Origin: Sphingomonadaceae bacterium
Lineage (GTDB): Bacteria > Pseudomonadota > Alphaproteobacteria > Sphingomonadales > Sphingomonadaceae
Direction: 5' to 3'
Length of the DNA stretch: 64,000 nt
Assembly (NCBI GenBank): GCA_947477745.1
Contig: CANJUF010000003.1
Location: 1 to 64,000, forward strand
Numbering within the stretch: position 1 is the first letter of the stretch; each line of letters begins with the position of its first letter. The position numbers and the translations under genes are program-made. The notes beneath the pieces are model-generated. The model did no database searches, was not told where the DNA came from, and saw only the letters and a program-made list of their open reading frames with translations. Below, piece by piece: positions 1 to 64,000 of this stretch.

Positions 1-208
1 ATGCGAAAGTGGGAAATACGGCTCGATCCTGCGCATTTGCGCATCTGTCAGCCAGATCAAGTCACACATGGCAACGCCTCCTCGCGCCGCCATTGAATCA
101 ACTGTTCGCCTGTACCGCAAGCAATTTAATGGGTCCTGAGCCTAGCGAAGCGCAAGAGTCGCAAATTCGCCGATTGGCGAAGTTCCATTCAGACTCTATA
201 GCCCGGCG

Positions 209-802
209 ATGCGCACCGCACGTATTGCCCGCAAGACTCACGAAACCGATATCGTCGTCGAAGTGAACCTCGACGGGAGCGGAGCTTTCGATGTCTCTAC
301 CGGCATCGGCTTTCTCGACCATATGATCGAGCAGTTTTCGCGTCATTCGCTGATCGATGTCACTTGCCGGATCGAAGGCGACCTTCACGTGGATCAGCAC
401 CACACTACCGAGGACAGCGCGATTGCCATCGGGCAGGCAATCCTCGAGGCGCTGGGCGACAAGGCCGGGATTGGCCGCTACGGCGAAGCGCATTCCGCAA
501 TGGACGAAGCGCTAAGCCGCGTCGTGCTCGACATTTCGGGCCGCCCGTTCCTGGTCTGGCGTGCGAAATTCACGCAGGAGCGGCTTGGCGAGATGGACAC
601 CGAGTTGTTCGAGCACTGGTTCCACTCGATCGCGCAGGCCGCTGGCATCACCCTGCATGTCGAACAACTCTACGGCGAGAACAATCACCATATCTGCGAA
701 GGCATCTACAAGGGCTTTGCCAGGGCGATGCGCCAGGCGGTAAGCCTCGATCCGCGCAAAGGCGGAGCGATTCCTTCGACCAAGGGCAGGCTCGGTGGCT
801 GA
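209..802 (+). CDS. hisB: imidazoleglycerol-phosphate dehydratase
   Basis: Motifs [45 protein letters not shown]; followed by hisH, hisA, hisF. Confidence 0.98.
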
Positions 803-1424
803 AATCGTCGCGCTCGTCGATTACGGCGCGGGCAATCTCCATTCGGTCGAAAGCGCATTGCGGGCAGCGGGCGCGGGCGAGGTGACCGTCACTTCCGACC
901 CTTCGGTCGTGCGCGCGGCTGATCGCATCGTCCTGCCGGGCGTGGGCAACTTCGCCGCCTGTGCGCAGGCGCTTGGCGCGATCCCGCACCTTATCGAATC
1001 GATGGAAGAGCGCGTGCACGTTGGCGGCGCGCCGTTCCTAGGCATTTGTGTTGGCATGCAGCTGCTGGCGACGCGCGGGCTTGAGCACGGCGAGACGCCG
1101 GGACTGGGCTGGATCGCGGGGGACGTCACCCTGATCGAGCGGACCGATCCCGCCATCAAGGTTCCGCACATGGGCTGGAACGACGTGGCGATTACCCCCC
1201 ATGCTCCCGCTGGCGATCTGATCGAACCGGGAGAGGCCTATTTCCTCCACTCCTACCACTTCGCGCCTGACGATGGCCGCCACATCGCGGCTATGAGCGA
1301 TCATGGCGGCGGGCTGGTCGCTGCAGTGGCGCAAGACAACGTCGTCGGCGTGCAGTTTCACCCGGAAAAAAGCCAGAAATACGGGCTGGAGCTGCTCGCG
1401 AGATTTCTGGAGTGGCAGCCGTGA
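795..1424 (+). CDS. hisH: imidazole glycerol phosphate synthase glutamine amidotransferase subunit
   Basis: [11 protein letters not shown]-terminus, GICVGMQLL nucleophile elbow, [13 protein letters not shown]-terminus. Confidence 0.98.
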
Positions 1425-2185
1425 GCCTTGCCTATACCGTCAAGAAGAACCTGCGCCGCGCGCGCAAACTGGCTCATATCGCCGCGAGATCGGGATACCG
1501 GCCCGCCATGCGCCGCCGGATTTTCCCGGCGATAGAGCACGAGGCGATGTTCGCATCGTTCCAGTTCGATACCGTCATCGATGTCGGTGCCAATATCGGC
1601 CAGTTCGCGGTAACCGCGCATTGCGCCAATCCCAAGGCGCGCGTCTTCTGTTTCGAGCCGCTGGGAGGCTGCGTCGTGCGATTGCGCGGCCTGGCGCAGG
1701 ATTATCCGCGCCTTGTCATCTACGATCACGGTCTTGGCGCGCAGGCGGCCGAGTTCGATATCAATGTCGCGAGCAACCTTGGCTCATCCTCTATCCTTGA
1801 TTTCACCGATCTGCAGCTTGAAACCTACCCGGGCGTGACGGTGGTCGGCAAGGAAACGATCCGCGTAGAAGCGCTCGACACCATCGCTACACCCGAGATG
1901 ACCCAAGGACGAACCCTGCTCAAGATGGACGTGCAGGGTTTTGAACTCGAAGTGCTCAAGGGCGCGGTGGCGACCCTCGAAAATATCGAGGCGATCTATC
2001 TCGAAGCGAGCTTCCTGCCCCTCTACGCCGATCAGCCACTTGCCACCGAGCTCATCGTCTGGCTCGACCAGCACGGTTACGGCCTTGCCGCGATCTACAA
2101 TGTCGATAGCGGGGCGGGCACGACGCCCAGCCAGGCCGACTGTCTGTTCCTGCGCAAGCAGGAGATCGCTGGAGGACCCGCATGA
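1421..2185 (+). CDS. FkbM-family methyltransferase-like protein inserted in his operon
   Basis: FDTVIDVGANIGQFAV SAM-binding motif, LLKMDVQGFELEVLKGA; GTGA overlap with hisH stop and ATGA overlap with hisA; alternative upstream GTG at 1412. Confidence 0.85.
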   Translation: MSLAYTVKKNLRRARKLAHIAARSGYRPAMRRRIFPAIEHEAMFASFQFDTVIDVGANIGQFAVTAHCANPKARVFCFEPLGGCVVRLRGLAQDYPRLVIYDHGLGAQAAEFDINVASNLGSSSILDFTDLQLETYPGVTVVGKETIRVEALDTIATPEMTQGRTLLKMDVQGFELEVLKGAVATLENIEAIYLEASFLPLYADQPLATELIVWLDQHGYGLAAIYNVDSGAGTTPSQADCLFLRKQEIAGGPA

Positions 2186-2910
2186 TCGTTTTTCCGGCCA
2201 TCGACCTCAAGCAGGGGCAGGTCGTGCGCCTCGCCGAAGGCGACATGGACCGCGCCACCGTTTATGGCGACGATCCTGCCGCGCAGGCGCTGCTGTTCGC
2301 CGAGGCGGGCGCGCAGTTCCTCCATGTCGTCGATCTCGACGGCTCCTTTGCGGGCGGTGCGCGCAATCGCGAGGCGGTCGAGGCGATCCTCGGCGCCTTT
2401 CCCGGCCATGTTCAGCTTGGCGGCGGCATCCGCACGCCCGAAGCCGTGGCCGGCTGGTTCGAGCTTGGCGTGAGCCGCGTCGTCATGGGTACGGCGGCGC
2501 TGAAGGATCCGCAGTTCGTCAAGGAGATGGCGCGCCACTGGCCGGGCGGCATCGTCGTCGCCGTCGATGCACGCGACGGCATGGTCGCGACCGAAGGCTG
2601 GGCCGAATTGTCCGACGTGCCGGTGATCGATCTTGCCCGCCGCTTCGAGGACGCGGGCGTCGCCAGCCTGTTGTTCACCGATATCGGCCGCGACGGCATG
2701 CTCAAGGGCTGTAATGTGCAGGCGACGGTCGATCTCGCCACCCAAAGTTCGCTGCCGGTGATCGCCAGCGGCGGAGTGAAGGGGCTGGACGATATCCGCA
2801 TGCTGGCGCTCAACGCGCACCTCGGCATCGAGGGAGTGATTACCGGACGCGCGCTTTATGACGGGCGGCTCGACCTAGCAGCGGCGATCCAGATGGCGGG
2901 CAAGGACTGA
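2182..2910 (+). CDS. hisA: phosphoribosylformimino-5-aminoimidazole carboxamide ribotide isomerase
   Basis: [46 protein letters not shown]. Confidence 0.98.
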
Positions 2911-3671
2911 TGACCGTCCGTGTTCGCGTCATCCCCTGCCTCGACGTCGCCAATGGCCGCGTGGTCAAGGGCGTGAACTTCGTTGATCTCAAGGACGCGG
3001 GCGATCCGGTCGAACAGGCGCGTGCCTATGACTTGGCGGGCGCGGATGAGCTGTGCTTCCTCGACATTACCGCCAGCCACGAAGCGCGCGGCACCCTGCT
3101 CGACATAGTCACCCGCACGGCAGAGGTTTGCTTCATGCCGCTGACTGTCGGCGGCGGGGTGCGAACGGTGGCGGATGCGCGCGCGCTGCTGCTGGCGGGC
3201 GCGGACAAGGTGGCGGTGAACTCGGCCGCCGTCGCGCGGCCCGAAGTGGTGGCCGACATTGCCGGCAGGATGGGCAGCCAGTGCGTGGTCGCCTCGATCG
3301 ACGCGCGGCGGGTCGGCGATGGCCGCTGGGAAATCTTCACTCACGGCGGGCGCAAGCAGACCGGGATCGACGCAGTCGAGCACGCGGTTAAGCTTGCCCG
3401 GCTGGGGGCGGGAGAACTGCTTGTCACTTCGATGGACGGCGACGGTACCCAAGCGGGATACGACCTTGAACTCACCCGCGCAATTGCCGATGCCGTTTCG
3501 GTGCCGGTGGTGGCAAGCGGCGGCGTCGGCACGCTCGATCACCTCGTCGAAGGCGTGACCAAGGGGCATGCGAGCGCGGTGCTGGCCGCTTCGATCTTCC
3601 ACTTCGGCACCCATTCTATTGCCGATGCACACGCCGCCCTGCGCGCAGCGGGCCTACCGGCGCGCGGCTGA
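2910..3671 (+). CDS. hisF: imidazole glycerol phosphate synthase cyclase subunit
   Basis: [49 protein letters not shown]. Confidence 0.98.
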
Positions 3672-3815
3672 TCCTCCGACCTGTCGGGATACCTTACAAA
3701 TTGGTGACGAGACCCGAGAGCGTTAACCTTCGCAAGCATCACCCATGCGTAAATAGTGCAGTATGGCACAAACATTGCATTAACCTTCGCGAACGCAATT
3801 CAGGGGTGGAATTTC

Positions 3816-4001
3816 ATGCGTTTTATCAAGGCCGCACTGGCCGGATCGATGGTTTTATTGATGACCGTCGTTCCGGCGTTGGCGGCTGTGGCCAGCCGAT
3901 CCGAAGTTCCCGAGCCCGACACAATCGCGCTGCTTTCGCTGGCAGCGGCGGGGATCATTCTGGGTCGCCGCTGGTCAGCACGCAGGCCGCCCAAGGATTG
4001 A
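3816..4001 (+). CDS. very small PEP-CTERM-like protein (signal peptide plus VPEP sorting motif)
   Basis: MRFIKAALAGSMVLLMTVVPALAA signal-like N-terminus; C-terminal VPEPDTIALLSLAAAGIILGRRWSARRPPKD matches the PEP-CTERM pattern (PEP, TM helix, Arg cluster). Confidence 0.75.
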   Translation: MRFIKAALAGSMVLLMTVVPALAAVASRSEVPEPDTIALLSLAAAGIILGRRWSARRPPKD

Positions 4002-4034
4002 CGGCTGGCACGTCTCGCCGCATGGCTGCGCGCG

Positions 4035-4358
4035 ATGAGCCAGCCGGGAACCCTCGAACGCCTTGAGGCGACCATTGCCGCGCGCCGCGGCGCCGATCCC
4101 GATTCGAGCTATGTGGCCAGGCTCGAAGCCAAGGGCCTTGGCAAGATCGCGCAGAAGCTGGGCGAGGAAGCAACCGAGGCGGTAATCGCGGCACTGTCGG
4201 GCGACGAGGCTGACCTTGTCGGCGAAGCGGCCGACGTGCTGTTTCACCTCCTCGTGCTGCTAGGGCACAAAGGCGTTCCGCTTGCCCAGGTGCTCGCCGA
4301 GCTTGAGCGCCGCGAAGGCACATCCGGCCTTGACGAGAAAGCATCGCGGCAGGGCTGA
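4035..4358 (+). CDS. hisE: phosphoribosyl-ATP pyrophosphohydrolase
   Basis: [52 protein letters not shown]. Confidence 0.95.
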
Positions 4359-4382
4359 CCAAGCAAGAGGTATCCACGAGCC

Positions 4383-4760
4383 ATGCCAATCGATCCGCGC
4401 GCGCCTTACGACGACCAGAACATCTTCGCGAAAATCCTGCGCGGCGAAATCCCGTGCAACAAGGTCTATGAGGATGACGCCGCGCTCGCCTTTCACGATA
4501 TCCGCCCGCAGGCGCCGGTCCATGTGCTGGTCATCCCCAAGGGACCTTACGTCAGCTGGGACGATTTTACAGCAAAGGCTGGAGACGGCGAGATCGCAGC
4601 CTTCATGCGCGCAGTCGGCCATGTCACGCGGCAACTGGAACTGGACGGGCCGGGATATCGCCTCATGGTCAACATGGGCACCAACGGTCATCAGGAAGTG
4701 CCGCATCTGCATGTCCACATTTTCGGCGGACGCCAGTTCTTCCATATGATCGCAGATTGA
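4383..4760 (+). CDS. HIT family protein (histidine triad)
   Basis: NIFAKILRGEIPCNKVYED and HLHVHIFGGR histidine triad. Confidence 0.95.
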   Translation: MPIDPRAPYDDQNIFAKILRGEIPCNKVYEDDAALAFHDIRPQAPVHVLVIPKGPYVSWDDFTAKAGDGEIAAFMRAVGHVTRQLELDGPGYRLMVNMGTNGHQEVPHLHVHIFGGRQFFHMIAD

Positions 4761-4860
4761 GTCGGGGCGTGGCTGACGCGCGATGAACTGCTTATCGCGG
4801 TTGTTAGAATAAGAACGCCGCGCCTTTAACCATCGGCTCATCCCGTCTAGAAGCGGCGCG

Positions 4861-5319
4861 ATGACCGCCCACCCGGTTCCCCCTGGCGGCCGCTTCGATG
4901 GCCCACTGCATCGCTTTGCCGTGCGCGTCTACGCCGAGGACACCGACGCCACCGGGCGCGTCTATCACGGGGCTTACCTGCGCTGGTTCGAGCGCGCTCG
5001 CACCGATATTCTCGAGCTCCTGGGCATCGATCAGCGCGCCGCGATCGAGGTGGGAGAGGGCTACTATGTCGTCTCGGATGTGGCGCTGCGGTATTTCGCA
5101 CCGGCCTTGCTGGGGGATTCGGTGCTGATCGAAACCAGCTGCGATGAAACGCGGGTGGCCAGCGCGCGGATGAGCCAGGTCGCCCTGATAGACGGGACGA
5201 GGCTGTGCGAGGCCAAGGTCCGGGTCGGCTTCGTCGGCCCTGACGGCAGGGCAAAGGCGCAGCCACTAGCTTGGCGCGAATCCTTCAAAACCATCGTTTC
5301 CGGCAGGGAAAATTTATAA
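4861..5319 (+). CDS. ybgC: Tol-Pal associated acyl-CoA thioesterase
   Basis: VYAEDTDATGRVYHGAYLRWFERARTD hot-dog fold motif; immediately upstream of tolQ. Confidence 0.93.
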   Translation: MTAHPVPPGGRFDGPLHRFAVRVYAEDTDATGRVYHGAYLRWFERARTDILELLGIDQRAAIEVGEGYYVVSDVALRYFAPALLGDSVLIETSCDETRVASARMSQVALIDGTRLCEAKVRVGFVGPDGRAKAQPLAWRESFKTIVSGRENL

Positions 5320-6026
5320 ATGTCCTCGATTGCAATCCTAGCGCAGGCCGCAGCCGCCGCGCCGCAGCGGCTCAACCCGATCAAGCTGTTCCTCGATGCC
5401 GATGTGGTCGTGCAGGTGGTGATGGTGGGGCTGCTGCTCGCGGCTGTCTGGACCTGGGCCATCATCGTCGGATTTTCGCTGCGCATGGGCAGCGTGCGGC
5501 GCAATTGCGACAAGTTCGAGCGGCAGTTCTGGAAGGTCAGCAACCTTGCGAGCCTGCGCGAAGACAGCGATGCCAAGCGCACCGCTTCGGGCCGAGTTGC
5601 GCTGGCAGGGATCGATGAGTGGCAACGCTCTGTTTCCGTGGCTGGATTCAACGTCGATGGCGCCAGCCAGCGGGTCGGCTCGGCGCTCGACGCCGCGGTG
5701 GCCGAGGAAGCCGATACGCTTTCCTCGCGGCTCAATTTCCTCGCAACGACCGGTGCGGTCGCGCCGTTTATCGGCCTGTTCGGCACCGTCTGGGGGATCA
5801 TGAACAGCTTTTTCCAGATCGGCCAGCAACAGAACAGCTCGCTTGCAGTGGTCGCGCCGGGCATTTCCGAGGCGCTGTTCGCCACCGCGCTGGGCCTGTT
5901 TGCGGCGATCCCGGCGGTCATCGCTTACAACCGCTTTTCGCACGGCGTGAACCATTTCGAAGCGCGGCTCCAGCGCTTCGCTGATCGTTTCCATTCGTTA
6001 ATTTCTTCCCGGCTGGAGCAGCGCTG

Positions 6027-6027
<1 letters not shown>
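5320..6027 (+). CDS. tolQ: Tol-Pal system protein TolQ
   Basis: LATTGAVAPFIGLFGTVWGIMNSF, ISEALFATALGLFAAIPAVIAYN. Confidence 0.96.
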
Positions 6028-6527
<500 letters not shown>

Positions 6528-6536
6528 GCTGAAAGC

Positions 6537-7508
6537 ATGACAGGTTCCGCGCTGACCAAGGAGGAAGGCTGGGGGCTGGCGATTTCGATTGCCGGTCATG
6601 CCGCGCTGCTGGCCGTGCTGCTGCTGCGCCCGGCTTCGAACAATGTCGTGATCCCGCCGGAGCGTGTCGAGGTGACGATAAGCGAGGACGTCGGCCTCAA
6701 ATCCGCCTCGCCCAATCCGAAAGCGCAGGCGGCTCCCGATGAAGTACCCGAGATCGGCGAGGCCGCTCCCGCTCCTCAGCCCGGGTCTGTGCCGCTTCCG
6801 CCGCCGCCGGCGCCGCGCGTGATCGAACCGCCAAGACCGCCCGCGCCGCGCCCGGTGGCAAAGCCGGAGCCGAAAAAGCCTGAGCCGAGAAAGATCGAGG
6901 TGAGGAAGCCTGCGCTGCGCAAACCGCCGGTCCGCGAGCCGGTAAAGCCGCGCGCTGCACCGCCGCGTCCCGCTCCGCCCAAAACCAGCGCGATCGACCG
7001 GATCTCCCGCACTTCTAGCGCTTCCAGCAAGCCTTCGGCCAAGCCGTCAACGGCCGCCGCGGCTCCAAATCGCGCCGCCACGCCGCCCAAGAAAGCAGGC
7101 GGAAGCCGCTTTGCCGAGGCTTTCAGGCAAGGCACCCCGGGTGCGACCAGCCCATCGGGCAGCGGCGCGCCTGCCGCGACCATCGGTCCACAGCAGGTTT
7201 CCGCGCTCAATGCCGCGATCGGGCGGCAACTGAAGCCGCACTGGCGGGGCAAGGCTCCCGAAGGCGCGGAAGCGGAACTTCTCGCGACCAAGGTGCGTTT
7301 CCGCCTCAACCGCGATGGCACTCTGGCCGGAGAGCCGCAGGTAGTGGCGACCACGGGCCAGACCGACGCTAATCAGCCGCAGGTCGCCCGTCATCAGGAG
7401 CAGGCGGTGCGCGCGGTGAAGCTTGCCGCGCCGTTCGACTTGCCCGAGGCACTCTATGACGGCTGGAAAGTCGTGACGACCAACTTCGACAGGAAACTAT
7501 CGCAATGA
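6537..7508 (+). CDS. tolA: TolA-like cell envelope protein
   Basis: N-terminal TM segment, long Pro/Ala/Lys-rich linker, C-terminal TonB/TolA-like domain; between tolR and tolB. Confidence 0.85.
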   Translation: MTGSALTKEEGWGLAISIAGHAALLAVLLLRPASNNVVIPPERVEVTISEDVGLKSASPNPKAQAAPDEVPEIGEAAPAPQPGSVPLPPPPAPRVIEPPRPPAPRPVAKPEPKKPEPRKIEVRKPALRKPPVREPVKPRAAPPRPAPPKTSAIDRISRTSSASSKPSAKPSTAAAAPNRAATPPKKAGGSRFAEAFRQGTPGATSPSGSGAPAATIGPQQVSALNAAIGRQLKPHWRGKAPEGAEAELLATKVRFRLNRDGTLAGEPQVVATTGQTDANQPQVARHQEQAVRAVKLAAPFDLPEALYDGWKVVTTNFDRKLSQ

Positions 7509-8875
7509 AGACGACGAACCTGTTGGCATTTGCCTTTGCGCTGGTGGCACTGCCTGCCTTCGCGCAGACCCCCGCAGCGCCTGCCGAGCCAGCTCCGCCG
7601 GTATCCGAAGGGATCGAAGTCACCGTATCGGACGATGCCGAATGGCAGGACCTGGGCGTGGCCATCACCACTTTCGCGACCGATCAGGACGTACCGACAC
7701 GCGCCAGCGCCGGCTCGACCGCGCAGATCGGAAGGCAGATGTCCGAGATCATCGCCGCCAACCTGCGCAACAATGGCCTGTTCAAGCCTTCGGGACCGCA
7801 GGGATTGCCGCAGCCGGGCTATGCGCAAGTGCCCAGCCCGGACTATCCGGTGTGGCAGGGACGCAGCGCCGATATGCTGGTGCAGGGTTATGTCCGCGCC
7901 GCTCCAGACGGCAATCTGACGGTTGGCTGCTACCTTTTCGACGTCGCGCTTTCGCAGCAACTCGCCAAGGCGGGCTGGGACGTTTCGCCGGGCGACTGGC
8001 GGCGCGCCGCCCACAAATGCGCCGATATGGTCTATTCGCGCCTGTCGGGCGAAAGCCCGTTCTTCGACAGCAAGGTCGCTTATATCGCCGAGACCGGGCC
8101 TAAGGACCGCCGGGTCAAGCGCCTCGCGATCATGGATTCGGACGGCGCCAACCACAGCTACATCACCAGCGGTCAGGCGACCGCGCTGACTCCGCGCTAT
8201 TCGCCCGATTACAGCGAGATCCTCTACCTTTCGTATCTCAATGGATCGCCGAGCATCTACGTCTACAATGTCGCCAGCGGCCGCCAGCGGCTGGTGACGC
8301 GCAGCATCAATCCCACGTTTGCGCCGCGCTGGTCACCCGATGGCAGGTCGATCCTCTATTCCATGGCGATCGGCGGCAATACCGACATCTACCGCATTTC
8401 GGCGAACGGCGGAGAAAGCCAGCGGCTCACCAATGCGCCGGGTATCGACATCGGCGGAAGCTATTCGCCCGATGGCAGCCGCATCGTGTTCGAAAGCGAC
8501 CGGTCCGGCTCGCAGCAGGTCTACGTGATGAACGCCGACGGATCAGACCAGCGGCGCATCAGCTTTGCCGGAGGGCGCGCCGCAACACCCGAATGGAGCC
8601 CGCGCGGCGATCAGATCGCCTTTACCCACATCGGCGGCAATTTCCGCATCGCGGTGATGAGCCCATCTGGCGGCGGCATGCGTTTCCTGACCGACAGCTG
8701 GCAGGATGAAGCGCCGACATGGTCGCCTAACGGGCGCATCGTCCAGTTCTTCCGCACGGCGCGTGGCAGCGGCGCGACCAGCATCTGGCAAGTCGACCTA
8801 ACAGGACGAAACGAGCGCCGCCTGCCCACGCCGGTCGGCGCGTCCGATCCGGCTTGGGGACCGGTGCGGCCATGA
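7505..8875 (+). CDS. tolB: Tol-Pal system beta propeller protein TolB
   Basis: Repeated SPDGxxI / SPRGDQIAFTH WD-like TolB repeats; signal peptide. Confidence 0.97.
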   Translation: MKTTNLLAFAFALVALPAFAQTPAAPAEPAPPVSEGIEVTVSDDAEWQDLGVAITTFATDQDVPTRASAGSTAQIGRQMSEIIAANLRNNGLFKPSGPQGLPQPGYAQVPSPDYPVWQGRSADMLVQGYVRAAPDGNLTVGCYLFDVALSQQLAKAGWDVSPGDWRRAAHKCADMVYSRLSGESPFFDSKVAYIAETGPKDRRVKRLAIMDSDGANHSYITSGQATALTPRYSPDYSEILYLSYLNGSPSIYVYNVASGRQRLVTRSINPTFAPRWSPDGRSILYSMAIGGNTDIYRISANGGESQRLTNAPGIDIGGSYSPDGSRIVFESDRSGSQQVYVMNADGSDQRRISFAGGRAATPEWSPRGDQIAFTHIGGNFRIAVMSPSGGGMRFLTDSWQDEAPTWSPNGRIVQFFRTARGSGATSIWQVDLTGRNERRLPTPVGASDPAWGPVRP

Positions 8876-8918
8876 AGAGTTATTGAGGCAGAGTGACCGA
8901 ATTCGGAAGGAGAATGCC

Positions 8919-9431
8919 ATGCGCAACCCTACACATATCAAGACCAGCCTGTTGCTGCTCGCCGGATCGCTTGCGCTGTCCGCATGTGCCTCGAAAGCAC
9001 CCAAGCAATTGCCGCCCGATCCGGTGCCGGTGACGACGAATAACGGCTCTTCCTTAAGCGCCACTCCTGGCAGCCAGGCCGATTTCGTCGCCAGGATGAT
9101 GGGCGATGACACGATCTACTTCGATACTGACCGTTTTAACATCGATTCGGCCGATGCCGCCGCGCTGGGCAAGCAGGCGGCATGGCTCGGCCAGTATGCG
9201 TCCAAGCGGATCACAATCGAAGGCCATGCCGACGAGCGCGGAACCCGCGAATACAACCTTGCGCTGGGCGAGCGGCGCGCCAATGCCGCCAAGAACCACA
9301 TGGTGAGCCTCGGCATCGATCCGGGCCGGATCAGCACGGTCAGCTATGGTAAGGAACGGCCGATCGCGCTGGGCTCGGACGAAGCGGCCTGGGCGCAGAA
9401 TCGCCGCGCCGTGACCGTGACTCTGGATTAA
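8919..9431 (+). CDS. pal: peptidoglycan-associated lipoprotein
   Basis: Lipobox LALSAC; ITIEGHADERGTREYNLALGERRANAAKNHM OmpA-like domain. Confidence 0.97.
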   Translation: MRNPTHIKTSLLLLAGSLALSACASKAPKQLPPDPVPVTTNNGSSLSATPGSQADFVARMMGDDTIYFDTDRFNIDSADAAALGKQAAWLGQYASKRITIEGHADERGTREYNLALGERRANAAKNHMVSLGIDPGRISTVSYGKERPIALGSDEAAWAQNRRAVTVTLD

Positions 9432-9622
9432 TTGATCGAGAGGATCGAAGCCCCCGTCGCCGCGATACTGGCGGGGGCGGACATGGCAGATTGCGCACGC
9501 AGCGAGGCGGGCGCGAATTCGACTCGCGCCGATCCGGGGCCAAACAGGACGAGAGCGGACATCATCAGCACCGAAAACGCCGCCGAAACTGCCAGTCTGT
9601 CGCTCACTTCGTTCACCTTCAT
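9428..9622 (-). CDS. small hypothetical protein with N-terminal hydrophobic segment
   Basis: MKVNEVSDRLAVSAAFSVLMMSALVLFGPGSA...; tail-to-tail TTAA overlap with pal stop. Confidence 0.45.
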   Translation of the reverse strand: MKVNEVSDRLAVSAAFSVLMMSALVLFGPGSARVEFAPASLRAQSAMSAPASIAATGASILSIN

Positions 9623-9793
9623 GCTTGATGCGGGGCCTTAGTGCCCAGCCCGATAAGCTAAGCGAGGTTAATATAACCTTGCTGCGGAGATATTGCAATG
9701 CAGCAATAGCGGATTTCGCTGAATATGCGGTGAATTCGCATCTTCCGCCAAACATGGTTGCATTCGCGGCGGGCGAGGGACAGACGGGACACC

Positions 9794-10327
9794 ATGAGCA
9801 CAGGCCGCCGATCAATGGACTGGGGTTTTCCCCGCTGGCGCGGCTATGGCACCGGCCAGGAGGCCGCACAGGTGCGTCTGTGCGACCGGGTCGGCTGCAG
9901 CGAGCGAGGCGATTGCCCCGCGCCCAAATCGCCTAACAGTCCGGAACGCTGGTATTTCTGCCAGTCGCACGCCGCCGAATACAACCGGGGCTGGGACTAT
10001 TTTGCCGGGCTCGACGCCGAGGAGGCTGCCGAGCGCGAGGCTGCTGAACGCGCCGAGAGCGCCGGCTTCCGCGAATCGGCGCATTATGGCTGGGCGGGTT
10101 CGGGCGATGGATCGCGCAGCCGCGACGAGATGCGTGCGCTCGACCTGCTTGGGCTTGAACCCGATGCGCCGTTCGAGGAAGTCAAGAAGGCGTGGCGGTC
10201 CAAGGCCAAGGAAGTCCATCCCGACGTGCGCCCCGGCGATGCCGAGGCGGCGCAGGCATTCCAGGCGTTGCAACTGGCTTACGAGGTGCTGCGCGCGGCG
10301 GAAGAACGCCGCGAGTGGAAGGGCTAG
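9794..10327 (+). CDS. J-domain (DnaJ-like) protein
   Basis: C-terminal ALDLLGLEPDAPFEEVKKAWRSKAKEVHPDVRPGDAEAAQAFQALQLAYEVL with HPD motif. Confidence 0.9.
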   Translation: MSTGRRSMDWGFPRWRGYGTGQEAAQVRLCDRVGCSERGDCPAPKSPNSPERWYFCQSHAAEYNRGWDYFAGLDAEEAAEREAAERAESAGFRESAHYGWAGSGDGSRSRDEMRALDLLGLEPDAPFEEVKKAWRSKAKEVHPDVRPGDAEAAQAFQALQLAYEVLRAAEERREWKG

Positions 10328-11733
10328 AGCAGCGCCGCCACTGCCCAGACCACGGCGATAATCAGGAATGCTCCCACCACATCAAGCACCAGCCCCGCGC
10401 CCACCATGCTTGCAAGGCGGATGCGTCCGGTCGACCAGGCGATCGCATTTGGACCGGTTCCCGCCGGAAGCATAAAGCCCCAGCTTGCGGCGATGGCGGC
10501 GGGCATGGCGAGCAGCAGCGGCTCCACCCCCAGCGCCGCGATCAGCGCGGCAACTACCGGGATGATAGCGCTTGCCGTGGCCACGTTACTGGCAAATTCG
10601 GTCACGACGATCACCATGCCCACGATTGCGAGCGCGATCACGATCAGTGGCATGGCCGAGAGCGGCAGCAGCGATTGGCCGAGCCACGCGGCGAGCCCCG
10701 AAGCGCCCATGCCCGAGGCGAGCGCCAAGCCGCCGCCGAACATCATGATCACTCCCCAGGGGGCGTTGTTGGCTTCCTGCCAGTTGAGAAGCGGCCTGCC
10801 GGTGCCGTCGGGTATCAGGAACAGCGCCAGCCCCGCAACGACCGCGACGGTGCCGTCGGTCAGCGAATCGGGCGGAAGCAGCGGCTCTAGCAAGGGCGTC
10901 GCCAGCCACAGCACGAACGTGGCGACCACGAGCGGGATCAGCCGGCGCTCCGGGCTGGTCAGCGGTCCGCCGCTGGCCACCGCCACGCGCGCCGCGCCGA
11001 TATCGACCGCATGCCTGGACAGGTGCTGGAAGCGCCCGATGATGTAGGCGGCGAGCGGAATGCCCAGCAGCACCATCGGAATGCCAAAGGCGCTCCACTG
11101 GGCAAAGGTGATGCGCAGGCCCAGCATCTTGTCGAGCAGCCCGACGGCAATGGCATTGGTCGGCGAACCGACGATCGTGCCGAGACCGCCGATCGAGGCG
11201 GCAAAGGCAATGCCGATGGGCAGCGCGCCCGACAGACCGTCGCGCTCGTCCTCGGCGATGCCGCACCCGGCCATGACCGCGATTGCCATCGGCATCATGA
11301 TCAGCGCCGCCGAGGTGTTTGAGATGCCCATCGACAGGATGCCGGTGGTCATCATGAAGGCGAGCAGGAGCCGGCCAGATCCGCCCTTGCTGCCCACCCT
11401 GTCGAGGATCACGACGGCGAGCCGCCGGTGCAGACCCGTCCTTTCGATGGCGATGGCGATGAACGCGCCGCCAAGGATCAGGAACAGGATCGGCGAAAAA
11501 TAGGAAGCCGCAGTGTCCTTGGCGGGCATCACCCCGGCAAACGGCAGCACCAGAAAGGGCAGCAGCGCGGTAGCGGTGAGCGGAATCGCCTCGGTCATCC
11601 ACCAGGCCGCCATCCACACCACCAGCCCGGCGACGATCCACGCCTGCTGGGCCATCCCGCCGGGGGCGGGCAGCACGAGCGTCAGCCCGAAGCCGACCAA
11701 GCCGGCGATCAGGCCGATACGCTGAGCTGTCAT
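10324..11733 (-). CDS. SLC13/DASS family anion transporter
   Basis: Polytopic; WMTEAIPLTATALLPFLVLP, GISNTSAALIMMPMA, GSPTNAIAVG, ITEFASNVATASAIIPV signatures. Confidence 0.92.
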   Translation of the reverse strand: MTAQRIGLIAGLVGFGLTLVLPAPGGMAQQAWIVAGLVVWMAAWWMTEAIPLTATALLPFLVLPFAGVMPAKDTAASYFSPILFLILGGAFIAIAIERTGLHRRLAVVILDRVGSKGGSGRLLLAFMMTTGILSMGISNTSAALIMMPMAIAVMAGCGIAEDERDGLSGALPIGIAFAASIGGLGTIVGSPTNAIAVGLLDKMLGLRITFAQWSAFGIPMVLLGIPLAAYIIGRFQHLSRHAVDIGAARVAVASGGPLTSPERRLIPLVVATFVLWLATPLLEPLLPPDSLTDGTVAVVAGLALFLIPDGTGRPLLNWQEANNAPWGVIMMFGGGLALASGMGASGLAAWLGQSLLPLSAMPLIVIALAIVGMVIVVTEFASNVATASAIIPVVAALIAALGVEPLLLAMPAAIAASWGFMLPAGTGPNAIAWSTGRIRLASMVGAGLVLDVVGAFLIIAVVWAVAALL

Positions 11734-11758
11734 TTTTGCTGCCCCCCGGTGCGACGTG

Positions 11759-12277
11759 CTATTTTGGCGCCAGCACCATCAGCATCTGGCGGCCTTCCAT
11801 GCGCGGATAGGCTTCGATCTTGGCCACTTCCTCGACATCGGTCTGAACCCGGCGCAGCAGGTTCATGCCAAGCTCCTGATGCGAAAGCTCGCGCCCGCGG
11901 AACCGCAGGGTGACTTTCACCTTGTCGCCATTGCCGATGAACTTGTGAACGTTGCGCATCTTCACGTCGTAATCGTGCGTGTCGATGTTTGGCCGCATCT
12001 TCACTTCCTTGATGTCCTGCGTCTTTTGCGTCTTGCGCTGGACGTTAGCCTTTTTCTGCGCTTCGTAGCGGAACTTGCCGACATCGAGGAACTTGCAGAC
12101 CGGCGGGTCGGCATTGGGCGAGACTTCGACAAGGTCCAGACCGAGGCCGGCAGCCTGTTCGATCGCCTCCTTGGTGTACATTACGCCGATGTTTTCGCCG
12201 GTCTCATCGATGACGCGGACCTTGTCGGCCTGAATCATCTCATTGTATCGAGGCCCGCTCTTGACGGGCGGCGCCAT
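11759..12277 (-). CDS. infC: translation initiation factor IF-3
   Basis: [61 protein letters not shown]; exact start uncertain. Confidence 0.97.
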
Positions 12278-12444
12278 CGAGCGCCGTGGTGGGGGTGCTA
12301 TATGCGTTCTCCAGTGCAGTTCATGCCAATTTCCTGTTCGCGCCGGTCAGTCGAACCGGCAGGTGGGCGCGTATCTACTTTGAATCGATGCCGCGCGCAA
12401 AGCGCCAATTCGCACAGATGCGGTTAATTGGTAGATAGCGCTGC

Positions 12445-13137
12445 TCAAGCGGCCTCGCGCCACAGCGGCAGGCGCACCATCCGGTCATTCAGCGCGATGA
12501 GCGCATCGACTCGCTGGGCAGGTTGCATGGCCCCGACTATCGCAGGGTCCGCAGCATTCATTCCGCCGGTCAGCGCGCCGAAAGCGGGCAAGACCAGGCG
12601 CGGCGGCTGTTCGGCGCTTTCGGCCATGACGGCGCAGGGACGGACAATCCGGCGGCCGCGTGCGTTGATCTGGATTTTCGGGTGATAATGGCCGGAAATC
12701 TCCGGCCCGCCGGGAAGCGCTGCGGCGCAGTGGCGCAGTACTGCTCCGCCAAGGCGCACTTCATCGACCACGCCCTGTCCCGATGCTTCGAGCCGTGCGG
12801 CGTCGTGATTGCCTACGATCCAGGTCCATTCCACCGCTCGGGTCAACGCATCGAGCATGCCGCGCGCGTGCGGCTCAAGCCTGCCGACACCGGCATCGTC
12901 ATGGAAGCTGTCCCCCAGCGCATAGACCCGCCGCGCCCCCGTGCGCCGGATGACCCCGGCAAGGCGGGCGAGGGTTTCGCGGCTGTCGTAAGGCGGCAGC
13001 ATCTGTCCGGTCTTTGCGAAAAAACTCGCCTTTTCGAGATGCAGGTCGGCGACCAGCACGGCGTCCATGCGCGGCCAGTATAGCGCGCGCTCCGCGCTGA
13101 GCGCCATCTGCTCACCAAAGAACGAAAAGGGAACCAT
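12445..13137 (-). CDS. pdeM: metallophosphoesterase, ligase-associated DNA damage response type (PdeM-like)
   Basis: LVADLHLEKASFFA, ALGDSFHD, IVGNHD, ISGHYHPK motifs. Confidence 0.85.
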   Translation of the reverse strand: MVPFSFFGEQMALSAERALYWPRMDAVLVADLHLEKASFFAKTGQMLPPYDSRETLARLAGVIRRTGARRVYALGDSFHDDAGVGRLEPHARGMLDALTRAVEWTWIVGNHDAARLEASGQGVVDEVRLGGAVLRHCAAALPGGPEISGHYHPKIQINARGRRIVRPCAVMAESAEQPPRLVLPAFGALTGGMNAADPAIVGAMQPAQRVDALIALNDRMVRLPLWREAA

Positions 13138-13271
13138 GGCTCATCCTTGCCGCAGCCAGCCGCCTTGCGCAAGATCAATGCGACGAGCAGGCACGGAGAG
13201 GAAAGGCGCGCGAAGCGATGCGCGAAGTCTTGCGCATTGCCCCGCGTTCCTTCACCGATGAAAGAGCAGCC

Positions 13272-14147
13272 ATGACCGACTGGAATCCCTTCACCGCCCG
13301 CGCGCAGCACTGGTTCGAAAGCCTGCGCGATTCGATCTGCGCCGAGTTCGAGGCAATCGAGCGCGAGGCGGGCAGCGACGCCAGCTTCGAATATACCCCC
13401 TGGCAGCGCTCGGCCGTCGATGAAGTCGACGGCGCAGGCGGAGGGGAAACCGGGGGCGGCACGCGCGGGCTGATCAAGGGCAAAGTGTTCGAAAAGGCCG
13501 GCGTAAACGTTTCCACCGTGCACGGCGCCTTGTCGAAGGACTTTGCAGGCTCGGTCAATGGGGCGTCGGCGGACAACCGCGCATTTTCTGCCACCGGGAT
13601 CAGCCTTGTTGCGCACATGGCCAACCCGCACGTTCCGGCCGTCCACATGAACACGCGCTTCCTTACCACCACCAAGGCATGGTTCGGCGGCGGCGCGGAC
13701 CTCAACCCGCCGCTTCCCTACGATGAGGATACCGCCGAGTTTCATGCAGCGTTCAAGGCGGCGTGCGACGCTCACGGCGCCGATTATTACGAGCGCTTCA
13801 AGGCCTGGGCCAACGAATATTTCTATATCCCCCACCGCAAGGTGCATCGCGGTGTCGGCGGTATCTTCTACGATCACCTCGAATGTGCCGACGAGGCGGC
13901 ATGGGAAGCGAACTTCGCTTTCACCAAGGCGGTGGGCGAAGTTTTTCTGGCCGTGTTCCCGCGACTTGTGCGCCGCCGCATGGGCATGAGCTTCACGCCC
14001 GCCGAAAAGGCGCAGCAGCTCGAATGGCGCGGGCGCTATGCCGAATTCAACCTCGTCTACGATCGCGGCACCGCCTTCGGCCTCAAGACCGGCGGCAATG
14101 TCGACGCGATCCTGATGAGCTTGCCGCCCGAGGCGACCTGGACCTGA
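13272..14147 (+). CDS. hemF: oxygen-dependent coproporphyrinogen III oxidase
   Basis: NPHVPAVHMNTRFL, WFGGGADLNPPLPY, GVGGIFYDHLE, YAEFNLVYDRGTAFGLKTGGNVDAILMSLPPEATW; start may extend to 13218. Confidence 0.97.
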   Translation: MTDWNPFTARAQHWFESLRDSICAEFEAIEREAGSDASFEYTPWQRSAVDEVDGAGGGETGGGTRGLIKGKVFEKAGVNVSTVHGALSKDFAGSVNGASADNRAFSATGISLVAHMANPHVPAVHMNTRFLTTTKAWFGGGADLNPPLPYDEDTAEFHAAFKAACDAHGADYYERFKAWANEYFYIPHRKVHRGVGGIFYDHLECADEAAWEANFAFTKAVGEVFLAVFPRLVRRRMGMSFTPAEKAQQLEWRGRYAEFNLVYDRGTAFGLKTGGNVDAILMSLPPEATWT

Positions 14148-14183
14148 CCAACAAGACAAATAACAACGAGAGGACGATAAGAA

Positions 14184-14645
14184 ATGGCAGAAATGAGCGA
14201 TATCGAGCGGCTTGTCGCGCTTGAGGAGATCCGGCTGCTCAAGGCCCGGCGCGACCAGGCGATCGATACCAAGAACTGGGAGCTCTATCACTCGCTCCAC
14301 GCCCCGCATCACGTTTCGCACAACGAGGGACTACCGCGCTGGGAAGGCCCCGATGCGATGATCGCGGGCACCAAGGCGAGCCTTGAGGGCAAGGTCAGCT
14401 CGCACCATTCGCACACGCCCGACATCGTGTTCGAATCGCCCACCAAGGCCAAGGGCATCTGGGGAATGGAAGACCTGATCTTCGACGAGAAGACCAAGGA
14501 CCTGCTGCTTCACGGCTTCGGCTTTTATCACGAGGAATACGAGAAGGTGGACGGCGTCTGGAAGTTCGTCTGGCGCCAGCTCCGCCGGACTTTCGTGCTG
14601 ACGCGGGAAGCGGGCAACCTGCCCGGGCAAACGGCCGCGCGATGA
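14184..14645 (+). CDS. NTF2/SnoaL-like protein
   Basis: MSDIERLVALEEIRLLKARRDQAIDTKNWELYHSLHAP..., ends LLLHGFGFYHEEYEKVDGVWKFVWRQLRRTFVL. Confidence 0.85.
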   Translation: MAEMSDIERLVALEEIRLLKARRDQAIDTKNWELYHSLHAPHHVSHNEGLPRWEGPDAMIAGTKASLEGKVSSHHSHTPDIVFESPTKAKGIWGMEDLIFDEKTKDLLLHGFGFYHEEYEKVDGVWKFVWRQLRRTFVLTREAGNLPGQTAAR

Positions 14646-15070
14646 CCGGCATGACCGACATCGAGCGCATGGTCGCGCTGGAGGAAATCTTCCGGCTCAA
14701 GGGCAGGCGCGACCGCGCGCTCGATACCAGGGACTGGGAAACCTACATCGCGCTGCACGTCCCCGATCACGTTTCCGAAAACGAAGGCGAGCAGCCGCGC
14801 AGCGGCGCAAGGGGCAATGCGCTATGGGTCGCGAAAACCCTCGAAGGGGTGCAGACCGTCCATCACAGCCACACCCCCGAGATCGTGTTTGAAAGCGCCT
14901 CCCAGGCGCGCGGGGTGTGGGGCATGGAAGACATCCTTGTGGACGAGGCCAGCAAGCGGCTGCTGCTCCACGGCTTTGGCTTCTACCACGAGCGCTACGA
15001 AAAGCGCGGCGGCGAGTGGCTGTTCTGCTGGCGGCAGTTGCGGCGTACGCTGGTGTTCGATTATCGGTAA
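14642..15070 (+). CDS. NTF2/SnoaL-like protein, tandem paralogue of upstream gene
   Basis: MTDIERMVALEEIFRLKGRRDRALDTRDWETYIALHVPDHVSENEG...; ATGA overlap with upstream stop; residue-by-residue similarity. Confidence 0.85.
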   Translation: MTGMTDIERMVALEEIFRLKGRRDRALDTRDWETYIALHVPDHVSENEGEQPRSGARGNALWVAKTLEGVQTVHHSHTPEIVFESASQARGVWGMEDILVDEASKRLLLHGFGFYHERYEKRGGEWLFCWRQLRRTLVFDYR

Positions 15071-15243
15071 AGCGCAGGCAAAGTTTGCTGTGCCTGCGCG
15101 CAAGTGCTCCGCAAATGGTTAACCCCGGTCAATCCCGATGATTTCCCGGATTTTAACGATCTGGCCTTAATTGCCCTCACTCGAAGGTCTTGACGCGCTG
15201 CAGGGGCGCGTTCCGACATTGAATTCGCGTAGGAGCAAACCGA

Positions 15244-16005
15244 ATGGCCCGCCTTTACATCAATCCCGGTAACACGACTTACGGGCCGGTTCCCGGCGGT
15301 GAACTGACCGAGATCGTCGGTTCGAACCAGGCCGAACGCGTATGGCTGGCGCCGAACGCCAACGCCATTCTCGATCCCTCATTCGTGCGCGGAAACGATG
15401 GCATCGTGGTGCTGGGTCTGGCGAGCAACTATTCGATCGCTGCGACCGTGGCGGGCATCACCATCACGTCCAGCAATGGCGCCAATATCCGCATTCCGGC
15501 GTTCGGTGCGGGCGGTGGCCTGAAGATCGATTTCAACAACGGCACGTTCAACCTCGGCACCGATGACAGCGGCGTCACCTTCCAGCTTACCGGCACAGCC
15601 GGCGTGCAGGAAATAGGCAACTCGGCGTCAGTGATCGGCGGCGGTGGCACAGGCGGCACCGGCACCAACTTCTCGCTCGACATCGGCACTCCCGGCGTCG
15701 CGCGTGTGGTGGATGCCGGCACCGCCAATTTCGCCTTCACTGACGATTCGGAAGCCACCACCAACGTTCGCATTACCCACATGACCAACGGCGACCACAT
15801 CACGGTCGGCAACGCGGCCGCGAGCGATTACAACTTCCAGCGCGATTTCGGCGACATCAACGATCTGGTGATCACCTATACCGATCCGGTAACCGGCGCG
15901 ACCAACATGATCGTGATCGATGACGTCCTGCCCGATTCCGGCGCGGTGAGCACGCTGGCCGCCGCTACGACCGCGATCGGTTACAACTTCATGACCTTTG
16001 CCTGA
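15244..16005 (+). CDS. beta-rich, Gly/Asn/Thr-rich hypothetical protein, possibly secreted
   Basis: Low-Lys, Gly/Thr/Asn-rich beta-repeat-like composition, no classical signal peptide; good upstream AGGAG. Confidence 0.65.
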   Translation: MARLYINPGNTTYGPVPGGELTEIVGSNQAERVWLAPNANAILDPSFVRGNDGIVVLGLASNYSIAATVAGITITSSNGANIRIPAFGAGGGLKIDFNNGTFNLGTDDSGVTFQLTGTAGVQEIGNSASVIGGGGTGGTGTNFSLDIGTPGVARVVDAGTANFAFTDDSEATTNVRITHMTNGDHITVGNAAASDYNFQRDFGDINDLVITYTDPVTGATNMIVIDDVLPDSGAVSTLAAATTAIGYNFMTFA

Positions 16006-16007
16006 GG

Positions 16008-16505
16008 TCAGATTCCAAGCCGCGCCTTGATCGCATAGACCTGGTCTTCCCGGTCGCGGCGCGGGGAGGGGCCATCGCCTTCCTTGGGCATATGGCGTCC
16101 GGCGTCCGACCGGGTCCATTCGCGCACCGCCCAGCGCTCGGCCACGGCCCAGCGCCCGCCGCGCTTCTCGAAATGATCGATATAGCGAAAACCCGACGTG
16201 AAATTGCGGCGGGGATCGTCGGACGGCGAACCCCAGTGAACCGCTGTGCCGTAAGTTTCGCTCACTGCGACATCGCCTTTGCCCTCGACGAAATGGTTGC
16301 CGATCAGGTGCATGGTGCCGTCGAAATTGCGCAGCGCGCCTGATACCCATTCGATGAATTGCTCGACCGGTCCTGAAAAGCCGGTGTGGTGATCGATCCC
16401 GCCGGGATGATAGACCGAGCGCACCAGTTCCATGTCGAGCCGGTCGATGCCCCGGCAATAGCGCAGCACCGTCTCGTGGATTTGCCTGCGATCCGTCTCG
16501 TCCAT
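16008..16505 (-). CDS. NTF2/SnoaL-like protein
   Basis: MDETDRRQIHETVLRYCRGIDRLDMELVRSVYHPGGIDHHTGFSGPVEQFIEWV... Confidence 0.88.
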   Translation of the reverse strand: MDETDRRQIHETVLRYCRGIDRLDMELVRSVYHPGGIDHHTGFSGPVEQFIEWVSGALRNFDGTMHLIGNHFVEGKGDVAVSETYGTAVHWGSPSDDPRRNFTSGFRYIDHFEKRGGRWAVAERWAVREWTRSDAGRHMPKEGDGPSPRRDREDQVYAIKARLGI

Positions 16506-16587
16506 GTGCCTCTCCCGCGTGATAGCTTTCGGCGGGCTTACCTTTCCCATTGCATCGCAGCAAATTGATCCGCACATCCTGCGCACA

Positions 16588-18678
16588 ATGTTGCGGCAAT
16601 ACGAACTGGTAGAGCGGGTCAAGGCCTACGACGAGGACGCCGACGAGGCGGTGCTCAACCGCGCCTACGTTTTCACCGTGCAGAAGCATGGCAGCCAGAA
16701 GCGCGCTTCGGGCGATCCCTATTTCAGCCATCCGATCGAGGTAGCTGGCCTGATGACCGAGCTCAAGCTCGATCAGGAGACGATCGTTACCGCGCTGCTT
16801 CACGATACTGTCGAGGATACGCTCGCTACCATCGAGGAGATCGAGGAGAAATTCGGCGGCGAGATCGCTCGGTTGGTCGATGGGGTGACCAAGCTCTCGA
16901 AAATCGAAACGCTGACCGAGAACGAGCGCGCGGCCGAGAACCTGCGCAAGCTGCTGCTGGCGATGAGCGAGGACATTCGCGTGCTGCTCGTCAAGCTGGC
17001 TGACCGGCTGCACAACATGCGCACGCTGCACTACATCCGCAGCGCCGAAAAGCGGCAACGGATCGCGCGCGAGACTATGGATATCTTCGCGCCGCTCGCC
17101 GAGCGCGTGGGCATGTACGAATACATGCGCGAAATGCAGCTTCTCGCCTTCGAGCAGCTGGAACCCGAAGCCTATGGCACGATCACCGGGCGGCTCGCCC
17201 AGATCCGCACTCAGGAAGGCGGGCAGGTCGACGCCATCGCGCTCAACATCAAGCAGGCGCTGGCCGAAGCGGGCCTCAAGGTCGAGGTCTGGGGGCGCGA
17301 AAAACATCCCTATTCGATCTGGCGCAAGATGACCGAGCGCCACGTCACCTTCGAGCAGATCACCGATATCATGGCGTTCCGCGTGCTGACCGAAAGCCCG
17401 GAGGACTGCTACAAGGCACTGGGCGTGCTGCACCAGAACTGGCAGATGATCCCGGGCCGCTTCAAGGACTACATCTCGACCCCCAAGGCCAACGGCTATC
17501 GCTCGCTGCACACCGCGCTGATCTTCCAGAACTCGATGCGCGTCGAGGTGCAGATCCGCACGCGCGACATGCACCGTACCAACGAATATGGGCTGGCGGC
17601 GCACTGGGCCTACAAGCAGGGCGACCGGCCCGATGGCCAAGTTGGCTGGCTGCGCGACCTGATCGAAATCGTCGATGCCAGCAACGATGCCGAGGAACTG
17701 CTCGAACACACGCGCCTCGCGATTTATCAGGACCGCATATTCGCCTTTACCCCCAAGGGCGCGCTTCACCAGTTGCCCAAGGGTTCGACCGCGGTTGATT
17801 TCGCCTATGCGGTCCATACCGACCTCGGCAATTCGGCGGTCGGCGCAAAGATCAACGGCCGTCACATGCCGCTGCGCACCCAGCTTGCGAATGGCGACGT
17901 GGTCGAGATCATCAAGGGCAAGTCGGCGACGCCGCGGCTAGAGTGGCTGGGCTTCGTCGTCACCGGCAGGGCGCGCGCGGCGGTGCGCCGCTCTGTGCGC
18001 GACAAGGAGCGACAGGAGATTGCCGCGCTCGGCTCCAAGCTGTTCGAGGATATCGCCGCCCGCCTCCCGGCAAGGATTGGCCGCAAGGCGATCAATGCCG
18101 CGTTGACCCGCCTCGGCATGGAGGAGGAAGAAGACCTGATGTTCGCGATCGGCTCGGCCAAGCTGCCCGACCGCGAGGTTATGGAAGCGCTGGTTCCCGG
18201 CAGCACGGCGGCGTTCGACGATGACGAGGAATGGGCGCGCAGCGAGCAGACCATCTCGATCCGCGGGCTGACGGCGGGAATGGGCTTCGAGCTTGCCGAT
18301 TGCTGCCACCCGGTGCCCGGAGACCGTATCGTCGGGCTGCGCCGCAAGGGCGAAAAGGTAGAGGTGCACACCATCGATTGCCTCAATCTGGCCGACGGGG
18401 TCGACAGCGACTGGCTCGACCTTTCGTGGGGCGAGCGCTCGACGGGTGCAGTCGGGCGGCTGCGCGTGGTGCTTTACAACCGGACCGGCACGCTTGCCGA
18501 ACTCACCCGCATCTTTGCCGCCAGCCACGCCAATGTGATCAACCTGGAAATGATCCAGCGAGACCAGAATTTCGGCACCTTCGAAGTCGATCTCGAAGTG
18601 CTCGACGTCGCCCATCTGGCGCGGATCACCGCTTCGCTGCGCGCCAGCGACGCCGTGGCGGAGGCCGAACGCATATAG
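16588..18678 (+). CDS. bifunctional (p)ppGpp synthetase/hydrolase (RelA/SpoT homologue)
   Basis: HD domain SHPIEVAGLMTELKLDQETIVTALLHDTVEDT; synthetase YISTPKANGYRSLHTAL; TGS VDFAYAVHTDLGN; ACT domain at C-terminus. Confidence 0.97.
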   Translation: MLRQYELVERVKAYDEDADEAVLNRAYVFTVQKHGSQKRASGDPYFSHPIEVAGLMTELKLDQETIVTALLHDTVEDTLATIEEIEEKFGGEIARLVDGVTKLSKIETLTENERAAENLRKLLLAMSEDIRVLLVKLADRLHNMRTLHYIRSAEKRQRIARETMDIFAPLAERVGMYEYMREMQLLAFEQLEPEAYGTITGRLAQIRTQEGGQVDAIALNIKQALAEAGLKVEVWGREKHPYSIWRKMTERHVTFEQITDIMAFRVLTESPEDCYKALGVLHQNWQMIPGRFKDYISTPKANGYRSLHTALIFQNSMRVEVQIRTRDMHRTNEYGLAAHWAYKQGDRPDGQVGWLRDLIEIVDASNDAEELLEHTRLAIYQDRIFAFTPKGALHQLPKGSTAVDFAYAVHTDLGNSAVGAKINGRHMPLRTQLANGDVVEIIKGKSATPRLEWLGFVVTGRARAAVRRSVRDKERQEIAALGSKLFEDIAARLPARIGRKAINAALTRLGMEEEEDLMFAIGSAKLPDREVMEALVPGSTAAFDDDEEWARSEQTISIRGLTAGMGFELADCCHPVPGDRIVGLRRKGEKVEVHTIDCLNLADGVDSDWLDLSWGERSTGAVGRLRVVLYNRTGTLAELTRIFAASHANVINLEMIQRDQNFGTFEVDLEVLDVAHLARITASLRASDAVAEAERI

Positions 18679-18760
18679 CTCGCCGATGCGATTGGATTTG
18701 CCCAATCAGGCGGTTTGGATCACACTGCCTTATCCTGCGTGAGCTAGGAAGGAGAGGTCC

Positions 18761-19822
18761 ATGAGCTATCTGCGCAACTGCTGGTATGTCGCGTGCATGT
18801 CGAGCGAACTGGCGGACGGACCGCTGGCCCGCACGATCCTTGACGAAAAGCTGGTGCTGTTCCGGGGCGAAAATGGCGAGGCGGCTATTCTCCAGGACCG
18901 CTGCCCGCACCGTTTCGTGCGGCTTTCGAGCGGCAAGGTTGCCGGCGATGCGATCGAGTGCCCCTATCACGGGCTGCGCTTCGACGGTGCCGGAAAATGC
19001 GTCCACCAGCCGTTTGAAGAGGGCGAACCAGCGCCGCACAACCGGGTGCGGTCATGGCCGGTGGTCGAAAAGGGCGGACTGGTCTGGCTCTGGGCCGGCG
19101 AGGCAGAGAGCGCCGATCCCGCGCTGATCCCGGCCTCGTTTGATCTGCTCGACGATCCCGAGCTCAAGACCGTCCACGGCTATCTGCGCATCGCGGGCAA
19201 TTACCAGCTCATCAACGATAACCTGCTCGACTTGTCGCATGTCGATTTCATTCATCCCGCTGCGCGGCTGCCCGAAGGATATGAAACCTATCGCAACAAA
19301 GTCGAACAGCGGGGCGATCAGGTGATCCACTGGCTGTGGAAGCCGGGTTCGACGCCCAATTTCATCCAGGCGGCATTGCGCGATTCGACTTCGGTCAAGG
19401 CCGATGTGTTCTCGCACCTGGAATGGAACGCGCCCGCGCTGATGATGCTGCGCACGGGCTTGCAAGACCCAGGCGAGCCCGAGGGCAGCGATCTCAACCT
19501 GCCTTCAGCGCAGATCCTGACCCCCGAGACCGAAACCAGCACGCATTACTTCTGGACCGTGAGCCGCGAGCGCAAGAAAGACGACACCTCTATCGACGAG
19601 CTGTACGTAAAGGCGTTGACTCACATCTTCTCGACGCAGGACGGACCGATGGTCGAGCAGGCGCAGGAAGCCATGGGCGAAGAGATCGACCTGTTCGCGC
19701 ATCACCCGGTGATCCTCAGCTCCGACGCGGCAGCGGTGCGCGCACGCCGCATCCTGCAAAAGCTGATCCGCGAGGAGCAGGGCCATAGCTCGCCAGCGCC
19801 GGGGAAGATCGCGGCGGCCTAA
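18761..19822 (+). CDS. Rieske non-heme iron oxygenase, VanA-like
   Basis: DRCPHRFVRLSSGKVAGDAIECPYHGLRF Rieske cluster; NDNLLDLSHVDFIHP mononuclear iron motif. Confidence 0.93.
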   Translation: MSYLRNCWYVACMSSELADGPLARTILDEKLVLFRGENGEAAILQDRCPHRFVRLSSGKVAGDAIECPYHGLRFDGAGKCVHQPFEEGEPAPHNRVRSWPVVEKGGLVWLWAGEAESADPALIPASFDLLDDPELKTVHGYLRIAGNYQLINDNLLDLSHVDFIHPAARLPEGYETYRNKVEQRGDQVIHWLWKPGSTPNFIQAALRDSTSVKADVFSHLEWNAPALMMLRTGLQDPGEPEGSDLNLPSAQILTPETETSTHYFWTVSRERKKDDTSIDELYVKALTHIFSTQDGPMVEQAQEAMGEEIDLFAHHPVILSSDAAAVRARRILQKLIREEQGHSSPAPGKIAAA

Positions 19823-20193
19823 ACCTCGAGTAGCAGCGTGACCTCATCGCCTTCGCCCAGGCCCTCGGCCTTGCGCACTGCCGCCTTTACGGGGAGCATC
19901 CAGCCTGCCTCGCGCGAGGGGAAAACCGAGGTTTGCCAGCTGGTCTCTCCGATTGTTGCCATAACCCTCAGTGAACCGAAGCCGCGCGAGAGGCCTTCGA
20001 GCCGCCGCATCAGTGCGGTCGCCGATAGCGCATCTCCAGCCTCGCCGGAAATCGTCACAAAGTGCCACGTTGCCTTGTCGCCGCCGGTCCAGCGCCAAAG
20101 CCGTGTCACGCAAGTGATGCGCTCTGTGATTGTCGTTCTCCTCAGCCCTATGGCAAGCGCGATTGCCACGCCGCGCCCTGCCTGCGCAAGCAT
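19819..20193 (-). CDS. DUF1905-type protein; start codon uncertain
   Basis: RLWRWTGGDKATWHFVTISGEAGDALSATALMRRLEGLSRGFGSLRVMATIGETSWQTSVFPSREAGWMLPVKAAVRKAEGL. Confidence 0.7.
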   Translation of the reverse strand: MLAQAGRGVAIALAIGLRRTTITERITCVTRLWRWTGGDKATWHFVTISGEAGDALSATALMRRLEGLSRGFGSLRVMATIGETSWQTSVFPSREAGWMLPVKAAVRKAEGLGEGDEVTLLLEV

Positions 20194-20255
20194 GCTCCGC
20201 CTTGCTCCGCGCGCGCATCTCGGCCATTCGGTGCGACACGGGATAGGAGAGCCAG

Positions 20256-21059
20256 GTGAGCGCAGCCGACACGACAGACACAATCGTACTCATCGAACGC
20301 GATTGCGCGGTGGCCACGCTCACACTCAATCGCCCGGATCGCTTGAATGCGCTCAACAATGCGCTGCTCACTGGCCTGCGCGATGCGATGCAGGAACTGG
20401 CGGGCGATGACAGCGTCCATGCCGTAATCGTCACCGGGGCAGGGCGGGCGTTCTGCGCCGGGGCCGACCTTTCCGACATGTCGCAGGTCAACACCAGGGA
20501 CCTCAACGATCCCTCGCGCGCGCAGACCCGCAGCGTGTTCGACGATCTCGAGGAAGCGTTCGAAAGCTTTCCCAAGTCGCTGATTGCTGCGGTCAACGGT
20601 CTTGGTGTCGGCTTTGGTTTCACCTTGCTGGGGTACTGCGATCACGTGTTCCTCGCCGAAGGGGCGCGGCTACGCACGCCGTTCAGCCAGCTTGGCCTGT
20701 GCCCCGAAGCGTCGGCCAGCTACACCTTTCCAATGCGCATGGGCTGGGCCGAGGCAAGCCGGGCGCTGCTGATGGGCGAATGGTTCACGGCGCAGGATGT
20801 GGTCGCATCGGGGCTGGGGCAAGAGGTCGTTGCGCTTGACGCGCTGCTTGAAACCGCCCGCGCGTTTGCCCGCAAATACGAACAGTGCCCGCTGCAATCC
20901 TTGAAGGCCACCAAGGCGCTGATGCTCGCCGCGCACCTGCCGCATATTCGCAAGGCGCGCGAGGCGGAGAACGCCAAGATGCGCGAACTGCTGGGGACGC
21001 CGGCGAACAAGCAGGCGCTGGCAGATTTCGCCAGCCGTCAGGGCAAGGGGAGGACGTGA
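20256..21059 (+). CDS. enoyl-CoA hydratase/isomerase family protein
   Basis: AVIVTGAGRAFCAGADLSDM, KSLIAAVNGLGVGFGFTLLGYCD crotonase motifs; GTG start. Confidence 0.94.
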   Translation: MSAADTTDTIVLIERDCAVATLTLNRPDRLNALNNALLTGLRDAMQELAGDDSVHAVIVTGAGRAFCAGADLSDMSQVNTRDLNDPSRAQTRSVFDDLEEAFESFPKSLIAAVNGLGVGFGFTLLGYCDHVFLAEGARLRTPFSQLGLCPEASASYTFPMRMGWAEASRALLMGEWFTAQDVVASGLGQEVVALDALLETARAFARKYEQCPLQSLKATKALMLAAHLPHIRKAREAENAKMRELLGTPANKQALADFASRQGKGRT

Positions 21060-21061
21060 CC

Positions 21062-22606
21062 ATGGAAGCGCTGCACTATCCGATCACGCCTTCGCAAATG
21101 GTGGCGCAAGCGCTCAGCCATAACCTCGAGCGCCCGGTGATCATGCTCGAGGACGGCTCGGTGCTGACCGCGCGCGATATCCGCGATTCGATCAGCCGCT
21201 ATTCGCAGCTGTTCCTCTCGCTCAACCCGAGGCCGCAGCGGGCCGCGCTCTTGTCGAAGAACCGGCCCGAAGTGCCCGGCGTGTCAAATTCGTTTCGCTT
21301 TGCCAATATCATATCGACCTCACTCCATCCGATGGGATCGGTTGAGGACTATCTCTATTCGATCGAGCACGCCCGGATCGACACGCTGGTCTACGACGAT
21401 TCCTTCGAGGACACGGTGCGCGAACTGAAGGCCCGCGCGCCGGGGCTGCGCAACCTGTTCGCGATCGGCAAGGCAGGGATCGGTTCGTCGCTTAGCGAAA
21501 TGGCGAGCCGTTTCGAGCCGGGACCGCTGGTCGGGCGCGCCGGGCCGCCCGACGAAGTGACCGGCGTCGTGTTCACCGGCGGCACCACCGGCAAGCCCAA
21601 GGGCGTGATGAGTACAAATGCTTCGATCGCCATGGCCGCCAACGTGCTGCTTTCGGAGTTCGAGTGGCCCAAGGAAGTGCGCCACCTCGTTTGCTCGCCG
21701 TTGAGCCATGCGGGCGCTTCGGTGCTTACCCCGATCCTGATCATGGGCGGCTCGATGTTCGTGCTGCCCGCGTTCGATCCTGTCTCGTTCATGGAGGCCA
21801 TCGAAAAGCACCGCATCACCACGACGCTGATGGTGCCGACCATGGTGCTGGCGCTGATTGACCATCCGCGCTTTTCCGAGTTCGATCTCTCCAGCCTCGA
21901 ATCGATCTATTATGGCGCATCGGCCTTCCCTCCATCGCGGTTGCGTGAAGCAATCGAGAAACTGGGTCCGATCTTTTTCCAGTTCTACGGCCAGTCCGAA
22001 GCGCCGCTATGCATCACGGTGCTCAAGAAGGGCGAGCATCTGGTCGACGATCCGCTGCGGCTGGCAAGCTGCGGCAGGCCCCATCCGTTCGTATCAGTGG
22101 CATTGCTCGATGACGATGGCAACGAAGTGCTCGATGGAGAGCCGGGAGAGATTTGCGTGCGCGGGCCGCAGGTGATGGCCGGATACCTCGACAGGCCGGA
22201 GGAAACTGCCGAGGCCTTCAAATTCGGCTGGCTGCACACCGGCGATGTCGCCGTGCGCAATCCCGACGGGTTCCTGCGCATCGTCGACCGCAAGAAAGAC
22301 ATGATCGTCTCGGGCGGGTTCAACGTGTTCGCGCGCGAGGTCGAGAATGTCATCGCCGCTCACCCTGGCGTCGCGCAGGTCGCGGTGATCGGGGTGCCGC
22401 ACGAGAAATGGGGCGAGGCGGTTACCGCGATTGTTGTCGCCGCCGATGGCATGGTGCCCGATTCTGCCGATCTGATCGCGATGGTCCGCGAGGAGAAGGG
22501 GCCGGTCTAGGCCCCCAAAGTAGTGCATTTCGTCGATGCCATTCCGCTCTCGCCAGTCGGCAAGCCCGACAAGAAAGCGCTGAGGGTACAGTTTTCCGGC
22601 GGTTAA
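21062..22606 (+). pseudogene. acyl-CoA ligase (ANL superfamily) interrupted by in-frame TAG at 22508-22510
   Basis: VFTGGTTGKPKGV AMP-binding motif; reading continues in the same frame after TAG as APKVVHFVDAIPLSPVGKPDKKALRVQFSGG*, matching the C-terminus of the in-window paralogue (QAPKSVDFVDAIPQTPVGKPDKKALRAKFAS). Confidence 0.85.
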
Positions 22607-22615
22607 ATGCGCCGA

Positions 22616-22731
22616 CTGCCCCTCCCGTTCACGGGAGGGGCAGTGAGACTTGGCGGCAGCGCCGCCTAGTCGCAGCGGGGTGGGCCTGTCGGCCCATTCC
22701 CACCCCCAACCCCTCCCGCAAGCGGGAGGGG
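22616..22731. repeat. REPIN/MITE-like palindromic intergenic element
   Basis: Perfect hairpin CTGCCCCTCCCG-TTCA-CGGGAGGGGCAG (22616-22643) and CCCCTCCCGC-AA-GCGGGAGGGG (22710-22731) with smaller stems between. Confidence 0.7.
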
Positions 22732-22733
22732 AG

Positions 22734-23708
22734 TCAATGCGCATCCCTCGCCAGTCTCGCCGCGATCCACGCGCAGACGAACATCTGCAACTGGTGGAAG
22801 ATCATCAGCGGCAGCACCACCATGCCGACCTGCGCCGGGGCGAACAGCGCGCCGGCCATCGGCACGCCGGTGACGAGGCTCTTCTGCGATCCGCAGAACA
22901 GCAGCACGATGAAGTCCTTGCGGGGCATGGCCATCGCGCGAGATAGCGCGAACATGGTGAGCATCACCACGCCGAGAATCGCGGCACTCAGAGCCAGCAA
23001 CACGGCAAGGTCGGGTGCATCGACGCGCGACCAGATTCCGCCGACCACTGCCGCGCTGAAAGCGGAATAGACCACCAGCAAGATCGACCCGCGATCGACC
23101 GGCATCAACAGCTTCTTGTTGCGCTCGACAAACCCGCCGATCCACGGACGCAGCACATGGCCCGCGACGAAGGGCAGCAGCAGTTGCACGGTGACAGTCT
23201 CGACCGCCTGCCAGTCGAACCCGTCATGCGCCTTGCCGGTGGTCATCAGCAGTCCGACGAGCAGCGGCGTGAGCAATATGCCGAGCAGGTTGGACAACGA
23301 CGCGCTGCATACCGCCGCCGCGACATTGCCGCGCGCGACGCTGACCAGCGCGATCGAGCTCTGCACAGTCGATGACAGCAGCGTCAGGAACAGCAGGCCC
23401 GAAACCAGCAGCGGATCGATCCAGCCGCTAACCAGCCATGCCGTGGCAAGGCCCAAGGCAGGGAACAGGGCATATGTGGTGCCCAAAGTCGCAAGATGCA
23501 GCCGCCAGTTGCCGAGGCCCTGCAGGATTGCCTCGCGCGACAGCTTTGCGCCGTGGAGGAAGAACAGCAGCACGATGGCCACCTTGGACAGCAGCCAGAA
23601 CAGATCGCCCGCTGCCCCGCGCGCCGGCAGCAGCGATGCGACCACGACCGCCAAGGTAAGCCAGACGAGGAACGGATCGATCTTCGGGATGAAGCGGGCA
23701 AAGGGCAT
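22734..23708 (-). CDS. bile acid:sodium symporter (SBF-like) family transporter
   Basis: Polytopic; FLTLLSSTVQSSIALVSVARGNVAAAVCSASLSNLLGI, LLFCGSQKSLVTGVPMAGALF. Confidence 0.88.
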   Translation of the reverse strand: MPFARFIPKIDPFLVWLTLAVVVASLLPARGAAGDLFWLLSKVAIVLLFFLHGAKLSREAILQGLGNWRLHLATLGTTYALFPALGLATAWLVSGWIDPLLVSGLLFLTLLSSTVQSSIALVSVARGNVAAAVCSASLSNLLGILLTPLLVGLLMTTGKAHDGFDWQAVETVTVQLLLPFVAGHVLRPWIGGFVERNKKLLMPVDRGSILLVVYSAFSAAVVGGIWSRVDAPDLAVLLALSAAILGVVMLTMFALSRAMAMPRKDFIVLLFCGSQKSLVTGVPMAGALFAPAQVGMVVLPLMIFHQLQMFVCAWIAARLARDAH

Positions 23709-23808
23709 CGCAGGTCCTCTGCCCGCAATTGCGTCCGCGATCAAATCTGGTCCACGGCGCAGCGCCGGGTTATGCATCGGCATAAGCAGCGAGAGGGACA
23801 GCACCGAA

Positions 23809-24912
23809 ATGGCAGATGCAGACATTCGCACTGGGCGCAGGGTGGCTTTCCATGCGCCCGGCCAGCCGCTCGAACTGCGCAGCGTCGATATCCCCGCTCC
23901 TGAGCCGGGCGGCGTGCTGCTGCGGGTCGTGATAGCCGGGGTGTGCGGCACCGACGCGCACCGGCTCAATGGCGACATTCCCGCTCCCAAAGCGCCAGTC
24001 GCATTCGGACACGAAGGCATTGGTCGGATCGAAGCGCTGGGCGAGCGGGTCATTGCCGATAGCGGCGGTGAGCCTGTCGCCGTCGGCGATCTGGTCTATT
24101 TCTCGCCGTCCAGGATCGACGGCTTTCCGGTCGCGGGCAGCGCAACGCCGGGGGACGACAATGCGCCCTGGCCGGTCTCCGCCGACCGGCCAAGCGTTGC
24201 GAGCTATCAGGACTGGGCGTGGCTGGCGAAAGGCGTGGGCTTCTTCCGCATCCCCGAAGGAACAAGGCCCGAGGCGGTGATCGCGTTTGGCTGTGCGATG
24301 CCGACCGCGATCGGCGGCATGACCCGGCTGGGCGGGGTGAAGCCAGGTCAGACCGTGGTGGTGCAGGGCTGCGGGCCGGTGGGGCTTTCGGCGACGCTGC
24401 TCGCCGCGCTCGACGGTCCGGACCAGCTTATCGTCATCGGTGCGCCTGACGGGCGCTTGCGCGTGGCCGAGAGGCTGGGCGCGACCACAGTTCTGCCGCT
24501 CGAAACCACCACGCGCGAGGAGCGTGCGGCGAAGATCGCGGAGCTGACCGGCGGGCGCATGGCCGACGTGGTGATCGAGGCGACCGGCAAGATCGAAGCC
24601 TTTGATGAGGGCATGTCGCTGCTTGCGGCAGAGGGGCGTTTTCTCGTGCTTGGCATCTACTCGGGGCCGCCCATGGCGGAACTGAACGTGGTCAGGATGG
24701 TGAACTTCAGCCAGCAGATTATCGGCAATCTGGGGCCGGCGCGCATCGAAGACCTGAAAACTGTCGTCGAGCTTGCCCGCGACCACGGCGAACGGCTGGG
24801 CTTTGCCGATCTGGTCACGCACCGATTTCCGCTGGCGCGCACTGACGAGGCGATCAGGGCGGTCGGCTCGGGCGCGGCGATCAAGGCGGTGGTGCTGCCC
24901 GAGACGGGTTAG
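23809..24912 (+). CDS. zinc-binding medium-chain dehydrogenase
   Basis: GVCGTDAHRLNG, FGHEGIGRIEALGE, VVVQGCGPVGLSATLLAAL Rossmann motif. Confidence 0.92.
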   Translation: MADADIRTGRRVAFHAPGQPLELRSVDIPAPEPGGVLLRVVIAGVCGTDAHRLNGDIPAPKAPVAFGHEGIGRIEALGERVIADSGGEPVAVGDLVYFSPSRIDGFPVAGSATPGDDNAPWPVSADRPSVASYQDWAWLAKGVGFFRIPEGTRPEAVIAFGCAMPTAIGGMTRLGGVKPGQTVVVQGCGPVGLSATLLAALDGPDQLIVIGAPDGRLRVAERLGATTVLPLETTTREERAAKIAELTGGRMADVVIEATGKIEAFDEGMSLLAAEGRFLVLGIYSGPPMAELNVVRMVNFSQQIIGNLGPARIEDLKTVVELARDHGERLGFADLVTHRFPLARTDEAIRAVGSGAAIKAVVLPETG

Positions 24913-24914
24913 AA

Positions 24915-24960
24915 GCATCGCGCGGAAAAGTGGGAACCGGTTTTCCGCATCAAGCGATGC
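24915..24960. repeat. REP-like palindrome between convergent genes
   Basis: GCATCG-c-GCGGAAAA...TTTTCCGC...CGATGC nested inverted repeats. Confidence 0.55.
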
Positions 24961-24972
24961 GGCAAAAAAATG

Positions 24973-25755
24973 TCACGCCAGAGTTACCCCGCCATCCACC
25001 GGCAAGACTACACCGTTGATATAGGCTGCAGCTGGCGAAAGCAGGAACAGCACGGCGTGGGCCATATCCTCGGGATAGCCGAGACGGCCAACCGGGACGC
25101 GGGCGGCGAGATCCTGCATCGCGGGGCTTGCCAGCATGGGTTCTATACGTGGCGTAATGGTGATCCCCGGCGCCACCGCATTGACGCGCGGCATGCCGCC
25201 CAGCCGCGTCGCCATATGGCGGGTGAGGCCTGCAATCGCGGCCTTGGCGGCGGGATAGAAGGCCGAGACGGTCTTGCCGCTGCCTTGCAGGTTGCCGGCA
25301 ATCGAACTGATGTTGACCAGGCTCGCTGCAACGCCAACGCAATGCGACAGCCAGCTTTTGGCAACCGTCTCCATGCTGCCGACGGCTTCGAGCAGGCGAT
25401 CGGCGAATGGACCTTGCGAAACGCTGCGCGGGCCTGCGTTGTTGACGAGATAGTGGCACGGTCCGAGCGATAGCGTCTCGCGCCACGCACGCTCGACTTG
25501 CTGCCTATCGAAAACGTCGACGATGACGGCAATCGCCTTGCCGCCTGCCGCCGCGATCTCGTCGACCGTCGCCACTGCGCCGGGGCCGTCGATATCCCAC
25601 ACCGCGACCGTAAGCCCCGCCTTGGCCGCACCGATCGCCGTCGCCTTGCCGATGCCGCTCGCCGCTCCGGTGACGCAGACCATCTCTCCAGGCGCGAAGC
25701 CCAGCGCGCCCATATCGTAGAGCGGGCCGTGCTTTGGTCCCGTGTAGCCTGTCAT
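24973..25755 (-). CDS. short-chain dehydrogenase/reductase
   Basis: VTGAASGIGKATAI; C-terminal INGVVLPVDGGVTLA. Confidence 0.93.
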   Translation of the reverse strand: MTGYTGPKHGPLYDMGALGFAPGEMVCVTGAASGIGKATAIGAAKAGLTVAVWDIDGPGAVATVDEIAAAGGKAIAVIVDVFDRQQVERAWRETLSLGPCHYLVNNAGPRSVSQGPFADRLLEAVGSMETVAKSWLSHCVGVAASLVNISSIAGNLQGSGKTVSAFYPAAKAAIAGLTRHMATRLGGMPRVNAVAPGITITPRIEPMLASPAMQDLAARVPVGRLGYPEDMAHAVLFLLSPAAAYINGVVLPVDGGVTLA

Positions 25756-25764
25756 GCCCCCGTG

Positions 25765-27528
25765 TCAGCCCGCCGCGATCTTGCGCGTCACCGAATGGGT
25801 TCCGCCAAAGCAGTACTGCGAGCGGCCCGCCGAGGCGCCAACGACGAAATATTCGAAGCAGTCGGCGCTTGGCATCACCGAAACCATGGTTTCAGGAGCG
25901 TCTTCCAGCCACGACAGTTCCGGGTGCGCTACATGGAAGCCGTTGTAATCCTTGTTGAGCATGACATCGCGGAAGGTCATACGGGTGCGGCGATGGACGG
26001 CCTCGGCAATGTCCTTCGGCCCCCAGCCGGCCTTGGCGAAGACGGCGGCGTGATCCGGCGCCAGCAGCATCAGGTTGGAGAAGGTGCCGTGGAAGGGATA
26101 GCCTGCCGAGAGCGGCGCGTTGGTCTTGACCAGCCACACGCCGTGCGAAGGAGCGCCGCAGGTGTTGGCGGTCAGCGTCGCCAGCGTTTCGACCAGCGCT
26201 TCGGGATCGGTGTTCTTGAAATCGAAGAATTCGGTCATCCCATAAGGCACGTTGACGGTGACGGTCGAATCCTCGGGCGCGAAACCCTGCTGCACCCGCC
26301 AGCTTTCCCACGGGGTGAGGTCCTCGTTCTCGGCGACGCAGGCCGAAAACTTCATCGGCGTGCCGATGGTGTCCATGTCCGAGATGCCCGGATAGGAGAG
26401 GCCGACGTTCATCATCACCAGCCGCAGGGTGCGGCCGATGGCGACATTGACCTGGCTGATCGAGCCGGGGCCCAAGGCGCAGATGCCGCGGTTCATGCCG
26501 ATCTCGTCGGCAATCGCGCCCGAAACCAGCACGATCGGTGCCTGCGGCCCGGTAGACATCGCCCAGGTGCGCAGTCCCATCGAGGGATCGAGTATGCACT
26601 CCATCATCGCCATGATCACCGGCATGGCCTCGGGGCGGCATCCGGCCATGACCGCGTTGGCGGCGATCTTGCGCACCGTGCCCACGCCCATGCCGGGAGC
26701 GAACAGGCCGACTACATCGCTGCCGTCGCGACCCGAAGCGGCGATCATCGCCTCGACCTTGTCGTGCGTTGGCGGGATCAGCGGCAGGCCGTCGCTCCAG
26801 CCGGTCTGGACAAAACGGGTCTGCATGGCATCGAAAGCATCGAGCAGGTCGGCCCCCTTGAACACCAGTTCAGGCGCTGCGTCGCGCACGATCTGGTCGA
26901 ACTGGGGCAGCACTTCGAGGATCGGGCGGTCGACCGTCAGCGCCTCGATCGCCTCGTCGAGCGAATCGGCGACCATCTGGCGGATTTCCTGCGCCGTCTT
27001 GTTCGAGAAACAGTGCGGCACGATGAGCGGGACAGCCTCCGGAACACCGAAGGTCTTGGTCGAAAAGCGCGAATCCTCGTCGAAGATCGCGGCGGTATAA
27101 GCGATCGCGGGAATGCCGCGCCGTTCCAGCTCGCACAGGTCGCGCATCAGCCAGGCGGTACAACTGCCGCAATCGGCAGTGGTGCAGATGGCCACATCCG
27201 CCTCGCGCTCGAGCATGTCGAGCTGACCCGGCGAAAGGAAGCGGTTCACGCCGCCCTGTTCGCCGATCACATCGATGAAGCTGAGGCCGATGAAACGCTG
27301 CGAGAGCAGGTCGCGCGCGGCATCGAGCGCATGCGTGCCGTTCTGCTTGCCGTTCCAGTAGAGCGCCACGCGCTTGCCATTGAGGTCGGCGGGGCGCTTC
27401 GCGGGCGGATCGCGCATCGCATCGTCGAGATCGGCCTGCGATTCGGCGACAGGATTGACGATGGTCAGCGTGGCTTGGGTCTGGTTGCCCGGACTCCTGG
27501 CTTCGGCATCGATGCTTGCGGTCGCCAT
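25765..27528 (-). CDS. UGSC-family (Sec/Cys) protein, Cys form
   Basis: VAICTTADCGSCTAWLMRDLCELERRGIPAIAYTAAIF with codons TGC-GGC-AGT-TGT for C-G-S-C; long C-terminal domain. Confidence 0.8.
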   Translation of the reverse strand: MATASIDAEARSPGNQTQATLTIVNPVAESQADLDDAMRDPPAKRPADLNGKRVALYWNGKQNGTHALDAARDLLSQRFIGLSFIDVIGEQGGVNRFLSPGQLDMLEREADVAICTTADCGSCTAWLMRDLCELERRGIPAIAYTAAIFDEDSRFSTKTFGVPEAVPLIVPHCFSNKTAQEIRQMVADSLDEAIEALTVDRPILEVLPQFDQIVRDAAPELVFKGADLLDAFDAMQTRFVQTGWSDGLPLIPPTHDKVEAMIAASGRDGSDVVGLFAPGMGVGTVRKIAANAVMAGCRPEAMPVIMAMMECILDPSMGLRTWAMSTGPQAPIVLVSGAIADEIGMNRGICALGPGSISQVNVAIGRTLRLVMMNVGLSYPGISDMDTIGTPMKFSACVAENEDLTPWESWRVQQGFAPEDSTVTVNVPYGMTEFFDFKNTDPEALVETLATLTANTCGAPSHGVWLVKTNAPLSAGYPFHGTFSNLMLLAPDHAAVFAKAGWGPKDIAEAVHRRTRMTFRDVMLNKDYNGFHVAHPELSWLEDAPETMVSVMPSADCFEYFVVGASAGRSQYCFGGTHSVTRKIAAG

Positions 27529-27553
27529 TATGTTCGTCTCCCGTGTGACAGCG

Positions 27554-27790
27554 TCAGGCCGGCACAATCTCCAGCGTGACTTCAGGCGCCTTGCGCGCCA
27601 GCCATGCGCGCATCATCGCTTCGAGTTCGGCCTGAGGCAAGGTGCAGACGCCGTCATCGCAGTCTGCCACGTCGCCGGGCCGATAGGCAAGCGTGATCGT
27701 CGCCGCGGTTTCCTCGATCAGTTCGATCGCACCGCCATCGCTCGCGGCGATGCGGGCGAAACTGGCGAGAAGCTGCTGGGCGATCGGCAC
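27554..27790 (-). CDS. small NifU C-terminal-domain-like protein
   Basis: LLASFARIAASDGGAIELIEETAATITLAYRPGDVADCDDGVCTLPQAELEAMMRAWLARKAPEVTLEIV resembles the NifU pattern (SDGGxxELV ... C..C ... APEV) but with C-x4-C. Confidence 0.65.
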   Translation of the reverse strand: MPIAQQLLASFARIAASDGGAIELIEETAATITLAYRPGDVADCDDGVCTLPQAELEAMMRAWLARKAPEVTLEIVPA

Positions 27791-27794
27791 GCCT

Positions 27795-28418
27795 TTAGCC
27801 CGGCCATGCGCTGACGATATCGTCCACCGTCGACAGCGTGGTGATGAACGACAGGGTGTTGCGGATCACGGGCTGGGCATATTCGCTGGGGAAGCCCGAA
27901 ACCGCATCGCGCGGGATGATGACGGTGTAATTGTTGTTCACCGCCTCGATCGACAGGCCAAGGATCGCGACATTGAGCGAGACGCCCGCGACGATCACGG
28001 TGTCGATGCCCTTGTTGCGCAGGCGGCGGTCAAGCTGGTTGTCGGCCATCGGATGCAGTCCGTGGACGCGCACCGATAGCAGATCGCCTTCTTGCCAGAC
28101 TTCGGGGCAGGGGGTGTCGCCATCGGGATTGTGGGATGGACGGTCTGCCGAGGGGCCTGCGCCGCCGGTGTAGAGCCGGCAGTTCGTGCCCGCGCCATAG
28201 CGGGTGGGCGACGTGTCGGCGAGACAATGCACCACCGGCGCGCCATGCGCCCGCGCGGCCTCGGCCAGCTTCGCGCAGTTGGCGATCACGCCCACTTCCG
28301 CCGCGCCCGATGCCAGCGGGCTGCCCGCGGCTAGATCGCCGATGATGCCGCGCTGCACTTCGGACAGCAGCAGGGCGACCTTGCCCTGCTTGAGCAGCGG
28401 TGCGATATCGAATGCCAT
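27795..28418 (-). CDS. isochorismatase/cysteine hydrolase-fold protein, catalytic residues apparently substituted
   Basis: VALLLSEVQRGIIGD and DTVIVAGVSLNVAILGLSIEAVNNNYTVIIPRDAVSG match the isochorismatase fold; expected Asp is Glu and expected Cys is Ala. Confidence 0.8.
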   Translation of the reverse strand: MAFDIAPLLKQGKVALLLSEVQRGIIGDLAAGSPLASGAAEVGVIANCAKLAEAARAHGAPVVHCLADTSPTRYGAGTNCRLYTGGAGPSADRPSHNPDGDTPCPEVWQEGDLLSVRVHGLHPMADNQLDRRLRNKGIDTVIVAGVSLNVAILGLSIEAVNNNYTVIIPRDAVSGFPSEYAQPVIRNTLSFITTLSTVDDIVSAWPG

Positions 28419-28444
28419 TGTCGTTTCTCTCCCGTGAAATCCGT

Positions 28445-29296
28445 TTATTCGAACAGCGCGAAGTAGCGCGTTTCGAGGCTTATGCGCGGCACTGGCTGCG
28501 GCTGCGTTTCGTCGGCAATCGCGACATGCAGGGTTTTGAAATCATCGCCAAGCGCGGAATCGAAACCGATGAATACCAGCAGTTCCTGCGGCGTCATGTC
28601 GGGGAAATACCACCAGTCATGGCGCGGACTGAAACGGGCCCCGCTCGACTGGTAGATCAAGTCGCGCTCGGCCGTCTTCATGTGATATTCGATGGGCACC
28701 ATGTCGCCGGGCTTGACCGTGCGCCCGTCGCACATCGCCAACGGAAAATCCTGCGGCGGCGGGCTCAGCACCTGCCAGCACTGATACATGACATAGCGGC
28801 TGAACGGCGCGGGCAGGGCCCCGTTGAGCTCGAGCGTTTCCTTGAGCTGCACCTCGGATTCGCGCGTATCATAATCGACATGCGGCCAGCCTGCGGGGGT
28901 CATCGCCTTGTCGTTGCGCAGCGCCGGGCTGTAGCGCACCGTAGAGGCGTGAAGCGGCAGCACTTCGCGCGCCTCGCTCAATCGCAGGATCAGCGGGATC
29001 GTCTCGGCCCAATAAGAGCGCAGGGCATCGGACTGGGTGAGCAGGCCCGGCGGCGCCATGAGCTCGTCGAGCCGGTTAACGACGGTCGCGCTGGGATGCG
29101 CGACCAGCTCGAAGCCCTCGCAATGCAGCGAAGGCACCTGACCGGCGGCCCGGCCATTGCGGAAGCGGGTACAGCGCTTGTCGAACACCTCGTCGCCCAG
29201 AATCCGCGCGGTGAACTCGACATGCAGCATGTCGAGATCGCCGCGCAGATAAGGAAGCGTGGCGGTAAGGTCTTGCCGGTTAACCTCTGCGTCCAT
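28445..29296 (-). CDS. CmcJ/NvfI-family (AsaB/GA4-desaturase-like) oxygenase
   Basis: GWPHVDYDTRESEVQL, RFSPRHDWWYFPDMTPQELLVFIGFDS motifs; start at MDAEVNRQDL after AAGGAGGT. Confidence 0.75.
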   Translation of the reverse strand: MDAEVNRQDLTATLPYLRGDLDMLHVEFTARILGDEVFDKRCTRFRNGRAAGQVPSLHCEGFELVAHPSATVVNRLDELMAPPGLLTQSDALRSYWAETIPLILRLSEAREVLPLHASTVRYSPALRNDKAMTPAGWPHVDYDTRESEVQLKETLELNGALPAPFSRYVMYQCWQVLSPPPQDFPLAMCDGRTVKPGDMVPIEYHMKTAERDLIYQSSGARFSPRHDWWYFPDMTPQELLVFIGFDSALGDDFKTLHVAIADETQPQPVPRISLETRYFALFE

Positions 29297-29322
29297 CACA
29301 ACCTCCTTGGCCGACAAAGCGT

Positions 29323-31284
29323 TCAGCCGACTACCAGGTCCTTGCCGAACGTCGGTTGCAGCGCCGGGTCGGTGTGCGGCGGCAATTCCGCCGCCGGGTT
29401 GTTCAGCCAGCGCCACATCCGCCGGTAATCGACCGGTCCATTGACCGACGAGCGGTTGCCGTTCTGGTAGTAGCTGTTCGCCCGCTTATCGAGGTAGACC
29501 ATCCCCTTTTCCGATTCGTCGAGGATGTCGGCGAACTTCCAGTAGGCTTGCTCGGTAACCTCGACGCTGTGCTGGCCGTTCTCGATCAGTCCGGCGATGG
29601 CGCGCACGGCGAACTGCGCGGTGATCTCCAGCAGGTCGACCACGGTGAAGCCGCCGAAGTTGTTCGAATTTGGACCGTAGCACATGAACAGGTTGGGGAA
29701 TTGCGGCACCATGGCGCCGAGATAGGCGCGCGGGCCGTCCTTCTCCCAGATCTTCTCGATGCGTTCGCCGCCGCGCCCGCGCACTTCCATCGGCCAGAGA
29801 TATTCGTTCGCCTTGAAGCCCGTAGCGAACAGGATGACGTCGACTTCGTATTCCTTGCCGCCGGCGACGATGCCCTTGGGCGTGATCCGCTCGATGTGAT
29901 CGCTGACCAGTTCCACATCGCCGCGCGCCAGGGCGTCGAGCACGCTCTCGTTGGTGTCGACTCGAATCGGGCGCGAGGCCATTGGCGGGAAGTTGGGGAT
30001 CATCTGCGGGATCAGATCCGGGCGCGAGGCCAACTTGCGCTCGACAAAGGCGACGCAGGCATCGCGCAGCATCTTGTTGATCGGGCTGACGGCATGGGGA
30101 TCGTCGAAGTCCGGATCGACCTTGAGCGCTCCCGAACCACCCGGTGCGACCAGCGCCGCGACGCGGAAACGCACGAAATTGCTGTGGAACGGGAAGTTGC
30201 GATCGAGCCAGAGCGACTGCTCGGGCAGCGGCTTGAGATAGGTAAGATCCTCGTAGAGCCAGTTCGCCTGCCGCTGGAACATGAAGGTCTGCGCCGCCAG
30301 CCTGCCGATTACGGGCGCGGTCTGGTAACCAGAGGCGCCAGAGCCGACGATGGCGACGCGCTTGCCCGTAAGGTCGTATCCTTCGGGCCACTCGGCGCTG
30401 TGGCAGGCAAGGCCCTCGAAGCTGTCGAGGCCCTCGATCTGGGGCATCTGCGGGCGCGAGAGGAAGCCGACGCACGAGATAACTGCGTTGAACTGCGCCG
30501 TCTCCGCGCCGTTCGGCCCCTGGGTTCCCAGGGTCCAGAGCTTGGCGGCGTCGTCCCAGGTCATCTGCAGGACTTCGGTGTTGAACTGGATGTTGTCCCG
30601 AATCTCGAAATTGTCGGCGATCCAGTTGAAATATTTCTGGTTTTCGTCGCGGGGGCAATAGCCCCAAGGGAACGGATAGTCATATCCGAACAGGTGGGTG
30701 TAGCCTCGGCTCGGGGTATCTACGCGTGCGCCGGGATAGCGGTTCTCGTACCACGATCCGCCGACACTGGGGTTCTTTTCGAACACCACGAAGGCAATCC
30801 CCGCGCGCTTGAGCTGAACCGCAGCGTTGAGGCCGGAGATGCCGGTGCCGATGACTGCGACCTTGAAGTCCCGCGCCGCTTCGGGAGCCTTTCCAGCCTT
30901 CCAGTTCACGCCGCGAGCCCATGGATCGAGCGCGGTTTCTTCCTGCCAGATCGGGAAATCCTCCTCGGGAATATCCCGGCCTGCGGTCAGCGAAAGTGCG
31001 GTGCGCATGCGCTCCTTCGGACCCAGATCGAGTTCGCCAGCGCCGCTGTCGCGATACTTCTTTAGGAAGTCGGCGGCCATCTGCCGGATGCGCTTTTCGT
31101 GCTCCGGGTCAGCCAGTTCGCTGCCGACGGTGAATTTGCCCGCGGAACCGGGGACCATTTCCTTGATGCTCTCGTCGCCAGTCAGTTGATAGAGCAGCCC
31201 GCGAAGCACCATCGGCGAGGCATGCTGCATCGCGTCTTCGATGGTTTCGTCACTGGCGGAAAGAAGCTCGGTTCTTGTGGTCAT
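29323..31284 (-). CDS. Baeyer-Villiger monooxygenase with N-terminal extension (4-hydroxyacetophenone monooxygenase-like)
   Basis: GTGISGLNAAVQLKRAG, FEGLACHSAEWPEG (FxGxxxHxxxWP), GSGASGYQTAPVI. Confidence 0.92.
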   Translation of the reverse strand: MTTRTELLSASDETIEDAMQHASPMVLRGLLYQLTGDESIKEMVPGSAGKFTVGSELADPEHEKRIRQMAADFLKKYRDSGAGELDLGPKERMRTALSLTAGRDIPEEDFPIWQEETALDPWARGVNWKAGKAPEAARDFKVAVIGTGISGLNAAVQLKRAGIAFVVFEKNPSVGGSWYENRYPGARVDTPSRGYTHLFGYDYPFPWGYCPRDENQKYFNWIADNFEIRDNIQFNTEVLQMTWDDAAKLWTLGTQGPNGAETAQFNAVISCVGFLSRPQMPQIEGLDSFEGLACHSAEWPEGYDLTGKRVAIVGSGASGYQTAPVIGRLAAQTFMFQRQANWLYEDLTYLKPLPEQSLWLDRNFPFHSNFVRFRVAALVAPGGSGALKVDPDFDDPHAVSPINKMLRDACVAFVERKLASRPDLIPQMIPNFPPMASRPIRVDTNESVLDALARGDVELVSDHIERITPKGIVAGGKEYEVDVILFATGFKANEYLWPMEVRGRGGERIEKIWEKDGPRAYLGAMVPQFPNLFMCYGPNSNNFGGFTVVDLLEITAQFAVRAIAGLIENGQHSVEVTEQAYWKFADILDESEKGMVYLDKRANSYYQNGNRSSVNGPVDYRRMWRWLNNPAAELPPHTDPALQPTFGKDLVVG

Positions 31285-31386
31285 TGGTATCCTGTCCCTT
31301 GGTTCTTGATCAGACTTTACAGAAAATGCGGGCGAGGGACAGGGATTGCGGACTGTCACGCGCACGCGCGGTTGCGGTGCTACCGG

Positions 31387-32772
31387 CTACTCCTTCTTGA
31401 GCGGCCGCAGCGGTGTCGAGAGCGACTGCTGGAGCCACGTGCCCTCGTCGGCAAGGATTGCCGCCTGCCGCTTCACCTGCCGGTGCAGCAGCCGCAGCAG
31501 GGCTTCGTCATGCTCCGGGCCGGCTTCGGCGATGAACGCGACCAGCATTTCGCTCGCCTCGCCTTCCGAGTCCGGCCGCCGCCCGATGAGATCGGCGGTT
31601 TCACGGACATATTCGCTCGCGAAGGTCTCGCGCACGCCCTCCGCGCGGCGCAGATAGCGCAGCGCCAGCCGGATCTTGTCCTTGCGGTACGCGGCGAACT
31701 CATCGTCCGTTCCGAGCGATTGCACCATCGTGTCGAGCGCTTCGAGCGAGTTGCAATAGCGCGTGCTGACCGGCGCAGGCAGCGCGTATGGCTCCAGCGC
31801 AATGCCCATCGATTCAGCGATGCCCTCAAGCGCGTCCTTCAAGGAGATCGCGTGCCAGATCAGGTATTCGTGATAGTCTTCCTGATCCTTCGGCCTGGCC
31901 AGGTCATCGGCGATCTGGAGCGGCGTGAACAGCGAGAAGGCGATGTGCTGGAAGCGAACATGGTCGATATTGATCGGCCGGCTGCCGCGCGCCTCGCAGA
32001 GTTTGTAGAACCCCTCGGGATCGTCGAACCCTTCGACGCGCTCGCGCGAGCGCAGCGCAGAAAAGTCGGTATGCCGGTCGCCCACGCTGACCAGCTCGAA
32101 ATCGAGCATCGCGGTCAGCTCGTTCCCCTCGAAGATGAACTGCCCCGCATCCATGGCGATTACGCAAGGCGGATCGAGCGACTCTGGCACATTGCGGTCG
32201 AGCCACTTGCGCACGAACTCGATGTCAGGAGAGGGCAGCCGCTCGCCGGTGAGGTAAACCCCTTCGGCGTCGCGGTAGGCGGAAAGCGTGGTTTCCTTCG
32301 GACCGGCCGGCATGGCAGCGCCTGCGGCAATGATCAGCGCGGGATCGAGCTCGTGGATCTTGCGCATCTGGTCGGCAAGCTGTTCGCGCAGCTGCGTGCG
32401 GTCTGCTTCGCTGGCGGCGGTCGACAAGTTGGGACGGCCCGGCACGAGGTCCATGACCATCGCGGGAACCTCTTCGATGAAGCCATAGAGATGCGGCACC
32501 TTGATGCCGTTCTCCTCGAACACCTTGTGCACGCGCGCTTCGTAGGCCAGCGGCCGCGCCGGCCAACGCCCGCCGCGCGCGCCGCGCACATAAAGGCTCA
32601 CCCGTCCCTTCGCGCTTTGCGCATCGACGAACCAGGCAGGGCGCCAGCGTCCTTCGCGGCGCAGCGACTGAACCGGCCCGATCTCGCGCTCGATCCATGC
32701 GCGCACAATGCCGTCGTCGGCCTGATCGACCAGACCTCGGGGCATCGACATTTCGACTTGGGGTTCGCTCAT
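31387..32772 (-). CDS. APH/choline kinase-fold phosphotransferase family protein
   Basis: YGFIEEVPAMVMDLVPGRPNL, CVIAMDAGQFIFEGNELTAMLDFELVSVGD. Confidence 0.82.
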   Translation of the reverse strand: MSEPQVEMSMPRGLVDQADDGIVRAWIEREIGPVQSLRREGRWRPAWFVDAQSAKGRVSLYVRGARGGRWPARPLAYEARVHKVFEENGIKVPHLYGFIEEVPAMVMDLVPGRPNLSTAASEADRTQLREQLADQMRKIHELDPALIIAAGAAMPAGPKETTLSAYRDAEGVYLTGERLPSPDIEFVRKWLDRNVPESLDPPCVIAMDAGQFIFEGNELTAMLDFELVSVGDRHTDFSALRSRERVEGFDDPEGFYKLCEARGSRPINIDHVRFQHIAFSLFTPLQIADDLARPKDQEDYHEYLIWHAISLKDALEGIAESMGIALEPYALPAPVSTRYCNSLEALDTMVQSLGTDDEFAAYRKDKIRLALRYLRRAEGVRETFASEYVRETADLIGRRPDSEGEASEMLVAFIAEAGPEHDEALLRLLHRQVKRQAAILADEGTWLQQSLSTPLRPLKKE

Positions 32773-32794
32773 CTGTGCGCCTTCCGCATGCCGA

Positions 32795-34147
32795 TCAGAT
32801 CGGGATCAGCAGTTCGGTGAGCCCCTTGATGTAGTAGGAGCCGGGCACCGCGATGAGGTATCCCTGACGGCAGCAACGGGCGTGAAGCACGCGTAGCAGG
32901 TCTTCGTCCCGCTCGCTGTCCGATGCCATGACCAAATCCTCAAGTAGCAGGTCTGCTTCGCCGGTTGACCCGACCGGCTTGCCCAGAAGCCGTTCGGCGT
33001 CCGCCAGATAGGCATGGTCGAACGCTTCGCCATACTTGCTCAGCATGTCGAGATGATCGGCGATGCTGCGCTCAACGCGGCGGTGATAAGCGCCGATTTC
33101 GTCAGCCGCCGGATCGGCGTCTAGCGCGGCCTTGAGCGCGAAGATTGCCTCGCTGGAGTTAGTGGCCGCTGGCTCGGGCATATCGGGCATCGTCAGCGCC
33201 AGCCCCATGCATTCGCCGATCGCCTCAAGTGCCTGCTTGAGCTCCCAGATCACCCAGCTCTGGTATTCGACATAGTCGGCATTGGGCGAAGGCGCGGCAA
33301 GGAAGCGCTCCATGCAGATCGCCGAGGCCAGCGCGCCCGAAAGCGAGAAGGCGGCGGTGTGGAACCTTACCTTCTCCAAATCGACCTTGCGCCCCGAAGT
33401 TTGCTCGTAAAGCTTGTAGAAATCAGGCAGATGGCCGAGGTCTTCCCACTGGCCCCTGATCCGCATCGCGGCGAGGTCCATCATCGGATCGCTCAGCGCA
33501 GACAGTTCGAAATCCATCATCGCGGTGAGCCGGTCGTCTTCGTACAGGAATTGCCCAGCGTCGCAGGCGATAACGCGGGCAGGCTCGCTGGCGGGCGGCG
33601 CGTTGCGCATCACCCATTGCGCGGCAAACTCCAGCCCCGGATCGCTTCGTGTGCGCTGCTGCGCGTAGTTATCGTAGAAATCCTGGAACAGCGACAGGGT
33701 TACGGCGCGCGGCTCTTGCGGCAGGGACAGCCCGGCCTCGGCGAAGGGCTGCGGATCGAGCGCGTGCATTGCAGTCATCTGCTCGGCGAGTTGTCGCAGC
33801 ACGGACTGGCGGTGCGCTTCGTTCTGGCTGGTGCCAAGGTTGGGCGCACCGCTGACCTTGGCCATGACAGTGCCGGGCAATTCGTCGATGAAGCCGTAGA
33901 CCTGGGCCACGCGCACACCGCCCTTTTCGAGCAGCTCGTGGATCGCGTGCTCGCGGCGCAAGCCGTAAGGAAGGAAGCTCTCGGTGCGTTCGCCGCGAAC
34001 ATAGCATTGCAGCGCCTCGCCGCCGCGCTCGGCATCGACGAACCAGGCCGGGCGCCAGCGCCCTTGCCGTTCGATCCGGGTTACGCGGGCACCGAGGTTC
34101 TTTTCGAACCAGCGGGCGATCGCGGCTTCGCTCTCCTCGTCGGTCAA
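32795..34147 (-). CDS. APH/choline kinase-fold phosphotransferase family protein, paralogue of neighbour
   Basis: YGFIDELPGTVMAKVSGAPNL, RVIACDAGQFLYEDDRLTAMMDFELSALSD; likely TTG start at 34147 after GGGAGAGG. Confidence 0.8.
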   Translation of the reverse strand: MTDEESEAAIARWFEKNLGARVTRIERQGRWRPAWFVDAERGGEALQCYVRGERTESFLPYGLRREHAIHELLEKGGVRVAQVYGFIDELPGTVMAKVSGAPNLGTSQNEAHRQSVLRQLAEQMTAMHALDPQPFAEAGLSLPQEPRAVTLSLFQDFYDNYAQQRTRSDPGLEFAAQWVMRNAPPASEPARVIACDAGQFLYEDDRLTAMMDFELSALSDPMMDLAAMRIRGQWEDLGHLPDFYKLYEQTSGRKVDLEKVRFHTAAFSLSGALASAICMERFLAAPSPNADYVEYQSWVIWELKQALEAIGECMGLALTMPDMPEPAATNSSEAIFALKAALDADPAADEIGAYHRRVERSIADHLDMLSKYGEAFDHAYLADAERLLGKPVGSTGEADLLLEDLVMASDSERDEDLLRVLHARCCRQGYLIAVPGSYYIKGLTELLIPI

Positions 34148-34166
34148 CCAGCCTCTCCCGGCTTGC

Positions 34167-35417
34167 TCAGGCGCGCTTCGGCCCTTTGGGTACTTCGCGG
34201 AACGGCACGCCCTTGTCACCCGAAGCCTCGCGCGGCATGCCGAGGATACGCTCGGCCACGACATTGCGCGAAATTTCGGTGGTGCCGCCGCCGATGCAGG
34301 AAATCTGGCGCATCAGGAAGTTCATGCCGACCGCATCGGTCGCGGCTTCCTCCTCCTCGTCCCAGACGCTGGCATTGGACCCTGCGAGTTCGAAGGCAAT
34401 GGTCGAGCGGCGCACGCTGGCGACGCCGCGGAACAGACGGTCGATTGCCGACATGTCCTTGTTGGCCTTGGTCGCCGCATCGGCAATGCGGCCCTGCAAA
34501 GCGCGGGTGACGACGCCGAGTTCGCGGTGTTCGCCAATCAGTTCGCGCGCCGACGGATCGTCGATCTTGCCCGATTTGCGGGCAATGGCGACGGGCGAAT
34601 CCTCGTGACCGGCGCTTTGGCTCAACCCTGAAGGGTAGGTGACGTAGGGCGAGTTGTGCCCCATGCGCTCGTGGAACATCCAGCGGGTGCCAATCGTCCA
34701 GCCGCCGTCGACGTCGCCAACTCGGTCGCTGTCGGGAATGCGAACGTCAGTGAAGAATTCCTGACAAGCCTCTGATTCGCCGTTCAAACGCACGATGCGC
34801 TGGATCTCGACGCCTTCGGCGCGCAGCGGAACGAGGAACACGGTCATGCCCTGGTGCTTGGGCACATCCCAGTTGGTGCGCGCCAGGATGATCCCCCAGT
34901 CGGCCCACCATGCGCGCGAGGTCCACACCTTCGAACCGTTGAGGATCCAGTGATCGCCTTCGCGCACCGCCGCAGTAGTGATGCCAGCAACGTCGGAGCC
35001 GCCGCCGGGCTCGGAAAGAAGCTGCACCCAGACTTCGTCGCCCTTGAGGATCGCGGGCAAATGCGCGGCCTTCTGCTCGGCGGTGCAAAATTCGAGGATC
35101 GTCGAGGCACAGGGATTGAAGGTCGGGACGGCAAAGCGCGAAGGGTATTCGTGTCCCGCAAGTTCCTCGTTGAACGCGCGGTTATGCTCGGGAGACAGGC
35201 CAAGCCCGCCATATTCCTTCGGCATGCAGATCCCGGCAAATCCGCCGTCGAAGATCTTGCGCTGCAAGGCGCGGTCGCGGGCGACGGCGACAAGCTCCTC
35301 CTCGTCGTCCTTGCAATGCTGGGTGCGGTCCCATGGCTGGAGCGGACCGAGATTGGCCTTGATCCATTCGCGTGCCCGAAGCCGGAACTCTTCCACCGGT
35401 TCCATACCCGTGCTCAT
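34167..35417 (-). CDS. acyl-CoA dehydrogenase
   Basis: FAVPTFNPCASTILEFCTAEQKAAHLPAILKGDEVWVQLLSEPGGGSDVAGI; QISCIGGGTTEISRNVVAERILGMPRE. Confidence 0.95.
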   Translation of the reverse strand: MSTGMEPVEEFRLRAREWIKANLGPLQPWDRTQHCKDDEEELVAVARDRALQRKIFDGGFAGICMPKEYGGLGLSPEHNRAFNEELAGHEYPSRFAVPTFNPCASTILEFCTAEQKAAHLPAILKGDEVWVQLLSEPGGGSDVAGITTAAVREGDHWILNGSKVWTSRAWWADWGIILARTNWDVPKHQGMTVFLVPLRAEGVEIQRIVRLNGESEACQEFFTDVRIPDSDRVGDVDGGWTIGTRWMFHERMGHNSPYVTYPSGLSQSAGHEDSPVAIARKSGKIDDPSARELIGEHRELGVVTRALQGRIADAATKANKDMSAIDRLFRGVASVRRSTIAFELAGSNASVWDEEEEAATDAVGMNFLMRQISCIGGGTTEISRNVVAERILGMPREASGDKGVPFREVPKGPKRA

Positions 35418-36550
35418 GCCGCCATCTCCTTGTCGATCTGCATTTGTGCGAGCCACCGGCGATGGTCGCCCGGGGTGCCATAAAGGAGGCGGTTGAGCGT
35501 GACCCGCCTCAGGAAGAAGTGGAGATCATGCTCGTAAGTCACGCCAATACCGCCATGAATTTGCACACAGTCCTGCGCCAGTTCGACCCCGTGCTCGCCA
35601 ATATAGGCCTTGGCGGAGCTGACCGTTTCGGCAGCGCGCGAGGTGCCGTCGGCAAGCGCGTCGGCGGCGGAATCGCACACTGCGTGGCTCGCTTCGAGCC
35701 ATGACTTCATGTCGGCGAAGCGGTGCTTGAGCGCCTGGTAGGAGGCAAGTGCGCGCCCGAAAGTGAAGCGTTCGAATGCCCAGTCGGTGGTCATCGCGAA
35801 GGCCGATTCCATCGCGCCGACCGATTCGGCGCAAAGCATGACACAGGCGTTGCGCACCTGCTCGGTCATCTGCGCCTCGGCTTGACCGAATGCGCCGACC
35901 AGGGCTGATGCCGGGACCCGCACCGCATCGAAAGTCACCGCGCCGAACTTGCGCGAGACATCTATCGCCTTCAGGTTCTTGATGGAGACGCCGGACGTTG
36001 AGGCGGGAACCAGCACCTGCGTGGTACCGCTGTCGCTGCGCCCGGAAACGAGGAAGTACGTGGCCTGCCCAGCCGATTCGACCGGCTTCACAGCGCCCTG
36101 AATGACGAGTTCCTCGCCGTCGCGGGTGATGGTCACGGTGGCCTCGCCGGACTGCTGCCACGGCGCAAAGCCCAGACAAACCGAGGCAATCGCGCTGCTC
36201 GTCATGATCGCTTCGAGCGCATCGGCATGGGCCTCTCCGCCCACATCGGAAAGCGCGCTTGCAACGACATTGCAATCGACCAGCGGGCCGGGTGCTGAGT
36301 GCCGGCCGAATTCATAGGCGATCAGCGAGAGATCGACGATCCCGCGCCCGCTGACGCTGCCGCCGCCCATGTCTTCGCTGACCAAGGGCATGATCCAGCC
36401 GAGCTCCGCGCCGCCGGTCCAGTATGCCGGTTCAAAACCCGCCGCGCTGTCGCGGTTCTTGCGCTGGCGATCCAGCGGAACATGATCGGCGAGGTACCGC
36501 GCGGTGGTGTCGCGCAGCAACTGCTGGTCCGAGGTCAGCTCATGCCACAT
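35414..36550 (-). CDS. acyl-CoA dehydrogenase
   Basis: ACAD fold; FGRALASYQALKHRFADM, CVQIHGGIGVTYEHDLHFFLRRV; ATGA overlap with downstream ACAD. Confidence 0.93.
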   Translation of the reverse strand: MWHELTSDQQLLRDTTARYLADHVPLDRQRKNRDSAAGFEPAYWTGGAELGWIMPLVSEDMGGGSVSGRGIVDLSLIAYEFGRHSAPGPLVDCNVVASALSDVGGEAHADALEAIMTSSAIASVCLGFAPWQQSGEATVTITRDGEELVIQGAVKPVESAGQATYFLVSGRSDSGTTQVLVPASTSGVSIKNLKAIDVSRKFGAVTFDAVRVPASALVGAFGQAEAQMTEQVRNACVMLCAESVGAMESAFAMTTDWAFERFTFGRALASYQALKHRFADMKSWLEASHAVCDSAADALADGTSRAAETVSSAKAYIGEHGVELAQDCVQIHGGIGVTYEHDLHFFLRRVTLNRLLYGTPGDHRRWLAQMQIDKEMAA

Positions 36551-36632
36551 CCGTTTTGCCTCTCCATTGGGCTATTTATCGAGTCGATACTGCATGGCAC
36601 AGGCGCGGTGCTCGCGCCAGCCGGTCTGATGG

Positions 36633-37475
36633 TCATAGCCCCGCGCGCGCCAGGGTACGCTGTGCCTGCTTGAGGTGCGGCGCATCGATCATCTGCCCGT
36701 CGATCGAGAGCACGCCGGCGTCGGGCGAAGCGGCGAAGGCATCGACGATAGCCTGTGCGTGGGCGACGACTTCGGGTGAAGGCGTAAAGGCGGCATTGAT
36801 CACAGGCACCTGCGCGGGGTGGATCGCCATCATCCCGGTGAACCCATCGGCTGCGGCCCGTTCGGCATAGCGGCGCAGCGCGTCGAGGTCCTTGAAATCG
36901 GGGCTGATCGTCTCGATCGCTTCCACGCCCGCGGCATGGGCGGCAAACAGGGTCATCGAGCGTGCGAGTTCGAGCGGCGGCGTGAAGGTTCCGTCCTCGT
37001 TCCTTGCCCGGGTCGCGCCGATCGCGGCAGGCAGGTCTTCCGCCCCCCAGGTCAGTCCGCAGATGCGCGGGCTGGCGCCGGCATATTCACCGAGGCGGAA
37101 CATCGCCAGCGGGGTTTCGGTGACCAGCGGGAACACGGCGCAGTCCGCATCGCCGATAAGAGCTTCAAGCTCGCGTATCGAGGCAAGTCCTTCTGCCTTG
37201 GGCAGGCAGATGCCGTCGGGCTTGTGCGGCATCACCGCGGCAAGATCATCCTGCGCCATGTCGCCCTGCAGCGGGTTGATCCGCACGAACAGCTTCACCG
37301 TGGTACGCGCGCGGTCTAGGAACTGGGCAATCGCCTCGCGCGCCATGTCCTTGTGCGCCGCCGAAACCGAATCCTCCAGATCGAGTATCAGCGCATCCGC
37401 GCCCGATCCAAGCGCCTTTTCCATGCGCTCGGGCCGGTCTCCGGGGACGAACAGCATCGAGACCAATCGCATCAT
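36633..37475 (-). CDS. HpcH/HpaI-type CoA ester lyase (citrate lyase beta-like)
   Basis: MLFVPGDRPERMEKALGSGADALILDLEDSVSAAHKDMAR, GMMAIHPAQVPVINAAFTPS. Confidence 0.93.
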   Translation of the reverse strand: MMRLVSMLFVPGDRPERMEKALGSGADALILDLEDSVSAAHKDMAREAIAQFLDRARTTVKLFVRINPLQGDMAQDDLAAVMPHKPDGICLPKAEGLASIRELEALIGDADCAVFPLVTETPLAMFRLGEYAGASPRICGLTWGAEDLPAAIGATRARNEDGTFTPPLELARSMTLFAAHAAGVEAIETISPDFKDLDALRRYAERAAADGFTGMMAIHPAQVPVINAAFTPSPEVVAHAQAIVDAFAASPDAGVLSIDGQMIDAPHLKQAQRTLARAGL

Positions 37476-37583
37476 TGCCGGTTTATTCCTTGGTTTGTGC
37501 CTGATCGCGCGTGCGTTGCGCGCGACAAACGGGCATACAGCCGATGTTTCGCGAGAGTGCAACCGATCAAGGAGGGGACCTGG

Positions 37584-38261
37584 ATGAGCGCTCGTCAGTC
37601 CGGCTACGCGCTGCGGCGCAAACGATCGAGCGGGGCCGATGCCGCGTCGGGCGAACGCGCCCAGGAAACCCGCGGCGCAATCATCGCGGCGGCGCGCGAG
37701 GTGCTGCTGAAGAAAGGCTATGCCGCGACCCGGGTGGAAGACATTATCCAGCGGGCGGGCATCTCGCGCCCGACTTTCTACCGCCATTTCAAGGACAAGT
37801 TCGAGGTCGCCAAGGCCTATCACGCACTATCGGGCGATGCGACGTTGGGGCCGTGGGGCGATCTTGCCCATGTCGACATGAGCGACCTCGCGGCGATCCG
37901 GCGGTGGATGGAAGTGCTGCTCGAAACCTTCGCGGCGCGGCGCGACGAGCTGGTCGTCTGGTCGGAAATGAGCGCGATCGAGCCCAATTACCTGATGCGC
38001 GTGCCGCGCCAGATCCCGGCTCTGATTGAAGTGCTGGCTGCGAACATCCCGGCCTTCGCCCGCGCGCAGGCGCAGGCGCCGAGCGGTGAGCGCGAACCCG
38101 GTCCGGTATGGGCCGAATCCTATTTGCTGCTCGAACACCTGTCCTATTATTGCACCTGGCTGGCGCTGGGAAAGCACGTCATCTCGAAGGAGCAATCGGT
38201 CGATTATTTCTGCGAGCGCTTGCACCGCTTTGCCGGACGGTATGGGGGTAAAGCGGGTTGA
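37584..38261 (+). CDS. TetR-family transcriptional regulator
   Basis: TRGAIIAAAREVLLKKGYAATRVEDIIQRAGISRPTFYRHFKDKFEVAKAYH. Confidence 0.95.
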   Translation: MSARQSGYALRRKRSSGADAASGERAQETRGAIIAAAREVLLKKGYAATRVEDIIQRAGISRPTFYRHFKDKFEVAKAYHALSGDATLGPWGDLAHVDMSDLAAIRRWMEVLLETFAARRDELVVWSEMSAIEPNYLMRVPRQIPALIEVLAANIPAFARAQAQAPSGEREPGPVWAESYLLLEHLSYYCTWLALGKHVISKEQSVDYFCERLHRFAGRYGGKAG

Positions 38262-38269
38262 ACCAATCT

Positions 38270-38325
38270 CCGCTCGTCCTAAGCGCAGTCGAGGGGCGTG
38301 TCTCGACTTCGCTCGACACGAGCGG
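38270..38325. repeat. REP-like inverted repeat
   Basis: CCGCTCGT (38270-38277) ... ACGAGCGG (38318-38325) with internal GTCGAG...CTCGAC; between convergent genes. Confidence 0.6.
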
Positions 38326-38332
38326 GCAAAAT

Positions 38333-40492
38333 TCAAACGGCCTCCACAGTCACCTGAAAGCCGTCGACAAGGACGTTGCCCGAAACCTGTTCCCAGTCTT
38401 CGGGCCGCGATGAGGCGATCGCGTTGATGTTGACGCCGGGCAGGGCATTGGCGCGCTGCCACCCGCCCTTGTGGCCGAAGCCGTGAGGATAGCAGACCGA
38501 GCCGGGGACGACCTCCTCGGTTACTTCGAGCAGCACCTCCAGCGAACCCGTCGGCGTGCTGACCCGCACGGTCTGGCCGTTCGAAAGACCGCGTGCCTTT
38601 GCATCGGCGGGGTGCATCAGCAGGCTGGGAACTTCGCTGCGCACCAGCCTATCGACATTGTGCATCCATGAGTTGAGCGAGCCGAGCTTGCGCCGCCCGA
38701 ACATCAGCAGCATGCCATGGCTGCGCGCAGGTTCGGCCAGCAGGCGGGCGATCTCGCCTTCGGTGACATCGTGCCATAGCCGCACCTTGCGGTTCTGCGT
38801 CCACACGCGCGACCAGCTTCCGGCAGGATCGAAGCGGTCTGCCGTCCGCGCACCCGAAGGATGCTGGCTACGAAGCTTGGCAACGGTCAGGCCGTCCGGA
38901 TTCTCGCCGAACTGGTCACCGAACGGGCCGATCCGCAGCATCCTGTCGGCCACTTCCATCAGCTCGGGCGCTTCATTGGCGCGTGCATCGGGGTCGGAGA
39001 ACAGCGCGGGCAGGCCCATCTTCGCCAGAATATCATTGTAGATATCGAACTCGTGGCGCGCATCGCCCTGCGGTTCGACCACGGCGGGGCTGAACTGCAC
39101 CCAGGGCCGCGGCGCATTGCGGACCCAATAATCGGTCAGGTCCTCGCGCTCGAGGAAGGTCAGGCTCGGCAGTACGTAATGTGCGTGGCGGGTGGTCTCG
39201 TTGACGTAGAAATCGATGCCGACGAGCAGGTCCAGCTCCTCGAGCGCGTCGGCAGTTGTCTCGCCGTCGGGATAGGCGAGCACGGGATTGCCCGAATCGA
39301 CGAACAGCGCGCGCATTTGCCCTTCTCCAGGCGTGGTGATCTCCGCCGCCAGCGATCCGCCCGGCGTCGAGCCGAGCACCAAGGGCAGGTTGCCTATGCG
39401 CGAACGTGCGCTGCCATAGCGCGCATGCATCGGCGGCTCGCCCGCCTTGCCGATCGGGGCAAGGCCGGTCATCCAGCCGCCATCGACGCCGAATTTGCCG
39501 GCAATCACGTTGAGGCTCTCGATCAGCAAGTTGACCAGCGTGCCGAACCGCCCGCGATTGGTGCCGACCCGGCCATAGCAGGCGGCGCGCGGCGTAACTG
39601 CGAACCGCTCGGCCAGCGCGCGGATCTGGTCAGCGGCAATGCCGCAGTGGCTTTCGGCAAGCTCGGGGGTGATCGGGCGAAGCGCGTCGCGCAACTGCTG
39701 CCATCCGGTGGTGCGCTGTTCCAGCACTTCGCGCGCTTCCAGCCCCTGGGCAAAGATGTGCTGGATCATAGCCGCGACCAGCCATGCGTCGCTGTCGGGC
39801 AGGACGGCGAGGTGTTCATAGCGCCGCGCGGTCTCGGTGCGGCGCGGGTCGATCACCACCACGCCTCCGCTCGCCGCAATCCGGTCAAGCGTGCGCAGGA
39901 AGCGTGGCTCGGCGATCAGCGACATGTGCGAGACCAGCGGATTGGCCCCGATCATGATGAGTAAATCGCAGCGCTCGATGTCGGGGAAGGTCCAGTCGGT
40001 GCCGCTGCCGAACACCAGCTCCTGCGCCAGGTTTTTCGCGCCGGTATCGATCTGCACCGCGTTGAAATTCTTGTGCCCGCCCAGCGCCTTGAGGAACAGC
40101 GCGCCGTAAGTCGAATGCAGCGTGGCGAACGAGGCGGGATTGCCCTTATACGAGCCGATCGCCTGGCCGCCGTGCTGGTCGATGATCGCTTGCAGCCGCG
40201 CGGCGATGTCGCCCAGCGCCTCGTCCCACGAGACCGGCACGAACTCGCCCGGCCCGCCGACCCGCTTGAGCGGCGTGAGCACCCGGTCGGGATCATAAGT
40301 GACCGCGGCGAACGATGTGCCCTTGATGCAGACATGGCCCTCGGACACCGGATGCTCGCGGTCCGGCTCGATGCGCTCGATCCTGCCATGGCTGACATGC
40401 GCGATCATGCCGCACTGCGCCTCGCACAGACGGCAATAGGTGCGGTGCTTGCCGTCCGCGCCGGCGACGTCTGAAAATGTGTCCTGTCCCAT
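38333..40492 (-). CDS. molybdopterin-dependent oxidoreductase with N-terminal Fe-S motif
   Basis: TYCRLCEAQCGMIAHVSHGRI...GHVCIKG; LIMIGANPLVSHMSLI; TPTGSLEVLLEVTEEVVPGSVCYPHGFGH. Confidence 0.92.
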   Translation of the reverse strand: MGQDTFSDVAGADGKHRTYCRLCEAQCGMIAHVSHGRIERIEPDREHPVSEGHVCIKGTSFAAVTYDPDRVLTPLKRVGGPGEFVPVSWDEALGDIAARLQAIIDQHGGQAIGSYKGNPASFATLHSTYGALFLKALGGHKNFNAVQIDTGAKNLAQELVFGSGTDWTFPDIERCDLLIMIGANPLVSHMSLIAEPRFLRTLDRIAASGGVVVIDPRRTETARRYEHLAVLPDSDAWLVAAMIQHIFAQGLEAREVLEQRTTGWQQLRDALRPITPELAESHCGIAADQIRALAERFAVTPRAACYGRVGTNRGRFGTLVNLLIESLNVIAGKFGVDGGWMTGLAPIGKAGEPPMHARYGSARSRIGNLPLVLGSTPGGSLAAEITTPGEGQMRALFVDSGNPVLAYPDGETTADALEELDLLVGIDFYVNETTRHAHYVLPSLTFLEREDLTDYWVRNAPRPWVQFSPAVVEPQGDARHEFDIYNDILAKMGLPALFSDPDARANEAPELMEVADRMLRIGPFGDQFGENPDGLTVAKLRSQHPSGARTADRFDPAGSWSRVWTQNRKVRLWHDVTEGEIARLLAEPARSHGMLLMFGRRKLGSLNSWMHNVDRLVRSEVPSLLMHPADAKARGLSNGQTVRVSTPTGSLEVLLEVTEEVVPGSVCYPHGFGHKGGWQRANALPGVNINAIASSRPEDWEQVSGNVLVDGFQVTVEAV

Positions 40493-40601
40493 GCGCGCCA
40501 TCCTGTCGCGTTTGCCGGGCGCGGTCAATTTGTCTCGGCCGCGATGGACAAGGCGTCGCGCGCCATTACAGTCGCCGAAAAATTGGAGAGGACGACCGCC
40601 G

Positions 40602-41882
40602 ATGACCACCGATCCCGTGCGGCAGCTTGCCGCTGAGCGCCCGACGATGTTCGATCACCGCTTTGCCGGGATGAAGCCCTTGTTCGAGGTGGCCGAGAGG
40701 ATCCACGGCGTAGAGGCGATATCCAACGTCTACCTCATCAACACGGGCGACGGCGACATTCAGATCAATGCAGGCATGGGCTTCGAAGCGCCGACCATCC
40801 GCGAGCAGCTTGCGCCTTATCGCAAGGGCCCGCTGCCCTACATGATCCTGACGCAGGGCCACGTCGATCACGTTGGCGGGGTTTTGCAGCTGCGCGAGCC
40901 TGAAACGAGGCTGGTGGCGCAGGAAAACAACGCGGAATGCCAGAAGGATGACGAGCGCATCATGGTCGCGCGCAATCGCCAGTCGCAGATCTGGTTTCCC
41001 GCGACGAACAAGATCAACTCCGAGCTTCAGGAAAAGGTCGAGTTCGTGGTGCAGGACCGCCCCACGCCCGACATCACCTTCGAGGACCGGATGGAAATCG
41101 ACCACGGCGGCGTTAAGCTCGAGCTGCTATCGGTACCCGGCGGCGAGACGATCGATTCGGCCGCGATCCACGTGGTCGGGCGCGGCATTGTGTTTACCGG
41201 CAACCAGTTCGGCCCGCTGTTTCCGCACTTTCCCAACTTGAATACAATCCGGGGCGACAAGTACCGTTACTGGGAGGCCTATCTTTCTTCGCTGCGGCGG
41301 GTGAGGGCACTCGAACCGGAAATCCTCGTTACCGGGCATTTCCTGCCGATTGTCGGCAAGGAACTTATCCGCACGTGCCTCGACCGGCTCCACGATGCGG
41401 TGAGCTACATCCACCAGCAGACGCTAGAAGGGATGAACGCGGGCAAGGATATTTTCCAGCTGATGCGCGAGGTTACGCTGCCCGATCAACTCTTTGTCGG
41501 CCAGGCATACGGCAAGATCAGCTTCTGCGTTCGCACCGTGTGGGAGCAGTACATGGGCTGGTTCCAGGGCCTGCGCACCAGCGAACTGCTTTCGGTCCAG
41601 CCGCACCACGTCGCGGGCGAGCTGGCGCAGATGGCAGGCGTCGATGCCGTGATCGCGCGCGCGCGGGCAACGCTGGAGAAAGGCGATCCCGAGCGCGCCA
41701 TGGCGCTGGTCGAAGCGGCGCTCGCCGCCGAACCCGCCAATCGCACAGCGCTCGACCTTTCGGTAGCGGTGCACGAGGCGCTGCTGGCCGGGCCGCACGG
41801 TGCCGAGAACTTTTGGTACGCCGGTTGGTTACGGCACCAGATCGCCGCCAACAAGGCCGGCAAAGTGGGAGGGAAGGACTGA
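40602..41882 (+). CDS. MBL-fold protein related to type III alkylsulfatases
   Basis: MILTQGHVDHVGGVLQL; C-terminal alkylsulfatase dimerisation-like segment WEQYMGWFQGLRTSELLSVQP...GDPERAMALVEAALAAEPAN. Confidence 0.8.
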   Translation: MTTDPVRQLAAERPTMFDHRFAGMKPLFEVAERIHGVEAISNVYLINTGDGDIQINAGMGFEAPTIREQLAPYRKGPLPYMILTQGHVDHVGGVLQLREPETRLVAQENNAECQKDDERIMVARNRQSQIWFPATNKINSELQEKVEFVVQDRPTPDITFEDRMEIDHGGVKLELLSVPGGETIDSAAIHVVGRGIVFTGNQFGPLFPHFPNLNTIRGDKYRYWEAYLSSLRRVRALEPEILVTGHFLPIVGKELIRTCLDRLHDAVSYIHQQTLEGMNAGKDIFQLMREVTLPDQLFVGQAYGKISFCVRTVWEQYMGWFQGLRTSELLSVQPHHVAGELAQMAGVDAVIARARATLEKGDPERAMALVEAALAAEPANRTALDLSVAVHEALLAGPHGAENFWYAGWLRHQIAANKAGKVGGKD

Positions 41883-43138
41883 TGGTCGAGCACATACGGA
41901 TTACGGACCTTGCCCAGCCACAGATCAATGAAATGCTGGCCGAGGGCATCGCCTGGATGGAGGACAATCCGGTCGATCTCAGCGTGGAGGGCGTGCTCAC
42001 CACCGCCAGGCTGAACACCAATCTGGATGATTTCGGACCGGACGATTTCCGCATTCGACTAGGCCGGCTGATCGCCGAATGGAACGCGGACAATCTGCTG
42101 CAGATCAGCCGCGTGATCCTTCGCGATATGGCGGTGCGGCATGCCTCGAACCGGCTGCTGGCGCAGGACTATCGCAAGCGCCATCCCGACTACGCGCGGG
42201 AAAAGATCGAGCGGCCGATCATCGTCGTCGGATTGCCGCGCTCGGGCACCACGCATCTGCTCAACCTGCTCGCCTCGGACAGCCGGCTGCGTTCGCTGCC
42301 CTTGTGGGAAGTCAACGAGCCGCTGCCCAATCCTAACGAGCCGCCACGCGAAGACGGCCTCGATCCGCGCTGGGTGCGCTGCAACGAGCAGTGGGAGATG
42401 GCGAGGGCAAGTTCGCCGCTGACCGCGGCCATGCATCCGATGGAGCCAGATCATTTCCACGAGGACCTGGAACTTATGTGCCCCGATTTCGCCTCGTACA
42501 ATTATGAATGGATGAGCCGCGTTCCCGGCTGGCGCGATGCCTATTACGCCGAGGACCAGACCCCGCATTACCGCTTCCAGAAGGAAATGCTGCAGATCAT
42601 GCAGCATGCCGCCGGGGAATCGCGCCCGAAACGCTGGGTCAACAAGTGCCCGCAGCACCTCGAGCAGCTTCGCGTGCTCAAGGAAGTCTATCCCGACGCC
42701 AATGTGGTCATCACGTACCGCGATCCGGTTGACGCGATTCAATCCGCCGCGACGATGATGGGCTACGGCGAGCGCATGCGCTATCCCAGCATCGATACCA
42801 AGGGCCTGGTGGAGTACTGGTCGGACCGGGTCGATCGCCTGTTGCGCGCCTGCGTGCGTGACCGCGATGTCTGGCCCGAGGAACAGCGCGTCGACGTGCC
42901 GTTCGAGGCGTTCATGGCCGATCCGATGCATTTCGTGCGCGCGGTACACGCCAAGGCCGGCATGGAAACCACGCCGCAAAGCGTGGCCGAGATGGAGCAC
43001 TTCGTCGAAACCCACCCGCGCGGCAGGTTCGGGCAGGTGGTCTATGATCTCGAAGGCGATTTCGGGATCAGCCGCGAGAAACTGCGCGAGCGGTTCGGCT
43101 ATTATTTCGATGCGTTCCCGCAGGTCACGGTCAAGTAG
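41882..43138 (+). CDS. sulfotransferase family protein
   Basis: PIIVVGLPRSGTTHLLNLLASD (5'-PSB) and VVITYRDPVDAIQSAATMM (3'-PB); TGATG overlap with MBL gene. Confidence 0.9.
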   Translation: MVEHIRITDLAQPQINEMLAEGIAWMEDNPVDLSVEGVLTTARLNTNLDDFGPDDFRIRLGRLIAEWNADNLLQISRVILRDMAVRHASNRLLAQDYRKRHPDYAREKIERPIIVVGLPRSGTTHLLNLLASDSRLRSLPLWEVNEPLPNPNEPPREDGLDPRWVRCNEQWEMARASSPLTAAMHPMEPDHFHEDLELMCPDFASYNYEWMSRVPGWRDAYYAEDQTPHYRFQKEMLQIMQHAAGESRPKRWVNKCPQHLEQLRVLKEVYPDANVVITYRDPVDAIQSAATMMGYGERMRYPSIDTKGLVEYWSDRVDRLLRACVRDRDVWPEEQRVDVPFEAFMADPMHFVRAVHAKAGMETTPQSVAEMEHFVETHPRGRFGQVVYDLEGDFGISREKLRERFGYYFDAFPQVTVK

Positions 43139-43153
43139 CCGCGGCTCCGTCCT

Positions 43154-44293
43154 TTACGCATCGAGCAGTTCGCGAACCCCTGCGCGCCCTTCGACGCCAA
43201 GCCGGGCATAGATGCGGCGCGCATATTCGCGGTACGTCGAGGCTGACAGGCCGATCGACTTCGCGATCGCGTCCCCGCTCCCCAGGTTGCACATCGATAC
43301 CGCGACCTGCTGCTCGCGCGGCGAGAGCGCGAAGCCAGCAACCCGCTTGAGGCGGCGCAAGCGGCGCGGGATCAGGCGCTGCAGGCTGACGACTGCTTCG
43401 CCCGATCCGGTTCGCAAATGGGCGATGATCTTGAAGCGTCCCCAGCGGGTCGTCACTTCCAGGCTGGGCGGCAGCCGGTTGAGGCCCTCGCTCGCCTGGT
43501 CGAGCCGGCTTGCCGCTTCCAGAACCTGCAGCGGAGCGAGATCGTGTCCGATGCGCGGCAGCGGCTCCGCAGCGGACCTGAGCTGATAGAGCATGAAAAC
43601 CGCGCGCGGCGATGCGCTGCACACAGTTCCGTCGCCGCCGACCAGGACGATCTCGATCTCGCCGTCGGGACCGCAAACCTCGGCCGAGGATAGCGCGGCA
43701 TGGCTGTCGATTGCGTGGAGGAAGTGCGCCCGCAACGATAGCACTGCCGCGATCTCGCGGCGGGTATAGGCCCGGCTGCCCGGTTCGCGGCCCAGGGTGA
43801 GGATCGAACTCGCGCGGCCGCGAGCGTCGCGGATCGGGAAATCGAGATTGTTGCCGATCCCGTAGGCAGCAAAGATGATATTCTTCAGCGCCGAACGGTC
43901 CCACCCGGGCATGGCCGTAAATCGGCGCCAGCCGCCAAACTCGTCGGCCGAATGGAGCATCTTGTCGAGCGAGGGCGCGAGCGGGTCGGCGGCCAGGCGC
44001 GGGGACAGCGCGGTGTATTCATCGATAGCCGGCGCGATCAGGTCGCGGTCATAGGTGTCGCACGGCATGCCGTCGGCGTCGGCCCAAATGAAGGTGCGGG
44101 TGCGTGTCGGCACCACCTCTTCCAGCGCATCGACCATCGCGGCAATCGCCATGCGATCGGGCAGGCCCATCGCCGCAATGTGGCGCACATGCTGTACCGC
44201 AGCCGAAAGGCCCATGGCATCGCCCCCGATTGATGCGGCGACTCCCAGAAAAGTCGTCACCGTCCGCAGCCATGCCGACAAAATTCCCTCCAA
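43154..44293 (-). CDS. LuxR-type HTH transcriptional regulator
   Basis: C-terminal LSPREQQVAVSMCNLGSGDAIAKSIGLSASTYREYARRIYARLGV; start may be 44215. Confidence 0.85.
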   Translation of the reverse strand: MEGILSAWLRTVTTFLGVAASIGGDAMGLSAAVQHVRHIAAMGLPDRMAIAAMVDALEEVVPTRTRTFIWADADGMPCDTYDRDLIAPAIDEYTALSPRLAADPLAPSLDKMLHSADEFGGWRRFTAMPGWDRSALKNIIFAAYGIGNNLDFPIRDARGRASSILTLGREPGSRAYTRREIAAVLSLRAHFLHAIDSHAALSSAEVCGPDGEIEIVLVGGDGTVCSASPRAVFMLYQLRSAAEPLPRIGHDLAPLQVLEAASRLDQASEGLNRLPPSLEVTTRWGRFKIIAHLRTGSGEAVVSLQRLIPRRLRRLKRVAGFALSPREQQVAVSMCNLGSGDAIAKSIGLSASTYREYARRIYARLGVEGRAGVRELLDA

Positions 44294-44362
44294 ATGGCAA
44301 CTGTATCAAGCGGAAATTTGCATTAGCGCTCGTCCGCAAGTGAACAGCAGGGGCAAGGCAGG

Positions 44363-45454
44363 ATGGCCAGATCGATCGCGTTTGCAGCAGTACTGTCGGG
44401 ACTGGCATTAGCGCTGATCCACCCGGCGCTGGCGCAGAATGGTCGCCCGCCGCCGCCCACGTCGACCTCAACGCGTCCGCCGCCTATCAAGCTGGAACAG
44501 CCCACGTCCACCGCCACCCAGGCGCCGATCAAGATAGGCAAACCCGCGCCAACGCCGACTCCAACCCCGAAGCCGGTTGGGGCCGAAGGGTTGAAGGGCG
44601 TCGACATCAACAAGATGATCGACGCCGCGCTGAAGATGCCGATGCAGCCGTCGGTCTATCAGTGGGAGGCGGGGCAGGGGACGGTGCAGCTTCAGCCCGC
44701 CGCCACTCACCTGTGCGTTCTTACCGGCGTTTCAGGCAATTTCCGGGGGGCAGGCGAGCGCGTCGAACTGAACATGGACATGGCGGCTGCGGGCGGGCCG
44801 CGATATGTGCTGAGGGGAAGCAGCGGGCAGGGCCAATTGCGCGCACACGCGGTCTGCGTGCGCAAGGATCGCTTCACGCCGGCCATTACAGCCGACAACT
44901 CCAGGATCATGCATTCAGCCCAGCCGCTGATGATTCATTTTGGTTGCAGCACTGCCCGCAAAGCCTTCACCAAGCTCGGGCCTGACTACGGCTATTTCGT
45001 TCGCGAGTTCGGTGGCAAGTTCGACGGGCTGGGCGACTTCGTTCGTACTTCTGGAAATTCGCTCTATGTGTCGGCCTGCGCCGGCTATGCCGCCGGATCG
45101 GCAAGCGCGATCCATATGATCGAAAGCGGCCCGGTAAAGTATCTCGGGCCGACCGGTCGTACGACCGATGATCGCGTGGCTCGGTTTTACGCCACGCTCG
45201 ACAATCCTGCGCCCGGCAAGGCGAACATCACGCCGGTATCGCTGGCGACACCTGACAGGATGTTGGTCCCTGTATCTCAGGCGTTGTGCGGCCTTGCCGA
45301 AGTCGGCGGGCGCTTCAACGGCTATGGCGAAGCAGCCGAGATCGTGATGACAACCTTCAATGGCGAGCTCTACTGGAAGGCGCAGATCAGCAATGGTCTG
45401 GCGGGAAGCGGTGTGACCATGGCGGTGCGCTGCATCGCACGGGACCAGCGATAG
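44363..45454 (+). CDS. secreted protein with Pro/Thr-rich linker and three related CxL..GxFxGxGE-type segments
   Basis: Signal peptide ...LALIHPALAQ; PPPPTSTSTRPPP...PTPTPTPKP linker; HLCVLTGVSGNFRGAGE / GYFVREFGGKFDGLGD / ALCGLAEVGGRFNGYGE. Confidence 0.75.
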   Translation: MARSIAFAAVLSGLALALIHPALAQNGRPPPPTSTSTRPPPIKLEQPTSTATQAPIKIGKPAPTPTPTPKPVGAEGLKGVDINKMIDAALKMPMQPSVYQWEAGQGTVQLQPAATHLCVLTGVSGNFRGAGERVELNMDMAAAGGPRYVLRGSSGQGQLRAHAVCVRKDRFTPAITADNSRIMHSAQPLMIHFGCSTARKAFTKLGPDYGYFVREFGGKFDGLGDFVRTSGNSLYVSACAGYAAGSASAIHMIESGPVKYLGPTGRTTDDRVARFYATLDNPAPGKANITPVSLATPDRMLVPVSQALCGLAEVGGRFNGYGEAAEIVMTTFNGELYWKAQISNGLAGSGVTMAVRCIARDQR

Positions 45455-45478
45455 CCGCTTGCCGCTAACGCCGCCCGA

Positions 45479-46480
45479 TCAGTCGACGTCTTCGAGCACT
45501 TCCGCGCGGAACACTTCGCCGATCTTCTTGCCGTCCTCGAAGTAGCCAAGACCATAGTCGCCCTGGATGGTCGAGCGGATCGTGTGGCGCTCGTATTTCG
45601 GGTCGCAGCCTTCAACCGCGTGAAGCATGCGGTGATTGTCCCAGATCAGCATGTCGGTCGGCGACCAGTCGTGCCAGTAGGCGCTGGTGCCGTGCCCCAT
45701 GGCGTTGATCTGCTGGCAGACATCGTCGAGCAGCTTGTCGCCCTCGGGGTCTTCGTGGTGCTCGAGGCCCCAGGCCATCCATGATCCGACGTGGATCACC
45801 TTTTCGCCGGTCTCGCGGGTCCAGACAGCGGGGTGCATCGCGCGCGGGAAGATCGCCACTTCCTTGAGCAGTTGCACCGCCATCGGCATGTCGCCGCTCG
45901 CCATCTCGAAATTGACGCCGTAGCGCATCCGCGAAAGCCGGGTGTCGAGCGTGTAGATGACGTTGATTCCTTCGATCCGATCTCGCAGTTCTGCCGGGAA
46001 CTGGCGATAGCATTCGATGCCGTCCATGAAACCGGTACGGCCCTTTTCGGGTGGCACGACGGCGCAGCGCAGCACGCCCGCATAGTTCAGCTCGTCGTTG
46101 TAGCAATGGTCGAAGTGCCACGGCGAATAGCGGGTCAGCACCTCGCCATCGATGCGCACCAGCCCGCCCGAATAATCGCCCTCGTTATCGTTGGGGTCAT
46201 AATGCATGTCGATCACGCCATCGGCATCGTCGCCGGTTTCCGCGTCGCGCGGCGTGGTCTTGGTAGGATGGTCCTTGAGCGGGCCGAACACCTTGCTGAG
46301 TGCGACCTGCATCTTGGCGGTGGGCTCCATGTCCTTGAACACGAGCAGCCCGCGCTGCTTGAACAGCTCGCGCAATTGCTGGCACTGCGCTTCGTCCTTG
46401 AAGGTGTCCCAGCTGACGCCGCGCACGTTCGAGCCAAAGCTGAGATCGCCGCGAAGCGGTTCCACAGTGAACTGAGCCAT
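45479..46480 (-). CDS. TauD/TfdA-family Fe(II)/2-oxoglutarate dioxygenase
   Basis: WHFDHCYNDELNYAGVLRCAVVPPEKGRTGFMD, DMLIWDNHRMLHAVEGCDPKYERHTIRSTIQGD. Confidence 0.94.
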   Translation of the reverse strand: MAQFTVEPLRGDLSFGSNVRGVSWDTFKDEAQCQQLRELFKQRGLLVFKDMEPTAKMQVALSKVFGPLKDHPTKTTPRDAETGDDADGVIDMHYDPNDNEGDYSGGLVRIDGEVLTRYSPWHFDHCYNDELNYAGVLRCAVVPPEKGRTGFMDGIECYRQFPAELRDRIEGINVIYTLDTRLSRMRYGVNFEMASGDMPMAVQLLKEVAIFPRAMHPAVWTRETGEKVIHVGSWMAWGLEHHEDPEGDKLLDDVCQQINAMGHGTSAYWHDWSPTDMLIWDNHRMLHAVEGCDPKYERHTIRSTIQGDYGLGYFEDGKKIGEVFRAEVLEDVD

Positions 46481-46587
46481 GTGCATTCTGCTCCCGCATA
46501 GCTTTTCGATATGCGGTCAAATATCGCACTGCGCGGCCTGGCTGTCCATAGCGGTATCGGTGAGAGCCAGCGCCATTGCCCGCAGGG

Positions 46588-47355
46588 TCAATGGAAGCAC
46601 CTGCCGCCATCGACCGCGAGCGCGGAACCGGTGACATAGGAGCTTTCGTCGCTGGTCAGGAACAGGATCGCATTGGCGATCTCGGTTGGATCGGCAACCC
46701 GCTTGAGCGCATATTGCTGGACGAAGGGCGCGTCGGACGGGTTCGCGTAATCCTTGAAGGTGAACGAGGCCATCGGTGTGTTGGTGACGCCGGGCGCGAC
46801 CGCGTTGGCGCGCACGCCGTAGCCCGCGCCTTCGACCGCGAGGTTTTTGGTGAAGGCGATCAGCCCGCCCTTTGTGGCGCAGTAGGCGGTATTGTTGGGC
46901 GCATTCGGCAGGATGCCTTGCCCCGAGGCGATGTTGACCACGGTGCCGCCGCCCGCCGCCTGCATCAGCGGCAGCGCCGCCTTGCAGATCATGATCGGCG
47001 CTTCGAAGTTGATCGCGGAAACCTTGCGGAAGAAGGCAAGGTCCATCTCCACGAGTGGTTTCGCGGTGCCGAGCCCGGCGCAGTTCACCACCCCGTCGAG
47101 CCCGCCCATCGCGCTCGCCGCCTGCTCGACCATCGCGCCGACGTTCTCGACATCGGTCAGGTCATAGGGAAAGGCGTGCGCGCCCAGCGCCGAGGCAATT
47201 TGGTCTAAGCCTTCAGCATTGGCGTCGACCAGCGCCAGCTTTGCGCCCTTGGCCGCGAACAGTTCTGCCGTGGCCCTGCCGATGCCCGATGCCGCGCCGG
47301 TTATCAAAATGCGGCGACCCGCAAGCCGCTGGTCGGTGTTGCCCTGTGTTGTCAT
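46588..47355 (-). CDS. short-chain dehydrogenase/reductase
   Basis: ILITGAASGIGRATAELFAAKG, NNTAYCATKGGLIAFTKNLA, VTGSALAVDGGRCFH. Confidence 0.94.
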   Translation of the reverse strand: MTTQGNTDQRLAGRRILITGAASGIGRATAELFAAKGAKLALVDANAEGLDQIASALGAHAFPYDLTDVENVGAMVEQAASAMGGLDGVVNCAGLGTAKPLVEMDLAFFRKVSAINFEAPIMICKAALPLMQAAGGGTVVNIASGQGILPNAPNNTAYCATKGGLIAFTKNLAVEGAGYGVRANAVAPGVTNTPMASFTFKDYANPSDAPFVQQYALKRVADPTEIANAILFLTSDESSYVTGSALAVDGGRCFH

Positions 47356-47405
47356 GGCTCTTGTCTCTCCCGGTTTAATTATCGAATGTGCATTTGTAAT
47401 TGGAA

Positions 47406-47419
47406 ATCCCCGCGGGGAT
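47406..47419. promoter_or_regulatory. perfect 14-bp palindrome in divergent promoter region
   Basis: ATCCCCGCGGGGAT between SDR (-) and BVMO (+). Confidence 0.35.
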
Positions 47420-47465
47420 AGGCCAGATTGCGCAAAATTTGCCGAAGCGGGAATGAGGATCTGTC

Positions 47466-49274
47466 GTGAGCTCAATCAGCGGCGAAACGCCCGAAATCGA
47501 CCTCGACGCGCTGACCCGCAAGTATGAGGAAGAGCGCGCCAAGCGCCTGCGGGCCGAGGGGCTCGGCCAATACCGGGAAGCGAAGGGCGAGTTCGCCCGC
47601 TTCGCGCAGGATCCCAATTCTGACCCTGACTTCGCGCGCGATCCGGTGCGGCGAGATGCCAATGTGCTGATTATCGGCGGCGGCTTTGGCGGATTGCTCG
47701 CTGCCGCGCATGTGCGCAGGGAAGGCGTGGAGGACATCGTCATTGTCGACCGCGCCGGGGATTTCGGCGGCACCTGGTACTGGAACCGCTATCCCGGCGT
47801 GCGCTGCGACGTGGAAGCCTATGTATATGTGCCGTTGCTGGAGGAAACCGGTTTCGTTCCCAGCGAGAAATACGCCAAGGGCGCTGAAATCCAGCACCAG
47901 TGCCGCCTGATCGGCGAGCATTTCGATCTTTATCGCGGCGCGCTGTTCCGGACATCGATCGAAACGCTCGATTGGGACGAGGCCCGCCAGCGCTGGATCG
48001 TCAGGACCGACCGGGGCGACGAGATCGCCGCGAAATTCATCGTTTCGGCGACCGGGCATTATTCCAGCCTCAAACTGCCTGGCATTCCCGGAATCGAGCA
48101 ATTCGCAGGACCAAGCTTTCATACCAGCCGCTGGGACTACCGCGTTACCGGCGGCGACGCTGACGGCGAATTGACGGGCCTTGCCGGAAAGCGCGTGGGC
48201 GTGATCGGCACCGGCTCGACCGGCATCCAGTGCGTGCCGCCATTGGCCGAGTGGGCGGAGCAGCTTTACGTGTTCCAGCGCACGCCTTGCTCTATCGACG
48301 TGCGCGGTAACCGCCCCACCGATGTCGAGTGGTTCACTTCGCAAAGTCCCGGATGGTGGCAGGAGCGGGTTGAGAACTTCACCAACTGGACCTCGGGCAT
48401 CCAGAAGGGCGAGGATCTGATCGCCGATAGCTGGACCAACCTGCTCGGCGAGCCGACGGCGGTCGCCGGCGGCGTGGTCGGCGAGGTCGATCCGGCCGAA
48501 ATGCTGCGCGCCGAACTGCTCAAGATGGAAAAGGTGCGGCAGCGCGTCGATACCATCGTCGAGGACAAGGCCGCAGCCGAAGCGCTCAAGCCCTGGTATC
48601 ACTATTTCTGCAAGCGCCCTGGTTTCAGCGACGATTACCTGCAAACCTTCAACCGGCCGAACGTCACCCTGGTCGATACGGGCGGGCAGGGGGTGGAGCG
48701 AATTACCGCGAGCGGAGTGGTGGTCGGCGGCACTGAATATCCGGTCGATGTCCTTGTCTTCGCCACCGGGTTCGAATTCATGACCAGCTATACGCGCGAG
48801 GCCGGCTTCGCCATCACCGGCAGGAACGGGTTGTCGCTTGACGAGCACTGGTCGCACGGCGCCCACACGCTGTGGGGCATGCAAACGCGCGGCTTTCCCA
48901 ACTTCTTCCTGATGAGCCTGCTGCAATCGGGCGTCTCGATCAATTACATGCACATTGCGGACGCGCAGACGCGCTATATCGCGTCGGTGATCGGGCATTG
49001 CCTGAGGGAACATGTTGCCACCGTGGGACCGACCGCCGAGGCCGAGGACGCCTGGGTTGAGCGGATCGTATCGCTGAGCGGTGCGCGCAAGGCCTTCCTG
49101 CAAGCCTGCACCCCGGGCTATTTCAACCAGGAAGGCCAGCCCCAGCCCGAGTTCGAGCTCAACATTCCCTTCGGCGGCGGCCCGCACGAATATCTCGATC
49201 TGGTGCGCGCCGCCCGCGAAGGCGGGTTTGTGGACGTGCTGGAATTCACTCAGCCAGCCAGGACAGGAGAATGA
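47466..49274 (+). CDS. Baeyer-Villiger-type flavin monooxygenase (cyclic ketone type)
   Basis: VLIIGGGFGGLLAAAHVR, GGTWYWNRYPGVRCDVEAYVYVPLLEE, FAGPSFHTSRWDY fingerprint; GTG start. Confidence 0.93.
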   Translation: MSSISGETPEIDLDALTRKYEEERAKRLRAEGLGQYREAKGEFARFAQDPNSDPDFARDPVRRDANVLIIGGGFGGLLAAAHVRREGVEDIVIVDRAGDFGGTWYWNRYPGVRCDVEAYVYVPLLEETGFVPSEKYAKGAEIQHQCRLIGEHFDLYRGALFRTSIETLDWDEARQRWIVRTDRGDEIAAKFIVSATGHYSSLKLPGIPGIEQFAGPSFHTSRWDYRVTGGDADGELTGLAGKRVGVIGTGSTGIQCVPPLAEWAEQLYVFQRTPCSIDVRGNRPTDVEWFTSQSPGWWQERVENFTNWTSGIQKGEDLIADSWTNLLGEPTAVAGGVVGEVDPAEMLRAELLKMEKVRQRVDTIVEDKAAAEALKPWYHYFCKRPGFSDDYLQTFNRPNVTLVDTGGQGVERITASGVVVGGTEYPVDVLVFATGFEFMTSYTREAGFAITGRNGLSLDEHWSHGAHTLWGMQTRGFPNFFLMSLLQSGVSINYMHIADAQTRYIASVIGHCLREHVATVGPTAEAEDAWVERIVSLSGARKAFLQACTPGYFNQEGQPQPEFELNIPFGGGPHEYLDLVRAAREGGFVDVLEFTQPARTGE

Positions 49275-50725
49275 TCATGACCAAGCCGGCCTTTCCCGTC
49301 GAAGAAGTGCGCGACGACCTGATCCCGCTCGCCGACTATCTCGATCGAGATTTTGCGGCGCTGGAGGCGAGGAACCTTTGGCCCAAGGTCTGGCAACAAG
49401 CGTGTCGGCTCGAGGAGATCGAGAAGGTCGGCGATTTCGTAGTCTATGAAATCCTCGATGATTCGATTCTGGTCGTGCGCACCGGCGAAGGCGAGGCGGA
49501 TATTGCCGCCATGCACAACGTCTGCCCGCATCGCGGCACCTTGCTGGCCGAGGGCACTGGCCATGTGCGCGAATTCCTCTGCCCGTTCCACGGCTGGCGC
49601 TTCGGCCTCGACGGCGAAAATTTGGAAGTGGTGGACAGGGGCGATTGGGGCAATTGCCTTGCCGATGCCGACACCAACCTGAGCCGTATCCAGCATGGCG
49701 TATGGGGCGGCTGGGTGTGGATCAACATGGACCCCGATTGCCAGCCGCTTGCCGAATTCCTCGAGCCGATGGCTTCGCGCTGCGGTCTGCATGAGTTCGA
49801 GAAGCTGCGCCTCGCCTGGTACAAGACCACCACGGTCGAGGCCAACTGGAAGACCACCATGGAAGCGTTCATGGAGTTCTACCATGTCCAGACCACGCAC
49901 CGGCAGATGCTCACCTATACCCGTGACTATTCGACCAGCCGGGGCATGGGGCGGCATGGCTGGATGAGCTACGAATTCGACACCGGCTTGCCGGTCGGCC
50001 GTTCCGAGCGGCTCGAACCGAAGGAAGTCGCTGATTTCCGAGAATATCTTTACGAATATGGCCGCCAGTTCAAGGAAGACCTCGGCACCATGCAGACCGA
50101 GCGCGGGTTCCAGGCAATCCAGAGGCTGCGAGAACTTCCCGCCGATACTCCGCCCGAGGAAGTGCTCGCGCAGTGGGGCGCGAATATCTACACCGCCGCG
50201 ATCGAGAGCGGGGCGGGCTGGCCCGAGGGCATCACCCCCGAATACATGGCCGAGACCGGCTTTGATTGGGCAGTGTTTCCCAACACCGTGTTTCTCCATC
50301 CCGCGATCGAATCGGTGCTGTGGTATCGCTTCCGCCCGCATCCTGACGACTTCGAAAAGACCGTAATGGACACCTATTCGCTCGAGCGCTTTGCTCCCGG
50401 CGAACAGCCTGAATGGGAGCATCAGGTTTTCGCGCGTCCCGAAGACGGCGATTATCCGCTTATCTACCGGCAGGATTTCGAGAACATACCCAGGGTCCAG
50501 AAGGGCATGAAGTCGAGCGGATTCAGGGCGGCGCGGACCAATCCCTATCAAGAACGCGCAATCGCCAATTTCCACCGCCGCCTGCGCGAGTTCCTGATCG
50601 ATCCGCACGCGGGCGACAACCTGAAGGCCGAGAGCCGATTGCCGCCGCCCGACAAGTGCAGCGGCGATCTCGATCCGGCGATCGACCGCGTGAAGGAAAC
50701 GTCAACCGATCAGGGCATGCAATGA
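49271..50725 (+). CDS. aromatic ring-hydroxylating Rieske oxygenase alpha subunit
   Basis: NVCPHRGTLLAEGTGHVREFLCPFHGWRF; NWKTTMEAFMEFYHVQTTH. Confidence 0.95.
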   Translation: MIMTKPAFPVEEVRDDLIPLADYLDRDFAALEARNLWPKVWQQACRLEEIEKVGDFVVYEILDDSILVVRTGEGEADIAAMHNVCPHRGTLLAEGTGHVREFLCPFHGWRFGLDGENLEVVDRGDWGNCLADADTNLSRIQHGVWGGWVWINMDPDCQPLAEFLEPMASRCGLHEFEKLRLAWYKTTTVEANWKTTMEAFMEFYHVQTTHRQMLTYTRDYSTSRGMGRHGWMSYEFDTGLPVGRSERLEPKEVADFREYLYEYGRQFKEDLGTMQTERGFQAIQRLRELPADTPPEEVLAQWGANIYTAAIESGAGWPEGITPEYMAETGFDWAVFPNTVFLHPAIESVLWYRFRPHPDDFEKTVMDTYSLERFAPGEQPEWEHQVFARPEDGDYPLIYRQDFENIPRVQKGMKSSGFRAARTNPYQERAIANFHRRLREFLIDPHAGDNLKAESRLPPPDKCSGDLDPAIDRVKETSTDQGMQ

Positions 50726-50738
50726 CGACCTGAACGGG

Positions 50739-51041
50739 TCAGGGACTCTCGGGATCGGAATCGTGCCCGTGGCCATTTTCATGTCCCAGTCCGATATCCT
50801 TGAAGTGCCCGTAACCGTTGCCGTTGCCCGGCTTTTCGCCATCGGCATTGGGTAGCCCCTGCGATTTGTCGGAAGCAGATGATGTCGGTAGGTTCTTGGC
50901 GCTGACCTGTATCGCGGCGTCCGTGGGCCGAACATCCCGCACAGCATTCGCGCCCGACTGATTGTCCTTGGCCAGAGTTGCTGATCCGGCGAAGAACACC
51001 GCCGCACCAGCGGCGATCTTTAGTGTCGATGTGAAGTTCAT
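50739..51041 (-). CDS. small secreted Gly/Asn/His-rich protein
   Basis: MNFTSTLKIAAGAAVFFAGSATLA signal peptide; C-terminal GNGNGYGHFKDIGLGHENGHGHDSDPESP. Confidence 0.65.
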   Translation of the reverse strand: MNFTSTLKIAAGAAVFFAGSATLAKDNQSGANAVRDVRPTDAAIQVSAKNLPTSSASDKSQGLPNADGEKPGNGNGYGHFKDIGLGHENGHGHDSDPESP

Positions 51042-51321
51042 CGAAACCTCCATTTCAAATGTGCAGCACTCGACAGCCTTCTGGAATCGTCACGATCCCA
51101 GAAGCTATCTCGCTCCCCGAAATGATCTGTATTCACGGCCGAGATCGAGCCAGGGCCGTTACACTTTGTTTACCCGTGGTAACTACCGAATTACCGGGCA
51201 TGGTTATTTTGATCTTAAGGACGAATAAAGCAATCGTTAGGCCCTTAGGCGCAGCGGCGCCGAACCCGCGCCGAAAACGTTCAGCCGGGAGGCGTTCGAT
51301 TTTCGGGACGGGTGGTTCAGG

Positions 51322-52869
51322 TCAGCTCGCGAATTTCGCGCGCAGCGCCTTCTTGTCCGGCTTGCCCACCGGCGTCTGCGGGATGGCATCGACGAAATCG
51401 ACCGACTTGGGCGCCTGATACGAACCCTTGGCTTGTGCCACCATGGTAATCAGTTCGTCGCCTGGAACCTCCTGTCCCGGCTTGGCGACGACGACCGCCT
51501 TGACCGCTTCCCCCCACCTTGCATCGGGCACGCCGATCACCGCGACTTCGGCGACGGCGGGATGCTGCGCGATCACCATCTCGACCTCGCGCGGATAGAT
51601 GTTGAAGCCCCCCGATACGATCATGTCCTTCACCCGGTCGACGATGCGCAGGAAGCCGTCGGGATCGCGCACCGCGACATCGCCGGTGTGCAGCCATCCG
51701 CCCTTGAACACCTCCTTGTTCAGCTCCTCGTCGAGATAGCCGTTCATGACAAGCGGGCCTTGAGCGACGATCTCACCCGGCTCGCCGTCGGGCACTTCGT
51801 TGCCATCGGCATCGTGCAGTTCGAGCCGGACATAGGGGCACGGCAGACCGCAACTCGCGAGGCGGCGCATGTCGTTCACGTCATGATCGCCCTTGCGGAA
51901 GTAGGTCAGCACCATCGGCGCTTCGGCCTGGCCATAGAACTGCGCGAACACCGGTCCGATCCGCTCGATGGCCTCTTTCAGGCGCACCGGGTTCATCAGC
52001 GAGGCGCCGTAGAAGATAGTCTCGAGGCTGGAGAGATCGAATTCGTCCATGCGCGGGTGATCGAGCAGCGCATAGATCATCGTCGGCACCAGCATCATGC
52101 AGTTGATTTTGTAATCCTGGATGCATTGCAGAACCTGCAGGGGATCGAACTTGGGCAGGATCAGGAAAGTGCCGCCCTTGAGCAGCGCGGGCATGAACAT
52201 GGTGCCGCCGGCGTGAGTCAGCGGCGCGCACGACAGAATATGCGGCTGGAGCGGCCATTCCCATTCGGACTGGATGATCATCGCGCATTGCTGGCCGCTG
52301 CGCGCGGCGCTGGGGATCGCCTTGGGTTTGCCGGTGGTGCCGCCGGAGTATGAACGGCGGCCGATATAGTCGCCGTCGATCACCGGGGGCACGAGTTTCT
52401 TCGGCTCGAACGATGCCGCGAGCTCGCGAATATCGGGCGCAATTGTGCTCGGTCCGACTGACAGCAGCGTGATCCCCGGCTCCTCGCGCTTGATATCGGC
52501 GGCGGCTTTCTCGAAACGCTCTGCCTCGAAAATAAGCACATCGACACCGGCATCGCGCACGATGGTAAGCTGGTCCGCCAGCGAGCTCATCGCGTGGATC
52601 GGCACCATCAGCGAGGGGATCATCGACGTCGCGTGGCCGATGTGCAGTGTTTCGGGCAGGTTTGAAGCCAGCATCGAGACGCAGCTATTGCTCGTTACAC
52701 CTACGCTTTGCAGCGCCTGCATGAAACGGCTGGTCTCGTCGCGCATGTCGCGCACCGAAAGCGTCGGTCCGTCAAGCTGGCGCAGCAACGGCAGGTCGGG
52801 ATAATTGTTGAGCGCATTGGCCAGAACGTCCGCGCCGTAGAGCGGGCGGTGCAGGTCGGTCATGGTCAA
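51322..52869 (-). CDS. acyl-CoA ligase (ANL superfamily), intact paralogue of 21062-22606
   Basis: SYSGGTTGKPKAI, GWLHTGDVAVRDPDGFLRIVDRVKDMIVSGGFNIYPRE, TPVGKPDKKALR with catalytic Lys. Confidence 0.94.
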   Translation of the reverse strand: MTMTDLHRPLYGADVLANALNNYPDLPLLRQLDGPTLSVRDMRDETSRFMQALQSVGVTSNSCVSMLASNLPETLHIGHATSMIPSLMVPIHAMSSLADQLTIVRDAGVDVLIFEAERFEKAAADIKREEPGITLLSVGPSTIAPDIRELAASFEPKKLVPPVIDGDYIGRRSYSGGTTGKPKAIPSAARSGQQCAMIIQSEWEWPLQPHILSCAPLTHAGGTMFMPALLKGGTFLILPKFDPLQVLQCIQDYKINCMMLVPTMIYALLDHPRMDEFDLSSLETIFYGASLMNPVRLKEAIERIGPVFAQFYGQAEAPMVLTYFRKGDHDVNDMRRLASCGLPCPYVRLELHDADGNEVPDGEPGEIVAQGPLVMNGYLDEELNKEVFKGGWLHTGDVAVRDPDGFLRIVDRVKDMIVSGGFNIYPREVEMVIAQHPAVAEVAVIGVPDARWGEAVKAVVVAKPGQEVPGDELITMVAQAKGSYQAPKSVDFVDAIPQTPVGKPDKKALRAKFAS

Positions 52870-52942
52870 TGTTCTCTCCCTTCGATCTGTTCTTCGTCAT
52901 TCCAGTTTAAGCCGGAATCCAGCTATTGTCTTTGCTTGTGGA

Positions 52943-52960
52943 CCCCGGCCTTCGCCGGGG
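52943..52960. repeat. REP-like hairpin
   Basis: CCCCGGC-CTTC-GCCGGGG, flanked by CATTCC...GGAATCC remnant. Confidence 0.5.
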
Positions 52961-52983
52961 CGGCGCCCAATTTCAAGGCAAAC

Positions 52984-53175
52984 TTAATTGGCGAAAATCA
53001 GCGCGGGAAGCTCACGGATCGCGGCGGGGTCGGCAGCCTCGTCGGGTCGGGGAATCGCGTCGGGCTCGGGAATATCGAGCCACGAATAGTCGACCGCGTC
53101 GCCGGGCCGGTAAGGCGGCTCGGGCACGTGAAGCGATAGGTTCGGCCGGTTTGCGCCCGGCTGCTGTCGGGGCAT
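52984..53175 (-). pseudogene. truncated N-terminal fragment resembling branched-chain 2-oxoacid dehydrogenase E1 alpha
   Basis: NRPNLSLHVPEPPYRPGDAVDYSWLDIPEPDAIPRPDEAADPAAIRELP resembles the BCKDH E1-alpha N-terminus; no E1 core follows. Confidence 0.65.
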
Positions 53176-53240
53176 CATTTCCCTCGCGCGGCGTGACTGC
53201 ATCAACGATCCGCGACACTACGCGGTTCCGCGTCCGAGTG

Positions 53241-54248
53241 CTAGGCGGTCAACCGTGCAGCCCAATCGGCGATCCGCTCGAAGCTGGCGTGGCGCGAAGG
53301 GAAGATAAACAGGTTGTGACCTGTGTCCTCGGGCCGGAAAATCTCAAGCGAGGGACAGGCGGAAAATTGCGCGTGCAGCGCCTCGCCAGCATCGACGAAA
53401 TCGTGAGTGCCGGTGACGACGAGGATCGGCACATCGATCGCGGCGCTGGGCCGGTCGCTGGCTCCGGGAAACATCGAGAACAGGCCCGGCTGGGTGAGCA
53501 GCGGCGCACCCGCTGCGCGCAGTGTGAGCTTGCCGTCAGGGTCGGCATTATCGGTATGAAACGAGGGGCTGCCCTGGCCGCGCCCGCGCCGCTTGTCACG
53601 GCCGGCTTGCGCATCGATCCGCGCGGTTCCGAAGCGCTCGCGCGCAAGTTCGGGCAAGTAGGCGCGCAGCCATTCGGGATCACGCGCCTTGTCCACGGCA
53701 TCGGCAGGCAGGACGTCTGGCAGGCCGCCCGAGCCGTATCCCAGCAGCACCAGGCCGGAAAAGACCCCGCCCGTTCCCTGCATCTCGATCGTCACCACCG
53801 CGCCCATCGAATGGCCGCAACCCAGCGCGACCAGATCGGGCAGGGGATCGAGGCCGGGCACGAGACTGCCTTCGCGCAGGCCCGTTAGTACAGCTGTTGC
53901 AGCCTTTGAATGCGTCTCGGCGAGGAAATCCAGCGTCACAGCCCACAGGTCGTCTGGTTCGCCGGAGCTGCCTATGCCGGGATGATCGGCCAGCACGACG
54001 ATGAAGCCGCGCCGTGCCAATGCCTCGGCCATGCTGAAGCGGCGGTCGGCCTCATCACCCAGGTCGAAGTAGGAAAGATTCATGTACCCGCCCGGCAGGC
54101 AGTAAAACACGGCCCGGGGCGAGGGTGCGTCCTCGGTCGGCAGAACCACTCGCAGACCGACAAGCAGCGCCTCGCCCGGCCGGATTTCGCCAGCCGGGAC
54201 GGTGCAATCGAAGCGGCGTATGACGCTTTGCGCGGTACTCGTTTCCAT
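53241..54248 (-). CDS. alpha/beta hydrolase
   Basis: VLADHPGIGSSGEP; GCGHSMGAVV nucleophile elbow; C-terminal VTGTHDFVDAGEAL and EDTGHN. Confidence 0.85.
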   Translation of the reverse strand: METSTAQSVIRRFDCTVPAGEIRPGEALLVGLRVVLPTEDAPSPRAVFYCLPGGYMNLSYFDLGDEADRRFSMAEALARRGFIVVLADHPGIGSSGEPDDLWAVTLDFLAETHSKAATAVLTGLREGSLVPGLDPLPDLVALGCGHSMGAVVTIEMQGTGGVFSGLVLLGYGSGGLPDVLPADAVDKARDPEWLRAYLPELARERFGTARIDAQAGRDKRRGRGQGSPSFHTDNADPDGKLTLRAAGAPLLTQPGLFSMFPGASDRPSAAIDVPILVVTGTHDFVDAGEALHAQFSACPSLEIFRPEDTGHNLFIFPSRHASFERIADWAARLTA

Positions 54249-54266
54249 GTGCCGGACGTAGTGCGT

Positions 54267-55388
54267 TCAGCCTCCGCCGAACAGACGCAGTCCATTGCCG
54301 CCAAGGATCTTCATGCGGTCCTCGCCGTGGATGTTGGCTGCGGTGAACTGCTTGTCGATATGATCGATCGAGTTCGGCCACGAAGTTGCCGGGTGAGGGA
54401 AATCGGTCGACCACATCAGCGAATCTGGGCCGAAATATTCGTAAGCAACCTTGAGACCATGCGGCTCGTACATGAAGGTCGCACCCATCTGGCGCTTGAA
54501 ATATTCGCTCGGCAGCATCGAGAGCTGCGGGAACTTGTAGTGGCCCTGGATGATGCGCCCGTCGAGGATGACGTCGAACAGGAACGGCAGCCAGCCCAGG
54601 CCGGGCTCGACGAACACGACCTTGAGCTTGGTGAAGCGCTCGAGCGTTCCGGGAAGAATCCACAGGCTGATAGTCTCTGCCATCTGGAACGGCGGCATGC
54701 CCAGTGCGACGGCGCGCTGTTCGGTCGGATCGCGCTTGATCAGGTCCATATACTGGTTGTTGGTGTCGAGGTGGTTGAGCACGGTGATGCCGATTTCCGA
54801 GCATGCGCCCCACAGCTTGTCATAGTGCGTATCGAAATAGTCCTTGAGGCCGACCTCGCTGGGGAAGGGCGGCAGCTGAATGCAGCGCGCGCCGCGGGCC
54901 GCCAGGCGCTCGACTTCCTTGACCGACCAGTCGATGTCGAACGGCAGCATCTGGTATGCGGTCCACAGCCGGTCGGTATCCACCGAGGCGAAATCGGCCA
55001 TGGCGTCGTTGTAGCCCGAGAGGATTTCCTTCCAGTCATCCCCGCAATAGTGCGGCGAGCAGACCTTGGCCGCGCCGACTTCGGGAAAGATCACTTCCGA
55101 CCAGACGCCGTCCTTGTCCATCGACTTGAGCTTTTCGTTGGGATCGAAATGGCCGGGATCGGACCAGGCGACCTCGTCGAACATGTCGTTGATGTTGGGT
55201 TCCCATCCACCGCGCGCCTTGACGCCGTCGGCCTTGAACTGGCGGTTGGCGTTGACATAGATCTCGCGCAGCCGCTCGGGCAGGCGGGCTGTCACCCATT
55301 CATCGGTGAAGAACACGTGGCTGTCGACGGAAACAAGCTTTTCAGGAAGCTCGATCTTGCTGCGATCAATCGAGGTCTGGACGTTCAT
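54267..55388 (-). CDS. amidohydrolase-family protein
   Basis: VSVDSHVFFTDEWV N-terminus, ILDGRIIQGHYKFPQLSMLPSEYFKRQM, SLMWSTDFPHPATSWPNS. Confidence 0.88.
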   Translation of the reverse strand: MNVQTSIDRSKIELPEKLVSVDSHVFFTDEWVTARLPERLREIYVNANRQFKADGVKARGGWEPNINDMFDEVAWSDPGHFDPNEKLKSMDKDGVWSEVIFPEVGAAKVCSPHYCGDDWKEILSGYNDAMADFASVDTDRLWTAYQMLPFDIDWSVKEVERLAARGARCIQLPPFPSEVGLKDYFDTHYDKLWGACSEIGITVLNHLDTNNQYMDLIKRDPTEQRAVALGMPPFQMAETISLWILPGTLERFTKLKVVFVEPGLGWLPFLFDVILDGRIIQGHYKFPQLSMLPSEYFKRQMGATFMYEPHGLKVAYEYFGPDSLMWSTDFPHPATSWPNSIDHIDKQFTAANIHGEDRMKILGGNGLRLFGGG

Positions 55389-55424
55389 GGATTTTCCCTT
55401 CAGATGGAATAGCTTATTGAAATG

Positions 55425-56588
55425 TCAGTCTTTCGCGAAGATCACCGCGCCATTGCCGGAAGAGAACAGCACCAGTTCGGCATCCTTGCGCTGGTTGGAC
55501 GCGACACCGCGGAGCTGGCGTACGCCTTCGGTCACCATGTTGAGCCCGTGGATATAGGCCTCGCCGATCAGACCGCCGTTGGTGTTAAGCGGCAGTTCGC
55601 CGTCGAGTGCGATCGCGCCGGACTTGACGAAATCGAGCGCCTCGCCCGGTCCGCAAAACCCGAATGCCTCAAGCTGCCGCACCACTTCGGGTGAAAACGC
55701 ATCGTAAAGCAGCGCCACGTCGATATCCTTCGGCCCGACGCCCGCCGCCTCGAACACGCGGCGCGCCGAGTTCACCGTCTGCTGAGTGACCATCGGATCA
55801 TCGGTGTAATAAGGCGTCAGCGGCTCGACATTATAGGGTATCGAAGCCGCCGAACCGAGTATGCGCACGTGCTCGCCTTTCAGGTCGCGTGCGCGCTCGC
55901 GGCTGGTGACGAGCAGCGCCACGCCGCCATCGCTCTCCTGGCAGCAGTCGAACAAGCGCAGTACCGGATCCGCGATCCATTTCGAGTTCTGATGGTCGTC
56001 GAGCGTGATCGGTTTGCCGTAGAACCGCGCCAGCGGATTGGTGGCCGCATAGGCGCGCTGCTGGACGACGAGGTGGCCCAGATCTGCGTTGGTCACGCCG
56101 TACTTGGCCATATAGCGCTGGAAGCCCAGCGCCGAGCATGCTCCGGGAAACTGCAGCCCGTAGGGGATGCCCCAGATCGTATAGGTCATGTCATTGATGC
56201 GGCTGCCCTTGGGCGTGCTGTTGGGTTGGCCAAAGCGATATTCCGACCGCTCGTTCATCGCCCGCCAGATCACCACCGTGCTCGCCGCGCCCGAGGCGAC
56301 AGCGGCGCAGGCATGATGGATCGTCATGGCGGAGCCGCCACCGCCCATTGGCAGGCGGACCGAATATTTCAGGTCCTCGATGCCGAGAGCGCGCATCAGC
56401 GAGACTTCGTCGTTGTTGTCGATGGTATAGGTAACGATCCCGTCGATGTCTTTGGCGGTCAGGCCGGCATCGTCGAGCGCGGCGAGAATAGCATCGCAAA
56501 CGAGGCGAAGTTCACTGCGGCCCGAATCGGTCGAAAACTCGGTCTGGCCGATGCCGGCGATGGCGCATTGGGTCATCAGGTTGGTCAT
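55425..56588 (-). CDS. thiolase-like protein (lipid-transfer/Ltp2-type), nucleophile Cys apparently absent
   Basis: IAGIGQTEFSTDSGRSELRLVCDAILAALDDAGL; PMGGGGSAMTIHHACAAVASGAASTVVIWRA; NTNGGLIGEAYIHGLN. Confidence 0.9.
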   Translation of the reverse strand: MTNLMTQCAIAGIGQTEFSTDSGRSELRLVCDAILAALDDAGLTAKDIDGIVTYTIDNNDEVSLMRALGIEDLKYSVRLPMGGGGSAMTIHHACAAVASGAASTVVIWRAMNERSEYRFGQPNSTPKGSRINDMTYTIWGIPYGLQFPGACSALGFQRYMAKYGVTNADLGHLVVQQRAYAATNPLARFYGKPITLDDHQNSKWIADPVLRLFDCCQESDGGVALLVTSRERARDLKGEHVRILGSAASIPYNVEPLTPYYTDDPMVTQQTVNSARRVFEAAGVGPKDIDVALLYDAFSPEVVRQLEAFGFCGPGEALDFVKSGAIALDGELPLNTNGGLIGEAYIHGLNMVTEGVRQLRGVASNQRKDAELVLFSSGNGAVIFAKD

Positions 56589-57016
56589 GCCGCGCCTGCC
56601 TTTCCGGCGAGCCGGAATACCGGCAGGCTCTTGCCGCTGGCGGTCTTCTCGAAATCGACGACCACGGGCGCGTCATTCACAAGCTCTTCCAGAGTGGCAT
56701 CGACGATGTTGGTGATCAGGCGAATGCCGCCTTCTTCAAGATCGACGAGCGCCACGATCGGCGGCTCGTCGAAGCCGATCGGCGGCGGGTAGGACACGCG
56801 CATGAAGCTGTAGATCGTGCCGCGCCCCGACATCGGTGTTGGCACCCGTTCAGCCGAGTGACACTCAGGGCAGATCGGACGAGGCGGATGGTGCATCGCG
56901 CCGCAATTGCCGCATTTCTGGATCGAGAGCCGCCCTTCGGCGGCCTCGTCCCAGAACCAGTCGGTGTTGCGGGTCGACATCGGGTCGAGCCGCTTCGATT
57001 GACGTTGCTGGTTCAT
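56585..57016 (-). CDS. Zn-ribbon OB-fold (DUF35) protein
   Basis: SIQKCGNCGAMHHPPRPICPECHSAE; ATGA overlaps with both neighbours. Confidence 0.93.
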   Translation of the reverse strand: MNQQRQSKRLDPMSTRNTDWFWDEAAEGRLSIQKCGNCGAMHHPPRPICPECHSAERVPTPMSGRGTIYSFMRVSYPPPIGFDEPPIVALVDLEEGGIRLITNIVDATLEELVNDAPVVVDFEKTASGKSLPVFRLAGKAGAA

Positions 57017-59577
57017 TTGCCGGTTACCGGAGTTTGCGAGGCAGGCGCGGTGGCGCTTTCGGCGACGCTCTTTTCCTCGGCCTGCTTGTATCCCATGAAC
57101 TTGCGCGGTCCCATGATGAGCGGCTCGCCGGGATTCCAGACGGCGGCGATATTCTCCTCGTGCAACTCGTCGATCTTCTGGTCCGAATAGCCCAGTTCGC
57201 GAAGCACCTCGCGGGTGCATTCGCCAACCACCAGCGGCGGCCGCTGGATAGTGGCGGGTGTGTCCGAAAAATCGAAGGCGAGACCCATCTGCTCGAACTT
57301 GCCGACCAGTTCGTGCTGGTAGCCGACAGTCCACTGGCGGCGGCGGAAGTCGGCATTTTCGTGGATGTGACGTCCGAATTCGGGATTGCTGATCTCGGCC
57401 GGGACGCCCGCTCCGTCTAGCGCGGCGAACCATTCGGAGGCCGGCTTTGCGAGGAATTTCTCCTGCAACTTGGCTCGAAGCGCCTTGTCATTGGCGAGGC
57501 GCGATTTCGCATCGGCGAACCTCGCCTCGTCAAGCGCTGCAATCTGCACCACGCCCTTGAGCGCCTGCCAGTGCGCATCGTTGGCGACGACCAGCGCCAA
57601 CCAGCCGTCCGCCGTCTCGTAGAGGCTGTCCATGGCCGCCATGCCGCGCTGGTCGCCGTCGAGCCGGGGCCGGTCGAAGCCTGAGCCGTCGGGCCGGGCC
57701 AGAACGTGCGAGACATTGAGCAACTGCGCATAGACGATCGCAGTGGACACGAACTGGCCCTCGCCGGTCCGCGCCTTGTGATAGAGCGCCTGCATGATCG
57801 CCACAGCCGAGAGGAAGCCGTTGCCGGTATCGCCGAACGAGGTGAGCGACCACAGCGGCTTGCCGCCATCGGCCATGCCGCCATCCTCATACTGCACGCC
57901 TGCAAGGCACGCGCCGGTCTGGTCGTTACCCGGAAGCTTTTCGCGCGGGCCGCGTTCATGGCCGCGGGTGTGGCAGTAGATCAAGTCTGGCTTGATCGCC
58001 TTGAGGCTGTCGTAATCGACGCCGAGCCGCACTGCTGCATCATAGCGCATATTGTGCTGGACCACGTCGGCGGTCTTCACCAGGTCGCGCAGCACTTCCA
58101 TCGCGCGCGGGTCCTTCAGGTTGAGCGCGACCGAGCGTTTGCCCCGGTTCGAGGTGTAGGCGATGTGGTTCTTGTGCCAGTAGGTGTCATAGAAGGCGTT
58201 GACCTTGATGACGTCGGCGCCAAGATCGGCGAGCACCTGGCAGCCGAACGGCCCGGCGATGGCGAGGCCAAGATCGAGCACGCGAATGCCCGCCAGTGGT
58301 GCCTTGAGCGAGCCGGTCCCGCCGGTGGGCGCAGGGCGCGCCTTAAGCGCGTGCGCCTCGGCCTTGACCTCAGCGGTGTGCTGTCCGGCGGCGGGGGCAG
58401 GCCCGCCAGCCTCGCCTTGCGTCTTTTCCATTTCAAGCACGCGGCCGACCTGCCGGATCGGGCCGTATTCGGGATCGACGATCTCGCGCACGCAGCCATC
58501 GGCCAGCATGATCTGATCGGCGAGCGCGGCTTCGGGCGAGCGCGCTTCCTGCATCGGAACGTCGGCGGCGGCGGCGGCCGAAAGCCAGTCGTCGCAGCCG
58601 AACTTCGCCATGCGTTCGGTCAGGATCGGCTGGTAATGGCCGATCACCCAAGCCTCATCGACACCGGAGCCGAAGCGGTTGGGATCGTTCATCACCGATA
58701 GATCGGGATTGTGCTCGATCACATCGCCTTCCGAGGCTTCGATAATGAAACGCGGATTAGGCACCCAGGCGTGGATCCAGCGCCCGTCCTTGCATTCGAA
58801 GTGGCCCTTGGGGGTGCGCGAGCAATTGATCCAGGTGTTGAAGTCTTCCGCGTTCGGGTTTTCGGCGCGCTGCCAGGCCATCAGGGCAGCGGCACACGCC
58901 CCCTGGAACAGGCTGGTTTCGACATGCTGGCCGCGCCCGGTGGACTCGCGCGCGACGAGCGCAGCCTCGATTCCGCAGGTCAGCGCATAGAACGCGCCCA
59001 TTGACGGGGCGGGCATGGCAGTAGTCATCGGGCCTTCGCGCGGCGGACCTTGCAGCCAGTTCCACGGCGCTTCGAAGCCTTCGAGCGGATCGTCACCGCC
59101 CGACATGTGGATGTTGCCGGTTTCGGGCCAGCCGCGATGCTCCCAGTTGAGGCCGGAGCGCGCCGCGACGAGGAGATCGTAGCCGGGGCGCTGGGCATCC
59201 TTGGTGTCGCTGCCCCAAGCGGTGACGCTCGCGTAGACAAGGCGCGGGTTGAGCTTGCTGAGCGCTGCGAAATCGATGCCAAGCCGCTCGGTGGTGCCCG
59301 GCGAGAAGCTCTCGATGAGAATGTCGGCATGAGTCGCGAGCGTCAGGAAAGTGTCAAGATCGTCCGCGTCCTTGAGATCAAGGACCGCGCTGCGCTTGCC
59401 GCGCTGCCAGGTGCGATAGCCCAGCCGGGTGCGGTCATTGTCGCGGAACGGATCGCCGCCCGGCGGTTCGATCTTGACGACATCGGCGCCATTGTCGGCG
59501 AGCATCATCCCTGCCATCGGCCCGGATATGCCCCATGAAAGGTCGAGCACCTTCAAGCCTTGCAGTGCGCCTGCCAT
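57013..59577 (-). CDS. tandem-fused CaiB/BaiF family CoA-transferase
   Basis: Two family III CoA-transferase modules: LKVLDLSWGISGPMAGMMLADNGADVVKIEPP and IRVLDLGLAIAGPFGCQVLADLGADVIKVNA. Confidence 0.93.
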   Translation of the reverse strand: MAGALQGLKVLDLSWGISGPMAGMMLADNGADVVKIEPPGGDPFRDNDRTRLGYRTWQRGKRSAVLDLKDADDLDTFLTLATHADILIESFSPGTTERLGIDFAALSKLNPRLVYASVTAWGSDTKDAQRPGYDLLVAARSGLNWEHRGWPETGNIHMSGGDDPLEGFEAPWNWLQGPPREGPMTTAMPAPSMGAFYALTCGIEAALVARESTGRGQHVETSLFQGACAAALMAWQRAENPNAEDFNTWINCSRTPKGHFECKDGRWIHAWVPNPRFIIEASEGDVIEHNPDLSVMNDPNRFGSGVDEAWVIGHYQPILTERMAKFGCDDWLSAAAAADVPMQEARSPEAALADQIMLADGCVREIVDPEYGPIRQVGRVLEMEKTQGEAGGPAPAAGQHTAEVKAEAHALKARPAPTGGTGSLKAPLAGIRVLDLGLAIAGPFGCQVLADLGADVIKVNAFYDTYWHKNHIAYTSNRGKRSVALNLKDPRAMEVLRDLVKTADVVQHNMRYDAAVRLGVDYDSLKAIKPDLIYCHTRGHERGPREKLPGNDQTGACLAGVQYEDGGMADGGKPLWSLTSFGDTGNGFLSAVAIMQALYHKARTGEGQFVSTAIVYAQLLNVSHVLARPDGSGFDRPRLDGDQRGMAAMDSLYETADGWLALVVANDAHWQALKGVVQIAALDEARFADAKSRLANDKALRAKLQEKFLAKPASEWFAALDGAGVPAEISNPEFGRHIHENADFRRRQWTVGYQHELVGKFEQMGLAFDFSDTPATIQRPPLVVGECTREVLRELGYSDQKIDELHEENIAAVWNPGEPLIMGPRKFMGYKQAEEKSVAESATAPASQTPVTGK

Positions 59578-59636
59578 CGTCCCTCTCCTCGATCTGCTTG
59601 GCCGGATCACGTACGCTCACGTCCGACTCGATTAGG

Positions 59637-59653
59637 TGTTACACTATGTAACA
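59637..59653. promoter_or_regulatory. candidate operator: perfect 7-3-7 inverted repeat TGTTACA-CTA-TGTAACA
   Basis: Lies between divergent CaiB fusion (-) and SDR (+) genes. Confidence 0.55.
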
Positions 59654-59739
59654 TTTAAGGAGCTACACCAAGCCGGATCGTTTTGCAATGGCCATCCGCG
59701 CGCGGCGCGCTAGGGTGAGCAAAAGGGAGGGTTTTCAGC

Positions 59740-60495
59740 ATGATTCACTATGGTCTCGACGGCAGGGCAGCACTCGTCACCGGCGCGGGCAGCGGTATCG
59801 GCCGGGCCTCCGCCCTGGCATTTGCGCGTTCGGGAGCGAGCGTCATGGTCAGCGACGTCAACGAGGCGGGCGGCGCTGAAACCGTCGCCTTGATCGATGC
59901 GGCAGGAGGCACGGCGCGGTTCCAGCGCTGCGATGTCGGCAATGGCGACGATATCGCCGCGCTGGTCGATGCGACGGTCGCCGCGTTCGGCAGGCTCGAC
60001 TGCGCATTCAACAATGCCGGAATCAACAGCCTCGCCGCCGACGAATACGAAGACGCGGTGTGGGAGCGCGCGATCGCGGTCAACCTGTCGGGGGTGATGC
60101 GCTGCATGCGGGAAGAAGCGCGCGTGATGCTGGCTGCGGGCGGCGGCGCAATCGTCAACACCGCTTCGATCAACGGGCTGGTCGGCAATCCGGCGCAGCC
60201 AGCCTATTCTGCCGCCAAGCACGGCGTCGTCGGCCTCACGCGCCACGGCGCGCTGCGCTGGGCGAAGCAGGGGATCAGGGTTAACGCCGTTTGCCCCGGC
60301 GTGATCGAAACGGGGATGACCGCGCCGCTCTTTGCAGACGAGGGAATGCGCAAGGTGGTCGACAGCATGACGCCGATGGGCAGAAGCGGCAAAGCGGATG
60401 AAATTGCCGAGGCGGTGGTGTGGCTGTGCAGCGACGCGGCGAGCTTCGTCACCGGGCACCCGATGGTAATCGACGGCGGGGCGGTGGCGATTTGA
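59740..60495 (+). CDS. short-chain dehydrogenase/reductase
   Basis: VTGAGSGIGRASALAFARSGA, NNAGINSLAADE, YSAAKHGVVGLTRHGALRW. Confidence 0.94.
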   Translation: MIHYGLDGRAALVTGAGSGIGRASALAFARSGASVMVSDVNEAGGAETVALIDAAGGTARFQRCDVGNGDDIAALVDATVAAFGRLDCAFNNAGINSLAADEYEDAVWERAIAVNLSGVMRCMREEARVMLAAGGGAIVNTASINGLVGNPAQPAYSAAKHGVVGLTRHGALRWAKQGIRVNAVCPGVIETGMTAPLFADEGMRKVVDSMTPMGRSGKADEIAEAVVWLCSDAASFVTGHPMVIDGGAVAI

Positions 60496-60517
60496 CGGTG
60501 TAGATTAATAGCGCGGA

Positions 60518-61054
60518 CTAGCCCGCCGCACCCCGATCAAGCGCGCCGCCAAGCAGGGATGACGAAAAATCGTTTGGTGAACGCTGGCCTTTCGCCTGAA
60601 GGTCCAGGAGCAGGTCGTCTGACTGCTTCTCGCCCATGGGAACGATCTGGCCCCAGTCGACGATAACTTCGCGGGTAAGGATTCGCCATTCGCCCCCACG
60701 TTCCTCGAAGAGGTCGGCGTAACGTCCATTGGCGAGAAGTATCTTTTCGGCGCCACCCTCCATCCGGACGTGGCGCGCGAAGTAGTACGTTTCGACCGCG
60801 GCCTGGTTTCCCTCGAAGCGGATCAGCGACTGCCCGAGCAGATGCGACGAAGCGCTGTCTCTAGCCAGCAAGCCCATCACCCAGTCGGTAAACTCGGCAG
60901 GAGTGCCGCCGAAATGAGCGTGGCGGTCATAGCCGTCCGGCCAGTAGGCGCCTTCGATCAGCGTCCGCTCCATCCGGTCAATGCCGCGTGCGTAAGAGGC
61001 CATTACGTCGCGGATCGCTGCCTCATCGAGCAACCTCTTCAATCGGGGGTCCAT
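60518..61054 (-). CDS. NTF2/SnoaL-like protein
   Basis: MDPRLKRLLDEAAIRDVMASYARGIDRMERTLIEGAYWPDGYDRHAHFGGTPAEFTDWVM. Confidence 0.87.
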   Translation of the reverse strand: MDPRLKRLLDEAAIRDVMASYARGIDRMERTLIEGAYWPDGYDRHAHFGGTPAEFTDWVMGLLARDSASSHLLGQSLIRFEGNQAAVETYYFARHVRMEGGAEKILLANGRYADLFEERGGEWRILTREVIVDWGQIVPMGEKQSDDLLLDLQAKGQRSPNDFSSSLLGGALDRGAAG

Positions 61055-61062
61055 GATTGTTC

Positions 61063-61962
61063 CTACTGAACGATGTCGGTCGGCGGATCGTCCACCGTGC
61101 CATAGGTAAACCCGCGCTTCATCGATTCTTCGACAAGTAAGTGGGTGAACGGGAACATCGCCTCGATATCGATGCCGCTCTGCGCGAAGACCTTGCGGAT
61201 CTGCTCGATCTGCTTGCCGGTTCCGCCCGGCTGGTGGACGCCGCGATAAAGGTGTCCCTTGGGCCGGAACGGGTCTGGCGAAATCGCGCTCTGGCGGAAC
61301 ACGTCGCTCGATCCCGAACATGTGGGCAGCAGCTTGGCCGCAGCCTCGACGTCGAGGCCCAGCTTGAACACTAGCTGCGCCTCGTCGCGGGCGGTCACGA
61401 GGTGCGCGGCATAGAACAGGTTGTTGAGCAGCTTGGCGATCTGCCCCGCGCCAAGCCCGCCCATGCGCTGGAGCATGGCGGAGGTCACTTCGAGCGCCGG
61501 CCTGATCGCTTCGAACACGGCGGGATCGTCGCAGCCGATCGGCATGGTCAGCTCGCCGTCATGCGTGCGCTGCGGACCGCCGCTGACTGGCGCATCGACG
61601 ACGTGGACGCCGAAAGGCCTGGCTGCCTCGGCAACCTTCTCACAGGTTTCTGGATAGGTCGTGCTGTGAATGACGATGACGCTGCCTGGCGCCATACCCG
61701 AGGCCATGTTCTGATCGATGCAGACATCGAGCACCTGATCGTCGGTGTCGACGATGACCAGCAGGATATCGCTAGCCGCGCCCAGCTCCGGCATGGTTGG
61801 CGCAAACACCCCGCCGCGTCCGGTAAACTCCTCGATCACCTCATGTCGGCGAGCGTAGAAGGCGAAGGGCCATCCCTGTTCGATGTAGAGGCGGGCCATC
61901 GGCTGCCCCTGATCGCCGAGCCCGACCATGCCGATGCGGCGAAGCTGGTTGACGCTGGTCAT
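61063..61962 (-). CDS. NAD(P)-dependent beta-hydroxyacid dehydrogenase-like oxidoreductase
   Basis: IGMVGLGDQGQPMARLYIEQGW, HVVDAPVSGGPQRTHDGEL, AKLLNNLFYAAH. Confidence 0.9.
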   Translation of the reverse strand: MTSVNQLRRIGMVGLGDQGQPMARLYIEQGWPFAFYARRHEVIEEFTGRGGVFAPTMPELGAASDILLVIVDTDDQVLDVCIDQNMASGMAPGSVIVIHSTTYPETCEKVAEAARPFGVHVVDAPVSGGPQRTHDGELTMPIGCDDPAVFEAIRPALEVTSAMLQRMGGLGAGQIAKLLNNLFYAAHLVTARDEAQLVFKLGLDVEAAAKLLPTCSGSSDVFRQSAISPDPFRPKGHLYRGVHQPGGTGKQIEQIRKVFAQSGIDIEAMFPFTHLLVEESMKRGFTYGTVDDPPTDIVQ

Positions 61963-62027
61963 GATCTTGTCCTCCCGGTGCGCAATTGAATTTACTCAAT
62001 GCAATCTAGCGCAAGGACGATCAAAGC

Positions 62028-62789
62028 CTAGTCGAAATTCGCCTGGCCGCCATCGAGCGGGATTGTCGTGCCGGTAAGATAGCCGAATTCCGGTCCGCAC
62101 AGCGCCGCGACCGCCTTGCCTATATCGGTTTCGAGGCTGCCGACCCGGCCCAGCGGGATCGACTTGACGAACTCCGCCGCTTCCTCGGGATAGGTTTCGG
62201 TCCACCACTCCAGCCCCGGCGAAAGCGCGTGCGGCGCGATGGTGAGCACGCGGATGTTTTCGGCTCCCCACTCGGAAGCCGCCGCCCGGCCGAGCACGCG
62301 GATCGCCTGCTTGACCGCACCGTAGGGGCCATAGCCTGCCATGTCCCAGCGCACCCCGGCCGAGGTCGCCATGTTGACGATCACCCCGCCGCCGCGCGCC
62401 GCCAGGTGCGGGCGGGCCAGCTTCATGAACCGGAACGTCGCGAGCGGCCCCGATTCGAAGCCTGCGGTGAACGCCTCGTCGGTCACTTCGTCGAGCGTGC
62501 CCAGCGGCACTTCCTGCGCATTGTTGACGAGGATATCGAGCCCGCCGAACGTCCTTAGGGCAGTATCGATCGCTGCTTGCATGTCCGCGGGCGATTTGAC
62601 GTCGCAGGCAACGGCAATCGCCTTTCCGCCGCGTGATGCGATCTCGGCGGCGGCCTGCTCGACCTTGGCGAGCGTGCGCCCGGCGAGCACAACCGAGGCC
62701 CCGGCCTTGCTCATAGTGCAGGCGATGCCGAAGCCCACGCCCTGGCCTGCGCCGGTGATGATCGCGGTCTTGCCGGTGAGATCAACCAT
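62028..62789 (-). CDS. short-chain dehydrogenase/reductase
   Basis: AIITGAGQGVGFGIACTMSKAGASVVLAGR, LTGTTIPLDGGQANFD. Confidence 0.94.
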   Translation of the reverse strand: MVDLTGKTAIITGAGQGVGFGIACTMSKAGASVVLAGRTLAKVEQAAAEIASRGGKAIAVACDVKSPADMQAAIDTALRTFGGLDILVNNAQEVPLGTLDEVTDEAFTAGFESGPLATFRFMKLARPHLAARGGGVIVNMATSAGVRWDMAGYGPYGAVKQAIRVLGRAAASEWGAENIRVLTIAPHALSPGLEWWTETYPEEAAEFVKSIPLGRVGSLETDIGKAVAALCGPEFGYLTGTTIPLDGGQANFD

Positions 62790-63321
62790 GGCTGGCGTCG
62801 AAGCTTATCAGGTGCCGGATGTCCTGCCGCTCTTCGGGTTTGAGGCCGCGTGTCGCGAGGTATTGCACGGTGACCTGGGTGCTCGCATCCATCGGCCCGA
62901 CGAATTCGATCAGGCGGTCGTATTCGGTGGTGACGATCTTCCATTCACCGCCGATCCGCCTGTAGCGATCCTTGTAGAGCGCGGTGCCCGTGGTCTGCGA
63001 GCGTGTGTCGGCCTGGATGAAGATATCGTAGAGATACCAGTAACCCTCAGCCTCGTCGTCGCCGGTCAGCGTGATCTCGGGCATCGATCCATAGTGCATG
63101 GCCACGGCGTCCGAATGGAAGCTGTTCTTGAGAAAGGTCATGTAGTTTTCGCGCCCGGTGAAGGTGACGCGGTAACCGCCGCCGCGAAAATCGACCGTTA
63201 CATCATCGGCGAACAGTGAATTGAGCAAGTCCCAGTTCGCGGTGTCCATGCCCCGAAAATAACGGTGCTTGAGCAGCTTGATGTCCTCGATATCGGACAG
63301 TTGTTGCAGTGTGTAAGCCAT
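62782..63321 (-). CDS. NTF2/SnoaL-like protein
   Basis: MAYTLQQLSDIEDIKLLKHRYFRGMDTANWDLLNSLFADDVTVDFRGGGYRVTFTGRENYM. Confidence 0.88.
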   Translation of the reverse strand: MAYTLQQLSDIEDIKLLKHRYFRGMDTANWDLLNSLFADDVTVDFRGGGYRVTFTGRENYMTFLKNSFHSDAVAMHYGSMPEITLTGDDEAEGYWYLYDIFIQADTRSQTTGTALYKDRYRRIGGEWKIVTTEYDRLIEFVGPMDASTQVTVQYLATRGLKPEERQDIRHLISFDASHG

Positions 63322-64000
63322 CAGGGCGCCACCCAATCGCCACCATTGACGTCGAGAATCGCGCCGGTGATTTCTGAGGAATAGTCCGACAGGAAGAAGT
63401 AGATCGCCTTGGCGCAGTCTTCCTCGGGCGGGATGTGGCCCACGGGCACTTCGGATTCGCGCTGCTTGCGGAAAGCCTCACCTGCTTCGCCCATCGAGGT
63501 GAACATCGATTGGAGCGGTGCGCCCATCAGCCAGCCCATCGCAGTGGTATTGATGCGGATGCCCGAGCCAGTCAGCTCGACCGCCATGTGCCGGGTCATC
63601 TGGTTCAGCGCGCTCTTGGCCATCGCATAGCCGCCCTCGTTGGGATACGGCTTGCGCGAGGCGAGCGTCGATACGTTGACGATCGAGCCCTTGCCCTGCG
63701 CGCGCATGGTCGGCAGCACCGATTGCGTCATGCGCAGCGCGCCGGTGGCGATCACGTCAAAAGCTGTTGTAAGTTCCTCGATCGAATGATGCTCGAGCGG
63801 CTTCCAGTCCGGGTGGAAATAGGCCGAATTGACGAGGCCGTCGATGCGCCCCCACTTGTCGAGCGCGGCCTTGGCAGTCGCCTGGCAGTCCTCCATCTTC
63901 GACACATCGCAGGGCACGGCAATCGCTTCGCCGCCGTTTGCGGTGATCTCGGCGACGATGGCATCGATACGCTCCTGAGAGCGGGCGGTGACAACGACCT
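63321..64000 (-). CDS. short-chain dehydrogenase/reductase, N-terminus beyond window
   Basis: Frame stays open to the window edge (VVVTARSQERIDAIVAEITANGGEAIAVPCDVSK...); GGYAMAKSALNQMTRHMAVEL, ITGAILDVNGGDW. Confidence 0.9.
   Translation of the reverse strand, partial: VVVTARSQERIDAIVAEITANGGEAIAVPCDVSKMEDCQATAKAALDKWGRIDGLVNSAYFHPDWKPLEHHSIEELTTAFDVIATGALRMTQSVLPTMRAQGKGSIVNVSTLASRKPYPNEGGYAMAKSALNQMTRHMAVELTGSGIRINTTAMGWLMGAPLQSMFTSMGEAGEAFRKQRESEVPVGHIPPEEDCAKAIYFFLSDYSSEITGAILDVNGGDWVAP

Follow-up and report, generated by a model that had tools for sequence, protein, structure and literature searches.

The window analysed here, a 64,000-nucleotide stretch of DNA from a member of the Sphingomonadaceae, carries on its minus strand a compact cassette in which genes of several families are separated by few nucleotides. 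The initial annotation had put it forward as a candidate for an undescribed system. This raises the question of whether the cassette as a whole is a conserved unit, or which part of it is, and what that unit may do.

Organization of the cassette and its surroundings

The packing of five minus-strand genes suggested by the initial annotation was borne out by the list of open reading frames in the window. In the direction of transcription, the genes encode a CmcJ/NvfI-type non-heme iron oxygenase (28445–29296, 283 amino acids; NF041278, 169.5 bits against a cut-off of 80), an isochorismatase-fold protein (27795–28418, 207 amino acids; PF00857, 77 bits against a cut-off of 27), a small NifU-like protein of the Nfu fold (27554–27790, 78 amino acids, GTG start), a two-domain protein of the UGSC family (25765–27528, 587 amino acids; PF24696, E=6.7e-32), and an SDR oxidoreductase (24973–25755, 260 amino acids; PF13561, E=2.9e-38), which is the last gene of the run. 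The intergenic gaps in the sequence are 26, 4, 25, and 9 nt, and the third-position GC content of the five genes is high (0.76–0.83).

The same-strand run continues upstream to about position 36550, so that the cassette forms the 3' end of a longer stretch resembling an operon. The upstream part contains an FMO/Baeyer-Villiger-type flavin monooxygenase (29323–31284, minus strand; PF00743, E=3.6e-23) and, further upstream, two APH-fold and two acyl-CoA-dehydrogenase-type genes (31387–36550, minus strand). The latter four were identified from the open reading frames, from synteny with two related loci described below (L021 and L022), where the monooxygenase is also present, and, for the APH-fold genes, from Pfam, while the acyl-CoA-dehydrogenase names are a reading of the sequence rather than the result of a profile search. 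The two adjacent APH-fold (aminoglycoside-kinase-like) genes, at 31387–34264, are located within the catabolic operon, and a role in resistance is probably not what they serve. Genes for a Rieske oxygenase, an enoyl-CoA hydratase, an acyl-CoA ligase, an SBF-like transporter, and an HpcH/HpaI aldolase are located nearby, and the region is, judged by its sequence, a catabolic cluster with a coenzyme-A context. Elsewhere in the window, at 57013–59610, an 865-amino-acid protein contains two family III CoA-transferase domains.

The conserved core of the cassette

A scan of genome contigs with the UGSC protein recovered 20 loci that encode proteins with 67–90% sequence identity. The hosts are Novosphingobium, other sphingomonads, other Alphaproteobacteria, and Actinomycetota (Nonomuraea, Streptosporangium, Sphaerimonospora, Rhizocola, and Actinophytocola), and the proteins form a monophyletic clade in the tree (local support 0.87). 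The NifU-like gene is located directly upstream of the UGSC gene at 17 of the 20 loci, in both Alphaproteobacteria and Actinomycetota. At an 18th locus, L037, it is placed downstream of the UGSC gene and on the other strand. No NifU-like gene was found near the UGSC gene at L035, which belongs to the same genome as L037, or at L039, whose UGSC gene was recovered in part only. An overlap of 4 nt between the two genes was read from their starts and stops at 8 of the 17 loci; for L029, L032, L033, and L040, the starts were those chosen for the alignment. A regulator of the GntR/FCD-type family is present at half of the 20 loci, mostly adjoining the pair.

The accessory genes have a much narrower distribution. 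Genes for the isochorismatase-like and CmcJ-like proteins adjoin the UGSC gene at L021 and L022 only, which are also the only loci with the SDR gene in the same place. Both are close, fully syntenic Novosphingobium metagenome-assembled genomes that share the whole operon of the window. By the criterion that the initial annotation had set, recurrence of the four families together in other genomes, the cassette of four genes fails as a conserved system: the four are found together nowhere else among the 20 loci. The idea of a tightly packed, undescribed system holds in a narrower form: the conserved core consists of the adjacent UGSC and NifU-like genes, an old recurring unit in two bacterial phyla, to which the isochorismatase-like and CmcJ-like genes are lineage-specific accessories.

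Specificity of the NifU-like protein for the UGSC clade

A profile of the NifU-like protein gave 19 matches in the 18 source genomes, all at the UGSC loci except for a weak second match in one genome (G265), and none in another (G277). In a set of 201 sphingomonad genomes, members of the close UGSC clade were identified in two, and the same two genomes had the strong NifU-like matches, with a borderline extra match in G069 (E=9e-4). The six genomes of this set that encode only distant UGSC proteins had none. Similarly, UGSC-type proteins were identified in 27 of 151 genomes from the Nonomuraea family, the close clade in two of these, and the NifU-like protein in those two only; among the candidates scored, it was not found in the 25 genomes with only distant UGSC proteins. 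Since the two positive genomes were already known from the UGSC scan, the independent information lies in the absence from the other 149. The NifU-like protein thus occurs almost only together with the close UGSC clade.

Structure and motifs of the NifU-like protein

Seven residues (F11, G19, L24, C44, C49, L56, and L64) are invariant in the alignment of the 19 NifU-like proteins. In all 19, a CX4C motif, C44-x4-C49, replaces CXXC, and in the profile alignment with the Nfu domains of sphingomonads, C44 falls on the second cysteine of CXXC. The match of the window protein to PF01106 is below the cut-off (12.4 bits against 27; E=0.18), and the profile matches nine of the 19 members at E<=10, the best with E=2.2e-5. 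The AlphaFold model (pLDDT 85.5) predicts the order alpha-beta-beta-alpha-beta, and the top PDB matches in Foldseek are CnfU (2z51) and an Nfu-type protein (1xhj), with further NifU/Nfu domains (1veh, 2m5o, and 2jnv) below them. The TM-scores by query are 0.57–0.66 and the probabilities 0.95–1.00, but the best E-value is only 3.3e-3, and KH-type folds are also found among the matches, mostly at lower probability. A sequence search of the PDB with the UGSC and NifU-like profiles gave no meaningful match. The predicted Nfu fold and the replacement of CXXC by CX4C together suggest that the small protein is Nfu-like by fold but, by its motif, not a canonical cluster-binding Nfu.

The UGSC two-domain protein and its distant homologs

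The window protein scores 111.4 bits against PF24696 (cut-off 25), and all 20 members of the close clade match this family. The score against the equivalog NF041046 is 88, below the cut-off of 125. The UGSC domain covers residues 23–198 approximately and contains the active-site-like motif C120-G-S-C123, here in the cysteine form, which is invariant in the 20 close relatives. The C-terminal domain (approximately residues 220–587) has no Pfam match, and its features are a DGLPxxPPT motif and the residues R366, E400, H493, C297, and C397. The AlphaFold model (pLDDT 75.5, moderate confidence) suggests a flavodoxin-like alpha/beta fold for the UGSC domain, with the cysteine at a helix start. Consistently, flavodoxin-like and other alpha/beta matches fit the N-terminal domain in a Foldseek search with the full model, in which no convincing fold match was found for the C-terminal domain. 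A thioredoxin-like fold has been proposed for the family (PMC2398784), and with this the model, at its moderate confidence, disagrees.

We also analysed 41 more distant loci, which include fused proteins as well as domains split into adjacent genes. Among the 40 that were informative at position 120, 26 contain a cysteine, 12 an in-frame TGA, and two a methionine; position 123 is a cysteine in 38 of 40. The in-frame TGA probably encodes selenocysteine, and in two sphingomonad homologs it takes precisely the place of the U in UGSC or USTC. In the C-terminal domain, D246, G337, R366, and E400 are each conserved at 41 of 41 distant loci, followed by H493 (24/26), C297 (36/41), and C397 (35/41).

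A TrxR-family flavoprotein is encoded at eight of the 41 distant loci (534 kb), often adjacent to the UGSC gene, and at none of the 20 loci of the close clade or in the window (453 kb). At a distant locus in Arthrobacter, the gene order is trxB-trxA-hypothetical-UGSC. Other recurrent neighbors of the distant homologs encode CoA transferases, CoA-ester lyases, and TRAP or tripartite tricarboxylate transporters.

Several individual loci deserve mention. In a genome of the same genus, a TGA-containing UGSC gene with the UGSC motif follows a TrxR-like flavoprotein gene after 11 nt (L044:9039-11665), and in a genome of the same family, a TGA-containing gene for a UGSC/C-terminal-domain protein is followed by a selD-like gene, an assignment read from the sequence, and then by a TrxR-like gene (L045:8894-12927). 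The genome of the window itself encodes a second, split pair of UGSC and C-terminal domains with 28–34% identity, which adjoins CoA-transferase-like, thiolase-like, and amidohydrolase-like genes (L041:10263-16041). On a Haladaptatus plasmid, the C-terminal domain is encoded as a separate gene beside a CoA transferase and a CoA ester lyase (L123:5977-6984), with no UGSC match nearby.

The accessory proteins

The initial annotation regarded two members of the cassette as non-classical or degenerate versions of enzyme families. For the isochorismatase-like protein, the absence of the triad is confirmed by the alignments: Glu20, Val118 (beside the conserved Arg117), and an alanine occupy the positions of the catalytic Asp, Lys, and Cys. 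However, the wider subfamily has E-x-Q, Arg, and Ser at the positions of the hydrolase Asp, Lys, and Cys. Since the substitutions are common to the whole subfamily, some members of which are annotated as cysteine hydrolases, the window protein has not degenerated locally. Further isochorismatase-fold paralogs without the cysteine are encoded in the same genome (L141:5304-5885 and L139:5733-6326).

In the CmcJ-like protein, the metal ligands H139, D141, and H257 align with residues 135, 137, and 250 of NvfI (E=1.3e-10). The NvfI triad is printed as His135-His137-Asp250 (PMC8292354), but by count the chain sequence gives His, Asp, and His at these positions, and we used the order in the chain. 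The CmcJ-like protein retains the ligands of NvfI and is probably an active oxygenase. A second CmcJ/NvfI-type gene, 33–36% identical, is present in the genome of the window (L042:429-1154).

A putative redox function of the UGSC and NifU-like pair

The pair probably forms an undescribed redox enzyme. The reading that we favor, with a probability of about 0.5, is that the two genes encode a thiol/selenol redox module, in which the UGSC protein is the enzyme and the NifU-like protein a dedicated partner that replaces a thioredoxin reductase/thioredoxin donor. The UGSC domain would provide a reactive Cys120, a putative selenocysteine in many relatives, and a resolving Cys123 for a thiol/selenol redox step, while the C-terminal domain would bind a carboxylate or an acyl(-CoA) catabolic intermediate via R366, E400, and H493. 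The Nfu-fold protein would carry out dithiol-disulfide exchange with its CX4C cysteines and would most likely take the slot of the thioredoxin reductase/thioredoxin donor in other UGSC systems, so that electrons may flow from it to the UGSC protein, possibly within a physical complex. In the lineage of the window, the module may have been recruited into a catabolic operon, in which the flavin monooxygenase, the CmcJ-type oxygenase, the isochorismatase-fold protein, and the SDR would prepare or process the substrate. Some observations count against this reading: the TrxR neighbors are found at a minority of the distant loci, the enzyme at L035 has no partner nearby, although another copy in that genome (L037) does, and the C-terminal domain has no recognizable fold match in a model of moderate confidence.

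Alternatively, the UGSC protein could be a metalloprotein and not a thiol redox enzyme. In this case, the NifU-like protein would be dedicated to its maturation or metallation, as an iron-sulfur (or persulfide) carrier or scaffold. The predicted Nfu fold, the invariant cysteine pair near the classical cluster site, and two additional conserved cysteines of the UGSC C-terminal domain (C297 and C397) are consistent with such a role. Yet the cluster motif itself has been replaced by CX4C in every NifU-like member, distant UGSC proteins share the cysteines of the UGSC protein but lack the partner, and some have TrxR instead, and a selenocysteine at position 120 suits thiol/selenol chemistry better than cluster ligation. 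We therefore regard this alternative as possible but somewhat unlikely. It is rather improbable that the pair is a non-redox catabolic enzyme, such as an isomerase, lyase, or hydrolase with a nucleophilic cysteine, for which the NifU-fold protein would serve as a structural subunit; the catabolic CoA context, the adjoining LysR or GntR regulators, and the modelled flavodoxin-like domain with its cysteine at a helix start agree with such an enzyme, whereas the recurrent TGA at position 120 with a cysteine at 123, as well as the TrxR/Trx neighbors, point to redox turnover. That all four genes encode one complex or catalyze a single step is highly improbable, as 18 of 20 UGSC relatives lack the adjoining isochorismatase-like and CmcJ genes, isochorismatase-like relatives elsewhere lie without UGSC, and the tight packing retained in L021 and L022 is weak evidence because these two loci have the remaining operon genes in common with the window as well.

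Comparison with known systems

The isochorismatase-like protein matches its superfamily (PF00857) but differs from the cysteine hydrolases in that the catalytic Asp, Lys, and Cys are all substituted, while the CmcJ-like protein shares with the CmcJ/NvfI oxygenases (NF041278) the family score and the H-x-D...H metal triad and differs in its location in a catabolic operon. The small protein has in common with the C-terminal domain of Nfu/NifU (PF01106) the alpha-beta-beta-alpha-beta fold of the model, the DGG motif region, and a pair of cysteines placed after strand 2 and before helix 2, but it contains CX4C rather than CXXC, stands alone with its 78 amino acids, and is tied to UGSC. An Nfu fold with CX4C would widen the known uses of this fold.

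In its putative mode of working, the pair resembles glycine and D-proline reductase (GrdA, GrdB, and PrdB with thioredoxin reductase and thioredoxin; PMC3091704), which combine a selenol/thiol enzyme, a TrxR chain, and a small Cys/Sec partner; for UGSC proteins, a TrxR/Trx supply is suggested by the gene neighborhood at 8 of the 41 distant loci. By this analogy, the pair could represent a new class of reductase in aerobic catabolic operons, with an Nfu-fold protein that has lost its cluster role and, dedicated to UGSC, carries electrons (or substrate) by means of a dithiol, although we consider this unlikely. The likeness is one of putative working. The UGSC pair differs in that it is placed in a catabolic operon with oxygenases, has an Nfu-fold partner, and has no GRDB match: PF07355 matched none of the 20 UGSC members at E<=10, and it was also absent from 61 relatives, 14 UGSC genomes, and the control genomes.

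UGSC proteins, which rank with the most frequent selenoprotein families of aquatic metagenomes, and their UGSC/Unknown_1 fusion were described computationally in 2008 with no function assigned (PMC2398784), and a 2026 review still lists UGSC among the selenoproteins with largely uncharacterized functions (PMC13188914). No description of a NifU-fold partner of UGSC was found in the literature searched, with subscription journals mostly outside it. The Cys-only, two-gene version in culturable bacteria (for example, Nonomuraea, Streptosporangium, and Sphingomonas formosensis) offers a tractable route to the function of this family. The fusion architecture of the window protein agrees with the text description of UGSC/Unknown_1 (PMC2398784). 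With the known family (PMC2398784; PF24696 and NF041046), the window clade shares the UGSC domain, the Cys or Sec motif, and the fusion to another conserved domain, but it differs in its cysteine form, its score below the NF041046 cut-off, and its dedicated NifU-fold partner.
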